A stretch of 64,000 nt of DNA from Luteimonas sp. ANT-B3E (GCA_001683895.1 LXQJ01000041.1:60149-124148), one strand, 5' to 3'; counted from the first letter of the stretch, positions 1-64,000 are shown. Notes: generated from the sequence alone by a model not told the origin. Program-made: numbers and translations.

Positions 1-303
1 GTCGACATACGGCGCGACTTCGAGCGTCCAGCGATAGCGGCCATCCTCGAGCACGCCGTCGCGCGTGCCGGGCTGCAGCGCCTCGCCAACCCCGACCTCG
101 GCCAGCAGCGACTGCGCGTGCAGCGCCGCGCGCCCGGCGTCGCTTGCCCAGCGCACCTGGCGCGTGGCGCCCGACAGCGTGCCCAGCAGCAGCGTCAGCG
201 CCATCGCCAGCACCGCGAACGCTACCAGCACCTCTATCAGCGTGAAGCCGCGCTCGGCGCGGGGGGCGGCGATCGCGAAGGCGGCGGAGGGGTCGCGGTT
301 CAC
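1..303 (-). CDS. gspI: Type II secretion pseudopilin GspI/XpsI (partial, runs off left edge)
   Basis: Reverse-strand translation from GTG at 303 gives ...ERGFTLIEVLVAFAVLAMALTLLLGTLSGATRQVRW..., a prepilin-type N-methylation motif. The start overlaps the gspH stop (GTGA). Not in the supplied ORF list because it is partial. Confidence 0.85.
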   Translation of the reverse strand, partial: MNRDPSAAFAIAAPRAERGFTLIEVLVAFAVLAMALTLLLGTLSGATRQVRWASDAGRAALHAQSLLAEVGVGEALQPGTRDGVLEDGRYRWTLEVAPYVD

Positions 304-773
304 GGCCGGTCGATCCCGACCCGGTGCAGCGACACCTCGCCGGTCAGCCACGCGACGTCGACGTCCCATGCCGCCTGCCGGTAAGCCAGCCGCACTCGGC
401 CGCCTGTCGACGCGCCGTCGCCGAAGAACACGATCGCACCGACGCCTGGCGCGGCCTGCACTTCGCGCGCGCCGGTGAAGGTCAGCTCCAGCTTCTCCGG
501 CACGTCGCCGCGGCGGCCATTGGCGCCCTGCCAGGCGTGCCCGGCGGGGTCGAGCAGGAACCGCTGCGGCACCCCGGTGGCGAGCGCGTGCGCGCGGGTG
601 AAGCGCAGCTGCGAGGCGATCTCCTTGCTGCTCGACCGCAGCGCCAGGCGGTCGAAGCCGCCGCCGACGACGCCGACCGCCAGCACCCCGGTGGCCGCGA
701 TCAGCACCACCACCAGCAGCATCTCCAGCAGCGAGAAGCCGCCGTTTCCACGGAGCGTGCGTCGGACGCACAT
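300..773 (-). CDS. gspH: Type II secretion pseudopilin GspH
   Basis: Prepilin motif GGFSLLEMLLVVVLIAATGVLAVGVVGG; lies between gspG and gspI. Start could be 773 or 809. Confidence 0.85.
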   Translation of the reverse strand: MCVRRTLRGNGGFSLLEMLLVVVLIAATGVLAVGVVGGGFDRLALRSSSKEIASQLRFTRAHALATGVPQRFLLDPAGHAWQGANGRRGDVPEKLELTFTGAREVQAAPGVGAIVFFGDGASTGGRVRLAYRQAAWDVDVAWLTGEVSLHRVGIDRP

Positions 774-814
774 GGCGCCGGCGTGCCGGCGGCGTGCCGC
801 GGTCGCCATCGCGC

Positions 815-1246
815 CTATTCGAACGCGATGTCGGCGTTGACGCTGTCGCCGCCGGACTGCCGGTCGGCGCCATAGCTGACGATCTCGAACCGCTGGCTGG
901 CGCCGGGGACGCGGTACTCGAATGGCGTATTCCACGGATCGTTGAGCTCGGCCGGCTTGGCGTATGGCCCCAGCCAGCCGCTGGCGTTGCCGGGCGGAGT
1001 GACCAGCGCGTCAAGCGTCTGCGGCAACGTGCCGGTGTCCATCTCGTACTGCTGCACCTTCTCGGCAAGGGTCTGCACCTGCGCCTTGGCGAGGCTGACG
1101 CGCGCGCGGTCGCCGCCGCCGAGGATCCTGGTCGCGGCGAAAGCGACGATGCCGCCCATCAGCACGACCACGAGAATGATCTCGATCAGGCTGAAGCCGC
1201 CTTGCGCGGCTCGGCGCAATGGCCGGGAAAGGGGAAGTCGACGCAT
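815..1246 (-). CDS. gspG: Type II secretion major pseudopilin GspG
   Basis: GGFSLIEIILVVVLMGGIVAFAATRI and the GspG-type C-terminus (YAKPAELNDPWNTPFEYRVPG). Confidence 0.95.
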   Translation of the reverse strand: MRRLPLSRPLRRAAQGGFSLIEIILVVVLMGGIVAFAATRILGGGDRARVSLAKAQVQTLAEKVQQYEMDTGTLPQTLDALVTPPGNASGWLGPYAKPAELNDPWNTPFEYRVPGASQRFEIVSYGADRQSGGDSVNADIAFE

Positions 1247-1355
1247 GCGGGGGTGATCCTTGCTCGGAAGTCGTTGCCGCGATTCTAGGCCTCGGCGGTG
1301 GCAGGTGAAGGACGCCGTCACGCTGCGGTTCAGCCCCGCGGTGCGGCGCGCCTGT

Positions 1356-2573
1356 TCAGCCGATGACGCTGGTGAGGTCGTAGATCGGGATCAGCACCGC
1401 CAGGATCACCACCATCACCACCCCGGCGAGCAGCATCGTGATCACCGGCACCAGCGCCGCGAGCATGCGGTCGAGCGCCTGTGCGGTCTGCTGCTCGAAG
1501 GTATCGGCGGTCTTGAGCAGCATCACGTCGAGCGCGCCGGACTCCTCGCCCACCTGCACCATCTGCAGCGCCAGCCGCGGGAAGCGCTTGTTGCGTGCCA
1601 GCGCGGTCGACAGGCCGACGCCATTCTTGACGTCCTCGGTGGCGGCGTCGACGTCGGCCGCGAGCGCGCGGTTGCCGAGCACGTTGCGGCCGATCACCAG
1701 CGCCGCCATCAGCGGCACGCCATTGCGCAGCAGGGTGCCGAGCGTGCGCGTCAGGCGCGCGGTCTCCAGCCGTGCCACCAGCGGCCCGGCGACCTTCTGC
1801 CGCAGCAGCCAGTCGTCGAAGCGCGCGCGGAATGCGGGGTCGCGCAGCTTGCGGTCGAAGATCCACGCCGCCAGCGCGGGCACCACCACCAGCACGATCC
1901 ACCAGTCGCGCACGAACGTGCCCAGCCCCAGCACGATGCGGGTGAAGAACGGCAGCGTGGCGTCGAGGCTCTCGTACATCGCGCCGAACTGCGGCACGAC
2001 GTAGCCAAGCAGGAACAGCACCGCGGCCCCGACCATGAACAGCAGGATCGCGGGATAGATCAGCGCATTGATGACGCGTCCGCGCAGCGCGCGGGTGCGC
2101 TCCAGGTAGTCGGCAAGCCGCTGCAGGGTGTCCTGCATGCTGCCGCCGGCCTCGCCGGCGCGGACCATGTTGATGTACAGCCGGGAGAACGTGCCGTGCT
2201 GGCGCTCGAGTGCCGTCGACAGCGCGGTGCCGCCGCGCACGGCGTCGCGGACGTCGGTGACGACGCGCCTGGCGGCGTCGTCCTCGGGCAGCTCCAGCAG
2301 GATGGTCAGGGCGCGGTCGAGCGGCTGGCCGGCGCCGAGCAGGGTGGCCAGCTGCTGGGTGAACTGCACCAGGCGCTCGCCGTCGAAGGGCTTGGGCTTG
2401 AACAGCGCCTTCCACGTGCTCTCGCCCCCACCCTCGCTGGCCAGCCGCGCCTCGATCGGCAGATGGCCCTGCTCCTGCAGCCGCAGGACGACCTCGCCGT
2501 CGCTGGCGGCCTCCATCTGGCCGTCGAGCGTCTCGCCGCGGGTGTTGAGCGCCTTGTAGCGGTACAGGGGCAT
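1356..2573 (-). CDS. gspF: Type II secretion inner-membrane platform protein GspF
   Basis: MPLYRYKALNTRGETLDGQMEA... start and two T2SSF-type repeats with TM segments. Confidence 0.95.
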   Translation of the reverse strand: MPLYRYKALNTRGETLDGQMEAASDGEVVLRLQEQGHLPIEARLASEGGGESTWKALFKPKPFDGERLVQFTQQLATLLGAGQPLDRALTILLELPEDDAARRVVTDVRDAVRGGTALSTALERQHGTFSRLYINMVRAGEAGGSMQDTLQRLADYLERTRALRGRVINALIYPAILLFMVGAAVLFLLGYVVPQFGAMYESLDATLPFFTRIVLGLGTFVRDWWIVLVVVPALAAWIFDRKLRDPAFRARFDDWLLRQKVAGPLVARLETARLTRTLGTLLRNGVPLMAALVIGRNVLGNRALAADVDAATEDVKNGVGLSTALARNKRFPRLALQMVQVGEESGALDVMLLKTADTFEQQTAQALDRMLAALVPVITMLLAGVVMVVILAVLIPIYDLTSVIG

Positions 2574-2675
2574 CTGCGGGCCGGTCGCCGACGAGGCGGA
2601 AGGGGCGCCAAGGTAACGTAGTTCGAGCACAAGGCGCGATGGCGCCGCGGCCGGCGGCGCTGGAGCCGGTCAACG

Positions 2676-3250
2676 TCTCTGTGTAGAGCGAGGGCGCTTC
2701 GGGTTCGATCCGCGAGGGAGGCCGGTGACGGGGTGCTGCTCTGCCCCTGCGGCCGGCCAAAAGTGGAGCCGGAGCCGGAGCCGGAGCCAGGGCCGGAGCC
2801 GGAGCCAGAGCCGGAGCCATAGCCAGGGCCGCTTCGGCTGGTTTCGCGAGGGAGGCCGGTGACGGGGAACTGCTCCGCCCCTCCGTCCGGCCATCCATGG
2901 CCGGAGTCGAGGCCGTGGGCCATCCATGGCCCACTCTCCGCAGCACCCCGCCACCCGCCTCCTGAACGATCGACTTGGCTTCGGAAGATCAAGCGGATTC
3001 GTTGGGACAGCAAGACGCCGCGTGCTTGGCCCAAAGAAAGCAGTGCATCTGTCGATGTCACCGCGCCGCGCCGGGGTGCGGGGGTGTCGCGTAAAGGGCA
3101 CATGGATGTGCCCGCCGGTGAGTTGGGCAGGATGCCCAACCGAACCGGTAGCGATACCCCCGCATCCCGGCACGATGGCCCGAAGCCCGGACGTTGCCGT
3201 GCTCTGCTGTGTCGTGCTCTGCCGTGCCGTGCCGTGCTCTGCTCGTCAGC
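2676..3250 (+). repeat. Dispersed intergenic repeat element, copy A
   Basis: Shares with 5175-5760 (same orientation) and 21370-21900 (inverted): GGAGGCCGGTGACGGGG, CGGCCATCCATGGCC, GGGCCATCCATGGCCC, CTCTCCGCAGCACCCC, CACATGGATGTG, GGTAGCGATACC. Has hexamer-like ends (GGAGCC)n. Confidence 0.85.
2764..2828 (+). repeat. GGAGCC-type hexanucleotide repeat tract within copy A
   Basis: tggagccggagccggagccggagccagggccggagccggagccagagccggagccatagcc. Confidence 0.9.
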
Positions 3251-3346
3251 GCTTCGGTGTGCAGCGCTGTGCGTCCAGCCAGGCCTGCGACTGCCAACCA
3301 CTGGAACCCACGCCGTTCGGTGCTCGACACCTGGCAAAACGTTGCC

Positions 3347-5053
3347 TCACGCGTCCTCGGTGACGCGCAGGACTTCCTCGATGGTGGTCATGCCGGCCAT
3401 CGCCTTGATGATCCCGTCCTCGTACATCGTGCGCATGCCGGCATCGCGCGCCAGCTGCTCGATCTCGCCCATGCCGGCGTGGCGCATCACCGCGCGGCGG
3501 AGCGCGTCGTTCATCACCAGGAACTCCATGATCGTGGTGCGCCCGAGGTAGCCGGTCGGCGCAAGCGGCGAACCCTTGGGCCGGTACAGGAAGATCTCGC
3601 CGTCCGGCTGGTACTTGCGCAGCGCGAACTTCTCGATCTCCTCGGGCGACGGCGCGTACTTCTCCGCGTGCGTCGGCTCCAGCCGGCGCACCAGCCGCTG
3701 CGCCAGGATGCCGTTGATGGTCGAGGTCAGCAGGTAGTCCTCGACGCCCATGTCCAGCATGCGGGTGATGCCGCCGGCGGCATTGTTGGTGTGCAGCGTC
3801 GACAGCACCAGGTGGCCGGTCAATGCGGACTGGATCGCGATCTTCGCGGTCTCCAGGTCCCGCATCTCGCCGATCATGATGATGTCCGGGTCCTGGCGCA
3901 CGATGCTGCGCAGGGCGTGCGAGAAGTCGAGCCCGATCTGCGGCTTGGCCTGGATCTGGTTGATGCCCTCGATCTGGTACTCGACCGGGTCCTCGACCGT
4001 GATGATCTTGACGTCGGCGGTGTTGAGCTTCGACAGCGCGGTGTACAGCGTGGTGGTCTTGCCCGAACCGGTGGGACCGGTAACCAGCAGGATGCCGTGC
4101 GGCTGCTTCAGCACCGCCTCGAACTGCGGCAGGAAGTTGTCGGTGAAGCCCAGCTTGTGGAAGTCGAACACCACGGTCTCGCGGTCGAGCAGTCGCATCA
4201 CCACCGACTCGCCGTGCGCGGTCGGTACCGTCGACACGCGCAGGTCCAGTTCCTTGCCCTGCACGCGCAGCATGATGCGGCCGTCCTGCGGCAGGCGGCG
4301 CTCGGCGATGTTGAGCTTGGCCATGATCTTGATGCGGCTGATGACCGCGGCGGTGAGGTTGGTGGGCGGGCTTTCGCCCTCCTCCAGCACACCGTCGATG
4401 CGGTAGCGCACCTTGAGCCGATTCTCGAACGGCTCGATATGGATGTCCGACGCACGCAGCTCGACCGCACGCTGGATGACAAGGTTCACCAGCCGGATGA
4501 CAGGAGCCTCCGACGCCAGATCGCGCAGGTGCTCGACATCGTCGAGGTCGCCGCTGCCGTCGCCGTCCGCGGATTCGACGATGGTGCCCATCGCGCTGCG
4601 GCCCTGGCCGTGCCAGCGCTCGATCAGGTCGGTGATCTCCGAGCGCAGCGCGACGCGCGCGCGCACCCGCTTGCCGGTGGCGAGCGCAACGGCGTCGCTC
4701 GCGTACGGGTCCTGCGGGTCGGCGAGCAGGACGTCGACAAATGTGTCGTCCTCGGCGACCGGCACCACGTGAAACTGCTTCATGAACTTCGCCGTCAGAG
4801 CGACGCCCTCGGGCGGCATCTCGGGCACGTCCTTGGCGCTGGCCAGCGGCAGGTCGAGCACTGCGGCCGCGGCGTCGGCGTGGTCGCGCTCCGACACCAG
4901 CCCCAGCCGCGACAGCAGCGACAGCAGGCTGCCGCCGGTCTCCTCCTGCAGCCGCCGCGCACGCGACAGGTCGACCTCCTTCAGCCGCCCCTTTGACAGC
5001 AGCGCGGAGACGATGCGCTCGTCGGCGGAAACCTCTGGATCGACAGGCTGCAC
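3347..5053 (-). CDS. gspE: Type II secretion ATPase GspE
   Basis: Walker A GPTGSGKTTTLY, GEMRDLETAKIAIQSALTGHLVLSTLHTNNA. The listed ORF extends to 5329, but that N-terminus translates repeat copy B; GTG at 5053 is a plausible start. Confidence 0.93.
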   Translation of the reverse strand: MQPVDPEVSADERIVSALLSKGRLKEVDLSRARRLQEETGGSLLSLLSRLGLVSERDHADAAAAVLDLPLASAKDVPEMPPEGVALTAKFMKQFHVVPVAEDDTFVDVLLADPQDPYASDAVALATGKRVRARVALRSEITDLIERWHGQGRSAMGTIVESADGDGSGDLDDVEHLRDLASEAPVIRLVNLVIQRAVELRASDIHIEPFENRLKVRYRIDGVLEEGESPPTNLTAAVISRIKIMAKLNIAERRLPQDGRIMLRVQGKELDLRVSTVPTAHGESVVMRLLDRETVVFDFHKLGFTDNFLPQFEAVLKQPHGILLVTGPTGSGKTTTLYTALSKLNTADVKIITVEDPVEYQIEGINQIQAKPQIGLDFSHALRSIVRQDPDIIMIGEMRDLETAKIAIQSALTGHLVLSTLHTNNAAGGITRMLDMGVEDYLLTSTINGILAQRLVRRLEPTHAEKYAPSPEEIEKFALRKYQPDGEIFLYRPKGSPLAPTGYLGRTTIMEFLVMNDALRRAVMRHAGMGEIEQLARDAGMRTMYEDGIIKAMAGMTTIEEVLRVTEDA

Positions 5054-5174
5054 TGCGGCGTTCAAGCGGCGCTCGACGGTTGGCGAAGGAGCCCGGACTT
5101 TAGCAGCAGCGCCCGACACCCCATCGCGGCCTCCCAACGCGCGAGCCGCGCTCCTGCTGCCGGCCTCGCGCTTC

Positions 5175-5760
5175 CGAGCTTCCGACGCCGACGCCGACGC
5201 CGAAGCCGAAGCCAAGGCAGCTTCAGCAGTTCGCGCGAGGGAGGCCGGTGACGGGTTGCTGCTCCGCCCCTCCGTCCGGCCATCCATGGCCGGAGTCGGG
5301 GCCGTGGGCCATCCCACTCTCCGCAGCACCCCATCACCCGCCTCCTGGATAATCGGCGTGGCTTCGGAGGATCAAGCGCGTTCGCCGCAACCAGAGTGCG
5401 ACGTTGCCCTTGGCCACAAAGAAAGCAGTGCCCCGGACGATGTCACCGCGCCGCGACGGGGTGCGGGGTGTCGCGTAAAGCGCACATGGATGTGCGCGCC
5501 GGTGAGCCGGCCATGGGTGAGCAAGGGCCGCTTGCGCGGCACGGCCGCGCGGCCCTTGCGAACGCCCGGCGCGCTGCGCCGGGCTGGACCGGCCGCGAAG
5601 CGGACGGGCCAATCGAACCGGGTAGCGATCCCCGGTATCCCGGCGCGATAGCCCGAAGCCCGGGCTCAGCTCTCGGCGCTAGGCTCGCGGCTCTGCTTTC
5701 GGCTTCTGGCTCCGTTCCTGCACCAGTACCAGTACCAGCGCCAGCGAGCTAGCGCAAGTG
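5175..5760 (+). repeat. Dispersed intergenic repeat element, copy B
   Basis: Same ordered motifs and orientation as copy A. Ends are GCCGAC/GCCGAA hexamers on the left and ACCAGT hexamers on the right. Carries an extra GC-rich insert at ~5520-5610. Confidence 0.85.
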
Positions 5761-5844
5761 CGCACGCTCCGGCGATGGCCCGCTCCAGCGCCGATCCAGA
5801 TGAGGCGACCTGCGCGTCGGCCGGAGTCCGGGCCTGCGGCAGCG

Positions 5845-8800
5845 CTACCCCAGCGCCACCCGCGCATTGCGGAACATGCGCAGCCACGGGGCGTCGTCGG
5901 GCCAGTCGGGGGGCGACCAGCTGAGGTTCGCACGGCGCTGGGTGCGCTCGGGGTGCGGCATCAGGATGGTCACGCGGCCGTCGTCACTGCACAGGCCGGC
6001 GACGGCATCCGCGGAGCCGTTGGGATTGTCGGGATAGGTCGTCGCCGGGGCGCCGTCGCCGGCGACGTAGCGCAGTGCCACGCGCGCGGCCGTCGCGTCG
6101 TCGGGCGAAGCGAACGTCGCGCGGCCCTCGCCGTGCGCGATCGCGACCGGGATGCGCGAGCCGGCCATGCCGGCCAGCAGCAGCGACGGCGAGTCGACGA
6201 CCTCGAGCAGTCCGTAGCGCGCCTCGAACTGCTCGCTGCGGTTGCGCGCGAAGCGCGGCCAGTGGCGGGTGCCGGGGATGATGTCGCCCAGCTGCGACAG
6301 CATCTGGCAACCGTTGCACACCCCCAGCGCCAGCGTGTCGCGGGCGAAGAAGTCCGCGAACTGTGCCCGCAGCGCAGCGCGCTCCAGGATCGACGTCGCC
6401 CAGCCGCGGCCGGCGCCGAGCACGTCGCCGTAACTGAAGCCGCCGCATGCCGCCAGCGCGGAAAAATCCTGCAGCCGGGTGCGGCCGGTGATCAGGTCGC
6501 TCATGTGCACGTCGACCGCGTCGAACCCGGCGCGGTCGAACGCATGCGCCATCTCGACCTGGCCGTTGACGCCCTGCTCGCGCAGGATCGCGACCCGCGG
6601 CCGCGCGCCGCGCGCGACGTACGGCGCGGCGACGTCGTTGGCGGGATCGAACGTGAGCTTCGGCTGCAGACCGGGCGCGTCGAAGCGGCGCGCGTGCGCG
6701 AACTCCTCGGCGGCGCAGTCGGGCGCATCGCGCAGTCGCTGCATCGCGTGGGTCACCGACCACCAGGCGTCGAACGCCTCCTGCCAGCGCCACTCCGCGA
6801 GCTGCGTGGCGCCGTCGACGACGCGGATCACCGCCGCGGTGGTCGGGCGCGCGATGCGCTGGGCGCAGTCGATCAATCCGTGCCGGGCGACGAGATCGGC
6901 GAACTCGACCCGGTCGTCGCAGGCGATCTGCACGACCGCGCCCAGCTCCTCGTTGAACAGCGTGCGGAACACGTCGTCGGCGCGGTCCTCGCCCCAGCCG
7001 GCGAGGTCGATGTCGAGGCCCACGTGCGAGCAGAACGCCATCTCGCAAAGTGCCGCGAACGCGCCGCCGTCGGAGCGGTCGTGGTACGCGCGCAGCAGCC
7101 CGGCCTGGCGCGCATCGCGCACCAGCTCGAACAGCCCGCGCAGCCGCTCCGGATCATCCAGGTCCGGGCAGGCGCCTCCGAAGCCGTCGTGACACTGCGC
7201 CAGGATCGACCCGCCCAGCCGCTGGCGCCCGCCGCCCAGGCCGATCAGCCAGATCTCGCTGTCCCCGTCGCAGTCGAGCTGCGGCGTCAGCTGCGCGCCG
7301 ACGTCGGCGACCGGCGCGAACGCCGTCACCACCAGCGACACCGGCGACACCGTCGCCTGCGCGGCGCCGTCGACCTGCCACTGCGTCTGCATCGAGAGCG
7401 AGTCCTTGCCGACCGGGATGCTCAGCTCGAGCGCCGGGCACAGCGCCATGCCGACCGCGCGCACCGCGTCGAACAGCCGCGCGTCCTCGCCCGGGTGGCC
7501 GGCGGCGGCCATCCAGTTGGCCGACAGCTTGACCTGCTCCAGTGCATCCACCGGCGCCGCGCACAGGTTGGTGATCGCCTCGCCTACCGCCATCCGCGCT
7601 GACGCCGCGGCGTCGATCAGCGCCAGTGGGGCGCGCTCGCCGATCGCCATCGCCTCGCCGCCGTCGGTGTCGAACCCGGCGAGCGTGATCGCGCAGTCGG
7701 CGACCGGCAGCTGCCACGGTCCGACCATCTGGTCGCGCGCGGTCAGCCCGCCGACGCTGCGGTCGCCGATGGTGACCAGGAAATTCTTGGCGGCCACCGT
7801 GGGGTGCGCCAGCACCCGCAGTCCGGCCTGGTGCAGGTCGATGCCGGCGACATTGAGCGCGGGCCAGCGCGCCGGGAGCAGCCGCACGACGTCGCGCAGC
7901 ATCCGCGGCACGCGCCCGAACAGCAGGTCCATCGGCAGGTCGATCGGAGGCGCGTCGGCGTCCTCCGGGGCGACCCCATCGCCTGTCGTGCGGATCGGCG
8001 CCGTCGCCGCAGGCGCCTGCGACGACGCGTCGACGGCCCTGAGGAGATCGACGCCATCGGCCGCGGTGCGCGGGTCCACAAGGCCGCCGCCGGCCAGCAC
8101 GCCGTGGCCGACCAGCAGGCGCTGCTCCGCCGTGGCGTGGCCGACGACCGCGAACGGGCAGCGCTCGCGCCGGCACAGCGCGGCCAGGGCCTCGATGCGC
8201 GCGGCCGGCACGCCCAGCACGTAACGCTCCTGGGCCTCGTTGCACCACAGCTGCATCGGCGACAGCGACGGATCGTCGCTGGGCACGCGGTCGAGGTCGA
8301 TGACGCCGCCGACGCCGGAGTCGTGCAGCAGCTCCGGGATCGCGTTGGACAGGCCACCGGCGCCGACGTCGTGGCACCACGCGATCGGGTTGTCGGCGCC
8401 GAGCGCCACGCAGCGGTCGACGACCTCCTGGCAGCGGCGCTCCATCTCCGGGTTGTCGCGCTGCACGCTGGCGAAGTCGAGGTCCTGCGCGCTGTCGCCG
8501 GACGCGACCGAGCTGGCGGCACCACCACCGAGCCCGATCAGCATCGCCGGGCCACCGAGCACGACCACGAGGTCGCCAGGAGCCAGCCGCACCTTGTCGA
8601 CCATCGCGCGGTCGATCGCGCCGAGGCCGCCGGCGAGCATGATCGGTTTGTCGAACCCGCGGACCAGCGTGGCACCGTCGCCGGTCGCTTCCGCCAGCTC
8701 GAAGCTGCGGAAGTAACCGGCCAGGTTGGGACGCCCGAACTCGTTGTTGAACGCAGCCGCGCCCAGCGGGCCGTCGAGCATGATCTCCAGCGCCGGCGCC

Positions 8801-9873
8801 ATCCGCGGACTCAGCGCGCGCGGCTGCTCCCACGGCTGCGGCAGCGTCGGGATCCGCAGGTGCGACACGCTGAAGCCGCACAGCCCGGCCTTGGGTTTGC
8901 CGCCGCGGCCGGTGGCGCCCTCGTCGCGGATCTCGCCGCCGGCACCGGTCGCCGCTCCCGCGAACGGCGAGATCGCGGTGGGATGGTTGTGGGTCTCGAC
9001 CTTGATGCAGAACGCGCTGTCGAGCAGCGGCCCGCTGCGATAGACGGCGGTGCCGGGATCGGGCCGGAAGCGCCGCGCCGGCGTGCCCGCGACCACGGCG
9101 GCATTGTCGCTGTAGGCGGACAGCGTGTGCGCAGGAGTGGTGGCGTGGGTATGGCGGATCATGCCGAACAGCGACTGCGGGCGGCCGTCGGCCACCATCT
9201 CCTGGCCGTCGATGCGCCAGCCGGCGTTGAAGATCTTGTGTCGGCAGTGCTCGGAGTTGGCCTGCGCGAACATCATCAGCTCGACGTCGGACGGCGCGCG
9301 CCCCAGGGCGTCGAAGCGCTCGCGCAGGTAGGCGATCTCGTCGTCGGCCAGTGCCAGCCCGAGGCGCCGGTTGGCCTGCGCCAGGTCGGCGGTGTGGATG
9401 CGCTCCAGCGCGCCGCGGGCCGGCATCGCGAACAGCGCGCCGGCGGCGTGATGGTCGTCGAGCAGCGACTGGGTCATCGGGTCATGCAGCGCGTCGTCCA
9501 GCGCCACCGCGGCCGCGGCCTCGGCGGGCCAGCCGGCGACATCGATGCGCATGCCGCGCTCGACCCGCCGCACCGGCAGCCCGGCGCCGCGCAGCAGGCC
9601 GGTGGTCTTGCTGGCCCAAGGCGAGATGGTGCCCAACCGCGGTGCGACCAGCCGCGTGCGTGCACCGTCGCTGGGCGTCCGCATGGCCGAAGCCTCGAGG
9701 ATCGCGGGGAGCCGCGCCAGCGGGCCGTTTGCCGCGCTGTCGGCATCGGCATCCACCCAGTAGACGTGCCATGTCCCGGTGATGCGCACGGCGTCGTGGA
9801 GGCGGCGCAGCCGCTGCTGCAGGCGTTCGCGCCGGAACGGCGACAGGGCCGGGAGGGCCTCGAGGACGATCAT
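5845..9873 (-). CDS. purL: Phosphoribosylformylglycinamidine synthase
   Basis: ~1340 aa; [57 protein letters not shown], and a C-terminal glutaminase domain with GVCNGCQML. Confidence 0.98.
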
Positions 9874-9943
9874 GTCCGGGGGGTGACCGTGGAACGGGCC
9901 CGCCATTGTAGCGAAGCGGGCGCACGGCCGGCTTCGCGGTGGC

Positions 9944-10798
9944 TCAGCGCGCGACCGTGGTCGCGGCCGCCTGCACGGCTTCCGCCGCCAGCTTGTCCAG
10001 CGCCGCGCGCAGCGCCTCGGGCGGCATGTAACCGGGCATCTGCTGGCCTTCGGCGGTGACGATCATCGGCGTGCCGGTCAACCCCACGCGCTGGCCGATG
10101 TCGTATTGCATCGCCACCGGGCTGGTGCAGGCGCGCGACTTGACGGTCTTGCCCTGCTTGGCCTCGGTCAGCGCCCGGCGGCGGTCGGGGGCGCACCACA
10201 CCGCCTCCATCTTGGCAAAGTCCTCGCTTGCCGGGCCCATGCGCGGGAAGGCGAGGTATTCGATGGCGATGCCCTGCCGGTTGTACTCGGCGATGTCCTC
10301 GTGCAGCTTGCGGCAGTAGCCGCACTCGACGTCGGTGAACACGGTTACCGTGTAGCGAGGGTCCACCGGCGCGAAGATGATGCGGTCCTTCTCCGGCACC
10401 TTCGCCAGCAGGTCGCGGCGGACCTCGGCCAGGCCGGCCTGGCTCAGGTCGCGCTTGGCGGCGACGTCGAACAGCGCGCCCTGCAGCAGGTAGCGGCCGT
10501 CGTCGGACACGTAGATCACCTGCCCGCCGACCACGACCTCGCGGAAGCCCGGCAGCGGCGCAGCGGCGATACGGTCGACCTGGACCTCGGCGTTGAGCGA
10601 GCGGATCGCGGCCATCGCACGCTCGTCCGGCGTGCCCGCGGTTGCGGCGTCGGCGATGGTCGACGGCGTGTCGCCGCCAGGCGTCGCCGGCGCCGGCGCC
10701 ATGGTGGGCGTCGCCGGGACCGCCGCATCGGGTGACGGCGCCTGGGCACAGGCGGACACGCTGGCGACGCAGAGCAGCAGGAGCAGGCAGGACTTCAT
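9944..10798 (-). CDS. dsbC: DsbC-family thiol:disulfide interchange protein (lipoprotein-like signal)
   Basis: Signal [19 protein letters not shown]; thioredoxin-fold [29 protein letters not shown]. Confidence 0.9.
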
Positions 10799-10910
10799 GC
10801 GGGGTCTCTGGCAGGCGGGCCGGATGACGCACGGCCGCAGGGGATACGCCGGATTCTCGCACGACTCGCCGGCCACCCCACCCCGTCGCCGGCACGCGTG
10901 GCGACCCGGT

Positions 10911-11867
10911 TCAGCCGCGCGGATGGTGCGCTGCGTGCAGGCGCTTGAGCTGCTCACGCGCCACGAGGGTGTAGATCTGGGTGGTCGACAGCGAGCTGTG
11001 TCCCAGCAGCATCTGCAGCGCGCGCAGGTCGGCGCCGTGGTTGAGCAGGTGGGTCGCAAAGCTGTGGCGGAGACCGTGCGGGCTGATGCGCTGGGACGCG
11101 ATGCCCGCGGTGGCCCCGTGGCGCTTGACCAGCAACCAGAAAGCCTGCCGCGTCCACGCCTCGCCGCGGGCGCCGGGGAACAGCGCCGCGACGGGGTGCC
11201 GCCCGGCCAGCGCCGGGCGCGCCTCGTCGAGGAACCGCTGCAGCCAGTGCTGCGCCTCCTCGCCCAGCGGCACCAGCCTCTCGCGGCCACCCTTGCCGGT
11301 GACCCGCAGCGCGCCCTGGCGCAGGTTGACCGCGGTCGCGGGCAGGTCGACCAGCTCGCTGACGCGCAGCCCGCAGCCGTACATCAGCTCCAGCATCGCG
11401 CGGTCGCGCAGCCCGGCGGGCGTTGCCACGTCGGGGGCCGCAAGCAGCGCCTCGATCTCCGATTCCGCCAGCGCCCTGGGCAATGCCCGCGACAGCCGCG
11501 GCGGGTCGAGCAGCGCGGTCGGGTCATCGGCGCGCGCGCGCTGGCGCACCAGCCGTCCGTAGAACGCGCGCAGCGTCGAGAGCAGCCGCGCGTTGCTGCG
11601 CGCCGCGTAGCCCGACCGGGTGCGGAAGGCGAGGTAGTCGAACAGGCCCGCACGGTCGGCATCGGCAAGCGCGCCCGCACCAGACGCGCGGCGCCAGCGT
11701 GCCAGCCCCTGCAGATCGCGCCGGTAGCCGTCCAGCGTCTGCCGCGCGGCGCCTGTCTCGGCCCACAGCGCATCGAGGAAGTGGTCGATCGCTGCCTGGT
11801 CGTCGTCGCCAGCCGGCGGCAGCGCCATCGCCTGCTCTCGGCGCCGTGCGGGGGTGGTCGGAGGCAT
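10911..11867 (-). CDS. xerD: Tyrosine recombinase XerD
   Basis: Catalytic motifs ELMYGCGLRVSELVDL, ISPHGLRHSFATHLLNHGADLRALQMLLGHSSLSTTQIYT. Confidence 0.95.
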   Translation of the reverse strand: MPPTTPARRREQAMALPPAGDDDQAAIDHFLDALWAETGAARQTLDGYRRDLQGLARWRRASGAGALADADRAGLFDYLAFRTRSGYAARSNARLLSTLRAFYGRLVRQRARADDPTALLDPPRLSRALPRALAESEIEALLAAPDVATPAGLRDRAMLELMYGCGLRVSELVDLPATAVNLRQGALRVTGKGGRERLVPLGEEAQHWLQRFLDEARPALAGRHPVAALFPGARGEAWTRQAFWLLVKRHGATAGIASQRISPHGLRHSFATHLLNHGADLRALQMLLGHSSLSTTQIYTLVAREQLKRLHAAHHPRG

Positions 11868-11912
11868 GCCCGGAGCTTAACGACGCGCGCCGGCGCTCGC
11901 TATGCTGCCGCG

Positions 11913-12425
11913 ATGCCCAATGCCATGCCGCCCGCCCCCGACGTCACCGCGCCCGCTGCGCCCGCTGCGCCGGCCGCGCTGGTCGGGCGCCGCCTGCTGG
12001 CGCTGTTCTACGACCTGTGGCCGGCGGCGGCGGTCTGGCTGCTGCTGGCGCTGCTGTTCACCGCGGGCTATACCCTTGCAGGGCATCCGCCGCGCGAGAA
12101 CATCGCCGCGCTCAGTCCGCTGCAGTGGCTGCTGTGGGGCCTGTGCTGGGTGGCCACGGGCTGGTACGCCACGCACAGCTGGGCGCGCGGCGGACAGACG
12201 CTCGGCATGCGGCCGTGGCGGCTGCGGGTACAGGGCGTTCAAGGACAGCCGCCACCCGACCGGCGACAGCTGTGGACCCGCTACGCGGTCGGCACGCTGT
12301 CGCTGCTCACCGGCGGGCTCGGCTTCTGGTGGGCGTGGATCGACCGCGAGCGCCTGGCATGGCACGACCGCGCCAGCGGTACCCGCCTGGTGCGGGTGCC
12401 CAAACCGACGTCGACACGCTCATGA
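11913..12425 (+). CDS. RDD family membrane protein
   Basis: LVGRRLLALFYDLWPAAAVW... RRQLWTRYAVGTLSLLTGGLGFWWAWIDRERLAWHDRASGTRLV. Confidence 0.88.
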   Translation: MPNAMPPAPDVTAPAAPAAPAALVGRRLLALFYDLWPAAAVWLLLALLFTAGYTLAGHPPRENIAALSPLQWLLWGLCWVATGWYATHSWARGGQTLGMRPWRLRVQGVQGQPPPDRRQLWTRYAVGTLSLLTGGLGFWWAWIDRERLAWHDRASGTRLVRVPKPTSTRS

Positions 12426-12438
12426 GCAGCGGCGCGCG

Positions 12439-13548
12439 TCAGCCGCTGCGCCGCCGGAACAGCAGCCACGACACCACCAGCATCACTGCCGGCGGAACCG
12501 CGTAGGCCAGCCGGTAGTCGAAGCCGTAGACCGCAGCCAGCTTGACGGCCTGGTTCTGCAGCAGCCAGAACCCGAGCGCGAACACGATGCCGATGAACAG
12601 CCGCCTGCCCAGACCGCCGCTGCGCAGCGAGCCGAAGGCGAACGGAATCGCGGCCAGGCACAGCGCCAGCACGTTGAGCGGGTAGAACCAGCGTCCCCAG
12701 TAGTACTCCTCGAACTCGCTGGCATCGAGGGCGTTGCGGCGCCGGTATTCGATGCCTTCTGCAAGCTGTGCACCCGACATGTAGCGCGGGCGCCAGAGGT
12801 TGCCGGCGTTGGCGGCCAGCGCCGCGGCGTCCAGCTGCGACTCCCAGCGCTCCTCCAGCACCTCGGCCTGGCTCACCGCGCGTTCCTCGAACCATGTCCG
12901 TCGCACGTTGCGAAGCAGCCAGCCGCTGGCGCGGTGCTCGGCGGTCGCGGCGTGCGCAATCGACTCCAGCCGCCCGTCGTCGGCGAACTCGAACAGGCGG
13001 ACGTCGCCGAGCTCCAGCCACGCGTCGTCGCCTTCGCTGCGCTCCTGGCCGGTCTGCGCGTTGAGGAAGATGTCGCCCTCGCGCGCCCAGAGGCCCGAGT
13101 ACTGCGCCACGATCATGTCGTCGGAGCGCGCCGATGACTTCATCGTATCGGCGGCGCGCTGCGCCACCGGCGCGACCGATTCGCCGACCACCATCATCAG
13201 GCCGGTGACCAGCAGCAGCGGCAACGCGACCGACAGGCTCAGGCGCCTGCGCGACACGCCCAGCGCACGCAGCGCGATCAGCTCCGAGGTCGCTGCCAGT
13301 TGCCCGAGGCCCATCAGCGCGCCGATCACCGCCGCGGTCGGGAACATGGTGTAGGCGCGCCGCGGCAGGGTGTAGCCGATGTAGGCGATGGCACTGCCGA
13401 CGCCATAGTTGCCGTCGCCGATGTCATCGATCTCGTTGACGCCGGCGAGCACCGCGTCCAGCCCGACCAACACCAGCCACACCATCGCCACGGTGATGCA
13501 GACCACGCGCGCGGCGTACAGGTCATGGATTCTGGGCAATCGCTTCAT
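12439..13548 (-). CDS. lptG: LPS export permease LptG
   Basis: MKRLPRIHDLYAARVVC... YjgP/YjgQ family features; overlaps lptF. Confidence 0.9.
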   Translation of the reverse strand: MKRLPRIHDLYAARVVCITVAMVWLVLVGLDAVLAGVNEIDDIGDGNYGVGSAIAYIGYTLPRRAYTMFPTAAVIGALMGLGQLAATSELIALRALGVSRRRLSLSVALPLLLVTGLMMVVGESVAPVAQRAADTMKSSARSDDMIVAQYSGLWAREGDIFLNAQTGQERSEGDDAWLELGDVRLFEFADDGRLESIAHAATAEHRASGWLLRNVRRTWFEERAVSQAEVLEERWESQLDAAALAANAGNLWRPRYMSGAQLAEGIEYRRRNALDASEFEEYYWGRWFYPLNVLALCLAAIPFAFGSLRSGGLGRRLFIGIVFALGFWLLQNQAVKLAAVYGFDYRLAYAVPPAVMLVVSWLLFRRRSG

Positions 13549-14636
13549 CGCGGCAGGGCCCGCCGCAGGCGCGGCGCGGCGACCTGGCCGTCGCGGAAGT
13601 ACATCCATGCCGACATCGCCAGCATCGGCAGCAGCAGCCACCAAAGGCCAAGGGCCGCCGGTAGCTTGCCGTCGGCAATCCACCTGCTGCCCATCAGCAT
13701 CAGGTTGATGCCCACGACATAGGCAAGGAAGCCCATCAGCATGCGGCCGTAGCGCGCCTGCCGTGGCGGGCTGCGCGCCAGTGGCACCGCCATCAGCGCG
13801 AACGCCAGCGCCAGCAGCGGCGGCGCGATGCGCGCGTGCAGCTGGGCCCGCGCCTCCGGCCGTCCGTCGCCCAGCAGCGCCCGCGTCGTTGCCAGTTCGG
13901 GGTCGTCATCCGCCACGCTGGTGTCGCCGTCCGGCAGCTGCAGCTCGTTGCTCTCGTAGCGCATCAGCCGGAAATCACGCCCGGCACCCATCGGCCCCTC
14001 GACCCGGAAACCGTCGTCCAGGGTCAGGAACCGCGCATCCCCGTCCACGCTCAGCGAGCCGCCCAGCGCGGTGGTCACGTCGAGGCGGTCGTCGGACTGC
14101 TGGTAGACAAACACACGTCCCAGGCGGGTGCCGTCGTTCGACATCGACCCCACGTAGACCACGCCGCCGCCGCCCGGCAGCTCGACGAAGCGCCCGGCTT
14201 CCAGCCCGGCGACCAGCAGGCTGCGATTGCCCTCGGCGATCATGCGCTGCGAGTACGCGTTCGCCCAGGGACCCAGCCACAGCGAGCACAGCGCGATCAG
14301 CGCCAGCACCGGCACCACCACCAGCATCACCGGGCGCAGCAGCCGCACCGGGCCGACACCGGTTGCCGTCAGCACCGGCATCTCGGAGTCGCGGTACAGG
14401 CGTCCCACGCCCAGCAGCAGCCCAAGCATCAGGCCGAGCGGCAGGATCAGCGGCAGGTAGTTCAGCACCTGCAGGCCGAGCTGGGACAGCATCATCCCCG
14501 CGGGAACGCGGCCGCGCGCGATGTCGCTGAGGACGTCGGCGAATACCCCGCCGAGGCTCACGATCATCAGCACCACCAGCGCCGCGAACGTCGCCTGGGC
14601 GAATTCGCGGGACAGGTAGGAGTCGAGCTTCGGCAT
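13545..14636 (-). CDS. lptF: LPS export permease LptF
   Basis: MPKLDSYLSREFAQATFAALVVLMIVSLGG...; YjgP/YjgQ family; adjacent to lptG and divergent from pepA, a common arrangement. Confidence 0.9.
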   Translation of the reverse strand: MPKLDSYLSREFAQATFAALVVLMIVSLGGVFADVLSDIARGRVPAGMMLSQLGLQVLNYLPLILPLGLMLGLLLGVGRLYRDSEMPVLTATGVGPVRLLRPVMLVVVPVLALIALCSLWLGPWANAYSQRMIAEGNRSLLVAGLEAGRFVELPGGGGVVYVGSMSNDGTRLGRVFVYQQSDDRLDVTTALGGSLSVDGDARFLTLDDGFRVEGPMGAGRDFRLMRYESNELQLPDGDTSVADDDPELATTRALLGDGRPEARAQLHARIAPPLLALAFALMAVPLARSPPRQARYGRMLMGFLAYVVGINLMLMGSRWIADGKLPAALGLWWLLLPMLAMSAWMYFRDGQVAAPRLRRALPR

Positions 14637-14784
14637 CCAGCGCCCTTGCTTTAGGATGGGAGGTCGTCCATGCCGCGCTGGCGCGGATGTCCGCGAGGCG
14701 GAAGTTGCCCGCCAACGGCGCCCTGCCGCCCAACCGGGCCGCGTGATTGTAAGCACCTGACCACGGAGCACACCAAGAAACGCC

Positions 14785-16269
14785 ATGACCCTCGAATTCA
14801 CACTGAACCAGCATGCCCCCGTTTCCGCCGACGTCGACTGCCTCGTGGTAGGCGTGTTCGCGAACCAGACCCTCACCGACGCTGCGCAGGCGGTGGACGG
14901 CGCCAGTGACGGCCGCCTCGGGGCGCTGGTCGAGCGCGGCGACGTGTCCTCCAAGACCGGGCGCACGACCCTGCTGCACGACGTCACCGGCGTGACCGCG
15001 CCACGGGTGCTGGTGGTCGGGCTGGGCGAGCAGGCCAAGTTCGGAGTGCCGCAGTACCTCAAGGCGGTGGGCGACGCCGCGCGCGCGCTGCGTACCGGTC
15101 CCTGCCGCTCGGCGCTGCTGACGCTGCCGCAGGTCGAGGTGACCGGCCGCGACGCCGCCTGGCGCATCCGCGAGGCGGTCGTCGCCACCAGCCACGCCTG
15201 CTATCGCTACCTCGCCACCCTGGGCGAGAAGAACAAGAAGCGGGAGGAGACCGGCCTCACCACGCTGGCGATCGCCGGCGCCGACGAAGCCGCGCTGGCG
15301 CAGGGCAGGGCGATCGCGGCGGGCGTGGCGTTCGCGCGCGAGCTCGGCCACCTGCCGCCCAATATCTGCAACCCGGCATACCTTGCGTCGCAGGCGCAGG
15401 ACTTCGCCGCGAAGTTCGACCGCGCCAGCTGCGAAGTGCTGGAGCGTGCCGACATGGAGGCGCTGGGCATGGGCTCGCTGCTGGCGGTCGCCCGCGCATC
15501 GGCCAACCCGCCCAAGCTCATAGTGCTGCAGTGGCGCAACGGCGGCGACGCCAGGCCCTACGTGCTGGTTGGCAAGGGCATTACCTTCGACACCGGGGGC
15601 ATCAACCTCAAGACGCAGGGCGGCGTCGAGGAGATGAAGTACGACATGTGCGGCGCCGCGGGCGTCATGGGCACCTTCGTGTCCGCGGTCGGGCTGCAGC
15701 TGCCGGTCAACCTGGTGGTGGTGGTGCCGGCGGTCGAGAACGCCATCGACGGCGACGCCTACCGCCCGTCCGACGTCCTCACCTCGATGTCGGGCACGAC
15801 CATCGAGGTCGGCAACACCGACGCCGAAGGCCGCCTGATCCTGTGCGATGCGCTGACCTACGCCCAGCGCTTCGAGCCGCAGGCGCTGGTCGACGTCGCC
15901 ACCCTCACCGGTGCGTGCATGGTCGCGCTGGGCCGCTACGCCAGCGGGCTGATGACCAAGCACGACGATCTCGGCGCCGAGCTGCTGGCTGCCGGCGAGC
16001 AGACCTTCGACCGCGCGTGGCGGCTGCCGCTGTGGGACGAGTACCAGGGAATGATCGATTCGACCTTCGCCGACGTCTACAACATCGGCGGGCGCTGGGC
16101 CGGCGCGATCACCGCGGGCTGCTTCCTGTCGCGGTTCACCGAGGGCCAGCGCTGGGCGCACATCGACATCGCCGGCTCCGCCAGCGGCGACGGCAAAAAC
16201 GGGCTGGCCACCGGCCGCCCGGTCGGGCTGCTGTCGCAGTGGCTGATGGACCGCGCCGCGGAGGCGTGA
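14785..16269 (+). CDS. pepA: Leucyl aminopeptidase
   Basis: M17 motifs [15 protein letters not shown] and [17 protein letters not shown]. Confidence 0.97.
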
Positions 16270-16292
16270 CCACAGCGACCGGCCAGACCGCG

Positions 16293-16715
16293 ATGCCGCG
16301 CGCCGATTTCTACCTGATCGCCAAGGAGCGGTTCCGCGAGGAGCCGCTGCGGCTGGTGTGCGAGCTCGTCCGCAAGGCCTTCGAGGCCGACCTGTGGACG
16401 CTGGTGCTGGCGCGCGACGAGGAGCAGGCCGAGGCGATCGACGGCCTGCTGTGGGACATGGGCGACGACGCCTACATCCCGCACCAGATGGCCGGCGACG
16501 AGGAGGACGACCTGTCGCCGGTGCTGATCGCCACGCCGGACATGGACGTGCCGCTGCGCGCGGTGGTGGTCAACCTGCGCGACGCGGTGGTGCCCGCGGG
16601 CTTCGACCGCGTGCTTGAGGTGGTGCCCGACGACGAGGCGGCGCGCGGTCCGCTGCGCGAGCGCTGGAAGCAGTACAAGGCGCGCGGGCTCGACGTTGCC
16701 AAGCACGACATGTAG
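16293..16715 (+). CDS. holC: DNA polymerase III subunit chi
   Basis: [56 protein letters not shown]; between pepA and valS. Confidence 0.92.
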
Positions 16716-16767
16716 CCGTCGCGGCGGCACCGCCGCCGCGGCCACCCGACACCTGCAGGCACCCACC

Positions 16768-19704
16768 ATGACCACCACCCTGTCCCCCGGCTACGACCCC
16801 ACCCAGTTCGAGGCGAGGCTGTACGCGCAGTGGGAGTCGAGCGGCGCGTTCGCGGCCACCGGCGACGGCCCCGCGTACAGCATCCTGCTGCCGCCGCCCA
16901 ACGTCACCGGCACCCTGCACATGGGGCACGCGTTCCAGCACACGCTGCAGGACGCGCTGGTGCGCTACCACCGCATGCGCGGCTTCCGCACGCTGTGGCA
17001 GATGGGCACCGACCACGCCGGCATCGCCACCGAGATGGTCGTGGCACGCAACCTCGCGCTCGAGGGCCAGGGCGAGACCCGCGACTCGCTGGGCCGCGAC
17101 GGCTTCATCGACCGCGTCTGGCGCTGGAAGGGCCACTCCGGCGACACCATCGAGCGCCAGATGCGCCGGCTGGGCACGTCCGGCGACTGGTCGCGCGCGA
17201 TGTTCACCATGGACCCGCTGGCGTCCGACGCGGTGGTCGAGGCCTTCGTGCGCCTGTACGAGCAGGGCCTGGTGTATCGCGGCAAGCGGCTGGTCAACTG
17301 GGACCCGGTGCTGGGCACCGCGATCTCCGACCTCGAGGTTGTCAACGCCGAGGAGGACGGGTCCCTATGGTCGATCGCCTATCCGCTCGCCGACGGCGCC
17401 GACTACGAGCACGTGGTGCACGACGCCGACGGCCGCGAGGTCTCGCGCGAGCGCCGCGACTACCTGGTGGTGGCGACCACGCGTCCGGAGACAATGCTCG
17501 GAGACACCGCAGTGATGGTGCATCCCGACGATGCGCGCTACGCGCACCTCGTCGGCCGCAGCGTGACCCTGCCGCTTACCGGCCGCACCATTCCGATCAT
17601 TGCGGATGCCTATGTCGATCGCGCGTTCGGCACCGGCGTGGTCAAGGTGACGCCGGCCCACGACTTCAACGATTACGCGGTCGGGCAGCGGCACGGGCTG
17701 CCGGTGATCAACATCCTGACGCCGGCCGCGAAAATTATTGATTCGAGCAGCTACAGGGTGCGTCGCGAGGGCGAGAACCCGCGCGACCCCATCCTCAGCC
17801 TCGAACGCGATGCACTGCCGTTCGACATCGGCATCCCGGAGAAGTACTGCGGCCTGGACCGCTACGACGCCCGTGCCGCGATCGTCGCCGACCTCGACGC
17901 GCTCGGCCTGCTGGTCGAGACCGCGCCGCACAAGCTGCAGGTACCGCGCGGGGACCGCACCGGACAGGCCATCGAGCCCTTCCTGACCGACCAGTGGTTC
18001 GTGAAGATGGACGCGCTGGCCGAGCGCGGCCTCGCGCGCTTCGAGGGCCGCGACGACGCGGCCGCGGACATCCGCTTCGTGCCGCCCAACTGGATCAACA
18101 CCTACCGCCACTGGATGCACAACATCCAGGACTGGTGCATCAGCCGCCAGCTCTGGTGGGGGCACCGCATCCCGGCGTGGTACGACGCGCAGGGCAACGC
18201 CCACGTCGGCCGCGACGAGGCCGATGCGCGCGCGCGCGCCGGCCTGTCCGACGACGTCGCGCTGACCCGGGACGCCGACGTGCTGGAGACCTGGTTCTCG
18301 TCGGGTATCTGGCCGATCAGCACGATGGGCTGGCCCGGCGCCGACGCCATGCGCGAGCGCGGCTTCGCGGACTTCGTGCCATCCAGCGTGTTGGTTACCG
18401 GCTTCGACATCATCTTCTTCTGGGTCGCGCGCATGGTCATGCTGACCGACGCGCTGACCGGGCAGGTGCCGTTCCGCGATGTCTACATCACCGGCCTGGT
18501 GCGCGACAAGGAAGGCCAAAAGATGTCGAAGTCGAAGGGCAACATCCTCGACCCGCTGGACATCATTGACGGCATCGACCTCGAGGCGCTGGTCTCCAAG
18601 CGCACCGCCGGGCTGATGAACCCGAAGGACGCGCACAAGATCGAACGCGCGACGCGCAAGGACTTCCCCGACGGCATCCCGGCGTTCGGCGCCGACGCGC
18701 TGCGCTTCACCATGGTCGCGCTCGCCGGTCCGGGCCGCGACATCAAGTTCGACCTCGGCCGCGCCGACGGCTACCGGAACTTCTGCAACAAGCTGTGGAA
18801 CGCCACCCGCTTCGTGCTGATGCACACCGAATCGCTACCCGTGCGCACGGAGGACGCGGCGATGCCCGCCACCGACGCCGAGCAGTGGATCCTGGCGCGG
18901 CTGGCGCGGGTGGAGGCGCAAGCGGCCGCGCACTTCGCCGGCTACCGCTTCGACCTGCTGGCGCAGGCGCTGTACGAGTTCGCGTGGAACGACTTCTGCG
19001 ACTGGTTCGTCGAGCTCGCCAAGCCGGCGCTGTCGGGCGACGACGCCACGGCCGCCGACAGCACGCGGCGCACGCTGCTGCGCGTCCTGGAGGCGCTGCT
19101 GCGTCTGCTGCACCCGTTGGTGCCGTTCGTCACCGAGGAGCTGTGGCAGCAAGTCGCGCCGCGGCTGGGCATCGCCGGCGACAGCATCAGCCTGCAGCCC
19201 TACCCGGCCGGGGACGGCGACGCCGCGGCGTACGCACGCGCCGAGGGCGGCGTCGAATGGCTGCGGCAGATGGTGTCCGCGCTGCGCCGCATCCGCAGCG
19301 AGCTCGGCGTGTCGCCGGCGCGGCCCGTCACGCTGCTGCTGCAGGGCGGCAGCGCGGACGACCACGCGCGCGCCGCGCGCTACGCGACGCAGCTGCGCTT
19401 CCTCAACCGGATCGAGCGCATCGACACGCTGGTCGGGGAGCCGCCGCCTGCCGCCGCCGCGCTGGTCGGCGACCTGCGGCTGTACGTGCCGCTCGAGGGC
19501 CTCGTCGACCTCGATGCCGAGCGCACGCGGCTGGACAAGGAGCTCAAGCGGGTCTCGGGCGAGCTGGCAAAGTCGCAGGGCAAGCTGGCCAGCGATACAT
19601 TCGTCAGTAACGCCCCGGAAGCGGTGGTGGTGCAGGAGCGCCAGCGCCTGGCCGACTGGACCGCGCAGCGCGACGCGCTGGCGGCGCAGCGGGCGCGGCT
19701 GTAA
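16768..19704 (+). CDS. valS: Valyl-tRNA synthetase
   Basis: [15 protein letters not shown] (HIGH), KMSKSKGN (KMSKS), class I aaRS length (978 aa), C-terminal coiled coil. Confidence 0.98.
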
Positions 19705-19722
19705 CGAGGCACCGCACAGGGC

Positions 19723-20226
19723 CTAGTCTTCCAGCAGCTCCAGCGCCATGACGATCGCGTCTTCGCGCCCCTGCCGCGCCGGGTAGTAGCGCGGGCGGCG
19801 CCCGATCTCGTTGAAGCCGGTGTCGTGGTACAGCGCGAGCGCCGCCGGGTTGGACGGCCGCGCCTCGAGGAACACGCGCGCGATGCGGTGCCCGCGCGCG
19901 ATGCCGAGAATCGCCTGCAGCAGGCGCCGGCCGTGGCCACGGCCCTGACACACGGGATCCACGCACAGGTTGAGCAGGTGGGCCTCGTCGACGGCGAGGC
20001 TCAGCACCGCGTAGCCGACGATGTGGCCGTCGTCGACCAGCAGCCACATGGGGTACTGCGCGCGTAGGCAGTCGCGGAAGATGCCGGGCGTCCACGGGAA
20101 CGGGTACGCGCGCAGTTCGACTTCCATCACCTCGGCCAGGTCGGCGTCGCGCATCGGTCGCAACGCCGGCACGGTTCGATGCGTCGAGGCGGCGTCGCGT
20201 GCAACGTCCCTTGCGCCGGCGCTCAC
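19723..20226 (-). CDS. rimI: Ribosomal protein S18-alanine N-acetyltransferase (GNAT)
   Basis: GNAT motif VDPVCQGRGHGRRLLQAILGIA and RPSNPAALALYHDTGFNEIGRRPRYY. Start uncertain (GTG 20226 or ATG 20154). Confidence 0.85.
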   Translation of the reverse strand: MSAGARDVARDAASTHRTVPALRPMRDADLAEVMEVELRAYPFPWTPGIFRDCLRAQYPMWLLVDDGHIVGYAVLSLAVDEAHLLNLCVDPVCQGRGHGRRLLQAILGIARGHRIARVFLEARPSNPAALALYHDTGFNEIGRRPRYYPARQGREDAIVMALELLED

Positions 20227-20489
20227 GGCCGCCCGGTGCCGACGCGCAGCGCGCGCAGTCGCGGCCACAGCGCGCGCTTGGCCCCGGGGTCGCCTCGCAG
20301 CCGCGCCGTCGCCGGCCACGCCTCGACCAGCGCGTGCGCATCGGGATCGTCCGGGCGTCGTGCGGCTGCCCGCAGCAGGGCATGCAGCAGCGGATCATCG
20401 GGCAGGCGCGGGCGCTCCGGGCCGCTGTGCCGCAGCAGCTGATGGCCAAGCGCTTCCAGCACCTCGCGCTGGAACGGATCCCAGTTCAC
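20223..20489 (-). CDS. Small hypothetical protein between pssA and rimI
   Basis: GTG at 20489 (VNWDPFQREVLEALGHQLLRHSGPERPRLPDDPLLHALLRAAARRP...); overlaps neighbouring starts and stops on both sides. Confidence 0.6.
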   Translation of the reverse strand: MNWDPFQREVLEALGHQLLRHSGPERPRLPDDPLLHALLRAAARRPDDPDAHALVEAWPATARLRGDPGAKRALWPRLRALRVGTGRP

Positions 20490-21259
20490 GCCCCGGCCGC
20501 GCCCGGTCGCTGGCGCCGGCGCCACGCCCACTGCACCGGACCCGACAGCGCATACGCCACCGACACCGCCAGCAGCGTCTTGGGTGGATCGATCCAGAGC
20601 GCAATCAGCGCCGCGACCGCGATCAGCAGCGCCACGAACGGCACCCGGTCCGATCCCGGTCCGCTGCGGCTGCCCTTGAAGCTGCTGTAGCGGATACGGC
20701 TGACCATGAGCAGGCCACTGACGATGGTGATCGCCAGCGCCAGGTAGCGCAGCGGCGCGCCGCCGAGGTCGAGGGTGTGCAGCGTCCACACCGAACTCGC
20801 CATCAGTCCGGCCGCGGCCGGACTCGCCAGACCGATGAACCAGCGCTTGTCGACCTGCCCGACCTGGCTGTTGAACCGCGCCAGCCGCAGCGCGGCGCAC
20901 GCGGCATACAGGAACGCCGCCAGCCAGCCGACCTTGCCCAGCGTGCTGCCGTCCACGCGCATCGCCACCAGCGACCAGTGGTACATCACCAGCGCCGGCG
21001 CCATGCCAAAGCTCACCAGGTCGGCCAGCGAGTCGTACTGCACGCCGAACTCGGTCTGCGTATTGGTCAGCCGCGCGACCCTTCCGTCGAGCCCGTCGAG
21101 GACGCCGGCGACGAAGATCGCCATGCACGCCGCCTCGAACCGGCCCTGCGAGGCAGCAATGATCGCGAAGAAGCCGCCGAACAGCCCCGCCGTGGTCAGC
21201 AGGTTGGGCAGCAGGTAGATGCCGCGTGCGCGCCGCGGCGGAAGCCCGTTGTCGTCCAT
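20486..21259 (-). CDS. pssA: CDP-diacylglycerol--serine O-phosphatidyltransferase
   Basis: CDP-alcohol phosphotransferase motif DGLDGRVARLTNTQTEFGVQYDSLADLVSFGMAPA. Confidence 0.95.
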   Translation of the reverse strand: MDDNGLPPRRARGIYLLPNLLTTAGLFGGFFAIIAASQGRFEAACMAIFVAGVLDGLDGRVARLTNTQTEFGVQYDSLADLVSFGMAPALVMYHWSLVAMRVDGSTLGKVGWLAAFLYAACAALRLARFNSQVGQVDKRWFIGLASPAAAGLMASSVWTLHTLDLGGAPLRYLALAITIVSGLLMVSRIRYSSFKGSRSGPGSDRVPFVALLIAVAALIALWIDPPKTLLAVSVAYALSGPVQWAWRRRQRPGAAGA

Positions 21260-21369
21260 GGCGGCAGTGTATCCGCTCGCCCCTGCGCGCCACCGACTCG
21301 GCCTCCAGGGGGACGGATCTACGGCAACCCGTGGTGCACGCGTCGTCTTGAAAGAAGCGTGTGCTGCCG

Positions 21370-21900
21370 CCGAAGCCACGAGCAGTCGAGGCACGGAGCC
21401 GCAGCCGCAGCGAAAGCCGGAGTCAGGGCCAGAGGCAGGTCCAAGTCCAGATCCAGAGGCAGAGCCCAGGCTTCGGGCCATCGCGCCGCGGTCCGGGGGT
21501 ATCGCTACCCGGTTCGTTCGGCCATCCATGGCCGACTCACCGGCGGACACATCCATGTGCCCTTTACGCGGCACCCCCGCACCCGGCGCGGCGCGGTGGG
21601 TGCATCAGGTGCAGCGCACCTTGTGGGCAAGCGCGTCCACTCGCCCGGCAACACCAAGGAACCTGCTCGCCTCACCGAAGCCAAGCCAATCGTCTAGGAG
21701 GTCGGCGATGGGGTGCTGCGGAGAGTGGGCCATGGATGGCCCGCGCCCGCGACTCGGGCCATGGATGGCCCGACGGAGAGGCGGAGCAGCACCCCGTCGC
21801 CGGCCTCCCTCGCAAAACCCGCCGAAGCGCTCTGGCTCCGGATTCGGCTCTGGGCAAACAGTGCGGCGGAGCGGCACCCCGTCACCTGTCTTCGTTGCGA
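21370..21900 (-). repeat. Dispersed intergenic repeat element, copy C (inverted relative to A and B)
   Basis: Reverse complement carries the same ordered motifs; also has a nested second partial end unit (rc CGAAGACAGGTGACGGGGTGCCGCTCC) after a hexamer-like tract. Confidence 0.85.
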
Positions 21901-22118
21901 CTGTCGTCAAGGCGCCGCAGATAAAAATTTCACTCTGGCGAAACGCCGCGGCGAGGCAGTCCTCCGTCACACCTAAGCGAGCCGACGGACGCTGCACTAC
22001 CTCCACCCGATTCCACCGCCCAACCTGCACCGCGTCCGCACATCCGCGGCGGGCCGCTTGCGCCCGGGCGCCCCCGGTGCTGCAATCGCGGCCTCGCCGT
22101 CCTGGCAGGAGCCCCGTC

Positions 22119-22529
22119 ATGCATACGTCCATCCGCACAGCCCTCGCCGTGGCCACCCTCGCCTTCGCCGGCGCCCTCGTGTCGCCCGCAGCCGACGCGC
22201 AGCAGGCGGCGAGCGAGGTCTACGAGTGGAAGGACGCGAACGGCAACATGCAGTTCTCGCAGATGCCCCCGGCCAAGGGCGCCTATCGCCAGCGCGCGAT
22301 CAATACGTCCGGCAATGCCGTGGCAAGCAGCACGCCGGTGGCTGCCGCTGCAGCCGTCAGCCCCCAGTGCACCACCGCGCGCGACAACATCGTCGCGCTG
22401 CAGGGCGCGGGCGAGGTGCGGGTGGACAGCAACGACGACGGTACGCCGGACCGTTCGCTCAATGCCACCGAGCGGCTGGGGCAGATGGAGCTCGCCCAGG
22501 CCGCGGTCAAGGCCTACTGCCCCAGCTGA
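22119..22529 (+). CDS. DUF4124-like periplasmic protein
   Basis: Signal peptide ending ADAQQA, then ASEVYEWKDANGNMQFSQMPPAKGAYRQRAI. Confidence 0.8.
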   Translation: MHTSIRTALAVATLAFAGALVSPAADAQQAASEVYEWKDANGNMQFSQMPPAKGAYRQRAINTSGNAVASSTPVAAAAAVSPQCTTARDNIVALQGAGEVRVDSNDDGTPDRSLNATERLGQMELAQAAVKAYCPS

Positions 22530-22547
22530 CCCGGACGCGCTTCCCGC

Positions 22548-22826
22548 ATGCGCGTCGCGCTGGCCATCCTGCTGGGGCTTGCTACCGGCGCCGCGGTGGC
22601 GTGGTGGGCGTCGCGTGACGGCCACGACGCGCGCCAGGCCCGCGCCGCGCGGGCGGAGGCCGCGGCCGCGGCCGATTACGAGGACGCGCGGCCGGTGCTG
22701 TATCGCTGGACAGATGCCGCCGGTGTCGTGCAGGTGACCGATGCGCCGCCGCCTTCCGGCCAGCGCTTCGAGAAGGTCGACCTGCAGCCACGTGACGGCA
22801 TCGAGGTCGACGGCGGCCGCCGCTGA
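22548..22826 (+). CDS. Small DUF4124-like membrane-anchored protein
   Basis: N-terminal TM, then [30 protein letters not shown]. Confidence 0.75.
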
Positions 22827-22899
22827 CGTCCGGGGCATCCGGCTCGCGGCCTGCTGCATGGCACAATCCGGGCCCGCTCGCGAACCCGAAGCCCCCTCC

Positions 22900-24648
22900 A
22901 TGCGCCTGTCCCGGTTCCACCTCCGCACCGTCAAGGAAACCCCCGCCGACGCCGAGGTGGTCAGCCACCAGCTGATGCTCAAGGCCGGGATGATCCGCAA
23001 GCTGGCCGCCGGCATCTACATCTGGTCGCCGCTGGGCCTGCGCGTGCTGCGCCGCGTGGAAGCCATCGTGCGCGAGGAGATGGACGCCGCCGGCGCCGTC
23101 GAACTGCTGATGCCGTCGATCCAGCCGCGCGAGCTCTGGGACGAGACCGGGCGCTGGAAGAAGTTCGGCGGCCAGCTGCTGAAGCTGCGCGACCGCAAGG
23201 ACGCCGAGTTCGCCTACGGCCCGACGCACGAGGAGGTCATCACCGACTTCGCGCGCCACGAGCTGGCGAGCTACAGGCAGCTGCCGGTGACCTTCTACCA
23301 GATCCAGACCAAGTTCCGCGACGAGATCCGGCCGCGCTTCGGGGTCATGCGCGCGCGCGAGTTCCTGATGAAGGACGCGTACTCGTTCCACCTCGACGAT
23401 GAGGACCTGGTGCGCGAGTACCAGAACATGCACGCCGCCTATACCCGCATCTTCACCCGGCTGGGTCTGCGATTCCGCGCGGTGCAGGCCGACTCCGGTG
23501 CCATCGGCGGCGACGCTTCGCAGGAGTTCCACGTGCTGGCGGACTCGGGCGAGGATGCGATCGCCTATTCGGTCGCGGCCGGTACCGGCGCCGCTGACGC
23601 CATCGCCACCAGCGGCTATGCGGCCAACGTCGAGACCGCGATCGCTGCCGCGCCCGCGCCCCGCGCCGGGGCCGGGGAGGCGATGCGCCGTGTCGACACG
23701 CCGGTGCAGAAGACCTGCGAGGAGGTCGCGGCGCTGCTCGGCGTGCCGCTGGCGCACACCGTGAAGTCGCTTGCGCTGATGACCAGCGACGGTGCCGATG
23801 CCGGCTTCGTGCTGGCGCTGGTGCGCGGCGACCACGCGGTCAACGCGATCAAGCTGGCCAAGGTCGCCGGGCTGGCGGACTACCGGATGGCGACCGAGTC
23901 GGAGATCGCGACCCACCTCGGCGCCGAGCCCGGTTTCCTGGGCCCGATACCGGACGGATCGCGCCCGGGCCCGCTGCGCGTGGTTGCCGACCGTGAGGTC
24001 GCAGCGCTGGCGGACTTCGTGTGCGGCGCAAACTCCAGCGGCGAGCACCTTGCCGGCGTCAATTTCGGCCGCGACCTGCCGGAGCCTGACACCGTCGCCG
24101 ACATCCGCGACGTCGTCGATGGCGACGCCGCGCAGGACGGCGGCACGCTGCGCATTGCCCGCGGGATCGAGGTCGGCCACGTGTTCCAGCTCGGCCGCCA
24201 GTACGCGCAGGCCATGGGCTGCACGGTGCTCGACGAAACCGGCAAGGCCGCGATCCCGGCGATGGGCTGCTACGGCATCGGCGTGTCTCGGATCGTCGCC
24301 GCGGCCATCGAGCAGAACCACGACGCCGCCGGCATCCGCTGGCCGGACGCGATGGCGCCGTGGCGGGTGGTGGTGTGCATGATCAACCCGAAGCACGACC
24401 CGGGGGTTGCCGACGCGGCCGAGGCGCTTTATGCCGAGCTCAATGCCGCCGGCATCGACACCGCGCTCGACGACCGTGGCCTGCGTCCGGGGCAGATGTT
24501 CGCCGAAGTCGAGCTGATCGGCATCCCGCACCGCGTGGTGGTCTCCGAGCGCAGCCTCGCGGCCGGCACCTTCGAGTACCGCGCCCGCGACGCCGGCGAC
24601 GCCGAGGCGCTGGACCGGGCGGCACTGATGGCGCGCCTGCAAGTCTGA
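22900..24648 (+). CDS. proS: Prolyl-tRNA synthetase
   Basis: Class II aaRS with editing domain; [58 protein letters not shown]. Confidence 0.97.
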
Positions 24649-24877
24649 CGGGGCGATCCGGCGGCCAGGCGGCTGCGCCTGCGCGATCGTCGCGCATCCC
24701 CGCCGGCACGGATTGCCGCGGGTGGGCCTGCGACACCGGGAATCCCGGCCGTGGCGCTGGACGCGGGGGCGTCGTTGCGCGCACAAAGCCGCCTTGAATC
24801 CGGGCGGCATCCGGCGGATAACATGGGGCATGCGGCGCGGGGACTGCCCGGATCGACGCGGGGGTATTCGCGGATAT

Positions 24878-24906
24878 TTGTCGCACGCCCTCCAGGACAT
24901 TATGAT
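24878..24906 (+). promoter_or_regulatory. Candidate sigma70 promoter of the hns-like gene
   Basis: TTGTCG (24878-24883), 17-bp spacer, TATGAT (24901-24906), 54 bp upstream of the ATG. Confidence 0.55.
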
Positions 24907-24960
24907 CATGGCCGCGCGGGCCGCCTGGCCTGCATCCGCCGACATAACCCGGAGCCCATC

Positions 24961-25344
24961 ATGGCAATCAACCTCAATACCCTGTCGCAGAAAGAACTCG
25001 ATTCGCTGATCAGCCAGGCGAAGAAGCGCAAGACCACGCTGAAGAAGCGCAAGCCGCTGGCCACGGTCCGTGCCAAGCTCACCGCCACGGCCAAGGCCGA
25101 GGGCTACACCATCGCCGAGCTCTTCAGCGGCAGCGCCGCATCGCGCGGCGCCTCGGCCGGCACCGGCGCCACCCGTGCCGCGTCCCCGGCGCGCAAGGGC
25201 CGCAAGCTGGGCAAGGTCGCCCCGAAGTACCGCAACCCCGACAATGCCAGCGAGACCTGGACCGGCCGCGGCAAGCAGCCGCGCTGGATGGCCGAGATGG
25301 TCAAGGGCGGCAAGACGGCCGAGGATTTCCTGATCAAGGAGTGA
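24961..25344 (+). CDS. H-NS family histone-like DNA-binding protein
   Basis: C-terminal KVAPKYRNPDNASETWTGRGKQPRWMAEMVKGGKTAEDFLI with the TWTGRGKQPRW core. Confidence 0.92.
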   Translation: MAINLNTLSQKELDSLISQAKKRKTTLKKRKPLATVRAKLTATAKAEGYTIAELFSGSAASRGASAGTGATRAASPARKGRKLGKVAPKYRNPDNASETWTGRGKQPRWMAEMVKGGKTAEDFLIKE

Positions 25345-25368
25345 CGGGTCCCTCCCCGCGTAACCACC

Positions 25369-25395
25369 ACGACGCCGGCCGAGTGCCGGCGTCGT
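25369..25395. terminator. Hairpin between convergent genes (bidirectional terminator candidate)
   Basis: ACGACGCCGGC-cgagt-GCCGGCGTCGT, 11-bp perfect stem. No clear T-tract. Confidence 0.5.
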
Positions 25396-25415
25396 CGTGT
25401 CCGGCACTCCCGCCG

Positions 25416-26660
25416 TTAAAGGTTGCGTCGCGGCGGCAGCAGCAGGTTGCCGATCAGCAGCCCCCCGATCAGCGCCAGCAGGATGTTGATCACCGCCATC
25501 GCGGCATCCTGCCCGGCGGCAAAATCCTGCTGCTGCAGCGACGTCAGCAGGCTGCGCACGCTGGCGCTGCCGGGCACCATCAGGATGATGCCCGGGACCC
25601 GCACCACTGCGCCCGGGCGCTTGACCCAGCGCGCGTAGGCGTTGCCGGCCGCGGTTACCAGCAGCGCGGCGAGGAAGATGCCGACCGAGTTGCCCCACTC
25701 GGCTCCGGCCAGGCGCGAGACGAGGTAGCCCGATGCCGCCGCGAGCATCACCACCGGATAATCGCGGCGGTCGGCGCGGAACAGCACCGCAAAAGCGAGC
25801 GCGGCCAGGGCCAATGCGCTCCACTCCACCCAGTCGGGTTGAGGCCGCAGCGCGCGTACCTGTGGATCGATGCCCAGCATCTGCGCCAGCGTCAGCGCGA
25901 TCATGGTGCCGATGGTCAGCTTGAGCATGGTCGCCACCGCGCCGGCGAAGCGCGCGGTGCCCGACACCAGGTGCTGGCTGGTGAGCTCGTTGAAGGCGTT
26001 GGTCAGCGCCATGCCGGGCATCAGCACGATCAGCGACGCGATGACGACGGTATTGAGGTTGAGCGGGCCGACGAAGCTCGCCACCGCGATCGCGATCGAA
26101 CCCGCCACCATCGCGGCGATCGCGTCGCCGGCCTCCTTCAGCCGCGGCCGGTTGCGCCCGGCAAGCTCCAGCAGCCCGATCAACAGTCCGATCAGTCCCG
26201 CAGTGGCGATGTCCAGCCAAGGCAGTCGCAGCAGGCCGGCCACGCTGGCGCCGGCAAGGCCGAAACCGAGCACCTGCATGGCGTTGCCGCGCCAGCCTGC
26301 GCGCCGGTCGAGCGCGCGCAGCGCGGCGTAGCCCTCGGCCAGCCCGAGGCGTCCCGCCATGACCTCCTCTGCGATGCGGTCGGCCTCGCACAGCTTGTAG
26401 AGGTCGGTATCGCCCGGCGGCATGCGGATCACGCGGGTGGTGTCGCTGTCGCCCGGCGGGCGCATCGGGTCGCTGAAAGCGAGCACCATGCCGGTGGGGT
26501 TGATCCACGGCTCGCAGTCCAACTCCAGCTGCTGGGAGACCGCCATCACCGCTCCCTCCAGCCGCTGCGCGGTGGTGCCGTAGGCCTGCAGGCGGATCGC
26601 CAGCTCGACGACAAAGGCGATGCGGGCGGCGTAGGCCTGCTGCGGGAAGGCGCGTGACAT
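25416..26660 (-). CDS. Threonine/serine exporter family (ThrE-like, DUF1212+DUF3815)
   Basis: Multi-TM; AIRLQAYGTTAQRLEGAVMAVSQQLEL at the N-terminus, C-terminal PGIILMVPGSASVRSLLTSL. Confidence 0.85.
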   Translation of the reverse strand: MSRAFPQQAYAARIAFVVELAIRLQAYGTTAQRLEGAVMAVSQQLELDCEPWINPTGMVLAFSDPMRPPGDSDTTRVIRMPPGDTDLYKLCEADRIAEEVMAGRLGLAEGYAALRALDRRAGWRGNAMQVLGFGLAGASVAGLLRLPWLDIATAGLIGLLIGLLELAGRNRPRLKEAGDAIAAMVAGSIAIAVASFVGPLNLNTVVIASLIVLMPGMALTNAFNELTSQHLVSGTARFAGAVATMLKLTIGTMIALTLAQMLGIDPQVRALRPQPDWVEWSALALAALAFAVLFRADRRDYPVVMLAAASGYLVSRLAGAEWGNSVGIFLAALLVTAAGNAYARWVKRPGAVVRVPGIILMVPGSASVRSLLTSLQQQDFAAGQDAAMAVINILLALIGGLLIGNLLLPPRRNL

Positions 26661-26784
26661 CGCGACAGGATCGCATGCGCCCCCGCTGCCGTCGCCGGCC
26701 GCAAGGCCCTCATCCCGCCCCCGGTGCCGCCCTGTATCCTCGCCGACGTTGTCGCCACCCCATCAGCAGGTCGCCCTTGCGTCC

Positions 26785-27903
26785 ATGACGGCTCCGCCCA
26801 CCACCGCCCCGAGCATCGACCACGCCAGCGCATCCGACGGCGCGCTGCGCCTGCGCGGCCGGTGGACGCTGCAGTACGCCCGCGGCGTCTCGGAAGCGCT
26901 GCGCGGCGCGCCGGACACGGTCGCCCGGGTCGACGCACGCGATGTCGAACGGCTGGATTCGGTCGGCGTACTGCAGCTGCTGCGGTTCGCGAAGCGGCGT
27001 GGGTTCGCGCTCGAGGACATCGCCTTCCGCGACGACCACCTGGCGCTGGTCGCGGCGATCGACGACGTCGCCGACGACCGGCCGAAGAAGAAGCGCGAGT
27101 ACGGCTTCGCCGCGGCGCTCGGCCGGCTCGGCTTCGCGGTCGAGGACAACTGGAAGGAAGTGGTGGCGCTGGTCAGCTTCCTCGGCGAGACGCTGGCGAA
27201 GATGCTGCGGATGGTGCGCGAGCCCTCACGCTTCCGCATGACCTCGACCGTCTACCACATGGAGCAGGTGGGGCTGGACGCCGTGCCGCTGGTGATCCTG
27301 CTGTCGTACCTGGTGGGCGCGGTGATCGCGTTCCTGGGGGCGACGATCCTGGCCGACTTCGGCGCCACGATCTTCGTCGTGGAGCTGGTGTCGATCGCGT
27401 TCCTGCGCGAGTTCGGCGTGCTGCTGACTGCGATCCTGCTGGCCGGTCGCACGGCGAGTGCGTTCACCGCCCAGATCGGCGCGATGGTCAGCCGCGAGGA
27501 GGTCGATGCGATCCGCACCCTGGGCCTGGACCCGATCGACCTGCTGGTGATCCCGCGGCTGCTGGCGCTACTGGTGATGCTGCCGCTGCTGACCTTCATC
27601 GCGATGATGTCCGGCCTGCTCGGGGGAATGTCGGTGGGCGCCTTCAGCCTGGACATTCCGCCGCAGGCCTACCTGGTCCGCATGCAGGAGCAGATGGACA
27701 TCACCCATTTCCTGGTCGGCATGTCGAAGGCGCCGGTGTTCGCGATGGTGATCGGGCTGATCGGCTGCCTGGAGGGGCTGCAGGTCAAGGGCACCGCGCA
27801 GTCGGTCGGCGAGCGCACCACGTCGAGCGTGGTGCAGACCATTGCGCTGGTGATCATCATCGATGCGATCGCGGCGATCTGGTTCATGAACATGGGCTGG
27901 TGA
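26785..27903 (+). CDS. MlaE-family ABC transporter permease with STAS-like N-terminal region
   Basis: GRTASAFTAQIGAMVSREEVDAIRTLGLDPIDLLVIPRLLALLVMLPLLT is a MlaE hallmark; the N-terminal ~90 aa resembles a STAS domain. Confidence 0.92.
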   Translation: MTAPPTTAPSIDHASASDGALRLRGRWTLQYARGVSEALRGAPDTVARVDARDVERLDSVGVLQLLRFAKRRGFALEDIAFRDDHLALVAAIDDVADDRPKKKREYGFAAALGRLGFAVEDNWKEVVALVSFLGETLAKMLRMVREPSRFRMTSTVYHMEQVGLDAVPLVILLSYLVGAVIAFLGATILADFGATIFVVELVSIAFLREFGVLLTAILLAGRTASAFTAQIGAMVSREEVDAIRTLGLDPIDLLVIPRLLALLVMLPLLTFIAMMSGLLGGMSVGAFSLDIPPQAYLVRMQEQMDITHFLVGMSKAPVFAMVIGLIGCLEGLQVKGTAQSVGERTTSSVVQTIALVIIIDAIAAIWFMNMGW

Positions 27904-27905
27904 CG

Positions 27906-28754
27906 ATGGCGGCCGACAACATGCCGCGCGGCGATGTCCCGCGTGACGCCCACACCGACGCTGACGACGACACGCCGATCATCCGCGTGCGCGGGCTGGT
28001 CAACCGCTTCGGCAGCCAGACGGTGCACGAGGGGCTGGACCTGGACGTGCACCGCGGCGAGATCATCGGCGTGGTCGGCGGCTCCGGCACCGGCAAGTCG
28101 GTGCTGATGCGCTCGATCATCGGCCTGCGCACGCCCAACGAGGGCCGGATCGACGTGCTGGGCGTGGACGCGCGCTCCGACGATCCCGAGGACCGGCTGC
28201 ACATCGAGCGCAACACCGGCGTGCTGTTCCAGGACGGTGCGCTGTTCTCTTCGCTCTCCGTCGGCGAGAACGTGCAGGTGCCGCTGAAGGAGCACCACCC
28301 GGACCTCAGCGACTCGCTGCGCTACGAGCTGGCGCTGCTGAAGGTAAAGCTGTCGGGGCTGCCGGCGAACGCGCTGGACAAGCTACCGTCGGAACTGTCG
28401 GGCGGCATGCGCAAGCGCGCGGGCCTGGCGCGCGCCCTCGCGCTCGACCCGCCGCTGCTGTTCCTCGACGAACCCACCGCGGGCCTCGATCCGATCGGCG
28501 CCGCCGCGTTCGACAACCTGACGCGCACGCTGCAACAGGCGCTGGGGCTGACCGTGTTCCTCATCACCCACGACCTGGACACGCTGTACGCTATCTGCGA
28601 CCGCGTGGCGGTGCTGGCCGACAGGCGCGTGGTCGCGGTCGGCCCGCTGGACGAGATCGAGGCGCTCGACCATCCGTGGGTGCAGGAGTACTTCAACGGC
28701 CCGCGTGGACGCGCGGCCAGGCAGGCGAAAGACCGCCCGGTCCAAGGACACTGA
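27906..28754 (+). CDS. MlaF-like ABC transporter ATP-binding protein
   Basis: Walker A GGSGTGKS, signature LSGGMRKRAGLARAL, Walker B LLFLDEPTAGLDP. Confidence 0.95.
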   Translation: MAADNMPRGDVPRDAHTDADDDTPIIRVRGLVNRFGSQTVHEGLDLDVHRGEIIGVVGGSGTGKSVLMRSIIGLRTPNEGRIDVLGVDARSDDPEDRLHIERNTGVLFQDGALFSSLSVGENVQVPLKEHHPDLSDSLRYELALLKVKLSGLPANALDKLPSELSGGMRKRAGLARALALDPPLLFLDEPTAGLDPIGAAAFDNLTRTLQQALGLTVFLITHDLDTLYAICDRVAVLADRRVVAVGPLDEIEALDHPWVQEYFNGPRGRAARQAKDRPVQGH

Positions 28755-28755
28755 G

Positions 28756-29682
28756 ATGGAAACGAAAGCCAACTACGTGCTGATCGGCGCGTTCACGATC
28801 GCGGCCAGCATGTTGCTGCTGCTGTTCGGACTGTGGGCGGCCAAGTACTCGTCCGACCGCAGCTGGCAGCAGTACCTCGTGGTCTTCAACGAGCCGGTGA
28901 CCGGCCTGTCTGTGGGCAGCGGCGTACAGTACAACGGCATCGCCATCGGCACCGTCGAGGAGCTGTCGCTGGCGCCGCAGGACCCGCGCCGGGTGATCGC
29001 CCGCGTCAAGCTGCAGGCCGACGCGCCGGTCAAGATCGATACCCGCGCCAAGATCTCGATGAGCGGCCTCACCGGGTCGACGTTCATCCAGCTGACCGGC
29101 GGCACGCCGGAGGCGCCACGGCTGACGGCACGCGACGACCGCGAGCTGCCGGTGATCCAGACCGAGGCGTCCGCGCTGCAGAACATCGCCGACACCGCCA
29201 ATCGGCTGGTCGCGCGGCTCGACGAGGTGCTCAGCGAGGAGAACGTCCAGCGCATCGCCGACACGCTGGAGAACGTCGCGAACATGACCGGTGCGATCGC
29301 CGACCAGCGCGAGGACCTGAGTGCGCTGATCGTCAACGCGCGCACCGTCAGCGACCAGCTCAAGGTGACCGTCGACACCACCAACCGCGCCATCACCGGC
29401 GTCGACCGCGAGCTGGTGCAGAAGCTGCCCGGCCTGATCGCGAGTCTGGAGGGCACACTTGCGAAGATGGACTCGGCCGCTGGCGGCGCCGACCGCATCC
29501 TCAGCGAGAACCGCACCGCCATCAACAGCTTCGCCAACGACGGCCTCGGCCAGCTGGGCCCCACGCTGGCCGAGCTGCGTGGGCTGATCCGCGACCTGCG
29601 CCGCATCAGCGACCGCCTCGACGCCAACCCGACGCGCTACCTGCTCGGCCGCGACGCCCCGAAGGAGTTCACGCCCGAATGA
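28756..29682 (+). CDS. MlaD/MCE-domain substrate-binding protein
   Basis: N-terminal TM anchor; MCE domain FNEPVTGLSVGSGVQYNGIAIGTVEEL. Confidence 0.93.
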   Translation: METKANYVLIGAFTIAASMLLLLFGLWAAKYSSDRSWQQYLVVFNEPVTGLSVGSGVQYNGIAIGTVEELSLAPQDPRRVIARVKLQADAPVKIDTRAKISMSGLTGSTFIQLTGGTPEAPRLTARDDRELPVIQTEASALQNIADTANRLVARLDEVLSEENVQRIADTLENVANMTGAIADQREDLSALIVNARTVSDQLKVTVDTTNRAITGVDRELVQKLPGLIASLEGTLAKMDSAAGGADRILSENRTAINSFANDGLGQLGPTLAELRGLIRDLRRISDRLDANPTRYLLGRDAPKEFTPE

Positions 29683-30416
29683 CCACCAGGACTCCGACCA
29701 CCCGCGACGCGCGTACCCGGCGCACGGCGACCGTGCACGGACTGCGCCTTGGCCTGCCCGCGCTGCTGGCGACGACGCTGGCGGCCTGCGGCGTGCTGGG
29801 CGGCGGCACGCGCGAACGCGCGGTGATCTATGCACCGGACCCGCGCGTGGCCGCCGACCCTGCGTGGCCGGCAGTGGATTGGCAGCTGTCGCTGACAACG
29901 CCGACCGCGGCGCGCCTGATCGACAGCTTCCGCATCGCCGTGCGTCCGACGCCCAACGAGCTGCAGGTCTACAGCGGCGCCAGCTGGGCCAAGACCCCGA
30001 CTGACATGATCGAGGACGCGCTGCTGCGTGCGCTCGAGGATTCCGGTCGCATCAGGGCGGTCGCGCGGCAGGGCTCGGGGGTCGCTGCCGATTACAAGCT
30101 GGTGACCGACCTGCGCCGCTTCGAGGCCGACTACGACGGCAATCCCCTGCCCACGGCCACCATCGAGCTCAACGCCAAGCTGCTGCATTCCATCGACCAG
30201 ACGATCGTGGCGTCGCGGACGTTCCTGGTGCAGGAGCCGTCGCGCGGCACCGGCGTGGTCGAGGTGACCGACGCGTTCTCGCGGTCGCTGGGCATGATCA
30301 GCGGCGATCTCGCCGGCTGGGTGCTGCAGACCGGCGAGACGCACGACCGTACCGCGCACGGGGCTGGCGGGACGCCTGCCCAGCAACGCGCCGCCGCGCG
30401 CGCGCGCGTCCGCTAG
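29679..30416 (+). CDS. ABC-type transport auxiliary lipoprotein
   Basis: Lipobox LAACG; ATGA overlap with the MCE gene; WAKTPTDMIEDALLRALEDSGRI. Confidence 0.9.
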   Translation: MTTRTPTTRDARTRRTATVHGLRLGLPALLATTLAACGVLGGGTRERAVIYAPDPRVAADPAWPAVDWQLSLTTPTAARLIDSFRIAVRPTPNELQVYSGASWAKTPTDMIEDALLRALEDSGRIRAVARQGSGVAADYKLVTDLRRFEADYDGNPLPTATIELNAKLLHSIDQTIVASRTFLVQEPSRGTGVVEVTDAFSRSLGMISGDLAGWVLQTGETHDRTAHGAGGTPAQQRAAARARVR

Positions 30417-30429
30417 GCAGCGCTCCAGC

Positions 30430-31068
30430 TCACCTGGCCGCCGCGACCTGGCGGAACGTGAGGTTGACGCGTGGTCCCACCTCCCGCGCGGTGCGCGGCA
30501 ACGCATGCCGGTAATGCCGCTGCGTGTCGCCGGCCATGCGCAGCAGGCTGCCGTGACCGAGTTGCAGCGCCAGCGGTCTCGCCGGCGGCAGGTCGGCGGC
30601 GCGGGTCTTCGCGGGTACGGTGGCGCCGTGCACCGGCGCGCGCTTGAGCAGGAAGCGGCGCGTGGCGCCCAGGCTCAGCGAGGCGATCACGGGCTCGCCG
30701 CCCAGTTCGCGCTCGTCGTCGCGGTGCCAGCCCATGGCATCGCGGCCGTCCCGGTAGAGGTTGGCCAGCACGCTGTTGAATGGCGTGCCACACGCCGCCT
30801 CGATGCGCGCGCGGATGGCGCCCAGCGCCGGCGGCCAAGGGTGCGGCGCGAAGCGCGTGCCCGAGTATGCGTACGTGACGCCGGGGTCGCCGATCCAGCA
30901 GCTCAGGCGCGGCGAATCCACCAGCCGCCCGAACAGCCGGATGCGGTGCACCTCCCAGGCCACCCCGGACAGCAGCGTCGCCAGCAGCGCATCGGCCTCC
31001 GCCCGGGGCATCCAGTCGGGATCCAGCGCCAGCTCGGCATCGGGCAGCGGCAGCGCATGCAAGGACAT
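30430..31068 (-). CDS. alkB: AlkB-like alpha-ketoglutarate-dependent dioxygenase
   Basis: NSVLANLYRDGRDAMGWHRDDERELGGEPVIASLSLGATRRFLL and HGSLLRMAGDTQRHYRHALPR. Confidence 0.9.
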   Translation of the reverse strand: MSLHALPLPDAELALDPDWMPRAEADALLATLLSGVAWEVHRIRLFGRLVDSPRLSCWIGDPGVTYAYSGTRFAPHPWPPALGAIRARIEAACGTPFNSVLANLYRDGRDAMGWHRDDERELGGEPVIASLSLGATRRFLLKRAPVHGATVPAKTRAADLPPARPLALQLGHGSLLRMAGDTQRHYRHALPRTAREVGPRVNLTFRQVAAAR

Positions 31069-31172
31069 GCGTCACGCTAGCACGCGGTTCGCCGGGCCCG
31101 CCGCGCAGGTGCGCGATTTGCCGCCGTCACCCGTCAACCGCGACAATCGGGCGCTGGAATCGAGGGACCGCC

Positions 31173-32876
31173 ATGCACGAGAGCACCGACACCGCCAGCG
31201 AGCACCCCGCCGCCACGATGCCCGCCGACGCGGTCGTGCCCGGCCCCGACGCGGCGGCCGAGGCAGAACCGCGCGACGTGATGGAGTACGACGTGGTCGC
31301 GGTGGGCGCGGGGCCCGCGGGGCTGGCGTTCGCGATCCGGATGAAGCAGCTGGACCCGTCGCTGTCGGTGTGCGTGATCGAGAAGTCGAGCACCATCGGC
31401 GCCCATATCCTGTCGGGTGCGGTGATCGAGACCGGCCCGCTTGACGCGCTGCTGCCGGGCTGGCGCGACAACCCGCCGCCGGTGTGCGTGGACGCCACCG
31501 AGGACGAGTTCTGGTACTTCACGAAGAGCGGTGGACACCGGTTCCCGGTGGTCCCGCCGGGGATGCGCAACCACGGCAACGTCATCGTCAGCCTGGGCGC
31601 GATGTGTGCGTGGCTGGCGCCGCAGGCCGAGGCGCTCGGCGTGGAGATCTATCCGGGTTTTGCCGCCGCGGAAACGCTGCACGCCGACGACGGCACCGTC
31701 ATTGGCGTGCGCATCGGCGACATGGGTGTCGCGCGCGACGGCTCGCGCAAGCCCGGCTACGCCGCCGGCATCGACATCCACGCGCGCGTGACCGTGCTTG
31801 CCGAGGGCGCGCGCGGACACCTGACCAAACGGCTGGTAAAGCGCTTCGACCTCGACGCCGAGAGCGATCCGCAGGCGTATTCCATCGGCATCAAGGAGCT
31901 GTGGCAGCTGCCCGAAGGCCGCGGCACCCCGGGCAGGATCCTGCATTCGCTGGGCTGGCCCGCGGACACGCAGACCTACGGCGGCAGCTTCATGTACCAC
32001 CTCGACCGCGACCGCGTGGCGATCGGGTTCGTCAGCGGGCTCGATTACCGCGACCCGATGTATGCGCCGTACGAGGCGTTCCAGCAGTGGAAGCACCACC
32101 CGGTGATCAAGCCGCTGCTGGAAGGCGGCAGCATCCTGTCGACGGGCGCGCGCGCCATCGTCACCGGCGGCTGGCAGTCGCTGCCGAAGGTCGAGATGCC
32201 CGGCGCGCTGCTGATCGGCGACACTGCCGGGCTGCTCAACGTGCCCAAGATCAAGGGCACGCACCAAGCGATGCGCTCGGGGATGATGGCGGCCGAGCAC
32301 CTCGTCGCGGGTGCGCTGGCGCCGTCCGGCTTCGACGCCCGCCTGCGCGGGTCGGAGGTGATGGCCGAGCTGCACGGCGTGCGCAACATCAAGCCCGGCT
32401 TCAAGAAGGGCCTGTGGATGGGCTTGGCCAACGCAGCGTGGGAGACCGTGACCGCGGGCAGGTCACCGTGGACGCTCGCGGTCAAGGCGGACTGGTCGTC
32501 GCTGGACCGGCTCGACGAGGTCACCCCGCCGAAGCGCGACTACATCACCCGCGACCTCGCCCCCCGCGACCGCCTCGCCGGCGTCTACTTTGCCGCCACC
32601 GAACACGACGAGGACCAGCCCGTGCACCTGGTCGTACAGGACACGTCGATCTGCGTGACCCGCTGCGTCGAGGAGTACGGGAACCCATGCACGCGCTTCT
32701 GCCCCGCGGGCGTCTACGAGATCGTCGACGACGCGGCCGCCGACACCGGCAAGCGGCTGCAGATCAACGCCGCCAACTGCGTGCACTGCAAGACCTGCGA
32801 CATCAAGGACCCCTACGAGATCATCACCTGGGTGACGCCGGAAGGCGGCGCCGGCCCGAATTACCAGAACCTCTGA
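31173..32876 (+). CDS. Electron transfer flavoprotein-ubiquinone oxidoreductase
   Basis: FAD-binding VAVGAGPAGLAFAIRMKQ; C-terminal 4Fe-4S CVHCKTCDIKDPYEIITWVTPEGGAGPNYQNL. Confidence 0.97.
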   Translation: MHESTDTASEHPAATMPADAVVPGPDAAAEAEPRDVMEYDVVAVGAGPAGLAFAIRMKQLDPSLSVCVIEKSSTIGAHILSGAVIETGPLDALLPGWRDNPPPVCVDATEDEFWYFTKSGGHRFPVVPPGMRNHGNVIVSLGAMCAWLAPQAEALGVEIYPGFAAAETLHADDGTVIGVRIGDMGVARDGSRKPGYAAGIDIHARVTVLAEGARGHLTKRLVKRFDLDAESDPQAYSIGIKELWQLPEGRGTPGRILHSLGWPADTQTYGGSFMYHLDRDRVAIGFVSGLDYRDPMYAPYEAFQQWKHHPVIKPLLEGGSILSTGARAIVTGGWQSLPKVEMPGALLIGDTAGLLNVPKIKGTHQAMRSGMMAAEHLVAGALAPSGFDARLRGSEVMAELHGVRNIKPGFKKGLWMGLANAAWETVTAGRSPWTLAVKADWSSLDRLDEVTPPKRDYITRDLAPRDRLAGVYFAATEHDEDQPVHLVVQDTSICVTRCVEEYGNPCTRFCPAGVYEIVDDAAADTGKRLQINAANCVHCKTCDIKDPYEIITWVTPEGGAGPNYQNL

Positions 32877-32898
32877 CCCGGGTGCGGGAGGCAATCGT

Positions 32899-34974
32899 TT
32901 GAGGGCCGTGCTGCGCAGCGCCGCGTTCCGCACCCTGCGGGCGCTGTTCCGGCTGGTGCCGCTGGACGAACCCACCCGTGACCGCCTGCGACAGGGCTTC
33001 AGCGACCGCTTTCCGACGCTGGTACCGCGCCCGGCGCGCAGCCGCGACGGCGCCGGCCGCAGCCGACGCCCGCGCGACGCCAGCGCCGGCGCGGCGATCG
33101 GCCACCGCACCGCCGCCGACGGGGCCCTGCCGTCGCCGCTGCCGGCGCGAGTGATCACGTTCTACCTGCCGCAGTTCCATCCAATCCCCGCGAACGACGA
33201 CTGGTGGGGCGCGGGCTTCACCGAGTGGCGCAACGTGGCGCAGGCACTCCCGCAGTTCGCCGGCCACGCACAGCCACGGCTGCCGGCGGACCTCGGCTTC
33301 TACGACCTGCGCCAGCCGTCGGTGATGCACGCGCAGGCGGCGCTCGCCCGCGCGCACGGCGTCGCGGGGTTCTGTTTCTACAGCTACTGGTTCCACGGCC
33401 GCCGCCTGCTCGACGCGCCGATCGAACAGTGGCTCGCCGACCCCACTCTCGACCTGCCGGCGTGCCTGTGCTGGGCCAACGAGCCGTGGACGCGCAGCTG
33501 GGACGGCCGTCCGGGCGAGACGCTGGTGGCGCAGTCGCACGATGCAGAGGACGACCTCGCCTACATTGCGTACGTCGCGCGCTTCATGGCCGACCCGCGG
33601 TACCTGCGCGTCGACGGCCAACCGCTGCTGCTGGTGTACCGTGCCGCCCGGCTGCCGGACCCCGCTGCCACCACGGCGCGCTGGCGCACGTGGTGCCGCG
33701 ACCATGGGATCGGCGAGATCCACCTGGTCGCGGTGCAGGGCTTCGAGCGGCCGGCGCCGGCCACGCTGGGTTTCGACGCCGCGGTCGAGTTCCCGCCAAA
33801 CCTGTCGACCCCGACCGACCTCACCGCCGCGCAGGTGCGGATCAACCCCGACTTCGCCGGCCAGGTGCTCGACTGGCGCGACCTGCCCGCCGCGGCGCTG
33901 GCGCGTCCGCGACCCGATTACCGCACCTATCCAGGCGTGAACTGCGGCTGGGACAACGCGCCGCGGCGGCCAGGCGCCGGGCGCAGCTTCGTGCACGCCG
34001 CGCCGCGCCGCTACCGCGACTGGCTGGTGCGCGCGATCGGTGAGCGCCTCGATGGCCACGGAGTCGATGCGCGGCTGGTCTTCGTCAACGCGTGGAACGA
34101 ATGGGCCGAGGGCGCTGTGCTGGAGCCGGACACGCGCCTCGGCCACGCGTGGCTGCAGGCAACGCGCGCCGCGCTGGTGGCCGCTGACGCGGCGCGCGCG
34201 TCGGACAACGTCGCGGCGTCCGCGCGCTCCGCGGCCGGCCACCCCTGCGCGGTCATCCACGCCTGGTACGCCGATGCGTTCGGCGAGATCCTCGACGCGC
34301 TCGCGGCCACCGGGCTCGCGTGGCGGCTTGTCGTCACCACGACGCCTGACCGCGCCGACGCCATGCGTAACGAGCTCGACGCGCGCGCGATGGACGCGGA
34401 GTTCGCACTCGGCGACAACCGCGGTCGCGACATCCTTCCATTCCTGCACGTCGCCGACCGTTTGCTCGACGACGGCGTGGACTGCGTGCTGAAGCTGCAC
34501 ACCAAGCGCTCGCCGCACCGCGACGACGGCGACCGCTGGCGCCGCGATCTGGTGGCCGCCCTCGCCTCGCGCGACGCCACGCATGACGCGCTTGCCGCGT
34601 TCGCCGCGCGGCCGGCGCTCGGCATGCTGGTGCCCGCGGGACACCTGCAGCCGATGGCCTACTACCTCGGCGACAACCTCGACCACCTCGGTTACCTGTG
34701 CGCGCGCCTCGGGCTGCCGCCGGTGGACGCCGACGCGCACGCGTTCGCATCGGGAAGCATGTTCTGGGTCCGGCTGGAGGCGCTGCGGCCGATCCTCGAT
34801 GGCCACCTCGACCCATGGGAATTCGAGGGCGAGCGCGGCCAGCTCGACGGCACCCTCGCGCACGCGCTGGAGCGGCTGTTCACCGCCGCGGTGGCGGCGG
34901 CGGGCTTTGACGTCGCGCAGACGGCACCGCTCCCGCGCCCGGCGCCTGTCCCGGGCGCACCGGATGCACGCTGA
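32899..34974 (+). CDS. WbsX-like glycosyl hydrolase/transferase fused to rhamnan-synthesis-F-like domain
   Basis: ARVITFYLPQFHPIPANDDWWGAGFTEWRNV... (WbsX), C-terminal NRGRDILPFLHVADRLLDDGVDCVLKLHTKRSPH (RgpF). TTG or nearby GTG start. Confidence 0.88.
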   Translation: MRAVLRSAAFRTLRALFRLVPLDEPTRDRLRQGFSDRFPTLVPRPARSRDGAGRSRRPRDASAGAAIGHRTAADGALPSPLPARVITFYLPQFHPIPANDDWWGAGFTEWRNVAQALPQFAGHAQPRLPADLGFYDLRQPSVMHAQAALARAHGVAGFCFYSYWFHGRRLLDAPIEQWLADPTLDLPACLCWANEPWTRSWDGRPGETLVAQSHDAEDDLAYIAYVARFMADPRYLRVDGQPLLLVYRAARLPDPAATTARWRTWCRDHGIGEIHLVAVQGFERPAPATLGFDAAVEFPPNLSTPTDLTAAQVRINPDFAGQVLDWRDLPAAALARPRPDYRTYPGVNCGWDNAPRRPGAGRSFVHAAPRRYRDWLVRAIGERLDGHGVDARLVFVNAWNEWAEGAVLEPDTRLGHAWLQATRAALVAADAARASDNVAASARSAAGHPCAVIHAWYADAFGEILDALAATGLAWRLVVTTTPDRADAMRNELDARAMDAEFALGDNRGRDILPFLHVADRLLDDGVDCVLKLHTKRSPHRDDGDRWRRDLVAALASRDATHDALAAFAARPALGMLVPAGHLQPMAYYLGDNLDHLGYLCARLGLPPVDADAHAFASGSMFWVRLEALRPILDGHLDPWEFEGERGQLDGTLAHALERLFTAAVAAAGFDVAQTAPLPRPAPVPGAPDAR

Positions 34975-35713
34975 TCCGCCGCGCAGTGCCGGAACACCCG
35001 CCGACGGCGTGAGTGCCGGGCTGCGCGTCGCCATACTGCAGTCCAACTACATCCCATGGAAGGGCTACTTCGACCTGATCGGCGCTGTCGATACGTTCGT
35101 CCTCTACGACGATGTCCAGTACACGAAGAACGACTGGCGCAATCGCAACCGGATCAAGACGCCGCAAGGGCCAGCGTGGCTGACGGTGCCCGTCGGGCAG
35201 GACATCAACAGGCGGATCCGCGACGTCGTGCTGCCCGACCCGCGCTGGCAGGCGCGGCACTGGAAAACGCTGGCGGCCAACTACAGGCGCGCGCCGTTTT
35301 TTGACGAAGTGGCCGAGACATTCGCGCCCCACTGGCTCGCATCCCGGCAAACATCGCTCAGCGAACTCAACCGCACCCTGATCTCCGCCGTGGCCCGCTA
35401 CCTTGACATCCCGACGCGCATCGAGGATTGCAGCAACCATCCTGTCGATGCGCCCGCAGGACCCAGCGCTCGACTGGTCTCGATGTGCCGCGAAATGGGC
35501 GCGGCAACGTACGTCAGCGGTCCTGCCGCGCGCAGTTACCTCGACGTCGATGCGTTTGCTGCCGCGGGGGTCGCGGTGGAATGGTTTGCCTATCCGCCCT
35601 ACCCCGCATACCCGCAGCTATGGGGCGCTTTCGAGCACCATGTCACCATCCTCGACCTGCTGTTCAACTGCGGATCCCGGGCACCTCGCTACATGAAGGC
35701 CTCATGGACATGA
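34964..35713 (+). CDS. WbqC-like family protein
   Basis: VAILQSNYIPWKGYFDLIGAVDTFVLYDDVQYTKNDWRNRNRIKTPQGPAWLTVPV. Confidence 0.93.
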   Translation: MHADPPRSAGTPADGVSAGLRVAILQSNYIPWKGYFDLIGAVDTFVLYDDVQYTKNDWRNRNRIKTPQGPAWLTVPVGQDINRRIRDVVLPDPRWQARHWKTLAANYRRAPFFDEVAETFAPHWLASRQTSLSELNRTLISAVARYLDIPTRIEDCSNHPVDAPAGPSARLVSMCREMGAATYVSGPAARSYLDVDAFAAAGVAVEWFAYPPYPAYPQLWGAFEHHVTILDLLFNCGSRAPRYMKASWT

Positions 35714-36645
35714 AGCTGTCGATTGTCGCAACGCTGTACCAGTCGGCGGCCCACGTCGAGGAATTCTGCAGGCGGGCGGAGGAGGCAGCTCGCGCTCATG
35801 CCGCCGACTCCTTCGAGATCGTCCTGGTCAACGATGGATCGGAGGATGCGAGCCTGGCGCTTGCGCTCCAGGTCGTTGATCGATCCCGGCACGTGGTCGT
35901 CGTGGATCTGTCCCGCAACTTCGGGCACCACAAGGCGATGATGACCGGCTTGGCCCATGCACGCGGCGAGCAGGTCTTCCTGATCGACAGTGACCTCGAG
36001 GAAGACCCGGAGTGGCTGCGGACCTTTGCCGCTCGCCTCGCGGCGGAGAACTGCGATGTCGTCTTCGGCGTGCAGCGGTCCCGCAAGGGCGGACTGTTCG
36101 AGCGCGCGACGGGACCGCTGTACTACGGCGCGTTCCGGCTGCTGACCGATCTCGAACTCCCGCGCGACATGGTCACGGCCCGGCTCATGACGCGCCGATA
36201 CGTGGATGCCCTGCTGCAGCATCGCGAACGCGAGCTCGACATCGGTGGCCTGTGGCTCGTCACGGGCTTCAAGCAGATGCCCGAACCGGTCACCAAGCAC
36301 TCCAGCAGTCCGACGACCTACACGCTGAAGCGCAAAATCGGGTTGTTCGTGAACACGATCACGTCGTTCACCAGCCAGCCATTGGTCTACATCTGCTACA
36401 TCGGCCTCGCAATCTCCCTCATCGCCGGCGCCGCCACCATCTTCCTGGTGTTCCAGTGGCTGTTCCTCGCGAAGCCGAGCAGCGGCTGGACCTCGGTCAT
36501 GGCGTCGATCTGGCTGCTGGGGGGTTGGATCATCCTGTTCCTCGGCATCATCGGCATCTACCTGTCCAAGATGTTCTTGGAGATCAAGCGACGCCCCTAT
36601 ACCATCGTCCGCCGGATCTACGGGGCGCGCGAGCATGGCGATTGA
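35704..36645 (+). CDS. Membrane-anchored GT2 (DPM1/GtrB/ArnC-like)
   Basis: LSIVATLYQSAAHVEEFCRRAEEA...EIVLVNDGSEDAS...LIDSDLEEDPEW; two C-terminal TM segments; overlaps both neighbours. Confidence 0.9.
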   Translation: MDMKLSIVATLYQSAAHVEEFCRRAEEAARAHAADSFEIVLVNDGSEDASLALALQVVDRSRHVVVVDLSRNFGHHKAMMTGLAHARGEQVFLIDSDLEEDPEWLRTFAARLAAENCDVVFGVQRSRKGGLFERATGPLYYGAFRLLTDLELPRDMVTARLMTRRYVDALLQHRERELDIGGLWLVTGFKQMPEPVTKHSSSPTTYTLKRKIGLFVNTITSFTSQPLVYICYIGLAISLIAGAATIFLVFQWLFLAKPSSGWTSVMASIWLLGGWIILFLGIIGIYLSKMFLEIKRRPYTIVRRIYGAREHGD

Positions 36646-37273
36646 CCTGGGCACCATCCGCGCGGACCTGGCGCGGTTCCACACCGGCAAGCTGGTCGAG
36701 CACGGCGTCAGCCCCCGCGGCGCCGGCTGGAACGGCGAGGCCGCGCAGGCCACGCGCTTCGCGCAGCTGGCGCAGCTGCTGCCCAACGACCGCGACGGTG
36801 GCTTCAGCCTCAGCGACCTGGGCTGCGGCTACGGCGCCCTGCTCGACTACCTGCGGCCGCGCTTCGGCGCCTTCGACTACGCCGGTTACGACGTGTCGGA
36901 CGCGATGATCGACGCGGCCAACGCACGCCACGCAGGCGATGCGGACGCACGCTTCGTGCTGTCGAGCGAGCTCGCCCCGGCCGATTATGCGATCGCCAGC
37001 GGCATCTTCAGCCTCCGCGTGGGGCGCAACGACGCCGAGTGGATGGACTATCTCGAGTCGGTGCTGGACATGCTCGACCGCAACAGCCGGCATGGGTTCG
37101 CGTTCAACTCGCTGACGAAGTATTCCGACGCTGACAGGATGCGCGAAGAGCTGTTCTACGCCGACCCCTGCGTGCTGTTCGACCTGTGCAAGCGCCGCTA
37201 CTCGCGCAACGTGGCGCTACTGCACGACTACGAGCTCTACGACTTCACGATCCTGGTGCGGAAGTCGTCGTGA
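36635..37273 (+). CDS. SAM-dependent methyltransferase
   Basis: SLSDLGCGYGALLDYLRPRFGAFDYAGYDVSDAMIDAA. Confidence 0.88.
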   Translation: MAIDLGTIRADLARFHTGKLVEHGVSPRGAGWNGEAAQATRFAQLAQLLPNDRDGGFSLSDLGCGYGALLDYLRPRFGAFDYAGYDVSDAMIDAANARHAGDADARFVLSSELAPADYAIASGIFSLRVGRNDAEWMDYLESVLDMLDRNSRHGFAFNSLTKYSDADRMREELFYADPCVLFDLCKRRYSRNVALLHDYELYDFTILVRKSS

Positions 37274-37399
37274 CCGGTATGCACGCCGGGCACGCGGCGC
37301 CCCGCTGACCTCCGTGCGAACAGATCCCCACGGCGTCGGCGCCCGGCGCCGCCGACGTGCCGGGCACCACCCCTCCCGCCGCTGACTGCAGACGACCCG

Positions 37400-37774
37400 A
37401 TGACCAAGTTCGCCGCGTGGGCCTGCGTGCTGCTGACGATCGCGCTCACGGTCTACGGGCAGTTCATCATCAAATGGCAGGTGATCGAGGCCGGCGCCCT
37501 GCCCGACGGCACCGCGCAGCGCATCCAGTACGTCTGGCGCCTTCTGCTGAATCCCTGGGTCATCAGCGCGTTCGCCGCGGCCTTCCTGGCGTCGATGACG
37601 TGGATCCTGGCGATGACGCGGCTGCCGCTCAGCGAGGCCTATCCACTCACCGCGATGGTGTTCGCCTGCGTGGTGTTCGGCGGCGCCCTGGTCTTCGCGG
37701 AGCCCCTGTCAACGGGCCGCATCGTCGGCGTCGCGCTGATCATGCTCGGGCTGGTGGTGGGGAGCCGCTGGTGA
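37400..37774 (+). CDS. EamA/SMR-like (ArnE-like) 4-TM small transporter
   Basis: Four TM helices; RLPLSEAYPLTAMVFACVVFGGALVFAEPLSTGRIVGVALIMLGLVVGS. Confidence 0.85.
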   Translation: MTKFAAWACVLLTIALTVYGQFIIKWQVIEAGALPDGTAQRIQYVWRLLLNPWVISAFAAAFLASMTWILAMTRLPLSEAYPLTAMVFACVVFGGALVFAEPLSTGRIVGVALIMLGLVVGSRW

Positions 37775-38667
37775 ACCTGTGCCCGGCGTGCGACGGCAGG
37801 CACGCCGCGCCGGATTTCCGCTGCCCGCACTGCGGCTTCGCGCCACCGATGCAGGACGGCGTGCCGCTGCTGGCGCCGGCGCTCGCGCGCGCGGTATCGG
37901 GCTTCGACCCGGCGGAGTTCGCGGCGCTGGCGGCCCAGGAAGACGGACACTTCTGGTTCGAGGGCCGCAGCCGGATCATCGTCGACGCGCTGCGCCGTCA
38001 CGTGCCGGCACCGCATGACTACCTGGAGGTCGGCTGCGGCACGGGCCACGTGCTGGCCGCCGTGGCCGCGGCGTTCCCCGGCCTCGCCATCACCGCCAGC
38101 GAGGTGCTGGCCGAGGGCCTGCGCCACGCCGCCCTCCGCGCGCCCGGCGCGCGGCTGCTGCAGCTGGATGCGCGCGCGCTGCCGTTCGAGAACGCGTTCG
38201 ACGTCATCGGCGCCTACGACGTGCTGGAGCACATCGTCGAGGACGACGCGGTGCTGGCGGCGATGCACCGCGCGCTGCGTCCCGGGGGCCACGTCGTGCT
38301 GACGGTGCCGCAGCACCCGGCGCTGTGGAGCGCGCAGGACGACCTCGCGCGCCACGAGCGCCGCTACCGGCGCGACGAGCTTGAGGCAAAGCTGCGCGAC
38401 GCAGGCTTCGTCATCGTCGCCAGCACCTCGTTCATGACCCTGCTGCTGCCGGCGATGTGGCTGTCGCGGCGCCGAGCGCCCGCTGCCGCGGCGCCCGGCG
38501 CGCGCGTCACCGATGACGAGATGGCGCCACCTGCGTGGGCCAACGCGCTGATGGGCGCGACGCTGGCCATCGAGCGCAGGGCGATCGCGCTCGGCGTGAT
38601 GCTGCCGGTCGGGGGCAGCCGGCTGGTCGTCGCGCGCCGCATGCGCGCCGCGGAGGCGTCGTCGTGA
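37771..38667 (+). CDS. Class I SAM methyltransferase with N-terminal zinc-ribbon-like CxxC pairs
   Basis: GTG start; NLCPACDG...CPHCGFAPP; YLEVGCGTGHVLAAVAAAFP; GTGA overlap with upstream gene. Confidence 0.88.
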   Translation: MNLCPACDGRHAAPDFRCPHCGFAPPMQDGVPLLAPALARAVSGFDPAEFAALAAQEDGHFWFEGRSRIIVDALRRHVPAPHDYLEVGCGTGHVLAAVAAAFPGLAITASEVLAEGLRHAALRAPGARLLQLDARALPFENAFDVIGAYDVLEHIVEDDAVLAAMHRALRPGGHVVLTVPQHPALWSAQDDLARHERRYRRDELEAKLRDAGFVIVASTSFMTLLLPAMWLSRRRAPAAAAPGARVTDDEMAPPAWANALMGATLAIERRAIALGVMLPVGGSRLVVARRMRAAEASS

Positions 38668-39797
38668 TCCCGTTCAACCAGCCGTACATGACCGGCCGCG
38701 AGCTGGAGAACATCCGCCAGGCGCACCTCAACCGGCACCTGTCAGGCGATGGTCCGTTCACCCGGCGCTGCCATGCCGACCTGCAGCGCATGACCGGCAG
38801 CCCCTGCGCGCTGCTGACGCACTCGTGCACCGCGGCGCTCGAGATGGCGGCGCTGATGTGCGACTTCGCGCCGGGCGACGAGGTCATCATGCCGTCGTAC
38901 ACGTTCGTGTCGACCGCCAACGCCTTCGTGCTGCGCGGCGCGACCCCGGTGTTCGTGGACATCCGGGCCGACACGCTCAACCTCGACGAGCGCCTGGTGG
39001 AGGCCGCGATCACCCCGCGCACGCGCGCGATCTGCGTGGTGCACTACGCGGGCGTGGCGTGCGCGATGGACGCCATCTGCGACATCGCCGCGCGGCACGG
39101 GCTGGTGGTCGTGGAAGACGCCGCGCAGGGGATCCTGTCGCGGCATCGCGGGCGCCACCTCGGCAGCATCGGCAGCTACGGTGCGCTGAGCTTCCACGAA
39201 ACCAAGAACGTGATCTGCGGCGAGGGCGGCGCGCTGCTGGTCAACGATCCCGCGCAGGTCGAGCATGCCGAGGTGGTGCGCGAGAAGGGCACCAACCGCA
39301 GCCGCTACTTCCGCGGCCAGGTCGACAAATACACGTGGATCGAACCCGGCTCGTCTTACCTGCCGGGCGAGATCACCGCGGCGTTCCTGTCGGCGCAGCT
39401 CGACGACGCGGAGGCGCTGACGCGCCGCCGGCTGGCGATCTGGGACACCTACCACGCGTGGGCCGCCCCGCACGAACGCGCGGGACGGCTGCGCCGGCCG
39501 ACGGTGCCCGACGACTGCACGCACAACGCGCACATGTACTACCTCGTGCTACCGGGACTCAACGCGCGCACGCGGGTGATCGAGGCTCTGCGCGTACGCG
39601 ACGTCAACGCGGTCTTCCACTACGTGCCTCTGCACTCCTCGCCCGCCGGGCGCCGGCTGGGGCGCCATGTCGGGGACATGGCGGTGACCGACTCGGTGGC
39701 CGATGGACTGCTGCGGATGCCGCTATGGATCGGGCTCGAGGACCAGCTGCCGCATGTGCTGGAGGCCGCGGACGCCGCGCTGCGGCTGGTCGATTAG
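38664..39797 (+). CDS. rffA: dTDP-4-amino-4,6-dideoxygalactose transaminase-like (DegT/DnrJ/EryC1 family)
   Basis: HSCTAALEMAALMCDFAPGDEVIMPSYTFVSTANAFVLRGATPVFVDIRADTLNLD; SFHETKNVICGEGGAL. Confidence 0.92.
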   Translation: MIPFNQPYMTGRELENIRQAHLNRHLSGDGPFTRRCHADLQRMTGSPCALLTHSCTAALEMAALMCDFAPGDEVIMPSYTFVSTANAFVLRGATPVFVDIRADTLNLDERLVEAAITPRTRAICVVHYAGVACAMDAICDIAARHGLVVVEDAAQGILSRHRGRHLGSIGSYGALSFHETKNVICGEGGALLVNDPAQVEHAEVVREKGTNRSRYFRGQVDKYTWIEPGSSYLPGEITAAFLSAQLDDAEALTRRRLAIWDTYHAWAAPHERAGRLRRPTVPDDCTHNAHMYYLVLPGLNARTRVIEALRVRDVNAVFHYVPLHSSPAGRRLGRHVGDMAVTDSVADGLLRMPLWIGLEDQLPHVLEAADAALRLVD

Positions 39798-39830
39798 GCG
39801 GCTGGTCGACTACACGGCTGGTCGACTACA
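39783..39830 (+). repeat. 16-bp tandem triplication across the transaminase stop codon
   Basis: cggctggtcgattagg | cggctggtcgactaca | cggctggtcgactaca. Confidence 0.9.
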
Positions 39831-39850
39831 CGGCGGGGCCGCGCGGCGCA

Positions 39851-41476
39851 TCAGCGCGGCGCGGGCACTGCGGGCGCCGGCATGACGCCAGCGTCGGGGT
39901 CGGGGTCTGGGGACGGCGCGGGGAGCGATGGAGGCCGTCGCGTCGCGGCGACCGGCAGCGGCCCAGCGGCCTGCACCAGCTCCGGATGGGCGCGAGCGAA
40001 CCGCGGCGAGAACATTCCCAGCCGGTGCTCGCGCAGCATGTCCACGACGCGCACGCGCGTGTCCTGCGGCAAACCGCAGATGGTCAGCTGGTCGACGCAA
40101 TCGCGCTGGGCCAGCGGGTCACGCACGACGTCTCCGTACTGCGCAGCCATCACGTCGTAGTAGCCCAGGATCCCCGGCGCGGCGCGCCACGACTGCAGCG
40201 AAAGCGGCAGCTGCACCGCAAGCAGCAGCAGCGCGGCCGCCGCTGCGCCCAGCTGCGCACGGCGGTCGAAGGGTCGTGCCGCGACCCGCGCGGCCGCCAT
40301 CAGCAGCAGCGCCAGGATCCCGATCTGGTACAGGCTGACGTAGCGCCCCTGGTCGAAATAGCCCGATCCGCGGACGAACACGCGCCCGTACGCGACGCCG
40401 GCGATGTAGCCGTAAAACAGCAGCATCAGGCAGATCGCGGCGAAGCTGGCCGCGACCGGCCGGTCGCGCAGCGCGCGCACCCAGAACCAGCCGTGCGCCG
40501 CCACCACCAGCAGCCCCAGCGCCACCTGCGCCGCCTGCCAGCCGGCGCCGAACAGCCCCTGCAGCGCGTTGCGCCACGCCACACCCGACGCCGCCGGGCT
40601 GATCACCCAGCGCCAGGCATCGCCGGCATGCGCGGCCATGCCCGCCAGCCGCGCATCGAGCGGCGCATTGAACACCGCGAGCGTGCTGCCGCGGACCTCG
40701 CCGAAGACTGCATAGGTCACGCGCGCGACGAGCAGCGCCGCGACCATGATCGCGACCACGACCAGCGCGCGCCGCAGCCGCTGCAGCCGCTGCAGCCGCC
40801 AGCCGGCGAACAGCGCCGCGATCGCCAGCGCGATCCCGGTCAGCGTCGCCGAAGTGTCGGCCGCGACGGCGTAGACCAGCGCCCAGCACGCGAACGGCCA
40901 CGCGGCCCTGCCCTCCAGCACCCGCCACGCGGCGTGGAATACCAGGAACGCCAGCAGGTAGTCGACGAAGCCCAGCGTGACCATCGAGTACAGGTAGGTG
41001 TAGTACGCATTGAGCGACAGCTGCACTGCGGCCATCGCCGCCAGCAGCAGGTACAGCGCGGGCGGTCGCGCCGACGGCGGCACGTCGCGCGTGGCCATCC
41101 GCGCCAGCACCAGCCAGCCGAGCGCCGCGAACACCACGCCGGCCATCGCCTCCAGCGTGAAGTCGAGCCCGAACCAGCGCGCGTTGAGGTACATCATCAG
41201 CTTGTAGTGCGGCAGGCCGTGGTCGAGCCCGGCGCGCTTGACCAGGAAGTCGCCGAAACCGCCACCGTCGTCGATGACGTGCACCAGGAAGGTGTCGGCG
41301 AACAGCCAGTTGTCGGCCATCAGCATCGGGTTGGCGATGTGCCGGGCGAACAGCAGCGCGTTGGCGATCGCGGCCAGCGCCAGCACCCACAGCGCGATCC
41401 GCGCCCGCCGCTGCGCGGCCGGATCGATCCCCGCGGGCGGCAGGGACGGCGTGTCGGTGCTGGCGGCAGCGCGCAT
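39851..41476 (-). CDS. Large multi-TM membrane protein (possible GT-C-like glycosyltransferase)
   Basis: ~540 aa with ~10 hydrophobic segments; MADNWLFADTFLVHVIDDGGGFGDFLVKRAGLDHGLPHYKL early extracytoplasmic acidic loop. No precise family recognised. Confidence 0.7.
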   Translation of the reverse strand: MRAAASTDTPSLPPAGIDPAAQRRARIALWVLALAAIANALLFARHIANPMLMADNWLFADTFLVHVIDDGGGFGDFLVKRAGLDHGLPHYKLMMYLNARWFGLDFTLEAMAGVVFAALGWLVLARMATRDVPPSARPPALYLLLAAMAAVQLSLNAYYTYLYSMVTLGFVDYLLAFLVFHAAWRVLEGRAAWPFACWALVYAVAADTSATLTGIALAIAALFAGWRLQRLQRLRRALVVVAIMVAALLVARVTYAVFGEVRGSTLAVFNAPLDARLAGMAAHAGDAWRWVISPAASGVAWRNALQGLFGAGWQAAQVALGLLVVAAHGWFWVRALRDRPVAASFAAICLMLLFYGYIAGVAYGRVFVRGSGYFDQGRYVSLYQIGILALLLMAAARVAARPFDRRAQLGAAAAALLLLAVQLPLSLQSWRAAPGILGYYDVMAAQYGDVVRDPLAQRDCVDQLTICGLPQDTRVRVVDMLREHRLGMFSPRFARAHPELVQAAGPLPVAATRRPPSLPAPSPDPDPDAGVMPAPAVPAPR

Positions 41477-41697
41477 CGGGGCTCCAGACGGACGTAGCGG
41501 CACGGCGGCGGCGCCCGCCGCGGCCCGCATGCTCCGCGGGCCGCCACAGTAGCGCCTTGCAGCGCCGCGTGGTCAGTCCCCGGCAACGCTGCGTGCCGGC
41601 ACCGATCCCGGCTCGCGCCCCAGGGAGCCAGCCGCTAAAATGTCGGTCCTGCCGCCGTCAGCGGCGGTTCCCCCTTGCCAGAAGGCGAACCCGCACG

Positions 41698-42444
41698 ATG
41701 AAGATCCTCGTCGGCTACAAGCGCGTCGTGGACTACAACGTCCGCATCCAGGTCAAGCCGGACGGGTCCGGCGTGGTCACCGACGGCGTCAAGCTGTCGG
41801 CCAACCCGTTCGACGAGATCGCGCTGGAGGAGGCCCTGCGGCTGCGCGACAAGGGCATCGCCACCGAGGTCATCGTCGCCACCATCGCGCCGGCCGACGC
41901 CCAGGTGCACCTGCGCAACGGGCTGGCGATGGGCGCCAACCGCGCCATCCATGTGGTCAGCGACCAGCCGGTGCAGTCGCTGGCCGCGGCGCGCATCTTC
42001 CTGAAGCTCATCGAGCGCGAGCAGCCAGACCTGGTGATCCTCGGCAAGCAGGCGATCGACGACGACGCCAGCCAGACCGGACAGATGCTGGCCACGCTGT
42101 GGGGCCGTCCGCAGGCGACGTTCGCGTCCAAGGTCGAGGTCGCCGACGGCAAGGCCACCGTCACCCGTGAGGTCGACGCCGGGCTGGAAACACTGGAAGT
42201 CGACCTGCCGGCCGTGGTCACCACCGACCTGCGCCTCAACGAGCCGCGCTTCATCAAGCTGCCCGACATCATGAAGGCCAAGTCGAAGCCAATGGAGACG
42301 ATCGCGCTCGCCGACCTGGGCGCCGAGCCCAGCGACGTGCTGCGCGCCACGCACTACGCCGCGCCACCGAAGCGCGGCCGCGGCGTGATGGTCAAGGACG
42401 CGGCCGAACTGGTCGCCGCACTCAAGCAGAAGGGGTTGCTGTAA
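41698..42444 (+). CDS. etfB: Electron transfer flavoprotein beta subunit
   Basis: MKILVGYKRVVDYNVRIQVKPDGSGV...VKLSANPFDEIALEEALRL. Confidence 0.97.
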   Translation: MKILVGYKRVVDYNVRIQVKPDGSGVVTDGVKLSANPFDEIALEEALRLRDKGIATEVIVATIAPADAQVHLRNGLAMGANRAIHVVSDQPVQSLAAARIFLKLIEREQPDLVILGKQAIDDDASQTGQMLATLWGRPQATFASKVEVADGKATVTREVDAGLETLEVDLPAVVTTDLRLNEPRFIKLPDIMKAKSKPMETIALADLGAEPSDVLRATHYAAPPKRGRGVMVKDAAELVAALKQKGLL

Positions 42445-43382
42445 TGGCCAAGGTCCTGATCGTTGCCGAGCACCACGACGGCAAGCTCAACCCGTCCACC
42501 GCCAAGTGCGTGTCCGCTGCCGTCGCGCTGTCGCCAGAGGCGATCGACGTGGTGGTGCTGGCCGCCGACCCCGACGCCGTCGCCGCGGCCGCCGCGGCGC
42601 TGTCCGGCGTCACCCGCGTGCTCACCGTCGCCAACGCCGCCAACGCGCAGCCGGTCGCGCAGGTGCTGGCGCCGCAGGTCGCCGGGCTCGCGTCCGGCTA
42701 CAGCCACGTCTTCGGCCCCAGCACCACGTTCGGCAAGGACCTGATGCCCTGCGTCGCGGCGCTGCTGGGCACCGCGCAGGTCTCCGACGTGATGGCGGTC
42801 GAAGGCGAGCGCACGTTCAAGCGCCCGATCTACGCCGGCAACGCGATCATCACCGTCGAGGTCGCCGAAGGCGCGCCGGTGGTCGCCACCCTGCGCGCGG
42901 CGTCCTGGCCCGAGGCGGCCGGCGGCGGCAGCGCCGCGGTCGAGGCCGCGAGCGTCGAGGCCACGCTGCCGACGCACACCCGTTACATCGGCCTTGCGGC
43001 GGGCAGCTCCGACCGCCCGGACCTGCAGAGCGCGAAGCGCGTGGTCTCCGGCGGCCGCGGCGTCGGCTCGGCGGAGAACTTCAAGATCCTCTACGACTTC
43101 GCCGACAAGCTCGGCGCCGCGGTCGGCGCGTCGCGCGCGGCGGTCGACGCCGGCTACGTGCCCAACGAGCTGCAGGTCGGCCAGACTGGCAAGATCATCG
43201 CCCCGGAGCTCTACTTTGCGGTCGGCATCAGCGGCGCGATCCAGCACCTGACCGGAATCAAGGACGCCGGCACCATCGTCGCGATCAACAAGGACGCCGA
43301 TTCGGCGATCTTCGAGATCGCCGACATCGGGCTGGTCGGCGACCTGTTCAAGGTGCTGCCGGAGCTGGAAGCGGCGCTGTAG
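42444..43382 (+). CDS. etfA: Electron transfer flavoprotein alpha subunit
   Basis: C-terminal FAD site VGQTGKIIAPELYFAVGISGAIQHLTGIKDAGTIVAINKDADSAIFEIADIGLVGDLF. Confidence 0.97.
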   Translation: MAKVLIVAEHHDGKLNPSTAKCVSAAVALSPEAIDVVVLAADPDAVAAAAAALSGVTRVLTVANAANAQPVAQVLAPQVAGLASGYSHVFGPSTTFGKDLMPCVAALLGTAQVSDVMAVEGERTFKRPIYAGNAIITVEVAEGAPVVATLRAASWPEAAGGGSAAVEAASVEATLPTHTRYIGLAAGSSDRPDLQSAKRVVSGGRGVGSAENFKILYDFADKLGAAVGASRAAVDAGYVPNELQVGQTGKIIAPELYFAVGISGAIQHLTGIKDAGTIVAINKDADSAIFEIADIGLVGDLFKVLPELEAAL

Positions 43383-43430
43383 CGGGACGTTCCGTGGCCG
43401 GGGCGGCCCGCCAGCGCCGCGGCAAGGAGC

Positions 43431-44436
43431 GTGGTGCCATGCGTCACCGTCATGAACAGCGACTGCCCGCAAACGCTCCTCGGTACGAACGTCGTGCCAC
43501 GACGGCGACTGCCAATGGGCTGGATCGCCGCGGTGATGGTGTCCTACCTCGCGGGCCTGCTGTGGGCGGACCGCGACCAGCAGGTGCTGGCCAGGCTCGC
43601 CGCCCTGTCTGACACGCTGCTGCTGGTACTGCTCCCGGTGTCGGCCAGTTACCTGGTCCGCTATCAGCGCTGGCGTTGGCTGCTACCGTCCCCACGGCAT
43701 TGGTACTGGTGGGCCGGGCTGCTGGCGTACCTTGCCGGATTCGCGTTCACCGCGACTCCGGGAAAGGTTGGGGAACTCGTCCGCATCCGCACCTTCGCCG
43801 CGCTCGGCGTGGCCCCGCGCGATACGTTCGCGATGTTCGTGTTCGAGCGCGCGCTGGATCTGCTGGTGGTGCTGGTCTTCGCGGCCGCGGTTGCCAGCGC
43901 CTTTGCTGGTTTCCCTGCGATCGTCGCCGTGGTGCTGGCGCTGTCCGGCGGACTGTTCGCGATCGCGCGGATGCCCAGACTGCTCCTGGTGGCGGGGCAC
44001 GGTGCGCTGCTGCTGCCCGGACACCTGCCGCGGCGCGATGGACGTGGTGCTCGCGGGGCTGGATGCGATGGCGCGTTACATGCGACCCGGGACACTGACC
44101 TGGGCTGCGCTCTTCGGGAGCATCACCTGGCTGCTGACCTCGCTGGCGTTCGCACTGCTGTGCGACGCCGCCGGCCTGTCGCTGCCTTGGCAGGCACTGA
44201 TGGGGATCTATCCGCTGGCGATGCTGGTAGGCGCGCTATCATTCGTCCCCGGCGGTGTGGGGACGACCGAGGCCGCGATCGTACTGCTGCTCCGGCAGTT
44301 CGATGTCGGGCTTGGCGATGCATTGGCGCTGGCTGTCGGGGTGCGTCTGGTGACGCTGTGGTACGCGATCGCGGTGGGGGCGATCGCGCTCCTGCTCTGC
44401 GAGCTGCGCGCGGCTGCACACCTGCCGAAGCGCTGA
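43431..44436 (+). pseudogene. LPG synthase TM region/UPF0104-like membrane protein, apparently frameshifted near 44.0 kb
   Basis: N-terminal half in the 43431 frame (YLAGFAFTATPGKVGELVRIRTFAALGVAPRDTFAMFVFERALDLLV), C-terminal half in another frame (MDVVLAGLDAMARYMRPG...SFVPGGVGTTEAAIVLLL to 44436). Both halves match one family in order. Confidence 0.7.
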
Positions 44437-44462
44437 GGCGAAGCCCGCAGCGTGCACCGGGC

Positions 44463-45092
44463 TTAGTGCGTGAACGGCACCCCGGTGCTCGCGCGCAGGT
44501 GCTCCACGTCGACCCCGGCCGCCGCTTCCACCAGCACCAGGCCGGCGTCGGTGACGTCGAACACCGCGAGGTCGGTGATGATGCGGTCCACCACGCGCAC
44601 GCCGGTCAGCGGCAGCGTGCACTCGGGCAGGATCTTGTGGGTGCCATCCTTGGCCACGTGCTCCATCAGCACCACCACGCGCTTGACGCCGGCCACCAGG
44701 TCCATCGCGCCGCCCATGCCCTTGACCATCTTGCCGGGCACCATCCAGTTGGCGAGGTCGCCGCCGGCGGTGACCTGCATGGCGCCGAGGATGGCGAGGT
44801 CGATGTGGCCGCCGCGGATCATCGCGAAGGAGTCGTGGCTGCCGAAGTAGCTGGCGCCGGCGCGCGCGGTGACGGTCTGCTTGCCGGCGTTGATCAGGTC
44901 GGCGTCGACCTCGGCATCGAGCGGGAACGGGCCGATGCCGAGCAGGCCGTTCTCGGACTGCAGCCACACGTCCATGCCGTCGGGGATATGGTTGGCCACC
45001 AGTGTCGGCAGCCCGATGCCGAGGTTGACATAGGCACCGTCGGTGAGTTCGCGCGCGGCGCGCGCCGCCATCTCATCACGGGTCCAGGCCAT
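44463..45092 (-). CDS. scoB: 3-oxoacid CoA-transferase subunit B
   Basis: [39 protein letters not shown]. Confidence 0.92.
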
Positions 45093-45811
45093 CACTTCAC
45101 TCCCTGGCGCACGGTGCGCTGTTCGATGCGTTTCTCGGGGGTCGCGTTGACGACGATGCGGTCGACGTAGATGCCGGGCAGGTGCACGTGGTCGGGGTCG
45201 ATGTCGCCGACCTCCACCAGCTGCTCGACCTCGGCGACGCAGACGCGGCCCGCCATCGCGCACGCCGGGTTGAAGTTGCGCGCGGTGCGGCGGAACAGCA
45301 GGTTGCCGGCGCGGTCCGCCTTCCACGCCTTGACCAGCGCGATGTCGGCGGTGAGCGCGGTCTCCAACACGTAATGCTTGCCGGCGATCTCGCGCGTTTC
45401 CTTGCCTTCGGCGACGATCGTGCCGTAGCCGGTCGCGGTGAAGAACGCCGGGATCCCGGCGCCGCCGGCGCGCAGACGCTCGGCCAGCGTGCCCTGCGGG
45501 TTGAACTCGAGCTCGAGCTCGCCGCCGAGGTACTGGCGCTCGAACTCCTTGTTCTCGCCGACGTAGGACGAAATCATCCGGCGGATCTGCCGGGTCTCCA
45601 GCAGCTGGCCGAGGCCGAAGCCGTCGACGCCGGCGTTGTTGGAGATGACCGTCAGGTCCTTCACCCCGGAATCGCGCAGCGCGGCGATCAGCGCCTCGGG
45701 GATCCCGCAGAGTCCAAAGCCGCCGACCGCGAGGGTCTGGCCGTCGGCGACGATATCGCGCAGCGCGGCGTCGGCATCCAGGTAATGCATGCCGCATGTG
45801 CTCTCAGCCAT
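45092..45811 (-). CDS. scoA: 3-oxoacid CoA-transferase subunit A
   Basis: [49 protein letters not shown]. Confidence 0.92.
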
Positions 45812-45877
45812 CCAGATCCATCCTCGCTTGTCTGTGCAGTGATCGACGACGTGAAGCATTCACCCGGCGCCAGGGGC

Positions 45878-46234
45878 TTACCGTGTGCCCGACCATCCAG
45901 TCAGTATCACGCCCGCCACGATCAGCGTGATGCCCAGCGCATACGGCAGCCGCACGGACTCGGAAAAAAAGAGGATGCCACCCAGCGGGACGAGCACGAA
46001 GCTCAGCGCCATGAACGGATACGCCTTGGTCAAGGGCAACGTGCGGAGGACGTGGATCCAGAGCACCGTGGCCAAGCCGTAGACCGCCACCGCCCCGACG
46101 GCGATCCCAATCAGCTTGGGATCGAGGTACGGGACGCCCGCCTGGATCCTCGCACCAAGCAGCTTGAACAGCAGCTGCCCGCCGGCAATCATCACGACGC
46201 TGGCCAACACGAGCGAAAGATTGAGTGGCGACAC
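45878..46234 (-). CDS. EamA/SMR-like (ArnE-like) 4-TM small transporter (second)
   Basis: GTG start at 46234; RTLPLTKAYPFMALSFVLVPLGGILFFSESVRLPYALGITLIVAGVILTGWS. Confidence 0.82.
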   Translation of the reverse strand: MSPLNLSLVLASVVMIAGGQLLFKLLGARIQAGVPYLDPKLIGIAVGAVAVYGLATVLWIHVLRTLPLTKAYPFMALSFVLVPLGGILFFSESVRLPYALGITLIVAGVILTGWSGTR

Positions 46235-46236
46235 GA

Positions 46237-46926
46237 TCAGTCCTTCTGGACGTGCGCGATGTAGAACAGGTTGAGATCCATCGAGGGGACCAGCAACGGG
46301 CGCCACGACTCCTGAACGCCGTGCGGGAAGTAGTACCGGACGAACGCCACCAGATTGTTGATCGCGTTGATGTGTTCCCTCGCCATCCAGTAGTCGTAGG
46401 CGATGCCCGCCTTCACGAACTTGCCGCGCGCACCCACGGTGCGCCCGAGTCGCCACGCGAAACCGGGGTCGCAGGGGAGGACCAGCGAGAGCGTCCCCCC
46501 TGGCTTCAACACGCGCATCCACTCACGGAGCACGCGATGTGGCTGCGGGAGGTGTTCCAGAACGTGGGTCGCGATGACGCGATCGAACGTGGCGTCCGGG
46601 AAATCGAGCGCGGTGGCGTCCTGCGCCATCGACGTCACCTTGCCCCCGAAGCCCTTCTCCCGCGCCGCCGCCGAATCCAGAAAGGGCTGGTTGAGGTCCG
46701 TCATGATGTATTCGTCGAACGCGTGCCTCACGTGGCCCACGTGCACCCCCGTCCCGGCGCCTACTTCGAGCACCTTGGCGAAATGGCATCGCTCGTCGAA
46801 CGCCGCCTCGCACCAGACATGGCTCTTGGTCAGGAAGTAGCCAGCAAGTCCTTCGTCGTAGTTCTTGCCCTCGTAGAGGGCGGCCCACTTCACGAGATAC
46901 TCGTCGTAGTCGGGATCGTCGCGCAT
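46237..46926 (-). CDS. SAM-dependent methyltransferase
   Basis: KVLEVGAGTGVHVGHVRHAFDEYIMTDLNQPFLD; VIATHVLEHLPQPHRVLREWMRVLKPGGTLSLVLP. Confidence 0.9.
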   Translation of the reverse strand: MRDDPDYDEYLVKWAALYEGKNYDEGLAGYFLTKSHVWCEAAFDERCHFAKVLEVGAGTGVHVGHVRHAFDEYIMTDLNQPFLDSAAAREKGFGGKVTSMAQDATALDFPDATFDRVIATHVLEHLPQPHRVLREWMRVLKPGGTLSLVLPCDPGFAWRLGRTVGARGKFVKAGIAYDYWMAREHINAINNLVAFVRYYFPHGVQESWRPLLVPSMDLNLFYIAHVQKD

Positions 46927-46951
46927 GGGCGTTCCAGTCAATGGTTGCGCC

Positions 46952-46962
46952 GGATTATAGCG
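46952..46962 (-). promoter_or_regulatory. Candidate -10 region (CGCTATAATCC) of the minus-strand methyltransferase
   Basis: TATAAT hexamer ~26 bp upstream of the ATG at 46926; -35 is weak. Confidence 0.45.
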
Positions 46963-47056
46963 TCGCCACTCTCGGCGCCGGCTGCCAGCTTGCATGGACG
47001 GAGGAATCCCGTAGCTTTCTGCAGCGAGACTTCAAGGACGCCGATCCGGCCCGAGC

Positions 47057-47067
47057 CGCTATAATCC
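47057..47067 (+). promoter_or_regulatory. Candidate -10 region (CGCTATAATCC) of the plus-strand membrane protein transcript
   Basis: Identical 11-mer facing the opposite way, ~236 bp upstream of the likely GTG at 47303. Confidence 0.4.
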
Positions 47068-47302
47068 CGCCCCCGGCAGCAAGCTCTTCCTCGTCCTCCT
47101 GCCTGCACCCGTTGGGCCTGTCGAGCTTCCATGGGGCGACCTCGGCAGGTGCAAGACGCAGGCAGGGCGCATCGATGGATGAATGCCTCGACGGATCCAC
47201 GCTCTGGTGGCCGAGATTGGCACGTCCTCATCGGGGGGGTCGTGTCGGGCCCAACTGCCCGCTTCCGCCAAGGGACTTACGAATGCGTGCCAAGGGATAT
47301 CG

Positions 47303-49909
47303 GTGAGCGCCCACCTGATCCGCGCATTCTGGATGGCGCTCGCCGTGGCGGTTTTCGTCGGGCTGGTCTCGATCAGGGCAACCGGCATGCGGGTGGAGTG
47401 GACTGTTGCGACGACTGCTCCCGGGCCCGCGGAACTGTTCCATGCTGAGGGCGGGAATTTCACCGCCGAGCGAAGCCGCGCGTTTCCCATCATCGCGGAT
47501 GCGCGCAGCCATAGCTATGTGGTGGATCTCCCCACGGCATCGCCGACGGAGACCCTGCGCCTGGACCCGGCGACCGGACCGGGGTCGATCGTCAGCGAGC
47601 GCCTGCGCGTCCGGTGGCGCGTGCTCGGCGTGCCGTCCCGGAGCAGGCCGCTTGCCATCACGCCCGAGGGCGCTCACGAGATCGAGGTCTCGGCGCCCGA
47701 AGGCAGCGTGACCAGGATGGCTGCGCGCGGCGGAGACCCATGGGTCCATCTCACATTGCCAGACGACGCGTCGAGCGGGCTGTGGATGCACCGTGCGGCT
47801 GTATCCATCGCCAGCGGGCTAGCCGCAGCCGCCATCTGGCTGGCAGTCCTTGCGTTGGTCGCTGCGTCGCGGCGCGCGTGGTCCCGCTTCTACCCGGCCT
47901 CCGGACGCGTGGCGGCCGCACTCCGTGCGCTGGGCAGCCACGCGAGCGATCCCGGCGCGGTGCGTTTTGGCGCCTCGGCGACGGGGTTTCTCCTTGCCTG
48001 CATGCTCGGAGCCGTCGTTGGCGTCACCGCGAACCTCAACCAGTCCTCTGTCGCAGTCTGGAACGACTTTCTTCCCAGCGCGGCGGCGACGGATTCGACG
48101 TTGCTGGGATCGGCGCGAAGCATCCGCTCTGACGAGTGGCTGGTGTTCACCCCATGGATGTTGAGCCAGGCCGCGTCCGGCCTGCCCAGCGACAATCGCA
48201 ACCTGGGTGGGCAGTCGACCCCACTGCTGACGTCGATGCCGGTAGCGCACCCGGTGATGTGGGTGCAGCCGGAGTTCTGGGGGTTCGCGATGTTCGGTCC
48301 CGAGCGTGCGATCTCCTGGCACTGGATGTTCAAGGTGTTCGGGTTGCTCACGTCGGCATTCGTGCTGCTGATGCTGCTGACGCGCAACGACAGTCTGATC
48401 TCCGCCCTGGGAGCGACGTGGCTGTGGCTGTCGTCATTCACGCAGTGGTGGTTCTCCGCGGGTATCCCGGAGATCCTGATCGGCTTCTGCTTGACGATGT
48501 CGGGCGTGCTCTACATCGCCGGGGCGCAGCGGCTGCGCGGGCTCGTCGCAGGGGCGACGCTGCTGGTGGTGGGTGCCTGCACGTTCGCGCTGCAGATGTA
48601 TCCACCCTTCCAGATCCCACTCGCATGGGCAGGCGTTGCGATCGTCGTCGGAACGTTGTTCGATGCGCATGCCCGGGAGGCCTTTGCAGTCCATGCCCGC
48701 CGCAGAGTGGTCGCCTATGCCGTTGCAGGGGCCGTCATCGCGCTGGTACTGGCGATATTCATCGTCGACGTAAGACCGACCGTCGCTGCGGTGCTGGATA
48801 CCGCCTATCCGGGGCGCCGTTCGTCGGTCGGCGGCTCCCTGGGCTGGTGGGACCTTTTCAACGGCGCGTTCGAGCTGTGGCGCATCGGTGAGCGGCGCTT
48901 TCCCGGAGGCACGAACGCCTCGGAGGCGAGCGACTTCGTCCTGCTGTTTCCCGTCGCGCTGATGATCCTGGTCGCCATCCGGAAGCGTGCGCGCCAGTTC
49001 CCGGTATTGATCGCGCTCACGGTATTCTGCGTGCTGCTCGCTGCCTGGGCCGCAGTGCCGCTTCCTGAGGGCGCAGCGCAGCCCGTGGCGGCCGCGACGA
49101 TGCTGTCCTACGTCCCTCCGGGCCGATCGATCGCGGGACTGGGCGCCGCTTCCATCCTGCTGTGCTGCATGGTCGTCGCGGCACAGGCACGATTCCGCAC
49201 CGCGACGCCGACGACCCCGGGCACGGCGGCGATCGCCGTCGGTCTTTCCGTGCTGGTGACGCTGCAGGTCGGTGGCTGGATCCTGCGCGTGGATCCGGGC
49301 TTCATGACAGGGTGGCGAATCCTGATGGGTTGTGCTGTCGTGGGACTCGGCACGGCGGCAATGGTCATGGGACGGCGTCGATGGCTGGCTGTCATGATCG
49401 TCCTCGTGGGGTTACCGGGCCTGGCGGTCAATCCAGTGAACCAGGGCCTCGGTCCGCTGGTCGACAGGCCCGTGCTCCAGGCTGCCCGCCTGGCCGACGA
49501 CGACGGTCGATGGATCGCGCTGGGCAATTTCACGCTGGCCCAGGCGCTGAAGGCGAGCGGGCTGCAGGTCTTCGGTGGCGCCACCTATGTTCCCGACCGC
49601 GGCGACATGAACTCGCTCGACCCATCCGAGGCGCAGGCGGATGTATGGAACCGTTACGCACACATCCAGGTCGAATCGGCTCCTGGCATCGACCGCCCTG
49701 AGTTCACGCTGGTCCAGGCTGATCATTACGTCGTGCGCATCGACGTGTGCCGCGACGGCCCGGCGCTCGGCATCGACCGCGCGGCATACGCCGGGATCGC
49801 GCCCGAGGCGGACATGGCGTGCCTGGAGCCCGTCGGCGGCGGGCCGGTCGATGGCATCTCGCTGTATCGGCTGCGTGCTCCCGTCGCGACAGCAGGATCG
49901 ATCGACTGA
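47303..49909 (+). CDS. Large multi-TM membrane protein (GT-C-like, DUF7657-like organisation)
   Basis: ~868 aa; N-terminal soluble segment, >10 TM helices, ANLNQSSVAVWNDFLP... SIRSDEWLVFTPWMLSQAASG, C-terminal soluble domain. GTG start inferred. Confidence 0.75.
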   Translation: MSAHLIRAFWMALAVAVFVGLVSIRATGMRVEWTVATTAPGPAELFHAEGGNFTAERSRAFPIIADARSHSYVVDLPTASPTETLRLDPATGPGSIVSERLRVRWRVLGVPSRSRPLAITPEGAHEIEVSAPEGSVTRMAARGGDPWVHLTLPDDASSGLWMHRAAVSIASGLAAAAIWLAVLALVAASRRAWSRFYPASGRVAAALRALGSHASDPGAVRFGASATGFLLACMLGAVVGVTANLNQSSVAVWNDFLPSAAATDSTLLGSARSIRSDEWLVFTPWMLSQAASGLPSDNRNLGGQSTPLLTSMPVAHPVMWVQPEFWGFAMFGPERAISWHWMFKVFGLLTSAFVLLMLLTRNDSLISALGATWLWLSSFTQWWFSAGIPEILIGFCLTMSGVLYIAGAQRLRGLVAGATLLVVGACTFALQMYPPFQIPLAWAGVAIVVGTLFDAHAREAFAVHARRRVVAYAVAGAVIALVLAIFIVDVRPTVAAVLDTAYPGRRSSVGGSLGWWDLFNGAFELWRIGERRFPGGTNASEASDFVLLFPVALMILVAIRKRARQFPVLIALTVFCVLLAAWAAVPLPEGAAQPVAAATMLSYVPPGRSIAGLGAASILLCCMVVAAQARFRTATPTTPGTAAIAVGLSVLVTLQVGGWILRVDPGFMTGWRILMGCAVVGLGTAAMVMGRRRWLAVMIVLVGLPGLAVNPVNQGLGPLVDRPVLQAARLADDDGRWIALGNFTLAQALKASGLQVFGGATYVPDRGDMNSLDPSEAQADVWNRYAHIQVESAPGIDRPEFTLVQADHYVVRIDVCRDGPALGIDRAAYAGIAPEADMACLEPVGGGPVDGISLYRLRAPVATAGSID

Positions 49910-50027
49910 TGATGGCGCTGCAGACTCTCGTCATGCACACGACTGCGGCCGATGGACGGCGACGATCGACGTCGCGCTCCGACGCACCGGGCGATTGCCT
50001 CGCCTGCACGACACTCCGGGAATCCCC

Positions 50028-51107
50028 ATGAGCACCCCGCTCCAAGCGTCCGCGACGCGGTCCCCGTTCCTTTCGCTGGAACGCGGCCGGTCGCCAATGA
50101 TCGCCGTCGTCATCCCGAGCTATCGCGTTCGCACGCACGTCCTGCAGGTGATCGCAGCGGTGCCACCCGAGGTGACGTGGATCGTCGTCGTGGACGACGC
50201 ATGCCCCGAAGGATCGGGCGAGCTGGTGCGGAACAACTGCGCTGATCCCCGTGTGCGGGTCCACACGAATGCACGCAATCTCGGTGTCGGCGGGGCGGTC
50301 ATGCGTGGATATGCGGAGGCAATCGCACTGGGGGCGGCGGTGATCGTGAAGATCGATGGCGATGGCCAGATGGACCCGCGCCTGCTGTCGTTCTTCGTCA
50401 CGCCGATCCTCGCCGGCGAGGCCGATTACACCAAGGGAAACCGCTTCTACGATCTGACGAACATCCGCCAGATGCCCCCACTGCGGATCTTCGGCAACGC
50501 TGTCCTCTCCTTCATGGCCAAGATGTCGACCGGCTACTGGGACCTGTTCGACCCCACAAATGGCTACACCGCCATCCACGCGGACGTGGCGAGCCGGCTC
50601 CCAGTCGATCGCATCAGCACACGCTACTTTTTCGAGACCGACCTCCTCTTCCGCCTGAACACACTCCGGGCAGTGGCGGTCGACATACCGATGGACGCCC
50701 ACTACGGAGACGAGGTCAGCAACCTGCGGGTCTCGCAGGTGGTTGGTGAATTCTTGGGGAAGCACGTCCGCAACATGGGAAAGCGGGTCTTCTACAGCTA
50801 TTTCCTGCGCGACCTGTCCCTTGCGTCACTGGAACTGCTGGTGGGATCCCTGCTGCTGGCAGGCGGCACGGTGTTCGGCATCGCAGCCTGGATCAAGGCC
50901 TTGGCAACCAGTACCGAGACGACCGCAGGTACAGTCATGCTCGCGGCGCTCCCGATCATCGTCGGCCTGCAGTTCCTTCTCGCCTTCCTGGGGTACGACA
51001 TCGCGTCCGTACCGCGACGATGCCTGCACCGCAGCGGGCCGGGAATTGCTCGGGCGGCGATGCCTACCGGCCCGGCGGCTCCGGGTGTCAAACGGACCCA
51101 GGCATGA
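50028..51107 (+). CDS. GT2 dolichol-phosphate mannosyltransferase-like, C-terminal TM
   Basis: MIAVVIPSYRVRTHVLQVIAAVPPEVTWIVVVDDACPEGSGELV; VKIDGDGQMDP; two C-terminal hydrophobic helices. Confidence 0.92.
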   Translation: MSTPLQASATRSPFLSLERGRSPMIAVVIPSYRVRTHVLQVIAAVPPEVTWIVVVDDACPEGSGELVRNNCADPRVRVHTNARNLGVGGAVMRGYAEAIALGAAVIVKIDGDGQMDPRLLSFFVTPILAGEADYTKGNRFYDLTNIRQMPPLRIFGNAVLSFMAKMSTGYWDLFDPTNGYTAIHADVASRLPVDRISTRYFFETDLLFRLNTLRAVAVDIPMDAHYGDEVSNLRVSQVVGEFLGKHVRNMGKRVFYSYFLRDLSLASLELLVGSLLLAGGTVFGIAAWIKALATSTETTAGTVMLAALPIIVGLQFLLAFLGYDIASVPRRCLHRSGPGIARAAMPTGPAAPGVKRTQA

Positions 51108-54100
51108 CGCACTCCTCGCGGTCTCGCATCGCCTCGCGACGCGACTGGACATCCAGGTAGCCTGACTCGGGCAGTACCGCGCGCAGCGTGTCCCATACGG
51201 TCGCTCGGGAATAGCGCTCGCGCACGAACCGCTGCCCCGCGGTCGCGGCCGCGGACCAGACAATCTGGTCCTCCGCAAGACGGACGACGGCATCGGCCAT
51301 TTCCTCGCTGGTGTCTACGACTATCAGGCCGGAGTCGCCATCGATTCCCTGGGCACCGATGGGGGTGGAGACGCAGGGCACGCCGTGTCGGAGCGCTTCG
51401 ATGACCTTGCCCTTGGTTCCGGCGCCGAACCGAAGCGGGGCCAACGCGACGCGTGCCCGTGCGTAGCGCGCCACAAGCGCTTCCTCGGAGACCTGGCCGA
51501 GGACCTCGACACGACTGGACGCGAGTGCCAACAACTCCTCGGGAGGCGTCGCGCCGATAATGCAGAGTGTCAAACCGGGCTGCCTTTGCACCAGCCGCGG
51601 CCAGACCTCATGCATGAACCACAGCATGCCGTCAGCATTCGGGGCATGCCCAAAGCCGCCAACGAAGAGCAGTTCCGAGCGGCCCCGTAGCTGGTCCGCA
51701 ACCGGACGCTGGTCGATGGACACCGCGTCATAGGCAAACAGCGGTATCGTCTTCGCCTCGACCAGCGATCCCTGCGCCCGGAGCGCCGAGCCGACGGCGG
51801 CCGTTTCTTCAGCCGAGGGGTAGAGCACCAGGTCCGAGGCAGCCCACAGTTCTTTCTCGATGGCCTCGAGCCAGTCGGCCTGGATGCGCTGTTCTTCGAT
51901 GCCGGTGCACCCGTACTGCCTGCGAAGCCGCAGGTGGTGCACGTCGTGGCCGTAAAAGATCACGGGCGCGGACGTGTGCCGTCTGACCGCTGTGATGCAC
52001 GCATGCGCCACCAGTGGCCGGCTCAGGACGACGCCATCGACATAGCATCCATGCCGCTCCATCCAGCACTCGAACGGTCCGGATGTCTCTTCGTCGAGCA
52101 CTTCGATCCCGTGGGCACGCAGGCTGTCGGCGTAGACCCCCAATGCGGAGCGCTCGTGGCTCCAGAACTTGATCCTCCAGTCGTGGAGCGACAGAACGCG
52201 CATCAGCTGCCACATGGCCCGCGAACCGGCATCCTGGTCCGGCTCCGGCGGGTAACGATCGACGACGAGCACAGTGCGCGCAAGCTGGGCGCGGTCGCGC
52301 GCGAGGAACGCGTGCTCGCCCGGGAGCAGCTGCTCCCGCGCCAGCAAATGTCCCCAGCGCGCGTTGAATGTCACGCGGTTGCGCGCCTGCGCTACCTTTC
52401 CGCCGCTAAGCGGATCGGTCCCGTGCGACAGTCCCTCGGCATGGACGACCCTGGATGCTGCCTGCATGTAGACACGCAGACCGGCTTCGCGGACCCGGAA
52501 CGCCAGGTCCGTATCCTCGTAATACGCAGGCACGTACCGCTCGTCGAATCCCTCAAGCTGCCTCCAGAGTCCGGCGTGGATGAGGAGCGACGCTCCCGAC
52601 ACGTAGTCCACCTCGCGCACCACCTGGTGCGATGGCTGATCGGGATCCTCGCCGCGCCCGTAGTTGCAGCCGTTTCCGTCCGACCAGACGATCCCACCTG
52701 CCTCCTGGAGGCGGCCATCGGAGCCGATCAGGCGCGACCCGACCAGGCCGCATTGATGGAAGAGCTGGTAGGTCTGCAGCATTGCATCAAGCCAGCCCGG
52801 CTGAACAAGGGTGTCGTTGTTCAGAAAATGCAGGTACTCGCCCGTGGCGCGCATCGCCGCCGCGTTGGCCGATCGCAGGAAGCCCAGGTTGGATTCGTTG
52901 CGGCGGTAGTCAAGCCCGGGCACACCCGAGAACCGCTGCATCTCGGCCTCATTCGAGCAGTCGTCCACCAGCAACACTTCGAACGACGCGAGGTCCCCCG
53001 CGTCCCGTATCGCTCGCAGGCAGGCGAGCGTCTCGGCGAAGTTGCCGAATGCCGTCACGATGATCGAGACCTGAGGATCCAGGGGCCTATCGAACCTCAG
53101 CCCCGTGATGGGCAGCTCGTGGCGATGCGCCCGCAAAGCCTCGGATCGGACCGCGGCCGCCGCGACCGCGGTCGTAGCTTCGCCGATGACCGCCTGCGTC
53201 TCGCGCGCACCTTCTCCACTGCCCCCAGGGGGAAGGAGCCTGTTGAGCGGTTCCGGATCCGACCGCCGCGCCTGGCGCAGGAAGCGCGTGAGGCGCCAGG
53301 ACCGCGACGACCTGATCTGCTCGATGAGTCTCGCCTGCATGGCGATAAACTCTTCCCGCTCGTGCACCCCGCGCTCCTGTTCCAGCGCTGCGGCAGCGAT
53401 GGATGCCATCGCCTCACGCAGCGCCGTGGATTCGGCACGTACCGCAGTGAGCTCGCGCTCGAGCATCTCCGCCCAGAGCGTGCCTTCCGTACTGGCCTGC
53501 CTCACGTGGAGAGCGTCGCGTTCGCAACGACGCAGCGCGTCCTCATCTGCGACGATCTGTCGCTGCAGTTCGGCGCAGCGCAGGTTCGCCGCGTGGAGCT
53601 CCGTCGCATGGCTGATCACGAGCTGGTGCTGGCGGTGCGCATCCAGTGCCGCCTGGTTGCGGGCATGGCGCAGTGAGTTGTATGCCTCCTCCGTTTCCTG
53701 GCTGGCGATCGCGTCGAGCTGCCGGGTCGTCGCTTTGACGAACTGGAGGTCATATACCTCGTCGACGGGCAGGCGGATGGTGCAGCGCCGCTCAAGGTCG
53801 ACAATCCCGAGCACGGCGATACCTGCTGACTCCACCTGCGCCGAGGCGTCGTTGCGACCGCGACTCAGTCCGACGAACACCTCATCGTCGCGGAACGCCA
53901 ACCCACGGACGTAGGCCTCCAGCCGCGCTTCCCTCACCTGCTCGTAGCCGCGATAGATCCTGAGCGTCCGGGCCTGCGAGTCGCACACCCAGAGATGGCC
54001 GTCGTGCGAGCGCAACGAGTGCGGTTGCGACAGCCCGCTGACCAGCACCTCACCCGTTTCCACGTCGAACACTTGGCCCGCACCGCGCGTCCGGTCCTTG

Positions 54101-54537
54101 TACTCGCGGTGCACCTCGAACTGTCCGAAGCGCGTAGCGAGCAGCCGACCGTCGTGCAGACACACGGAGTTCAAGTGCGCCGCGTCGTGCTCTCCCGGCA
54201 GCGTCCAGCGCCGGCGTTCGGCGTAGGTGGCGGCATCGAGTTCGAGCACGGCGTTGAGCTGCGTGGCGACGACATACAGTCGGTCGCCGTTGACGAGGAT
54301 GTCATGGAGATCGAGCGATTCGTTCGTGAGGCAGACCCGCTGGACCACGCCGTCGCGGGCGTAGCGCAACTCGGCAATCCCTTCCGCCTGGCGCGCCATG
54401 ACCCACCCGTCGGGCGTCGTAGCGATGCCGGTAGTGTCAACCGGAGAGATCCTGCGAACGCCGCCCGGTCCCGCGGTGAATACGCCCCCCCCGTTGACGG
54501 AGGAGATGAGCAGGCATGCGTCGCCTTCGAGCCTCAC
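51088..54537 (-). CDS. Multidomain glycosyltransferase: propeller-like (DUF4915-like) N-terminus + coiled coil + GT2 + GT4
   Basis: N-terminal repeats (VNGDRLYVVATQLNAVLELD, SLRSHDGHLWVCDSQARTLRIYRGYEQV); coiled-coil segment; GT2 (PQVSIIVTAFGNFAETLACLRAIRDAGDLASFEVLLVDDCS); GT4-like C-terminus (LLFVGGFGHAPNADGMLWFMHEVWPRL, APLRFGAGTKGKVIEALRHGVPCVSTPIGAQGI). Confidence 0.88.
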   Translation of the reverse strand: MRLEGDACLLISSVNGGGVFTAGPGGVRRISPVDTTGIATTPDGWVMARQAEGIAELRYARDGVVQRVCLTNESLDLHDILVNGDRLYVVATQLNAVLELDAATYAERRRWTLPGEHDAAHLNSVCLHDGRLLATRFGQFEVHREYKDRTRGAGQVFDVETGEVLVSGLSQPHSLRSHDGHLWVCDSQARTLRIYRGYEQVREARLEAYVRGLAFRDDEVFVGLSRGRNDASAQVESAGIAVLGIVDLERRCTIRLPVDEVYDLQFVKATTRQLDAIASQETEEAYNSLRHARNQAALDAHRQHQLVISHATELHAANLRCAELQRQIVADEDALRRCERDALHVRQASTEGTLWAEMLERELTAVRAESTALREAMASIAAAALEQERGVHEREEFIAMQARLIEQIRSSRSWRLTRFLRQARRSDPEPLNRLLPPGGSGEGARETQAVIGEATTAVAAAAVRSEALRAHRHELPITGLRFDRPLDPQVSIIVTAFGNFAETLACLRAIRDAGDLASFEVLLVDDCSNEAEMQRFSGVPGLDYRRNESNLGFLRSANAAAMRATGEYLHFLNNDTLVQPGWLDAMLQTYQLFHQCGLVGSRLIGSDGRLQEAGGIVWSDGNGCNYGRGEDPDQPSHQVVREVDYVSGASLLIHAGLWRQLEGFDERYVPAYYEDTDLAFRVREAGLRVYMQAASRVVHAEGLSHGTDPLSGGKVAQARNRVTFNARWGHLLAREQLLPGEHAFLARDRAQLARTVLVVDRYPPEPDQDAGSRAMWQLMRVLSLHDWRIKFWSHERSALGVYADSLRAHGIEVLDEETSGPFECWMERHGCYVDGVVLSRPLVAHACITAVRRHTSAPVIFYGHDVHHLRLRRQYGCTGIEEQRIQADWLEAIEKELWAASDLVLYPSAEETAAVGSALRAQGSLVEAKTIPLFAYDAVSIDQRPVADQLRGRSELLFVGGFGHAPNADGMLWFMHEVWPRLVQRQPGLTLCIIGATPPEELLALASSRVEVLGQVSEEALVARYARARVALAPLRFGAGTKGKVIEALRHGVPCVSTPIGAQGIDGDSGLIVVDTSEEMADAVVRLAEDQIVWSAAATAGQRFVRERYSRATVWDTLRAVLPESGYLDVQSRREAMRDREECVMPGSV

Positions 54538-55889
54538 GCCAATGTCTCGCTGACTGACCCCGCTGCGCCGCTGATGTCGAACCTCGCCTCCATATCCGCC
54601 ACGCCCTCAGCGTGGTTGCTCTCGCCGCTCACGCTGAGGACGATGGCATCCGAGCGCCGATCGACGGCGTGGATCTCGTTGCCATCGTGCCGCGACACGC
54701 CCACGGTAACGAAATACTGCCCTCGCAGCAGCGCGCAGCGAAGTTCGAAATGTCCCACGGCGACGGTCCCCGCCGCGCACGCGAAGAGACGGCCATGCGA
54801 GACCAAGGTATTCGCGCTGTATAGAACCTGCCCACTGACGGAGCAGATGCGGACACCGAAGATCAGCCGGTCGAGCGCCTCGGGAAAGTGATACCGCACC
54901 TTGATCTGGAACGCCTGTCGCGCCGGTACCAGTGGGCCATACCCGAAAGCACTGCTGATCAGGTAGTCGCAGGTCACTGCCCGCCCATCACCGAGGCGCG
55001 TCTCGTCACGGTTGTATCCCGGTCGTGTCGAGAATTTCTCGGAAGCACCCGCCGCCAGGAACTCGTCCAGTTCGTCGGCCTCCTGCAACAGCAGGACCTC
55101 GTCGTCGGGAGGCGACAGGCTATCGTCGACCGGGGCCTCGATGACGGGCGAATTGTCTCCGAATACGACCTTGAGGTACTCCTTGACCGCTTCCTGCGAT
55201 GGTCCGTCGAACCTCAACCTCCCGCCATCTAGGACGATCCCGCGATCGCACAGCTGCAGTACGGTGTCGACCGAATGCGTGACGAAGAGCAGCGTACATC
55301 CGGCCTCCCGCAGCTCCTCGATGCGCTTGAAGCACTTGCGCTGGAAATAGATGTCACCCACGGACAACGCCTCGTCGACGATCAGCACATCCGGATCGGT
55401 GTGCACCGCGACAGCGAAGGCGAGACGGAGGAACATCCCGCTCGAGTAGGTCTTCACCGGCTGGTCGAGGTGCGGCCCGATCTCGGCGAACGCGAGGATG
55501 TCCCCCATCCGCTCCGCAATCTCGTTGCCGTTGAGACCGAGCAGGCTCGCATTGAGATGGATGTTCTCGCTGCCGGTGAATTCCGGATTGAAACCCGCGC
55601 CAAGCTCGAGCAGTGCCGCGATCCGCGCCGAGACCTCGATCCGCCCGGAGCTGGGCTGCAGGATGCCGGCGATGATCTGCAGCAGCGTCGATTTCCCGGA
55701 GCCGTTCTTTCCGATGATCCCGATCGCTTCACCGCGATGGATCGACAGCGATACGTCCCGCAGCGCGTGGAACTCCTCCCGAGCGTGCCGACGGGGGAAC
55801 ACCATGTGGGCCAGGCCCTGGAACGGCCGGTCGAACTTCGGGAACGACTTGCCGATCGACTCCAGGCGAATGATCGCCTCAGAGGACAT
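54534..55889 (-). CDS. wzt: O-antigen/polysaccharide ABC transporter ATP-binding protein with C-terminal Wzt-like domain
   Basis: GKNGSGKSTLLQIIAGILQPSSGRIEV, YSSGMFLRLAFAVAVHTDPDVLIVDEALSVGDIYFQRKC; ~200-aa C-terminal extension. Confidence 0.95.
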   Translation of the reverse strand: MSSEAIIRLESIGKSFPKFDRPFQGLAHMVFPRRHAREEFHALRDVSLSIHRGEAIGIIGKNGSGKSTLLQIIAGILQPSSGRIEVSARIAALLELGAGFNPEFTGSENIHLNASLLGLNGNEIAERMGDILAFAEIGPHLDQPVKTYSSGMFLRLAFAVAVHTDPDVLIVDEALSVGDIYFQRKCFKRIEELREAGCTLLFVTHSVDTVLQLCDRGIVLDGGRLRFDGPSQEAVKEYLKVVFGDNSPVIEAPVDDSLSPPDDEVLLLQEADELDEFLAAGASEKFSTRPGYNRDETRLGDGRAVTCDYLISSAFGYGPLVPARQAFQIKVRYHFPEALDRLIFGVRICSVSGQVLYSANTLVSHGRLFACAAGTVAVGHFELRCALLRGQYFVTVGVSRHDGNEIHAVDRRSDAIVLSVSGESNHAEGVADMEARFDISGAAGSVSETLA

Positions 55890-56754
55890 CGGCGAATCCC
55901 CGGCTGGTGAACCTGAACCATCCGTAGGACGCATAGGCCAGCCCCAGCCCCGCCAGCGTGGCGGTGCCGAGTCCACGCCAGTCGGGCATCCGACCCCACA
56001 GTGCCACCTCGCGCATCTGGTCGATGAAGAAGGTCAGCGGGTTCAGGCGGAAGAGCGTCTGGTAGTCCGGCGGCAGCGTGTCCACCGGCACGATCGCCGA
56101 TGACAGGAACAACAGCGCGGTCACCACGACGGGCATGGCCTGGCCGATGTCGCGGAGGTACACGCCGAGCGATGCGAAAAACCAGCTGACCGAGATGGCG
56201 AGCAATGCCAGCGGCAGCACGATCAGCGGCGCCAGGAAGAGGTAGGCGGAAACCCTGTCATACAGCAGCGCATTCAGCACGGCGAACACCGTCAGGCTCA
56301 TCGCCATGTGGAACAGCGCCGACAACAGGGTCGACCAGGGCAGAATGTGGAGCGGAAACACGACCCGCTTCACGTAGTTGGCGTTCTCGAGCATGAGCCT
56401 GGGCGCGCGCGACAGGCATTCGGCGAAAAAGCCATGGGTCAGTATGCCCACGAACAACACCATGCCGAACGCCGCCGTATCGCCCGACACCTGGTTCCAC
56501 CGCGCGCCGAAGATCTTCCCGAAAGCCAACGTGTAGATCGCGAGCATCATCAGCGGCCCCATCAGGGACCAGAGCAGTCCGAAGTTCGCTCCCCGGTAGC
56601 GACCCAGGATGTCGCGCCGGGTGAGTTCGAGCGTCAGGTGGCGATGACGCGTCAGCGCGCTGAACGGACCTTCGGCAAGCGCGGCGAGTCGGCGACGATC
56701 CAGCAGCCTCGACACGCGGATTGCGGCGGACGCGCCCTGCCGGCCATTACCGAC
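55879..56754 (-). CDS. wzm: O-antigen/polysaccharide ABC transporter permease
   Basis: LTRRDILGRYRGANFGLLWSLMGPLMMLAIYTLAFGKIF (ABC2 polysaccharide exporter); overlaps wzt. Start uncertain (up to 56850). Confidence 0.93.
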   Translation of the reverse strand, partial: VGNGRQGASAAIRVSRLLDRRRLAALAEGPFSALTRHRHLTLELTRRDILGRYRGANFGLLWSLMGPLMMLAIYTLAFGKIFGARWNQVSGDTAAFGMVLFVGILTHGFFAECLSRAPRLMLENANYVKRVVFPLHILPWSTLLSALFHMAMSLTVFAVLNALLYDRVSAYLFLAPLIVLPLALLAISVSWFFASLGVYLRDIGQAMPVVVTALLFLSSAIVPVDTLPPDYQTLFRLNPLTFFIDQMREVALWGRMPDWRGLGTATLAGLGLAYASYGWFRFTSRGFADVL

Positions 56755-56791
56755 TGCGCGTTGACGCGATCTGTTCGCGGCGTCGCGCAAC

Positions 56792-57337
56792 TCAGTCGGC
56801 GACCACGATGTCGAGACCCAGGTCGCAGAACACTGCCGGGCTGTCGGCAACGAGGATCACGGTTGCGTAGTTACCCCGCTCTACGCCTCCAAGCCCGGAC
56901 AGCAGGTTGTATCCAGAGGCGAGGCCAGTGTCGGGGCCGAGCGCGGCAACGACATCCGGCCGCGGACCATCGGCGCTGAGCGGGATCGCGTACGTCGCCG
57001 AGTCTCCGCGCAGCACGAAGCGCGCACCGGTCGGCGCCTGCCTGGCGCCGTCGACGACCCAGCCCGCGAACATCGCCTGTGAGCCGGCCTTGACCGCGGC
57101 ACCTGCGGCCGGGGCGCCGTTCACGGCGTCGAGCGCGCAGGAGCCACCCGGCTCCGCGTCGGCGGGGAATTCGTAGGCGGTGGCATACGCAGGCATTGGC
57201 GCCGACATGGCAGACGCGGGCTCCGCAGGACGTAATGCTGCCTCTCCAGCCGTCTGGGGCGCTTCTCCGCCTCCACAAGCTGCCAGAGCCAGTACGGCGG
57301 TGATCGTTATTGCCAACGTGCAGGTCGCGAGTCGCAT
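56792..57337 (-). CDS. Putative exported lipoprotein of unknown function
   Basis: MRLATCTLAITITAVLALAACGGG lipobox; ~180 aa; immediately upstream of wzm. Confidence 0.75.
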   Translation of the reverse strand: MRLATCTLAITITAVLALAACGGGEAPQTAGEAALRPAEPASAMSAPMPAYATAYEFPADAEPGGSCALDAVNGAPAAGAAVKAGSQAMFAGWVVDGARQAPTGARFVLRGDSATYAIPLSADGPRPDVVAALGPDTGLASGYNLLSGLGGVERGNYATVILVADSPAVFCDLGLDIVVAD

Positions 57338-57614
57338 TTTGTCTCTCTGTCAGGTCTGGGGGGTGGCGCGGGATCGGATCGTTCGTGCCTGAGCTGCCAT
57401 TGCAGTGGCGGGTCGCGGATCACCAACCTCGTCTACGTGCGCTCCCGGGCAACGCGCTGGCGCATCGCCCACGAATTGTACCGGCCGCGCCACTGCAAGT
57501 GGATCCGCCGAGTGTCGCCCCGTCGCCGGCGTTACATGTTCCCCGATTCGCCCTGGAGGATCCGGGGGCGCGTCCCTCTGACGCCTGCAGGCGATCGCTT
57601 GGCGAGTCGTGCGC

Positions 57615-59966
57615 TCAGACAACCCCATCCACTCGCACGCCGCTGCTCGAGGTCCCCAGGTGGGCACCTTCCCACCTGCGACCGCGCCACGGTCGCGGTG
57701 GAAAGGCCAGCGAGAACGGCGCCATGTCGATCGCCAGGTTCGGGTTGTAATACGGGTCGTGAAGAAGCGCATCACGCCAGCGGGCCTTCATGAAAGATTC
57801 CTCGCCCTTGAAGCGAGCCACTTTTTGCGGGGTGGTCTCATAGCCGCGCGTCGCCGACTCATGATGGTAGAGTTCCGCGAACGGCGTCCACAGGTTCCGG
57901 TATCCCGCGTCGCGGACCCTGATGCAGAAATCGATATCGTTGAATGCCACCGTCAACCGCTCGTCGAGACCGCCAACTTCGGCAAAGACGGTCGCCCGCA
58001 TCACCATGCACGCCGCCGTCACCGCGCTGAGGTTCTGCACCAGGCCAGCGCGGAATTTGTCGCCGCCGTATCCGCGCCAGCTGCCGGAATAGCAATGACC
58101 CGCTACGCCGCCGATGCCAAGAATGACGCCTGCGTGCTGGATCGTGTTGTTGGGGTAGTACAACATCGCGCCCACGACGCCGATGTCGGGACGAATCGCG
58201 TGGGACACCATTTCCCTGAGCCATCCGGGGCTGATCACCTCGATGTCGTTGTTGATCAGTCCGAGGAGCTCGCCCTTTGCCACCCCAGCACCAAAGTTGT
58301 TGATAGCGGAGTAGTTGAAGGGGAAGTCGAACGGCACGACTCGAACCTTCGGGTGGGCCTCCAGCTGCGCGAAATACGCGAGCGTGGCCGCTTCCCGTGA
58401 CCCGTTGTCCAGGACGACGATCTCGTAATTCCCGTAATCGGTTTTTTCCAGGATGGAGTCGATGCATTGCCTGAGCAGGACGACGCCGTCGCGAGTCGGA
58501 ATCAACAGGCTGACGAGGGGTAGCGGCTTGGGCACCTGCCGGACGATGCGGTAGTACCCGCTGTACCCCTCCAGCTCCTCGACGCGAGCGCCTTGCGCCT
58601 CGCGGTCGAGATGGCTTTGCAGCACGCGCAGCGCAGCGGTGTGGGCGTAGGACTTTTCTCCGGCCGCGAGCGCGGTGGAGCCTTTGATCATGCGCCAGTG
58701 ATAGAGAATGCGAGGCACGTGCCCGATTTCCTCATGCTCGAGGCGCTCGACGGCACGCAGGGTGAGGTCCCAGTCCTGCGCCCCTTCGTATCCTGCGCGG
58801 AACCCCTGGACCTCCTCGATCAGGTCGCGTCGATAGACGCTCAGATGGCAGACGCAGTTCTGCCCCAGAAACAGGTCGGGGTTCCAGTCCGACTTGAAGT
58901 ACGGATCCGACCGCACGCCCTCCTCGTCGATCTTGTCCTCATCGGTGAAAAGCATGCGCCAGCGCGGATGCGCCGTAAACGCTTCGACGCAATCCAGCAG
59001 CGCCAGCGGATGCAGGGCGTCGTCGTGATCAAGCAGTGCCACGTATTCCCCCGTGGCGATCCCGAGCGCCGAGTTCGATGCGCGGGAAATGTGACCGTTC
59101 GAGCTCCGGTGCACGACCTTGATGCGGGCATCCGCCCCGGCCAGCTCTTCTAGAAGCGGACGCACATGCGGCATAGTGGATGCATCGTTGGCGATGCACA
59201 GCTCCCAGTGGGGATACACCTGCGCCTGCACGCTGGCCACGCAGGCACGGAGCCACTTTTCGGCCGTGTTGTAGACCGGCAGGATGACCGATACCGTCGG
59301 CGTCAACTCGAGCTTCGACACGCGCTCGGCCTCGAACACGAGCGTCTCCGGCGACGTGTCATCGTAGAACTCCATCCAGATCGCATAGTCCGACCGCAGC
59401 TCCATGCCCGGCTGCGCCGCGTAGTCCGCATACAGGCCATCTGCCATGCGCCGGGGTCCCCCGAGGAGCATGTCCATGCCCATCCGGCCAAGCAGCGCGA
59501 GCCTGCCCGTGGCGCCACGGCGCACCATCAGCTCGCGGATCATCATCTTCGCGGCGCCGAGCCTGTTGAGCCTCCGGAGCGTCAACCGCGTCAGGACGAA
59601 CTCGCACGGCAACACCGATGGGTCGAATCGCAGCCCCACCAGGTCCGAATGGAATAGGACCAGCGTACGCAGGCGATGGGTCCCCCTGCGCGCGTGGCCG
59701 AGAGGCAGGTGGATCCTGTCGGCCTCACCGCCGCCGTCGGAACTGAAAGCGGGGTAGAAGCACGGGGCATGCACCGCACCGCGCACCACCCGCACTTCCG
59801 CCTCGACCTCGTACCACCCTCCCGGCAGCGGCCAACCCTGCTCGGGCAGGCACTGGAACGCGGGATCGGTGCCGAAGGCACGCCACAGCTCGCAGCCATC
59901 GACCTCCAGCCTGCAGACCTGGGCGTAGGGAACAACGTTGAGGTCAAAGCTCTCGGACACACTCAT
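57615..59966 (-). CDS. GT2 glycosyltransferase with two catalytic domains
   Basis: PTVSVILPVYNTAEKWLRACVASVQAQVYPHWELCIANDAST and PLVSLLIPTRDGVVLLRQCIDSILEKTDYGNYEIVVLDNGS; LINNDIEVISPGWL. Confidence 0.93.
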   Translation of the reverse strand: MSVSESFDLNVVPYAQVCRLEVDGCELWRAFGTDPAFQCLPEQGWPLPGGWYEVEAEVRVVRGAVHAPCFYPAFSSDGGGEADRIHLPLGHARRGTHRLRTLVLFHSDLVGLRFDPSVLPCEFVLTRLTLRRLNRLGAAKMMIRELMVRRGATGRLALLGRMGMDMLLGGPRRMADGLYADYAAQPGMELRSDYAIWMEFYDDTSPETLVFEAERVSKLELTPTVSVILPVYNTAEKWLRACVASVQAQVYPHWELCIANDASTMPHVRPLLEELAGADARIKVVHRSSNGHISRASNSALGIATGEYVALLDHDDALHPLALLDCVEAFTAHPRWRMLFTDEDKIDEEGVRSDPYFKSDWNPDLFLGQNCVCHLSVYRRDLIEEVQGFRAGYEGAQDWDLTLRAVERLEHEEIGHVPRILYHWRMIKGSTALAAGEKSYAHTAALRVLQSHLDREAQGARVEELEGYSGYYRIVRQVPKPLPLVSLLIPTRDGVVLLRQCIDSILEKTDYGNYEIVVLDNGSREAATLAYFAQLEAHPKVRVVPFDFPFNYSAINNFGAGVAKGELLGLINNDIEVISPGWLREMVSHAIRPDIGVVGAMLYYPNNTIQHAGVILGIGGVAGHCYSGSWRGYGGDKFRAGLVQNLSAVTAACMVMRATVFAEVGGLDERLTVAFNDIDFCIRVRDAGYRNLWTPFAELYHHESATRGYETTPQKVARFKGEESFMKARWRDALLHDPYYNPNLAIDMAPFSLAFPPRPWRGRRWEGAHLGTSSSGVRVDGVV

Positions 59967-60004
59967 TCCTTTATTGACAGCGTTGGTACCGACGGGACAC
60001 GGAT

Positions 60005-62323
60005 TCACTGCGATCCGCGGCCCGGGCCCGCGATTCTACCGGCGACCCGATCGGGGGCCCCCGCCACCAGGTGGGTGCCGGAGCCGGCAGGTGCCGGGAC
60101 GCAGGGCGTGCGACCCACCACCGCGCCACGGCGCTCGGCAGTGATCACCGACATCCATGCGCGCAACCCCGCCTGCGTGCGGTCACCGCATTGGAACTGC
60201 GCGGTTGGAACCAGCGACAGCAGCGGGTGGTACGCGGGGTCCTGCTCGAGTGCGGAACCCCATCTCGCGCGCATTGCGGCGACCTCGCCGGCAAAGCGCG
60301 TCTGCTTCTCGGGGGTGTCTTCCACGCCACGGCTGGCGGACTCGTGATGATACAGCTCCGCATGCGGCGTCCAGATATTGCGTAGGCCCCGCGCCGCGAG
60401 CCGGAGACAGAAATCGACATCGTTGAACGCGACCTGCAGCGACTCGTCGAGCCCGCCGACATCGAGGTACAGCTGCCGACGCACCATCAGGCACGCTGCA
60501 GTGACCGCACCGAGCGCCTGGACATGGAGCGCGCGGCCGTCGTGCCCGCCGCTCCCCCGGGGCGCATGCAGGAAGCGATGTCCCGCCACGCCGCCGAGCC
60601 CGACGATCACACCGGCATGCTGGATCGTGTCGTCGGGGAAGTACAGCATCGCGCCGACTGCGCCGACGTCGGGACGCTCGGCGTAATGGCGCATCCGGGC
60701 GATCCAGTCACGCGAGATCACCTCGATGTCGTTGTTGAGCAGCACCACCAGATCGCCGGTCGCCTCGGCGACCGCGGCATTGTTGATTGCCGAGTAGTTG
60801 AACGGCGCGTCGTGGCGCAGCACGTGGATGCGCGCATCGCGCGCGATCTCCGAGAGGTACGCAAGCGCTGCGGGCTCGCTCGACTGGTTGTCGACCACGA
60901 TGATCTCGAGCATCTCCGGCAGGTCGTTGGCCAACACGCTGTCGATGCAGCGCCTGAGGAGGTCGACGCCGTCGCGCGTGGGGATGACGATGCTGACCCC
61001 GACGAGCTGGTCCACTGGCGTCGGTACACCGTGTTCGCCGTTCGCAGATGAGGTCCCAGTGCCGTCTGGACGCATTGCCGCCGTCCTCGCATAGCGGCGG
61101 CTGTCGGCGTGATCCTCGGTCGCCGGCCCCGCGACGACGGCCGACCCCGAGACGTGAGCGAGGATATGCGGCACGTGCACGACGCAGTCGACAGCGCACG
61201 AGTGCGCGCATTGCCGGGCAAGCGTCGCAAGCAGTGTGTCAAGCATGGCGTCACCGGCCCGTCCAGCGGCCGACCTCGCGCAGTCGAGCGCATGAAAGGC
61301 GCATGGGTGCAGGTAGTCGTCGTGTTCGAGGAGATCGCGGTCGAATGCCGGCCTGAAGCGGGCCGCATCGCGACGGCCGGTCTCGTCGGCGCTGTCCACG
61401 TCGGCATAGAACACGCGGCCCGCAGGGAACTGACCGATCGCGGCAGCGATCGCCAGCAGCGCGTGCGGTGCGAAGTGCAACGTGGGCTCGATCACAGCGA
61501 CGTACTGCCCCGTGGCCTGGGCAAGGAGCCCCGGCCAGCCCGTCGCGCCGCCGGCCAGGACGCGGATACGGCGGTCGGTGGCAACCACCGCACGCAGCCG
61601 TTGCCGCGTGTCGGGCGCCGTGTTGGCACCCACGACGACCAGGAGCTCCCAGTCCGGGTACACCTGCTCACGCACGCTGTCCACGCAGGCGGCCAGCGTC
61701 ACCATCGAAGCCGCGCCGGCAACGACGACGACCGACAGCGGCGGGCGGGCGTCAAAGCGCTGTGCTGCCGCCCTGAGGACGTCCAGCGCTGCACCGTCGA
61801 GCGTGTCATGGGCCAACGCCCAGTCGTTGTACCTGTCGTCAGTGGTCGCCCTTCGCCCCAGATCAGTGATCCGCAGGAGCCCTGCAATGCCGGCGCCTGC
61901 GCGGACACCATTAGCCTCGAGGGAGCCCGACGCTGCGTGCGTGCGCGCGGCGATGAGCTGTTGCGCATCGCCGTCGGACACTGGCCACACGTCCACCGAG
62001 CGCAAGGTCAACAGGCCCGGCCGATCGCTAGGATCGAACCGCAGCCTTGGGCCGAAGCCGGGCGCCCGCACCAGCGCGCGCCAGTCCGACCGGGACGGCC
62101 CTGGGGCGAGCGGCGCGCAGGTGTCCTCACTCCAGCCGCTCCCGCAGTCGAAGTACACGCGCGGCGTCGTCTCTTCGTCCGTGTCGAGTACTGCAACCAC
62201 GAGATACGTCCCGGCGGGCCGAGTACCGTCGAGCTCGACGAGGAACTGCGGGTCAGCGTCGGTCGCCAGCCAACGACCGCCCGCCAGCGGCTCCAGGCCC
62301 CTGAGCGGCTGCGGCGCTGGCAT
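60005..62323 (-). CDS. GT2-family glycosyltransferase with tandem domains (first degenerate)
   Basis: C-terminal VGVSIVIPTRDGVDLLRRCIDSVLANDLPEMLEIIVVDNQSSEP...LLNNDIEVISRDWIARM; N-terminal LSVVVVAGAASMVTLAACVDSVREQVYPDWELLVVVG. Alternative TTG start at 62371. Confidence 0.88.
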   Translation of the reverse strand: MPAPQPLRGLEPLAGGRWLATDADPQFLVELDGTRPAGTYLVVAVLDTDEETTPRVYFDCGSGWSEDTCAPLAPGPSRSDWRALVRAPGFGPRLRFDPSDRPGLLTLRSVDVWPVSDGDAQQLIAARTHAASGSLEANGVRAGAGIAGLLRITDLGRRATTDDRYNDWALAHDTLDGAALDVLRAAAQRFDARPPLSVVVVAGAASMVTLAACVDSVREQVYPDWELLVVVGANTAPDTRQRLRAVVATDRRIRVLAGGATGWPGLLAQATGQYVAVIEPTLHFAPHALLAIAAAIGQFPAGRVFYADVDSADETGRRDAARFRPAFDRDLLEHDDYLHPCAFHALDCARSAAGRAGDAMLDTLLATLARQCAHSCAVDCVVHVPHILAHVSGSAVVAGPATEDHADSRRYARTAAMRPDGTGTSSANGEHGVPTPVDQLVGVSIVIPTRDGVDLLRRCIDSVLANDLPEMLEIIVVDNQSSEPAALAYLSEIARDARIHVLRHDAPFNYSAINNAAVAEATGDLVVLLNNDIEVISRDWIARMRHYAERPDVGAVGAMLYFPDDTIQHAGVIVGLGGVAGHRFLHAPRGSGGHDGRALHVQALGAVTAACLMVRRQLYLDVGGLDESLQVAFNDVDFCLRLAARGLRNIWTPHAELYHHESASRGVEDTPEKQTRFAGEVAAMRARWGSALEQDPAYHPLLSLVPTAQFQCGDRTQAGLRAWMSVITAERRGAVVGRTPCVPAPAGSGTHLVAGAPDRVAGRIAGPGRGSQ

Positions 62324-62367
62324 CGACGTCGCTCGGTTGTCACCGGCCGCTGGCGCCGACCGCGCCC

Positions 62368-63348
62368 TCAACGCGGGTCGCCTCTCAGGCGACGCAACCA
62401 GCGCCGCCAGAAAACATTCTCCATCCCATGGCGCAACACCCGCAGCTCTGCTTCGATGCGCTCCAGCCGGGCTGCGAGCGCATCGAGCGCCTCCAGCTGT
62501 CGGCCTTGTCCATCCTGTAGCTCGATCGCCAGCGCCGACCTCGCCTCCCCAGCCTCCGCATCCCGTCGACGCGCGTCTTCTCGCAGCGTGTCCATGCCCG
62601 CGCCGATCCGGGCGATCGGCTCGACCAACGCGCCCCGCAAGGCGTCCTGTCCGTCACGCCCCCGCGCTTCCCGCGCCTGCGCCTCAGTCGACAGCGCACG
62701 CATCTGTCCCATCATCACCAGGGCATCGCCAGTACGCTCGCGCGCTGCCCACGCGATGCCCGCCATGACCTCCTCGACATGTGCAAGCGCCACGCCCCGC
62801 ATCACGGTTCCGGGGTCTAGGCGAAGGATGCGCACGTCGACGCGCAGCGTGTCGCCGGCTTCGCCAACCCGCGGCAGGTCGCGCAGATCTAACTCGATGA
62901 ACGCCGGCGGCACTCCGACTTCCAGCGTGATGACATTCCCGGCGTTGACTTCGATGCGAGCGGCGTTGGACTGCATCAGCCGGCACCCGAGGTCGACAAC
63001 CTCCTGTCCGTCAACCTCGACAGCGATGCGATAGTGTCCAGGTAACGCTGAGGAAACCAGATGCACAGCATCAAGGCGTGCTGCGGCAGGCACACCGAAG
63101 CGCAGGACAACGGTCCCACCCCGCGTTGAGACCTCGCCTTCGCATGACCGCGCATCGTCGTAGCCACCGCCCTGTGCACGCCATCGCAGCCGGGGGGCGA
63201 GCGCACCGCCTTCGACAACGCCGCCGAGCATGAGCGCCAGCAAAGCGCGCGTGGCGGCATCGATACCGGCGCCGCCAGGAGTCGCGCGACTGTCCGCTGT
63301 GGACATACCGGCGACCGGCACGCCGTCAGTCCGATCCATGACCGTCAA
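62368..63348 (-). CDS. Hypothetical protein: N-terminal beta-rich region plus C-terminal coiled coil
   Basis: C-terminal heptad-like DTLREDARRRDAEAGEARSALAIELQDGQGRQLEALDALAARLERIEAELRVLRHGMENVFWRRWLRRLRGDPR; abuts the downstream GT. Confidence 0.7.
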   Translation of the reverse strand: MTVMDRTDGVPVAGMSTADSRATPGGAGIDAATRALLALMLGGVVEGGALAPRLRWRAQGGGYDDARSCEGEVSTRGGTVVLRFGVPAAARLDAVHLVSSALPGHYRIAVEVDGQEVVDLGCRLMQSNAARIEVNAGNVITLEVGVPPAFIELDLRDLPRVGEAGDTLRVDVRILRLDPGTVMRGVALAHVEEVMAGIAWAARERTGDALVMMGQMRALSTEAQAREARGRDGQDALRGALVEPIARIGAGMDTLREDARRRDAEAGEARSALAIELQDGQGRQLEALDALAARLERIEAELRVLRHGMENVFWRRWLRRLRGDPR

Positions 63349-64000
63349 GCGCCCGTTCCACGTCCGCCACCAGGTCCACCACGTCCTCCACCCCCACCGA
63401 CAGCCGCACCAGCCCCGGCGTGATGCCCAGCGCGGCGCGGCGTTCCTCGGGGATCGATGCGTGGGTCATCACCGCGGGATGGTTGACCAGGCTCTCGACG
63501 CCGCCCAGTGACTCGGCCAGCGTGAACACCTGCAGGCGCTCGCAGAATTGCTTCGCAGCGTCGAATCCGCCGTCGAGCTCGACCGAGACGATGCCGCCGA
63601 AGCCGTCCATCTGGCGCGCGGCCAGCGCGTGCTGCGGATGCGACGCGAGCCCCGGGTAGATCACGCGCGTGACGCCGGCATGTCCGTCGAGCATGCGCGC
63701 GATCGCCATCGCGCCGTCGCAGTGCGCGCGCATGCGCAGGTGCAGCGTCTTCAGCCCGCGCAGCGCAAGGAAGCTGTCGAACGGCCCCTGCACCGCGCCG
63801 ACGGAGTTCTGCAGGAACGCCATCCGCTCGGCGAGGTCGGCGTCGTCGCCGACGACCACCATGCCGCCGACCATGTCGGAGTGGCCGTTGAGGAACTTGG
63901 TCGCCGAGTGCATCACCAGGTCCGCGCCGAGCTCGATCGGGCGCTGCAGGATCGGCGAGGCGAAGGTGTTGTCGGCGACCACCAGGAGGTCGTGGCGGCG
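63326..64000 (-). CDS. metB: Cystathionine gamma-synthase/lyase (PLP-dependent, partial, runs off right edge)
   Basis: VVADNTFASPILQRPIELGADLVMHSATKFLNGHSDMVGG (PLP lysine motif SATKFLNGH) and LSVGVEDVVDLVADVERAL. Confidence 0.93.
   Translation of the reverse strand, partial: RRHDLLVVADNTFASPILQRPIELGADLVMHSATKFLNGHSDMVGGMVVVGDDADLAERMAFLQNSVGAVQGPFDSFLALRGLKTLHLRMRAHCDGAMAIARMLDGHAGVTRVIYPGLASHPQHALAARQMDGFGGIVSVELDGGFDAAKQFCERLQVFTLAESLGGVESLVNHPAVMTHASIPEERRAALGITPGLVRLSVGVEDVVDLVADVERALDGHGSD

Follow-up and report, generated by a model that had tools for sequence, protein, structure and literature searches.

The global regulator CsrA/RsmA governs metabolism, motility, secretion and virulence. 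How active it is depends on the number of GGA-loop sites that compete for it; the consensus site is a loop of the A(N)GGA type. Small RNAs of the CsrB/RsmX/Y/Z type sequester CsrA through hairpin loops of the form CANGGANG or CAGGANG. Rfam catalogues an RNA, RF01731, TwoAYGGAY (clan CL00106, which also holds RsmW), in which an outer stem surrounds two hairpins with AYGGAY loops. When first described, TwoAYGGAY was considered a probable RNA whose function was not known (PMC2864571), and it was proposed in 2014 by Gardner and Eldai to bind CsrA, on motif grounds (PMC4333381).

We analysed a window of 64,000 nucleotides from Luteimonas sp. ANT-B3E, within which a conserved, multi-copy and inserted repeat of approximately 0.4 kb occurs, as it does elsewhere in this genome and in relatives. 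The repeat carries the loops of the sequestering RNAs, in a genome that encodes csrA, but its putative sites are distributed two per module over many loci rather than gathered in one sRNA, and no stand-alone promoter or terminator is seen in it. It has the outer stem, two hairpins and loops of RF01731, but its modules are paired back to back, number dozens per genome and are inserted in a mobile-like manner, for which we found no counterpart among descriptions of RF01731 in the literature searched. Like MITEs, it is short, lacks an ORF, inserts at an empty site and has near-symmetrical ends, whereas its conserved part is RNA-like and we found neither a transposase nor a fixed target or target duplication. 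With REP/BIME sequences moved by RAYT it shares an intergenic, palindromic and multi-copy character with alternating orientation, but it has no RAYT link and is a larger unit with a long, variable outer stem. Integron attC sites are also folded single-strand sites, and the modules of a few genomes flank a small gene; the repeat, however, is dispersed rather than arrayed, and visual inspection of its consensus showed no GTTRRRY/RYYYAAC core.

Results

Copies of the repeat in the window and the genome

The initial annotation had reported three copies of an intergenic repeat, and these are present where it placed them, two in direct orientation (~2840-3200 and ~5230-5670) and one inverted (~21455-21820), aligning across ~360 bp with long invariant blocks. 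It had described them as a block of ~0.5 kb; the shared blocks are real, but what is conserved is two related modules in inverted order, not a single unstructured block. Each window copy comprises two divergent modules of ~105 nt with ~105-115 nt between them, and, as originally stated, the structured family has no ORF of its own. The features are as follows (R1 and R2 are RNA covariance models, R2 having been built without any sequence from this genome).

2574..3345, no strand: copy 1, whole insertion between the gspE stop codon and the gspF start codon, by comparison with relatives L286-L291
2711..2742, plus: partial extra copy of the module A left arm, upstream of copy 1; BLAST match to query 8-55, 88%
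2765..2831, no strand: hexamer array (GGAGCC/GAGCCA)n in the left flank of copy 1; TRF, ~9-11 units
2856..2963, minus: copy 1 module A, read leftwards; two CAUGGAUG loops; R1 90.2 bits, E 3e-17; R2 88.9 bits, E 5e-15
3067..3168, plus: copy 1 module B, read rightwards; loops CAUGGAUG and CAGGAUG; R1 94.1 bits, R2 77.5 bits
3195..3242, no strand: short-period array (TGCCG / TGCTCTGCCG) in the right flank of copy 1; TRF
5182..5213, no strand: hexamer array (CCGACG)n in the left flank of copy 2; TRF
5245..5346, minus: copy 2 module A, one of its two loops lacking 6 bp in the alignment; R1 70.1 bits
5445..5655, plus: copy 2 module B, with the long variant of its second hairpin, GGGTGAGC...GCGAACGCC...GGACCGG...GGGCC; R1 30.6 bits over 5462-5542, arms and insert read from the sequence
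21488..21590, minus: copy 3 module B, read leftwards; two CAUGGAUG loops; R1 87.8 bits, R2 70.7 bits
21591..21695, no strand: copy 3 spacer between the divergent modules, its minus strand including GGCTTCGG; spacers are less conserved than any other part of the family
21696..21803, plus: copy 3 module A, read rightwards; two CAUGGAUG loops; R1 93.8 bits, R2 92.9 bits; RF01731 core 25.0 bits, below cut-off

Many copies per genome had been anticipated, and with copy 3 as a BLAST query 61 pieces were found at E<=0.001, spread through the draft genome of 2.81 Mb; several are full length, at 74-83% identity to copy 3, and some lie at contig ends. Model R2 recovers the modules of all three window copies, five at E values of 1e-11 to 9e-16 and the right module of copy 2 at 9e-4. 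Across the genome, 39 modules are found at E<0.1. Modules occur in 38 of 119 sampled family genomes, representing 18 of 54 genera, individual genomes carrying up to at least 33. Where two modules lie within 1 kb of each other their order is divergent in 30 of 32 pairs, counted by hand; single-module and tandem copies also occur. The exact double-hairpin pattern was present in only 2 of 369 genomes in a wide sample of the class, and is therefore rare in its strict form outside this family; scattered distant matches include unrelated repeats and coding sequence. Plasmid and phage collections returned no match to copy 1. Seven viral contigs contain the double-hairpin pattern.

Module structure

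In each module a long outer stem encloses two hairpins. The arms of module A are GGAGGC..GGGGTGCTGC and GCAGCACCCC..GCCTCC, around two hairpins with CCATCCATGG; those of module B are GCGCCGGGGTGCGGGGGTGTCGC and GCGATACCCCCGCATCCCGGCGC, around two hairpins with CATGGATG or CAGGATG, and a poorly conserved spacer separates the two. On the strand that has GG in its loops, A and B are the same type of unit pointing apart, A leftwards and B rightwards. The second hairpin is longer in some copies (GGGTGAGC...GCGAACGCC...GGACCGG), a form that both modules can take and that recurs in other species.

The single strand has a folding energy far below that of shuffled sequences (z of -7.3 and -5.7). Among 53 modules from this genome and relatives, 95.1% of cells are paired across 33 base pairs, compared with 69.1% when shuffled and 35-44% when slid, and both sides have changed in 29 of the 33, indicating compensatory evolution; across the genus the outer stem retains almost no conserved sequence while its pairing is kept. 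Under symmetrical scoring, G.U exceeds A.C on the loop-GG strand by 46:15 within this genome and by 60:13 among relatives in the genus, counts which, like the cells, are not independent since the copies are related; outside the genus the excess is not significant (63:45, p=0.10). Sequence comparison thus points to a loop-GG strand that acts as RNA or as single-stranded DNA. The surplus of G.U over A.C makes RNA the likelier constrained form, although a selected single-stranded DNA hairpin could likewise favour G.T over A.C.

Loops of the CsrA/RsmA type

On the strand read away from the partner module, the loops are CAUGGAUG or CAGGAUG, and they fit the patterns CANGGANG and CAGGANG. A-N(0-1)-GGA is kept in 90 of 94 and 84 of 94 loops across 94 modules found by covariance model, a set that is less biased, if not bias-free, than our first, for which the collection pattern required the loop and so made its invariance partly one of construction. 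Variation falls on the N and on the base that follows GGA (T, C, A, G), and the second loop is often shorter by one base (CAGGANG). In copies found by BLAST in this genome, conservation is 0.947 in the loop, ~0.90 in the rest of the module and 0.69 in the spacer. The modules therefore have A(N)GGA in hairpin loops that are conserved while the stems vary, with the collection bias just described attached to the loop count. The genome encodes csrA (PF02599, 2.5e-25), as do all 11 of the other genomes checked. A scan of the copies found no sigma-70 promoter or intrinsic terminator.

Relationship to RF01731

The repeat had not been recognised as a named family, a statement that needs qualification. 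Rfam gave nothing at gathering thresholds on the window, where the best score on RF01731 is 25.0 bits (copy 3 module A) against a cut-off of 43 bits; B modules of genus relatives, by comparison, score 52.5-53.1 bits over the full model (L043, L044 and L048), and a Marinobacter locus (L082) passes the cut-off over the full model at 52.8. Model R2 in turn finds the RF01731-positive loci L082, L064, L084 and L108, and the window modules have two AYGGAY hairpin loops inside an outer stem. To judge from these scores and this architecture, the window repeat is related to RF01731 while falling short of membership at the curated threshold. A literature search for the motif gave only incidental matches, by title.

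On copy 3, the models for sX7 (22.7 bits) and RsmW (16.6 bits) scored far below their cut-offs and were rejected; the weak match to the Xanthomonas sRNA sX7 covers 21724-21819 on the minus strand, against a cut-off of 55, and the sX7 model likewise has a hairpin at its end, whose loop is ACGGAC. Luteimonas and Lysobacter contain a further repeat, TTTTCCGACTCGCCATCCATGGCTCGGTCGGAAAA and then a GGCGGCCATCCATGGCCGCC hairpin, that shares the loop type of the window copies (L050, L083, L093, L128). Gammaproteobacterial MAGs contain a different repeat with a double CCATCCATGG hairpin (GCACCGCCATCCATGGCTCCTTGCGAAATAC..TCCATCCATGGACATAAA; L053, L055, L102, L103, L117 and similar). Two loci of one Marinobacter segnicrescens genome, L073 and L082, have the same core and outer arms that differ yet stay complementary.

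Insertion and genomic neighbourhood

In six relatives from the genus (L286-L291) a 2-bp gap lies between the type II secretion genes gspE and gspF, and the equivalents of window positions 2573 and 3346/3347 are adjacent. In this genome an insertion of 772 bp (2574-3345), which contains copy 1, parts the two genes and leaves both intact. Comparison of the occupied and empty sites shows that the element was gained at this position; the copies are intergenic, as first reported, but the setting of copy 1, inside the gspE-gspF junction, is not a neutral one. No target-site duplication is visible at this, the one resolved junction. Tandem arrays with units of 5-7 nt lie beside 7 of 22 copies, compared with two in 50.6 kb of flank. 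The purL-gspE gap that holds copy 2 in this genome reads in one relative (G037; L286 3177-3899) like a different small secreted-protein ORF.

This clean insertion, together with the inversion of the modules at both ends in nearly all close pairs, suits the main rival to an RNA-level function, a MITE-like element acting as DNA, in which the modules would be terminal inverted repeats, the hairpins would be recognised as DNA by a transposase and the resemblance to CsrA sites would be incidental. Small genes that resemble cargo keep this rival alive. In a Lysobacter-type genome (G499) an HI1420-type antitoxin and an HNH nuclease lie between modules, and G550 also has one or more small genes there. 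Within divergent module pairs such genes were located at L246 1169-1693, L247 1145-1719 and L248 1144-2048, and comprise the antitoxin, with no obvious toxin inside the module pair, the nuclease and a hypothetical protein that matches nothing in Pfam; each of the three is oriented leftwards, into the left module, and is possibly cargo. Large, ordinary-looking genes between modules in L269 and L270 were taken as chance neighbours and rejected as cargo. A purely DNA-level element would not, however, readily account for a G.U excess that is specific to one strand, for loop variation exactly at the N positions of the CsrA consensus or for kinship with a curated RNA family; single-module and tandem copies imply that two ends are not always needed, and, as the initial annotation had noted for the window, no transposase-like gene recurs beside the copies. 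Indeed no gene of any kind does, the largest cluster being the element itself read as spurious ORFs. We regard the DNA-level reading as possible, if somewhat doubtful.

A REP/BIME family moved by RAYT, a Y1 tyrosine transposase, would share the short palindromic units, alternating orientation, intergenic position and high copy number, and one Y1_Tnp gene is present in the genome. Yet the full hairpin motif (CCATCCATGG) is within 1.5 kb of none of 30 Y1_Tnp loci (the only one in this genome and 29 in the genus), five of which have merely single 8-bp half-motifs nearby. Y1_Tnp is missing from the element-carrying genomes G008, G009, G011, G018 and G025, of which G011, G018 and G025 are element-rich, and modules of ~105 nt with a long outer stem contrast with REPs of 20-40 bp. 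A RAYT origin is accordingly very improbable, and we rejected it, having found copies flanking no RAYT gene among the 30 loci. At locus L049 a Y1 transposase (RAYT-like) gene stands alone; its reading frame is unusually long, and no hairpin motif surrounds it. Of the earlier suggestion of a REP/MITE-like or structured-RNA family, the structured family stands and MITE-like fits the behaviour, while a REP in the strict, RAYT-linked sense does not.

Copies could instead act in cis, as UTR elements and not as decoys, affecting the RNA stability of the adjacent gene, anti-termination or control by RsmA. Module A of copy 2 is in sense upstream of gspE, and both modules of copy 3 are in sense upstream of divergent ORFs, which speaks for this reading; but there are also copies antisense to gene ends, and the neighbours have no common function. 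An exclusively cis-acting role seems to us unlikely, if less so than a RAYT origin.

Discussion

The explanation that we favour, with confidence that is about even, is a non-autonomous mobile repeat with two divergent RNA modules of the CsrA-binding type, read through from neighbouring genes and serving as RsmA decoys or UTR elements. The structure, the copy number and one clean insertion are observed directly. We infer that the element, being short, non-autonomous and dispersed, spreads and inserts between genes by transposition. When transcribed, a module would fold such that its long outer stem presents two A(N)GGA loops, at a spacing that would suit one CsrA/RsmA dimer holding both. Because no promoter is seen in the copies, we propose that transcripts arise by read-through from neighbouring genes; these would bind RsmA and act as dispersed decoys or, where a module lies in a UTR, as local RsmA-responsive elements.

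More tentatively, and with a probability scarcely above that of the DNA-level alternative, the divergent pair of CsrA-binding RNAs may be the payload of a mobile family, whose transposition would multiply decoys and rewire RsmA control genome by genome, perhaps with small cargo genes between the modules, such as the antitoxin and the nuclease, in some genomes. If the favoured explanation is correct, some 75 putative sites are distributed around the 2.8 Mb genome and copy number would be a tuning knob for a global regulator. It would also provide a biological setting for RF01731, an uncharacterised Rfam family, and would mean that an apparent REP/MITE repeat can be an RNA-level element.
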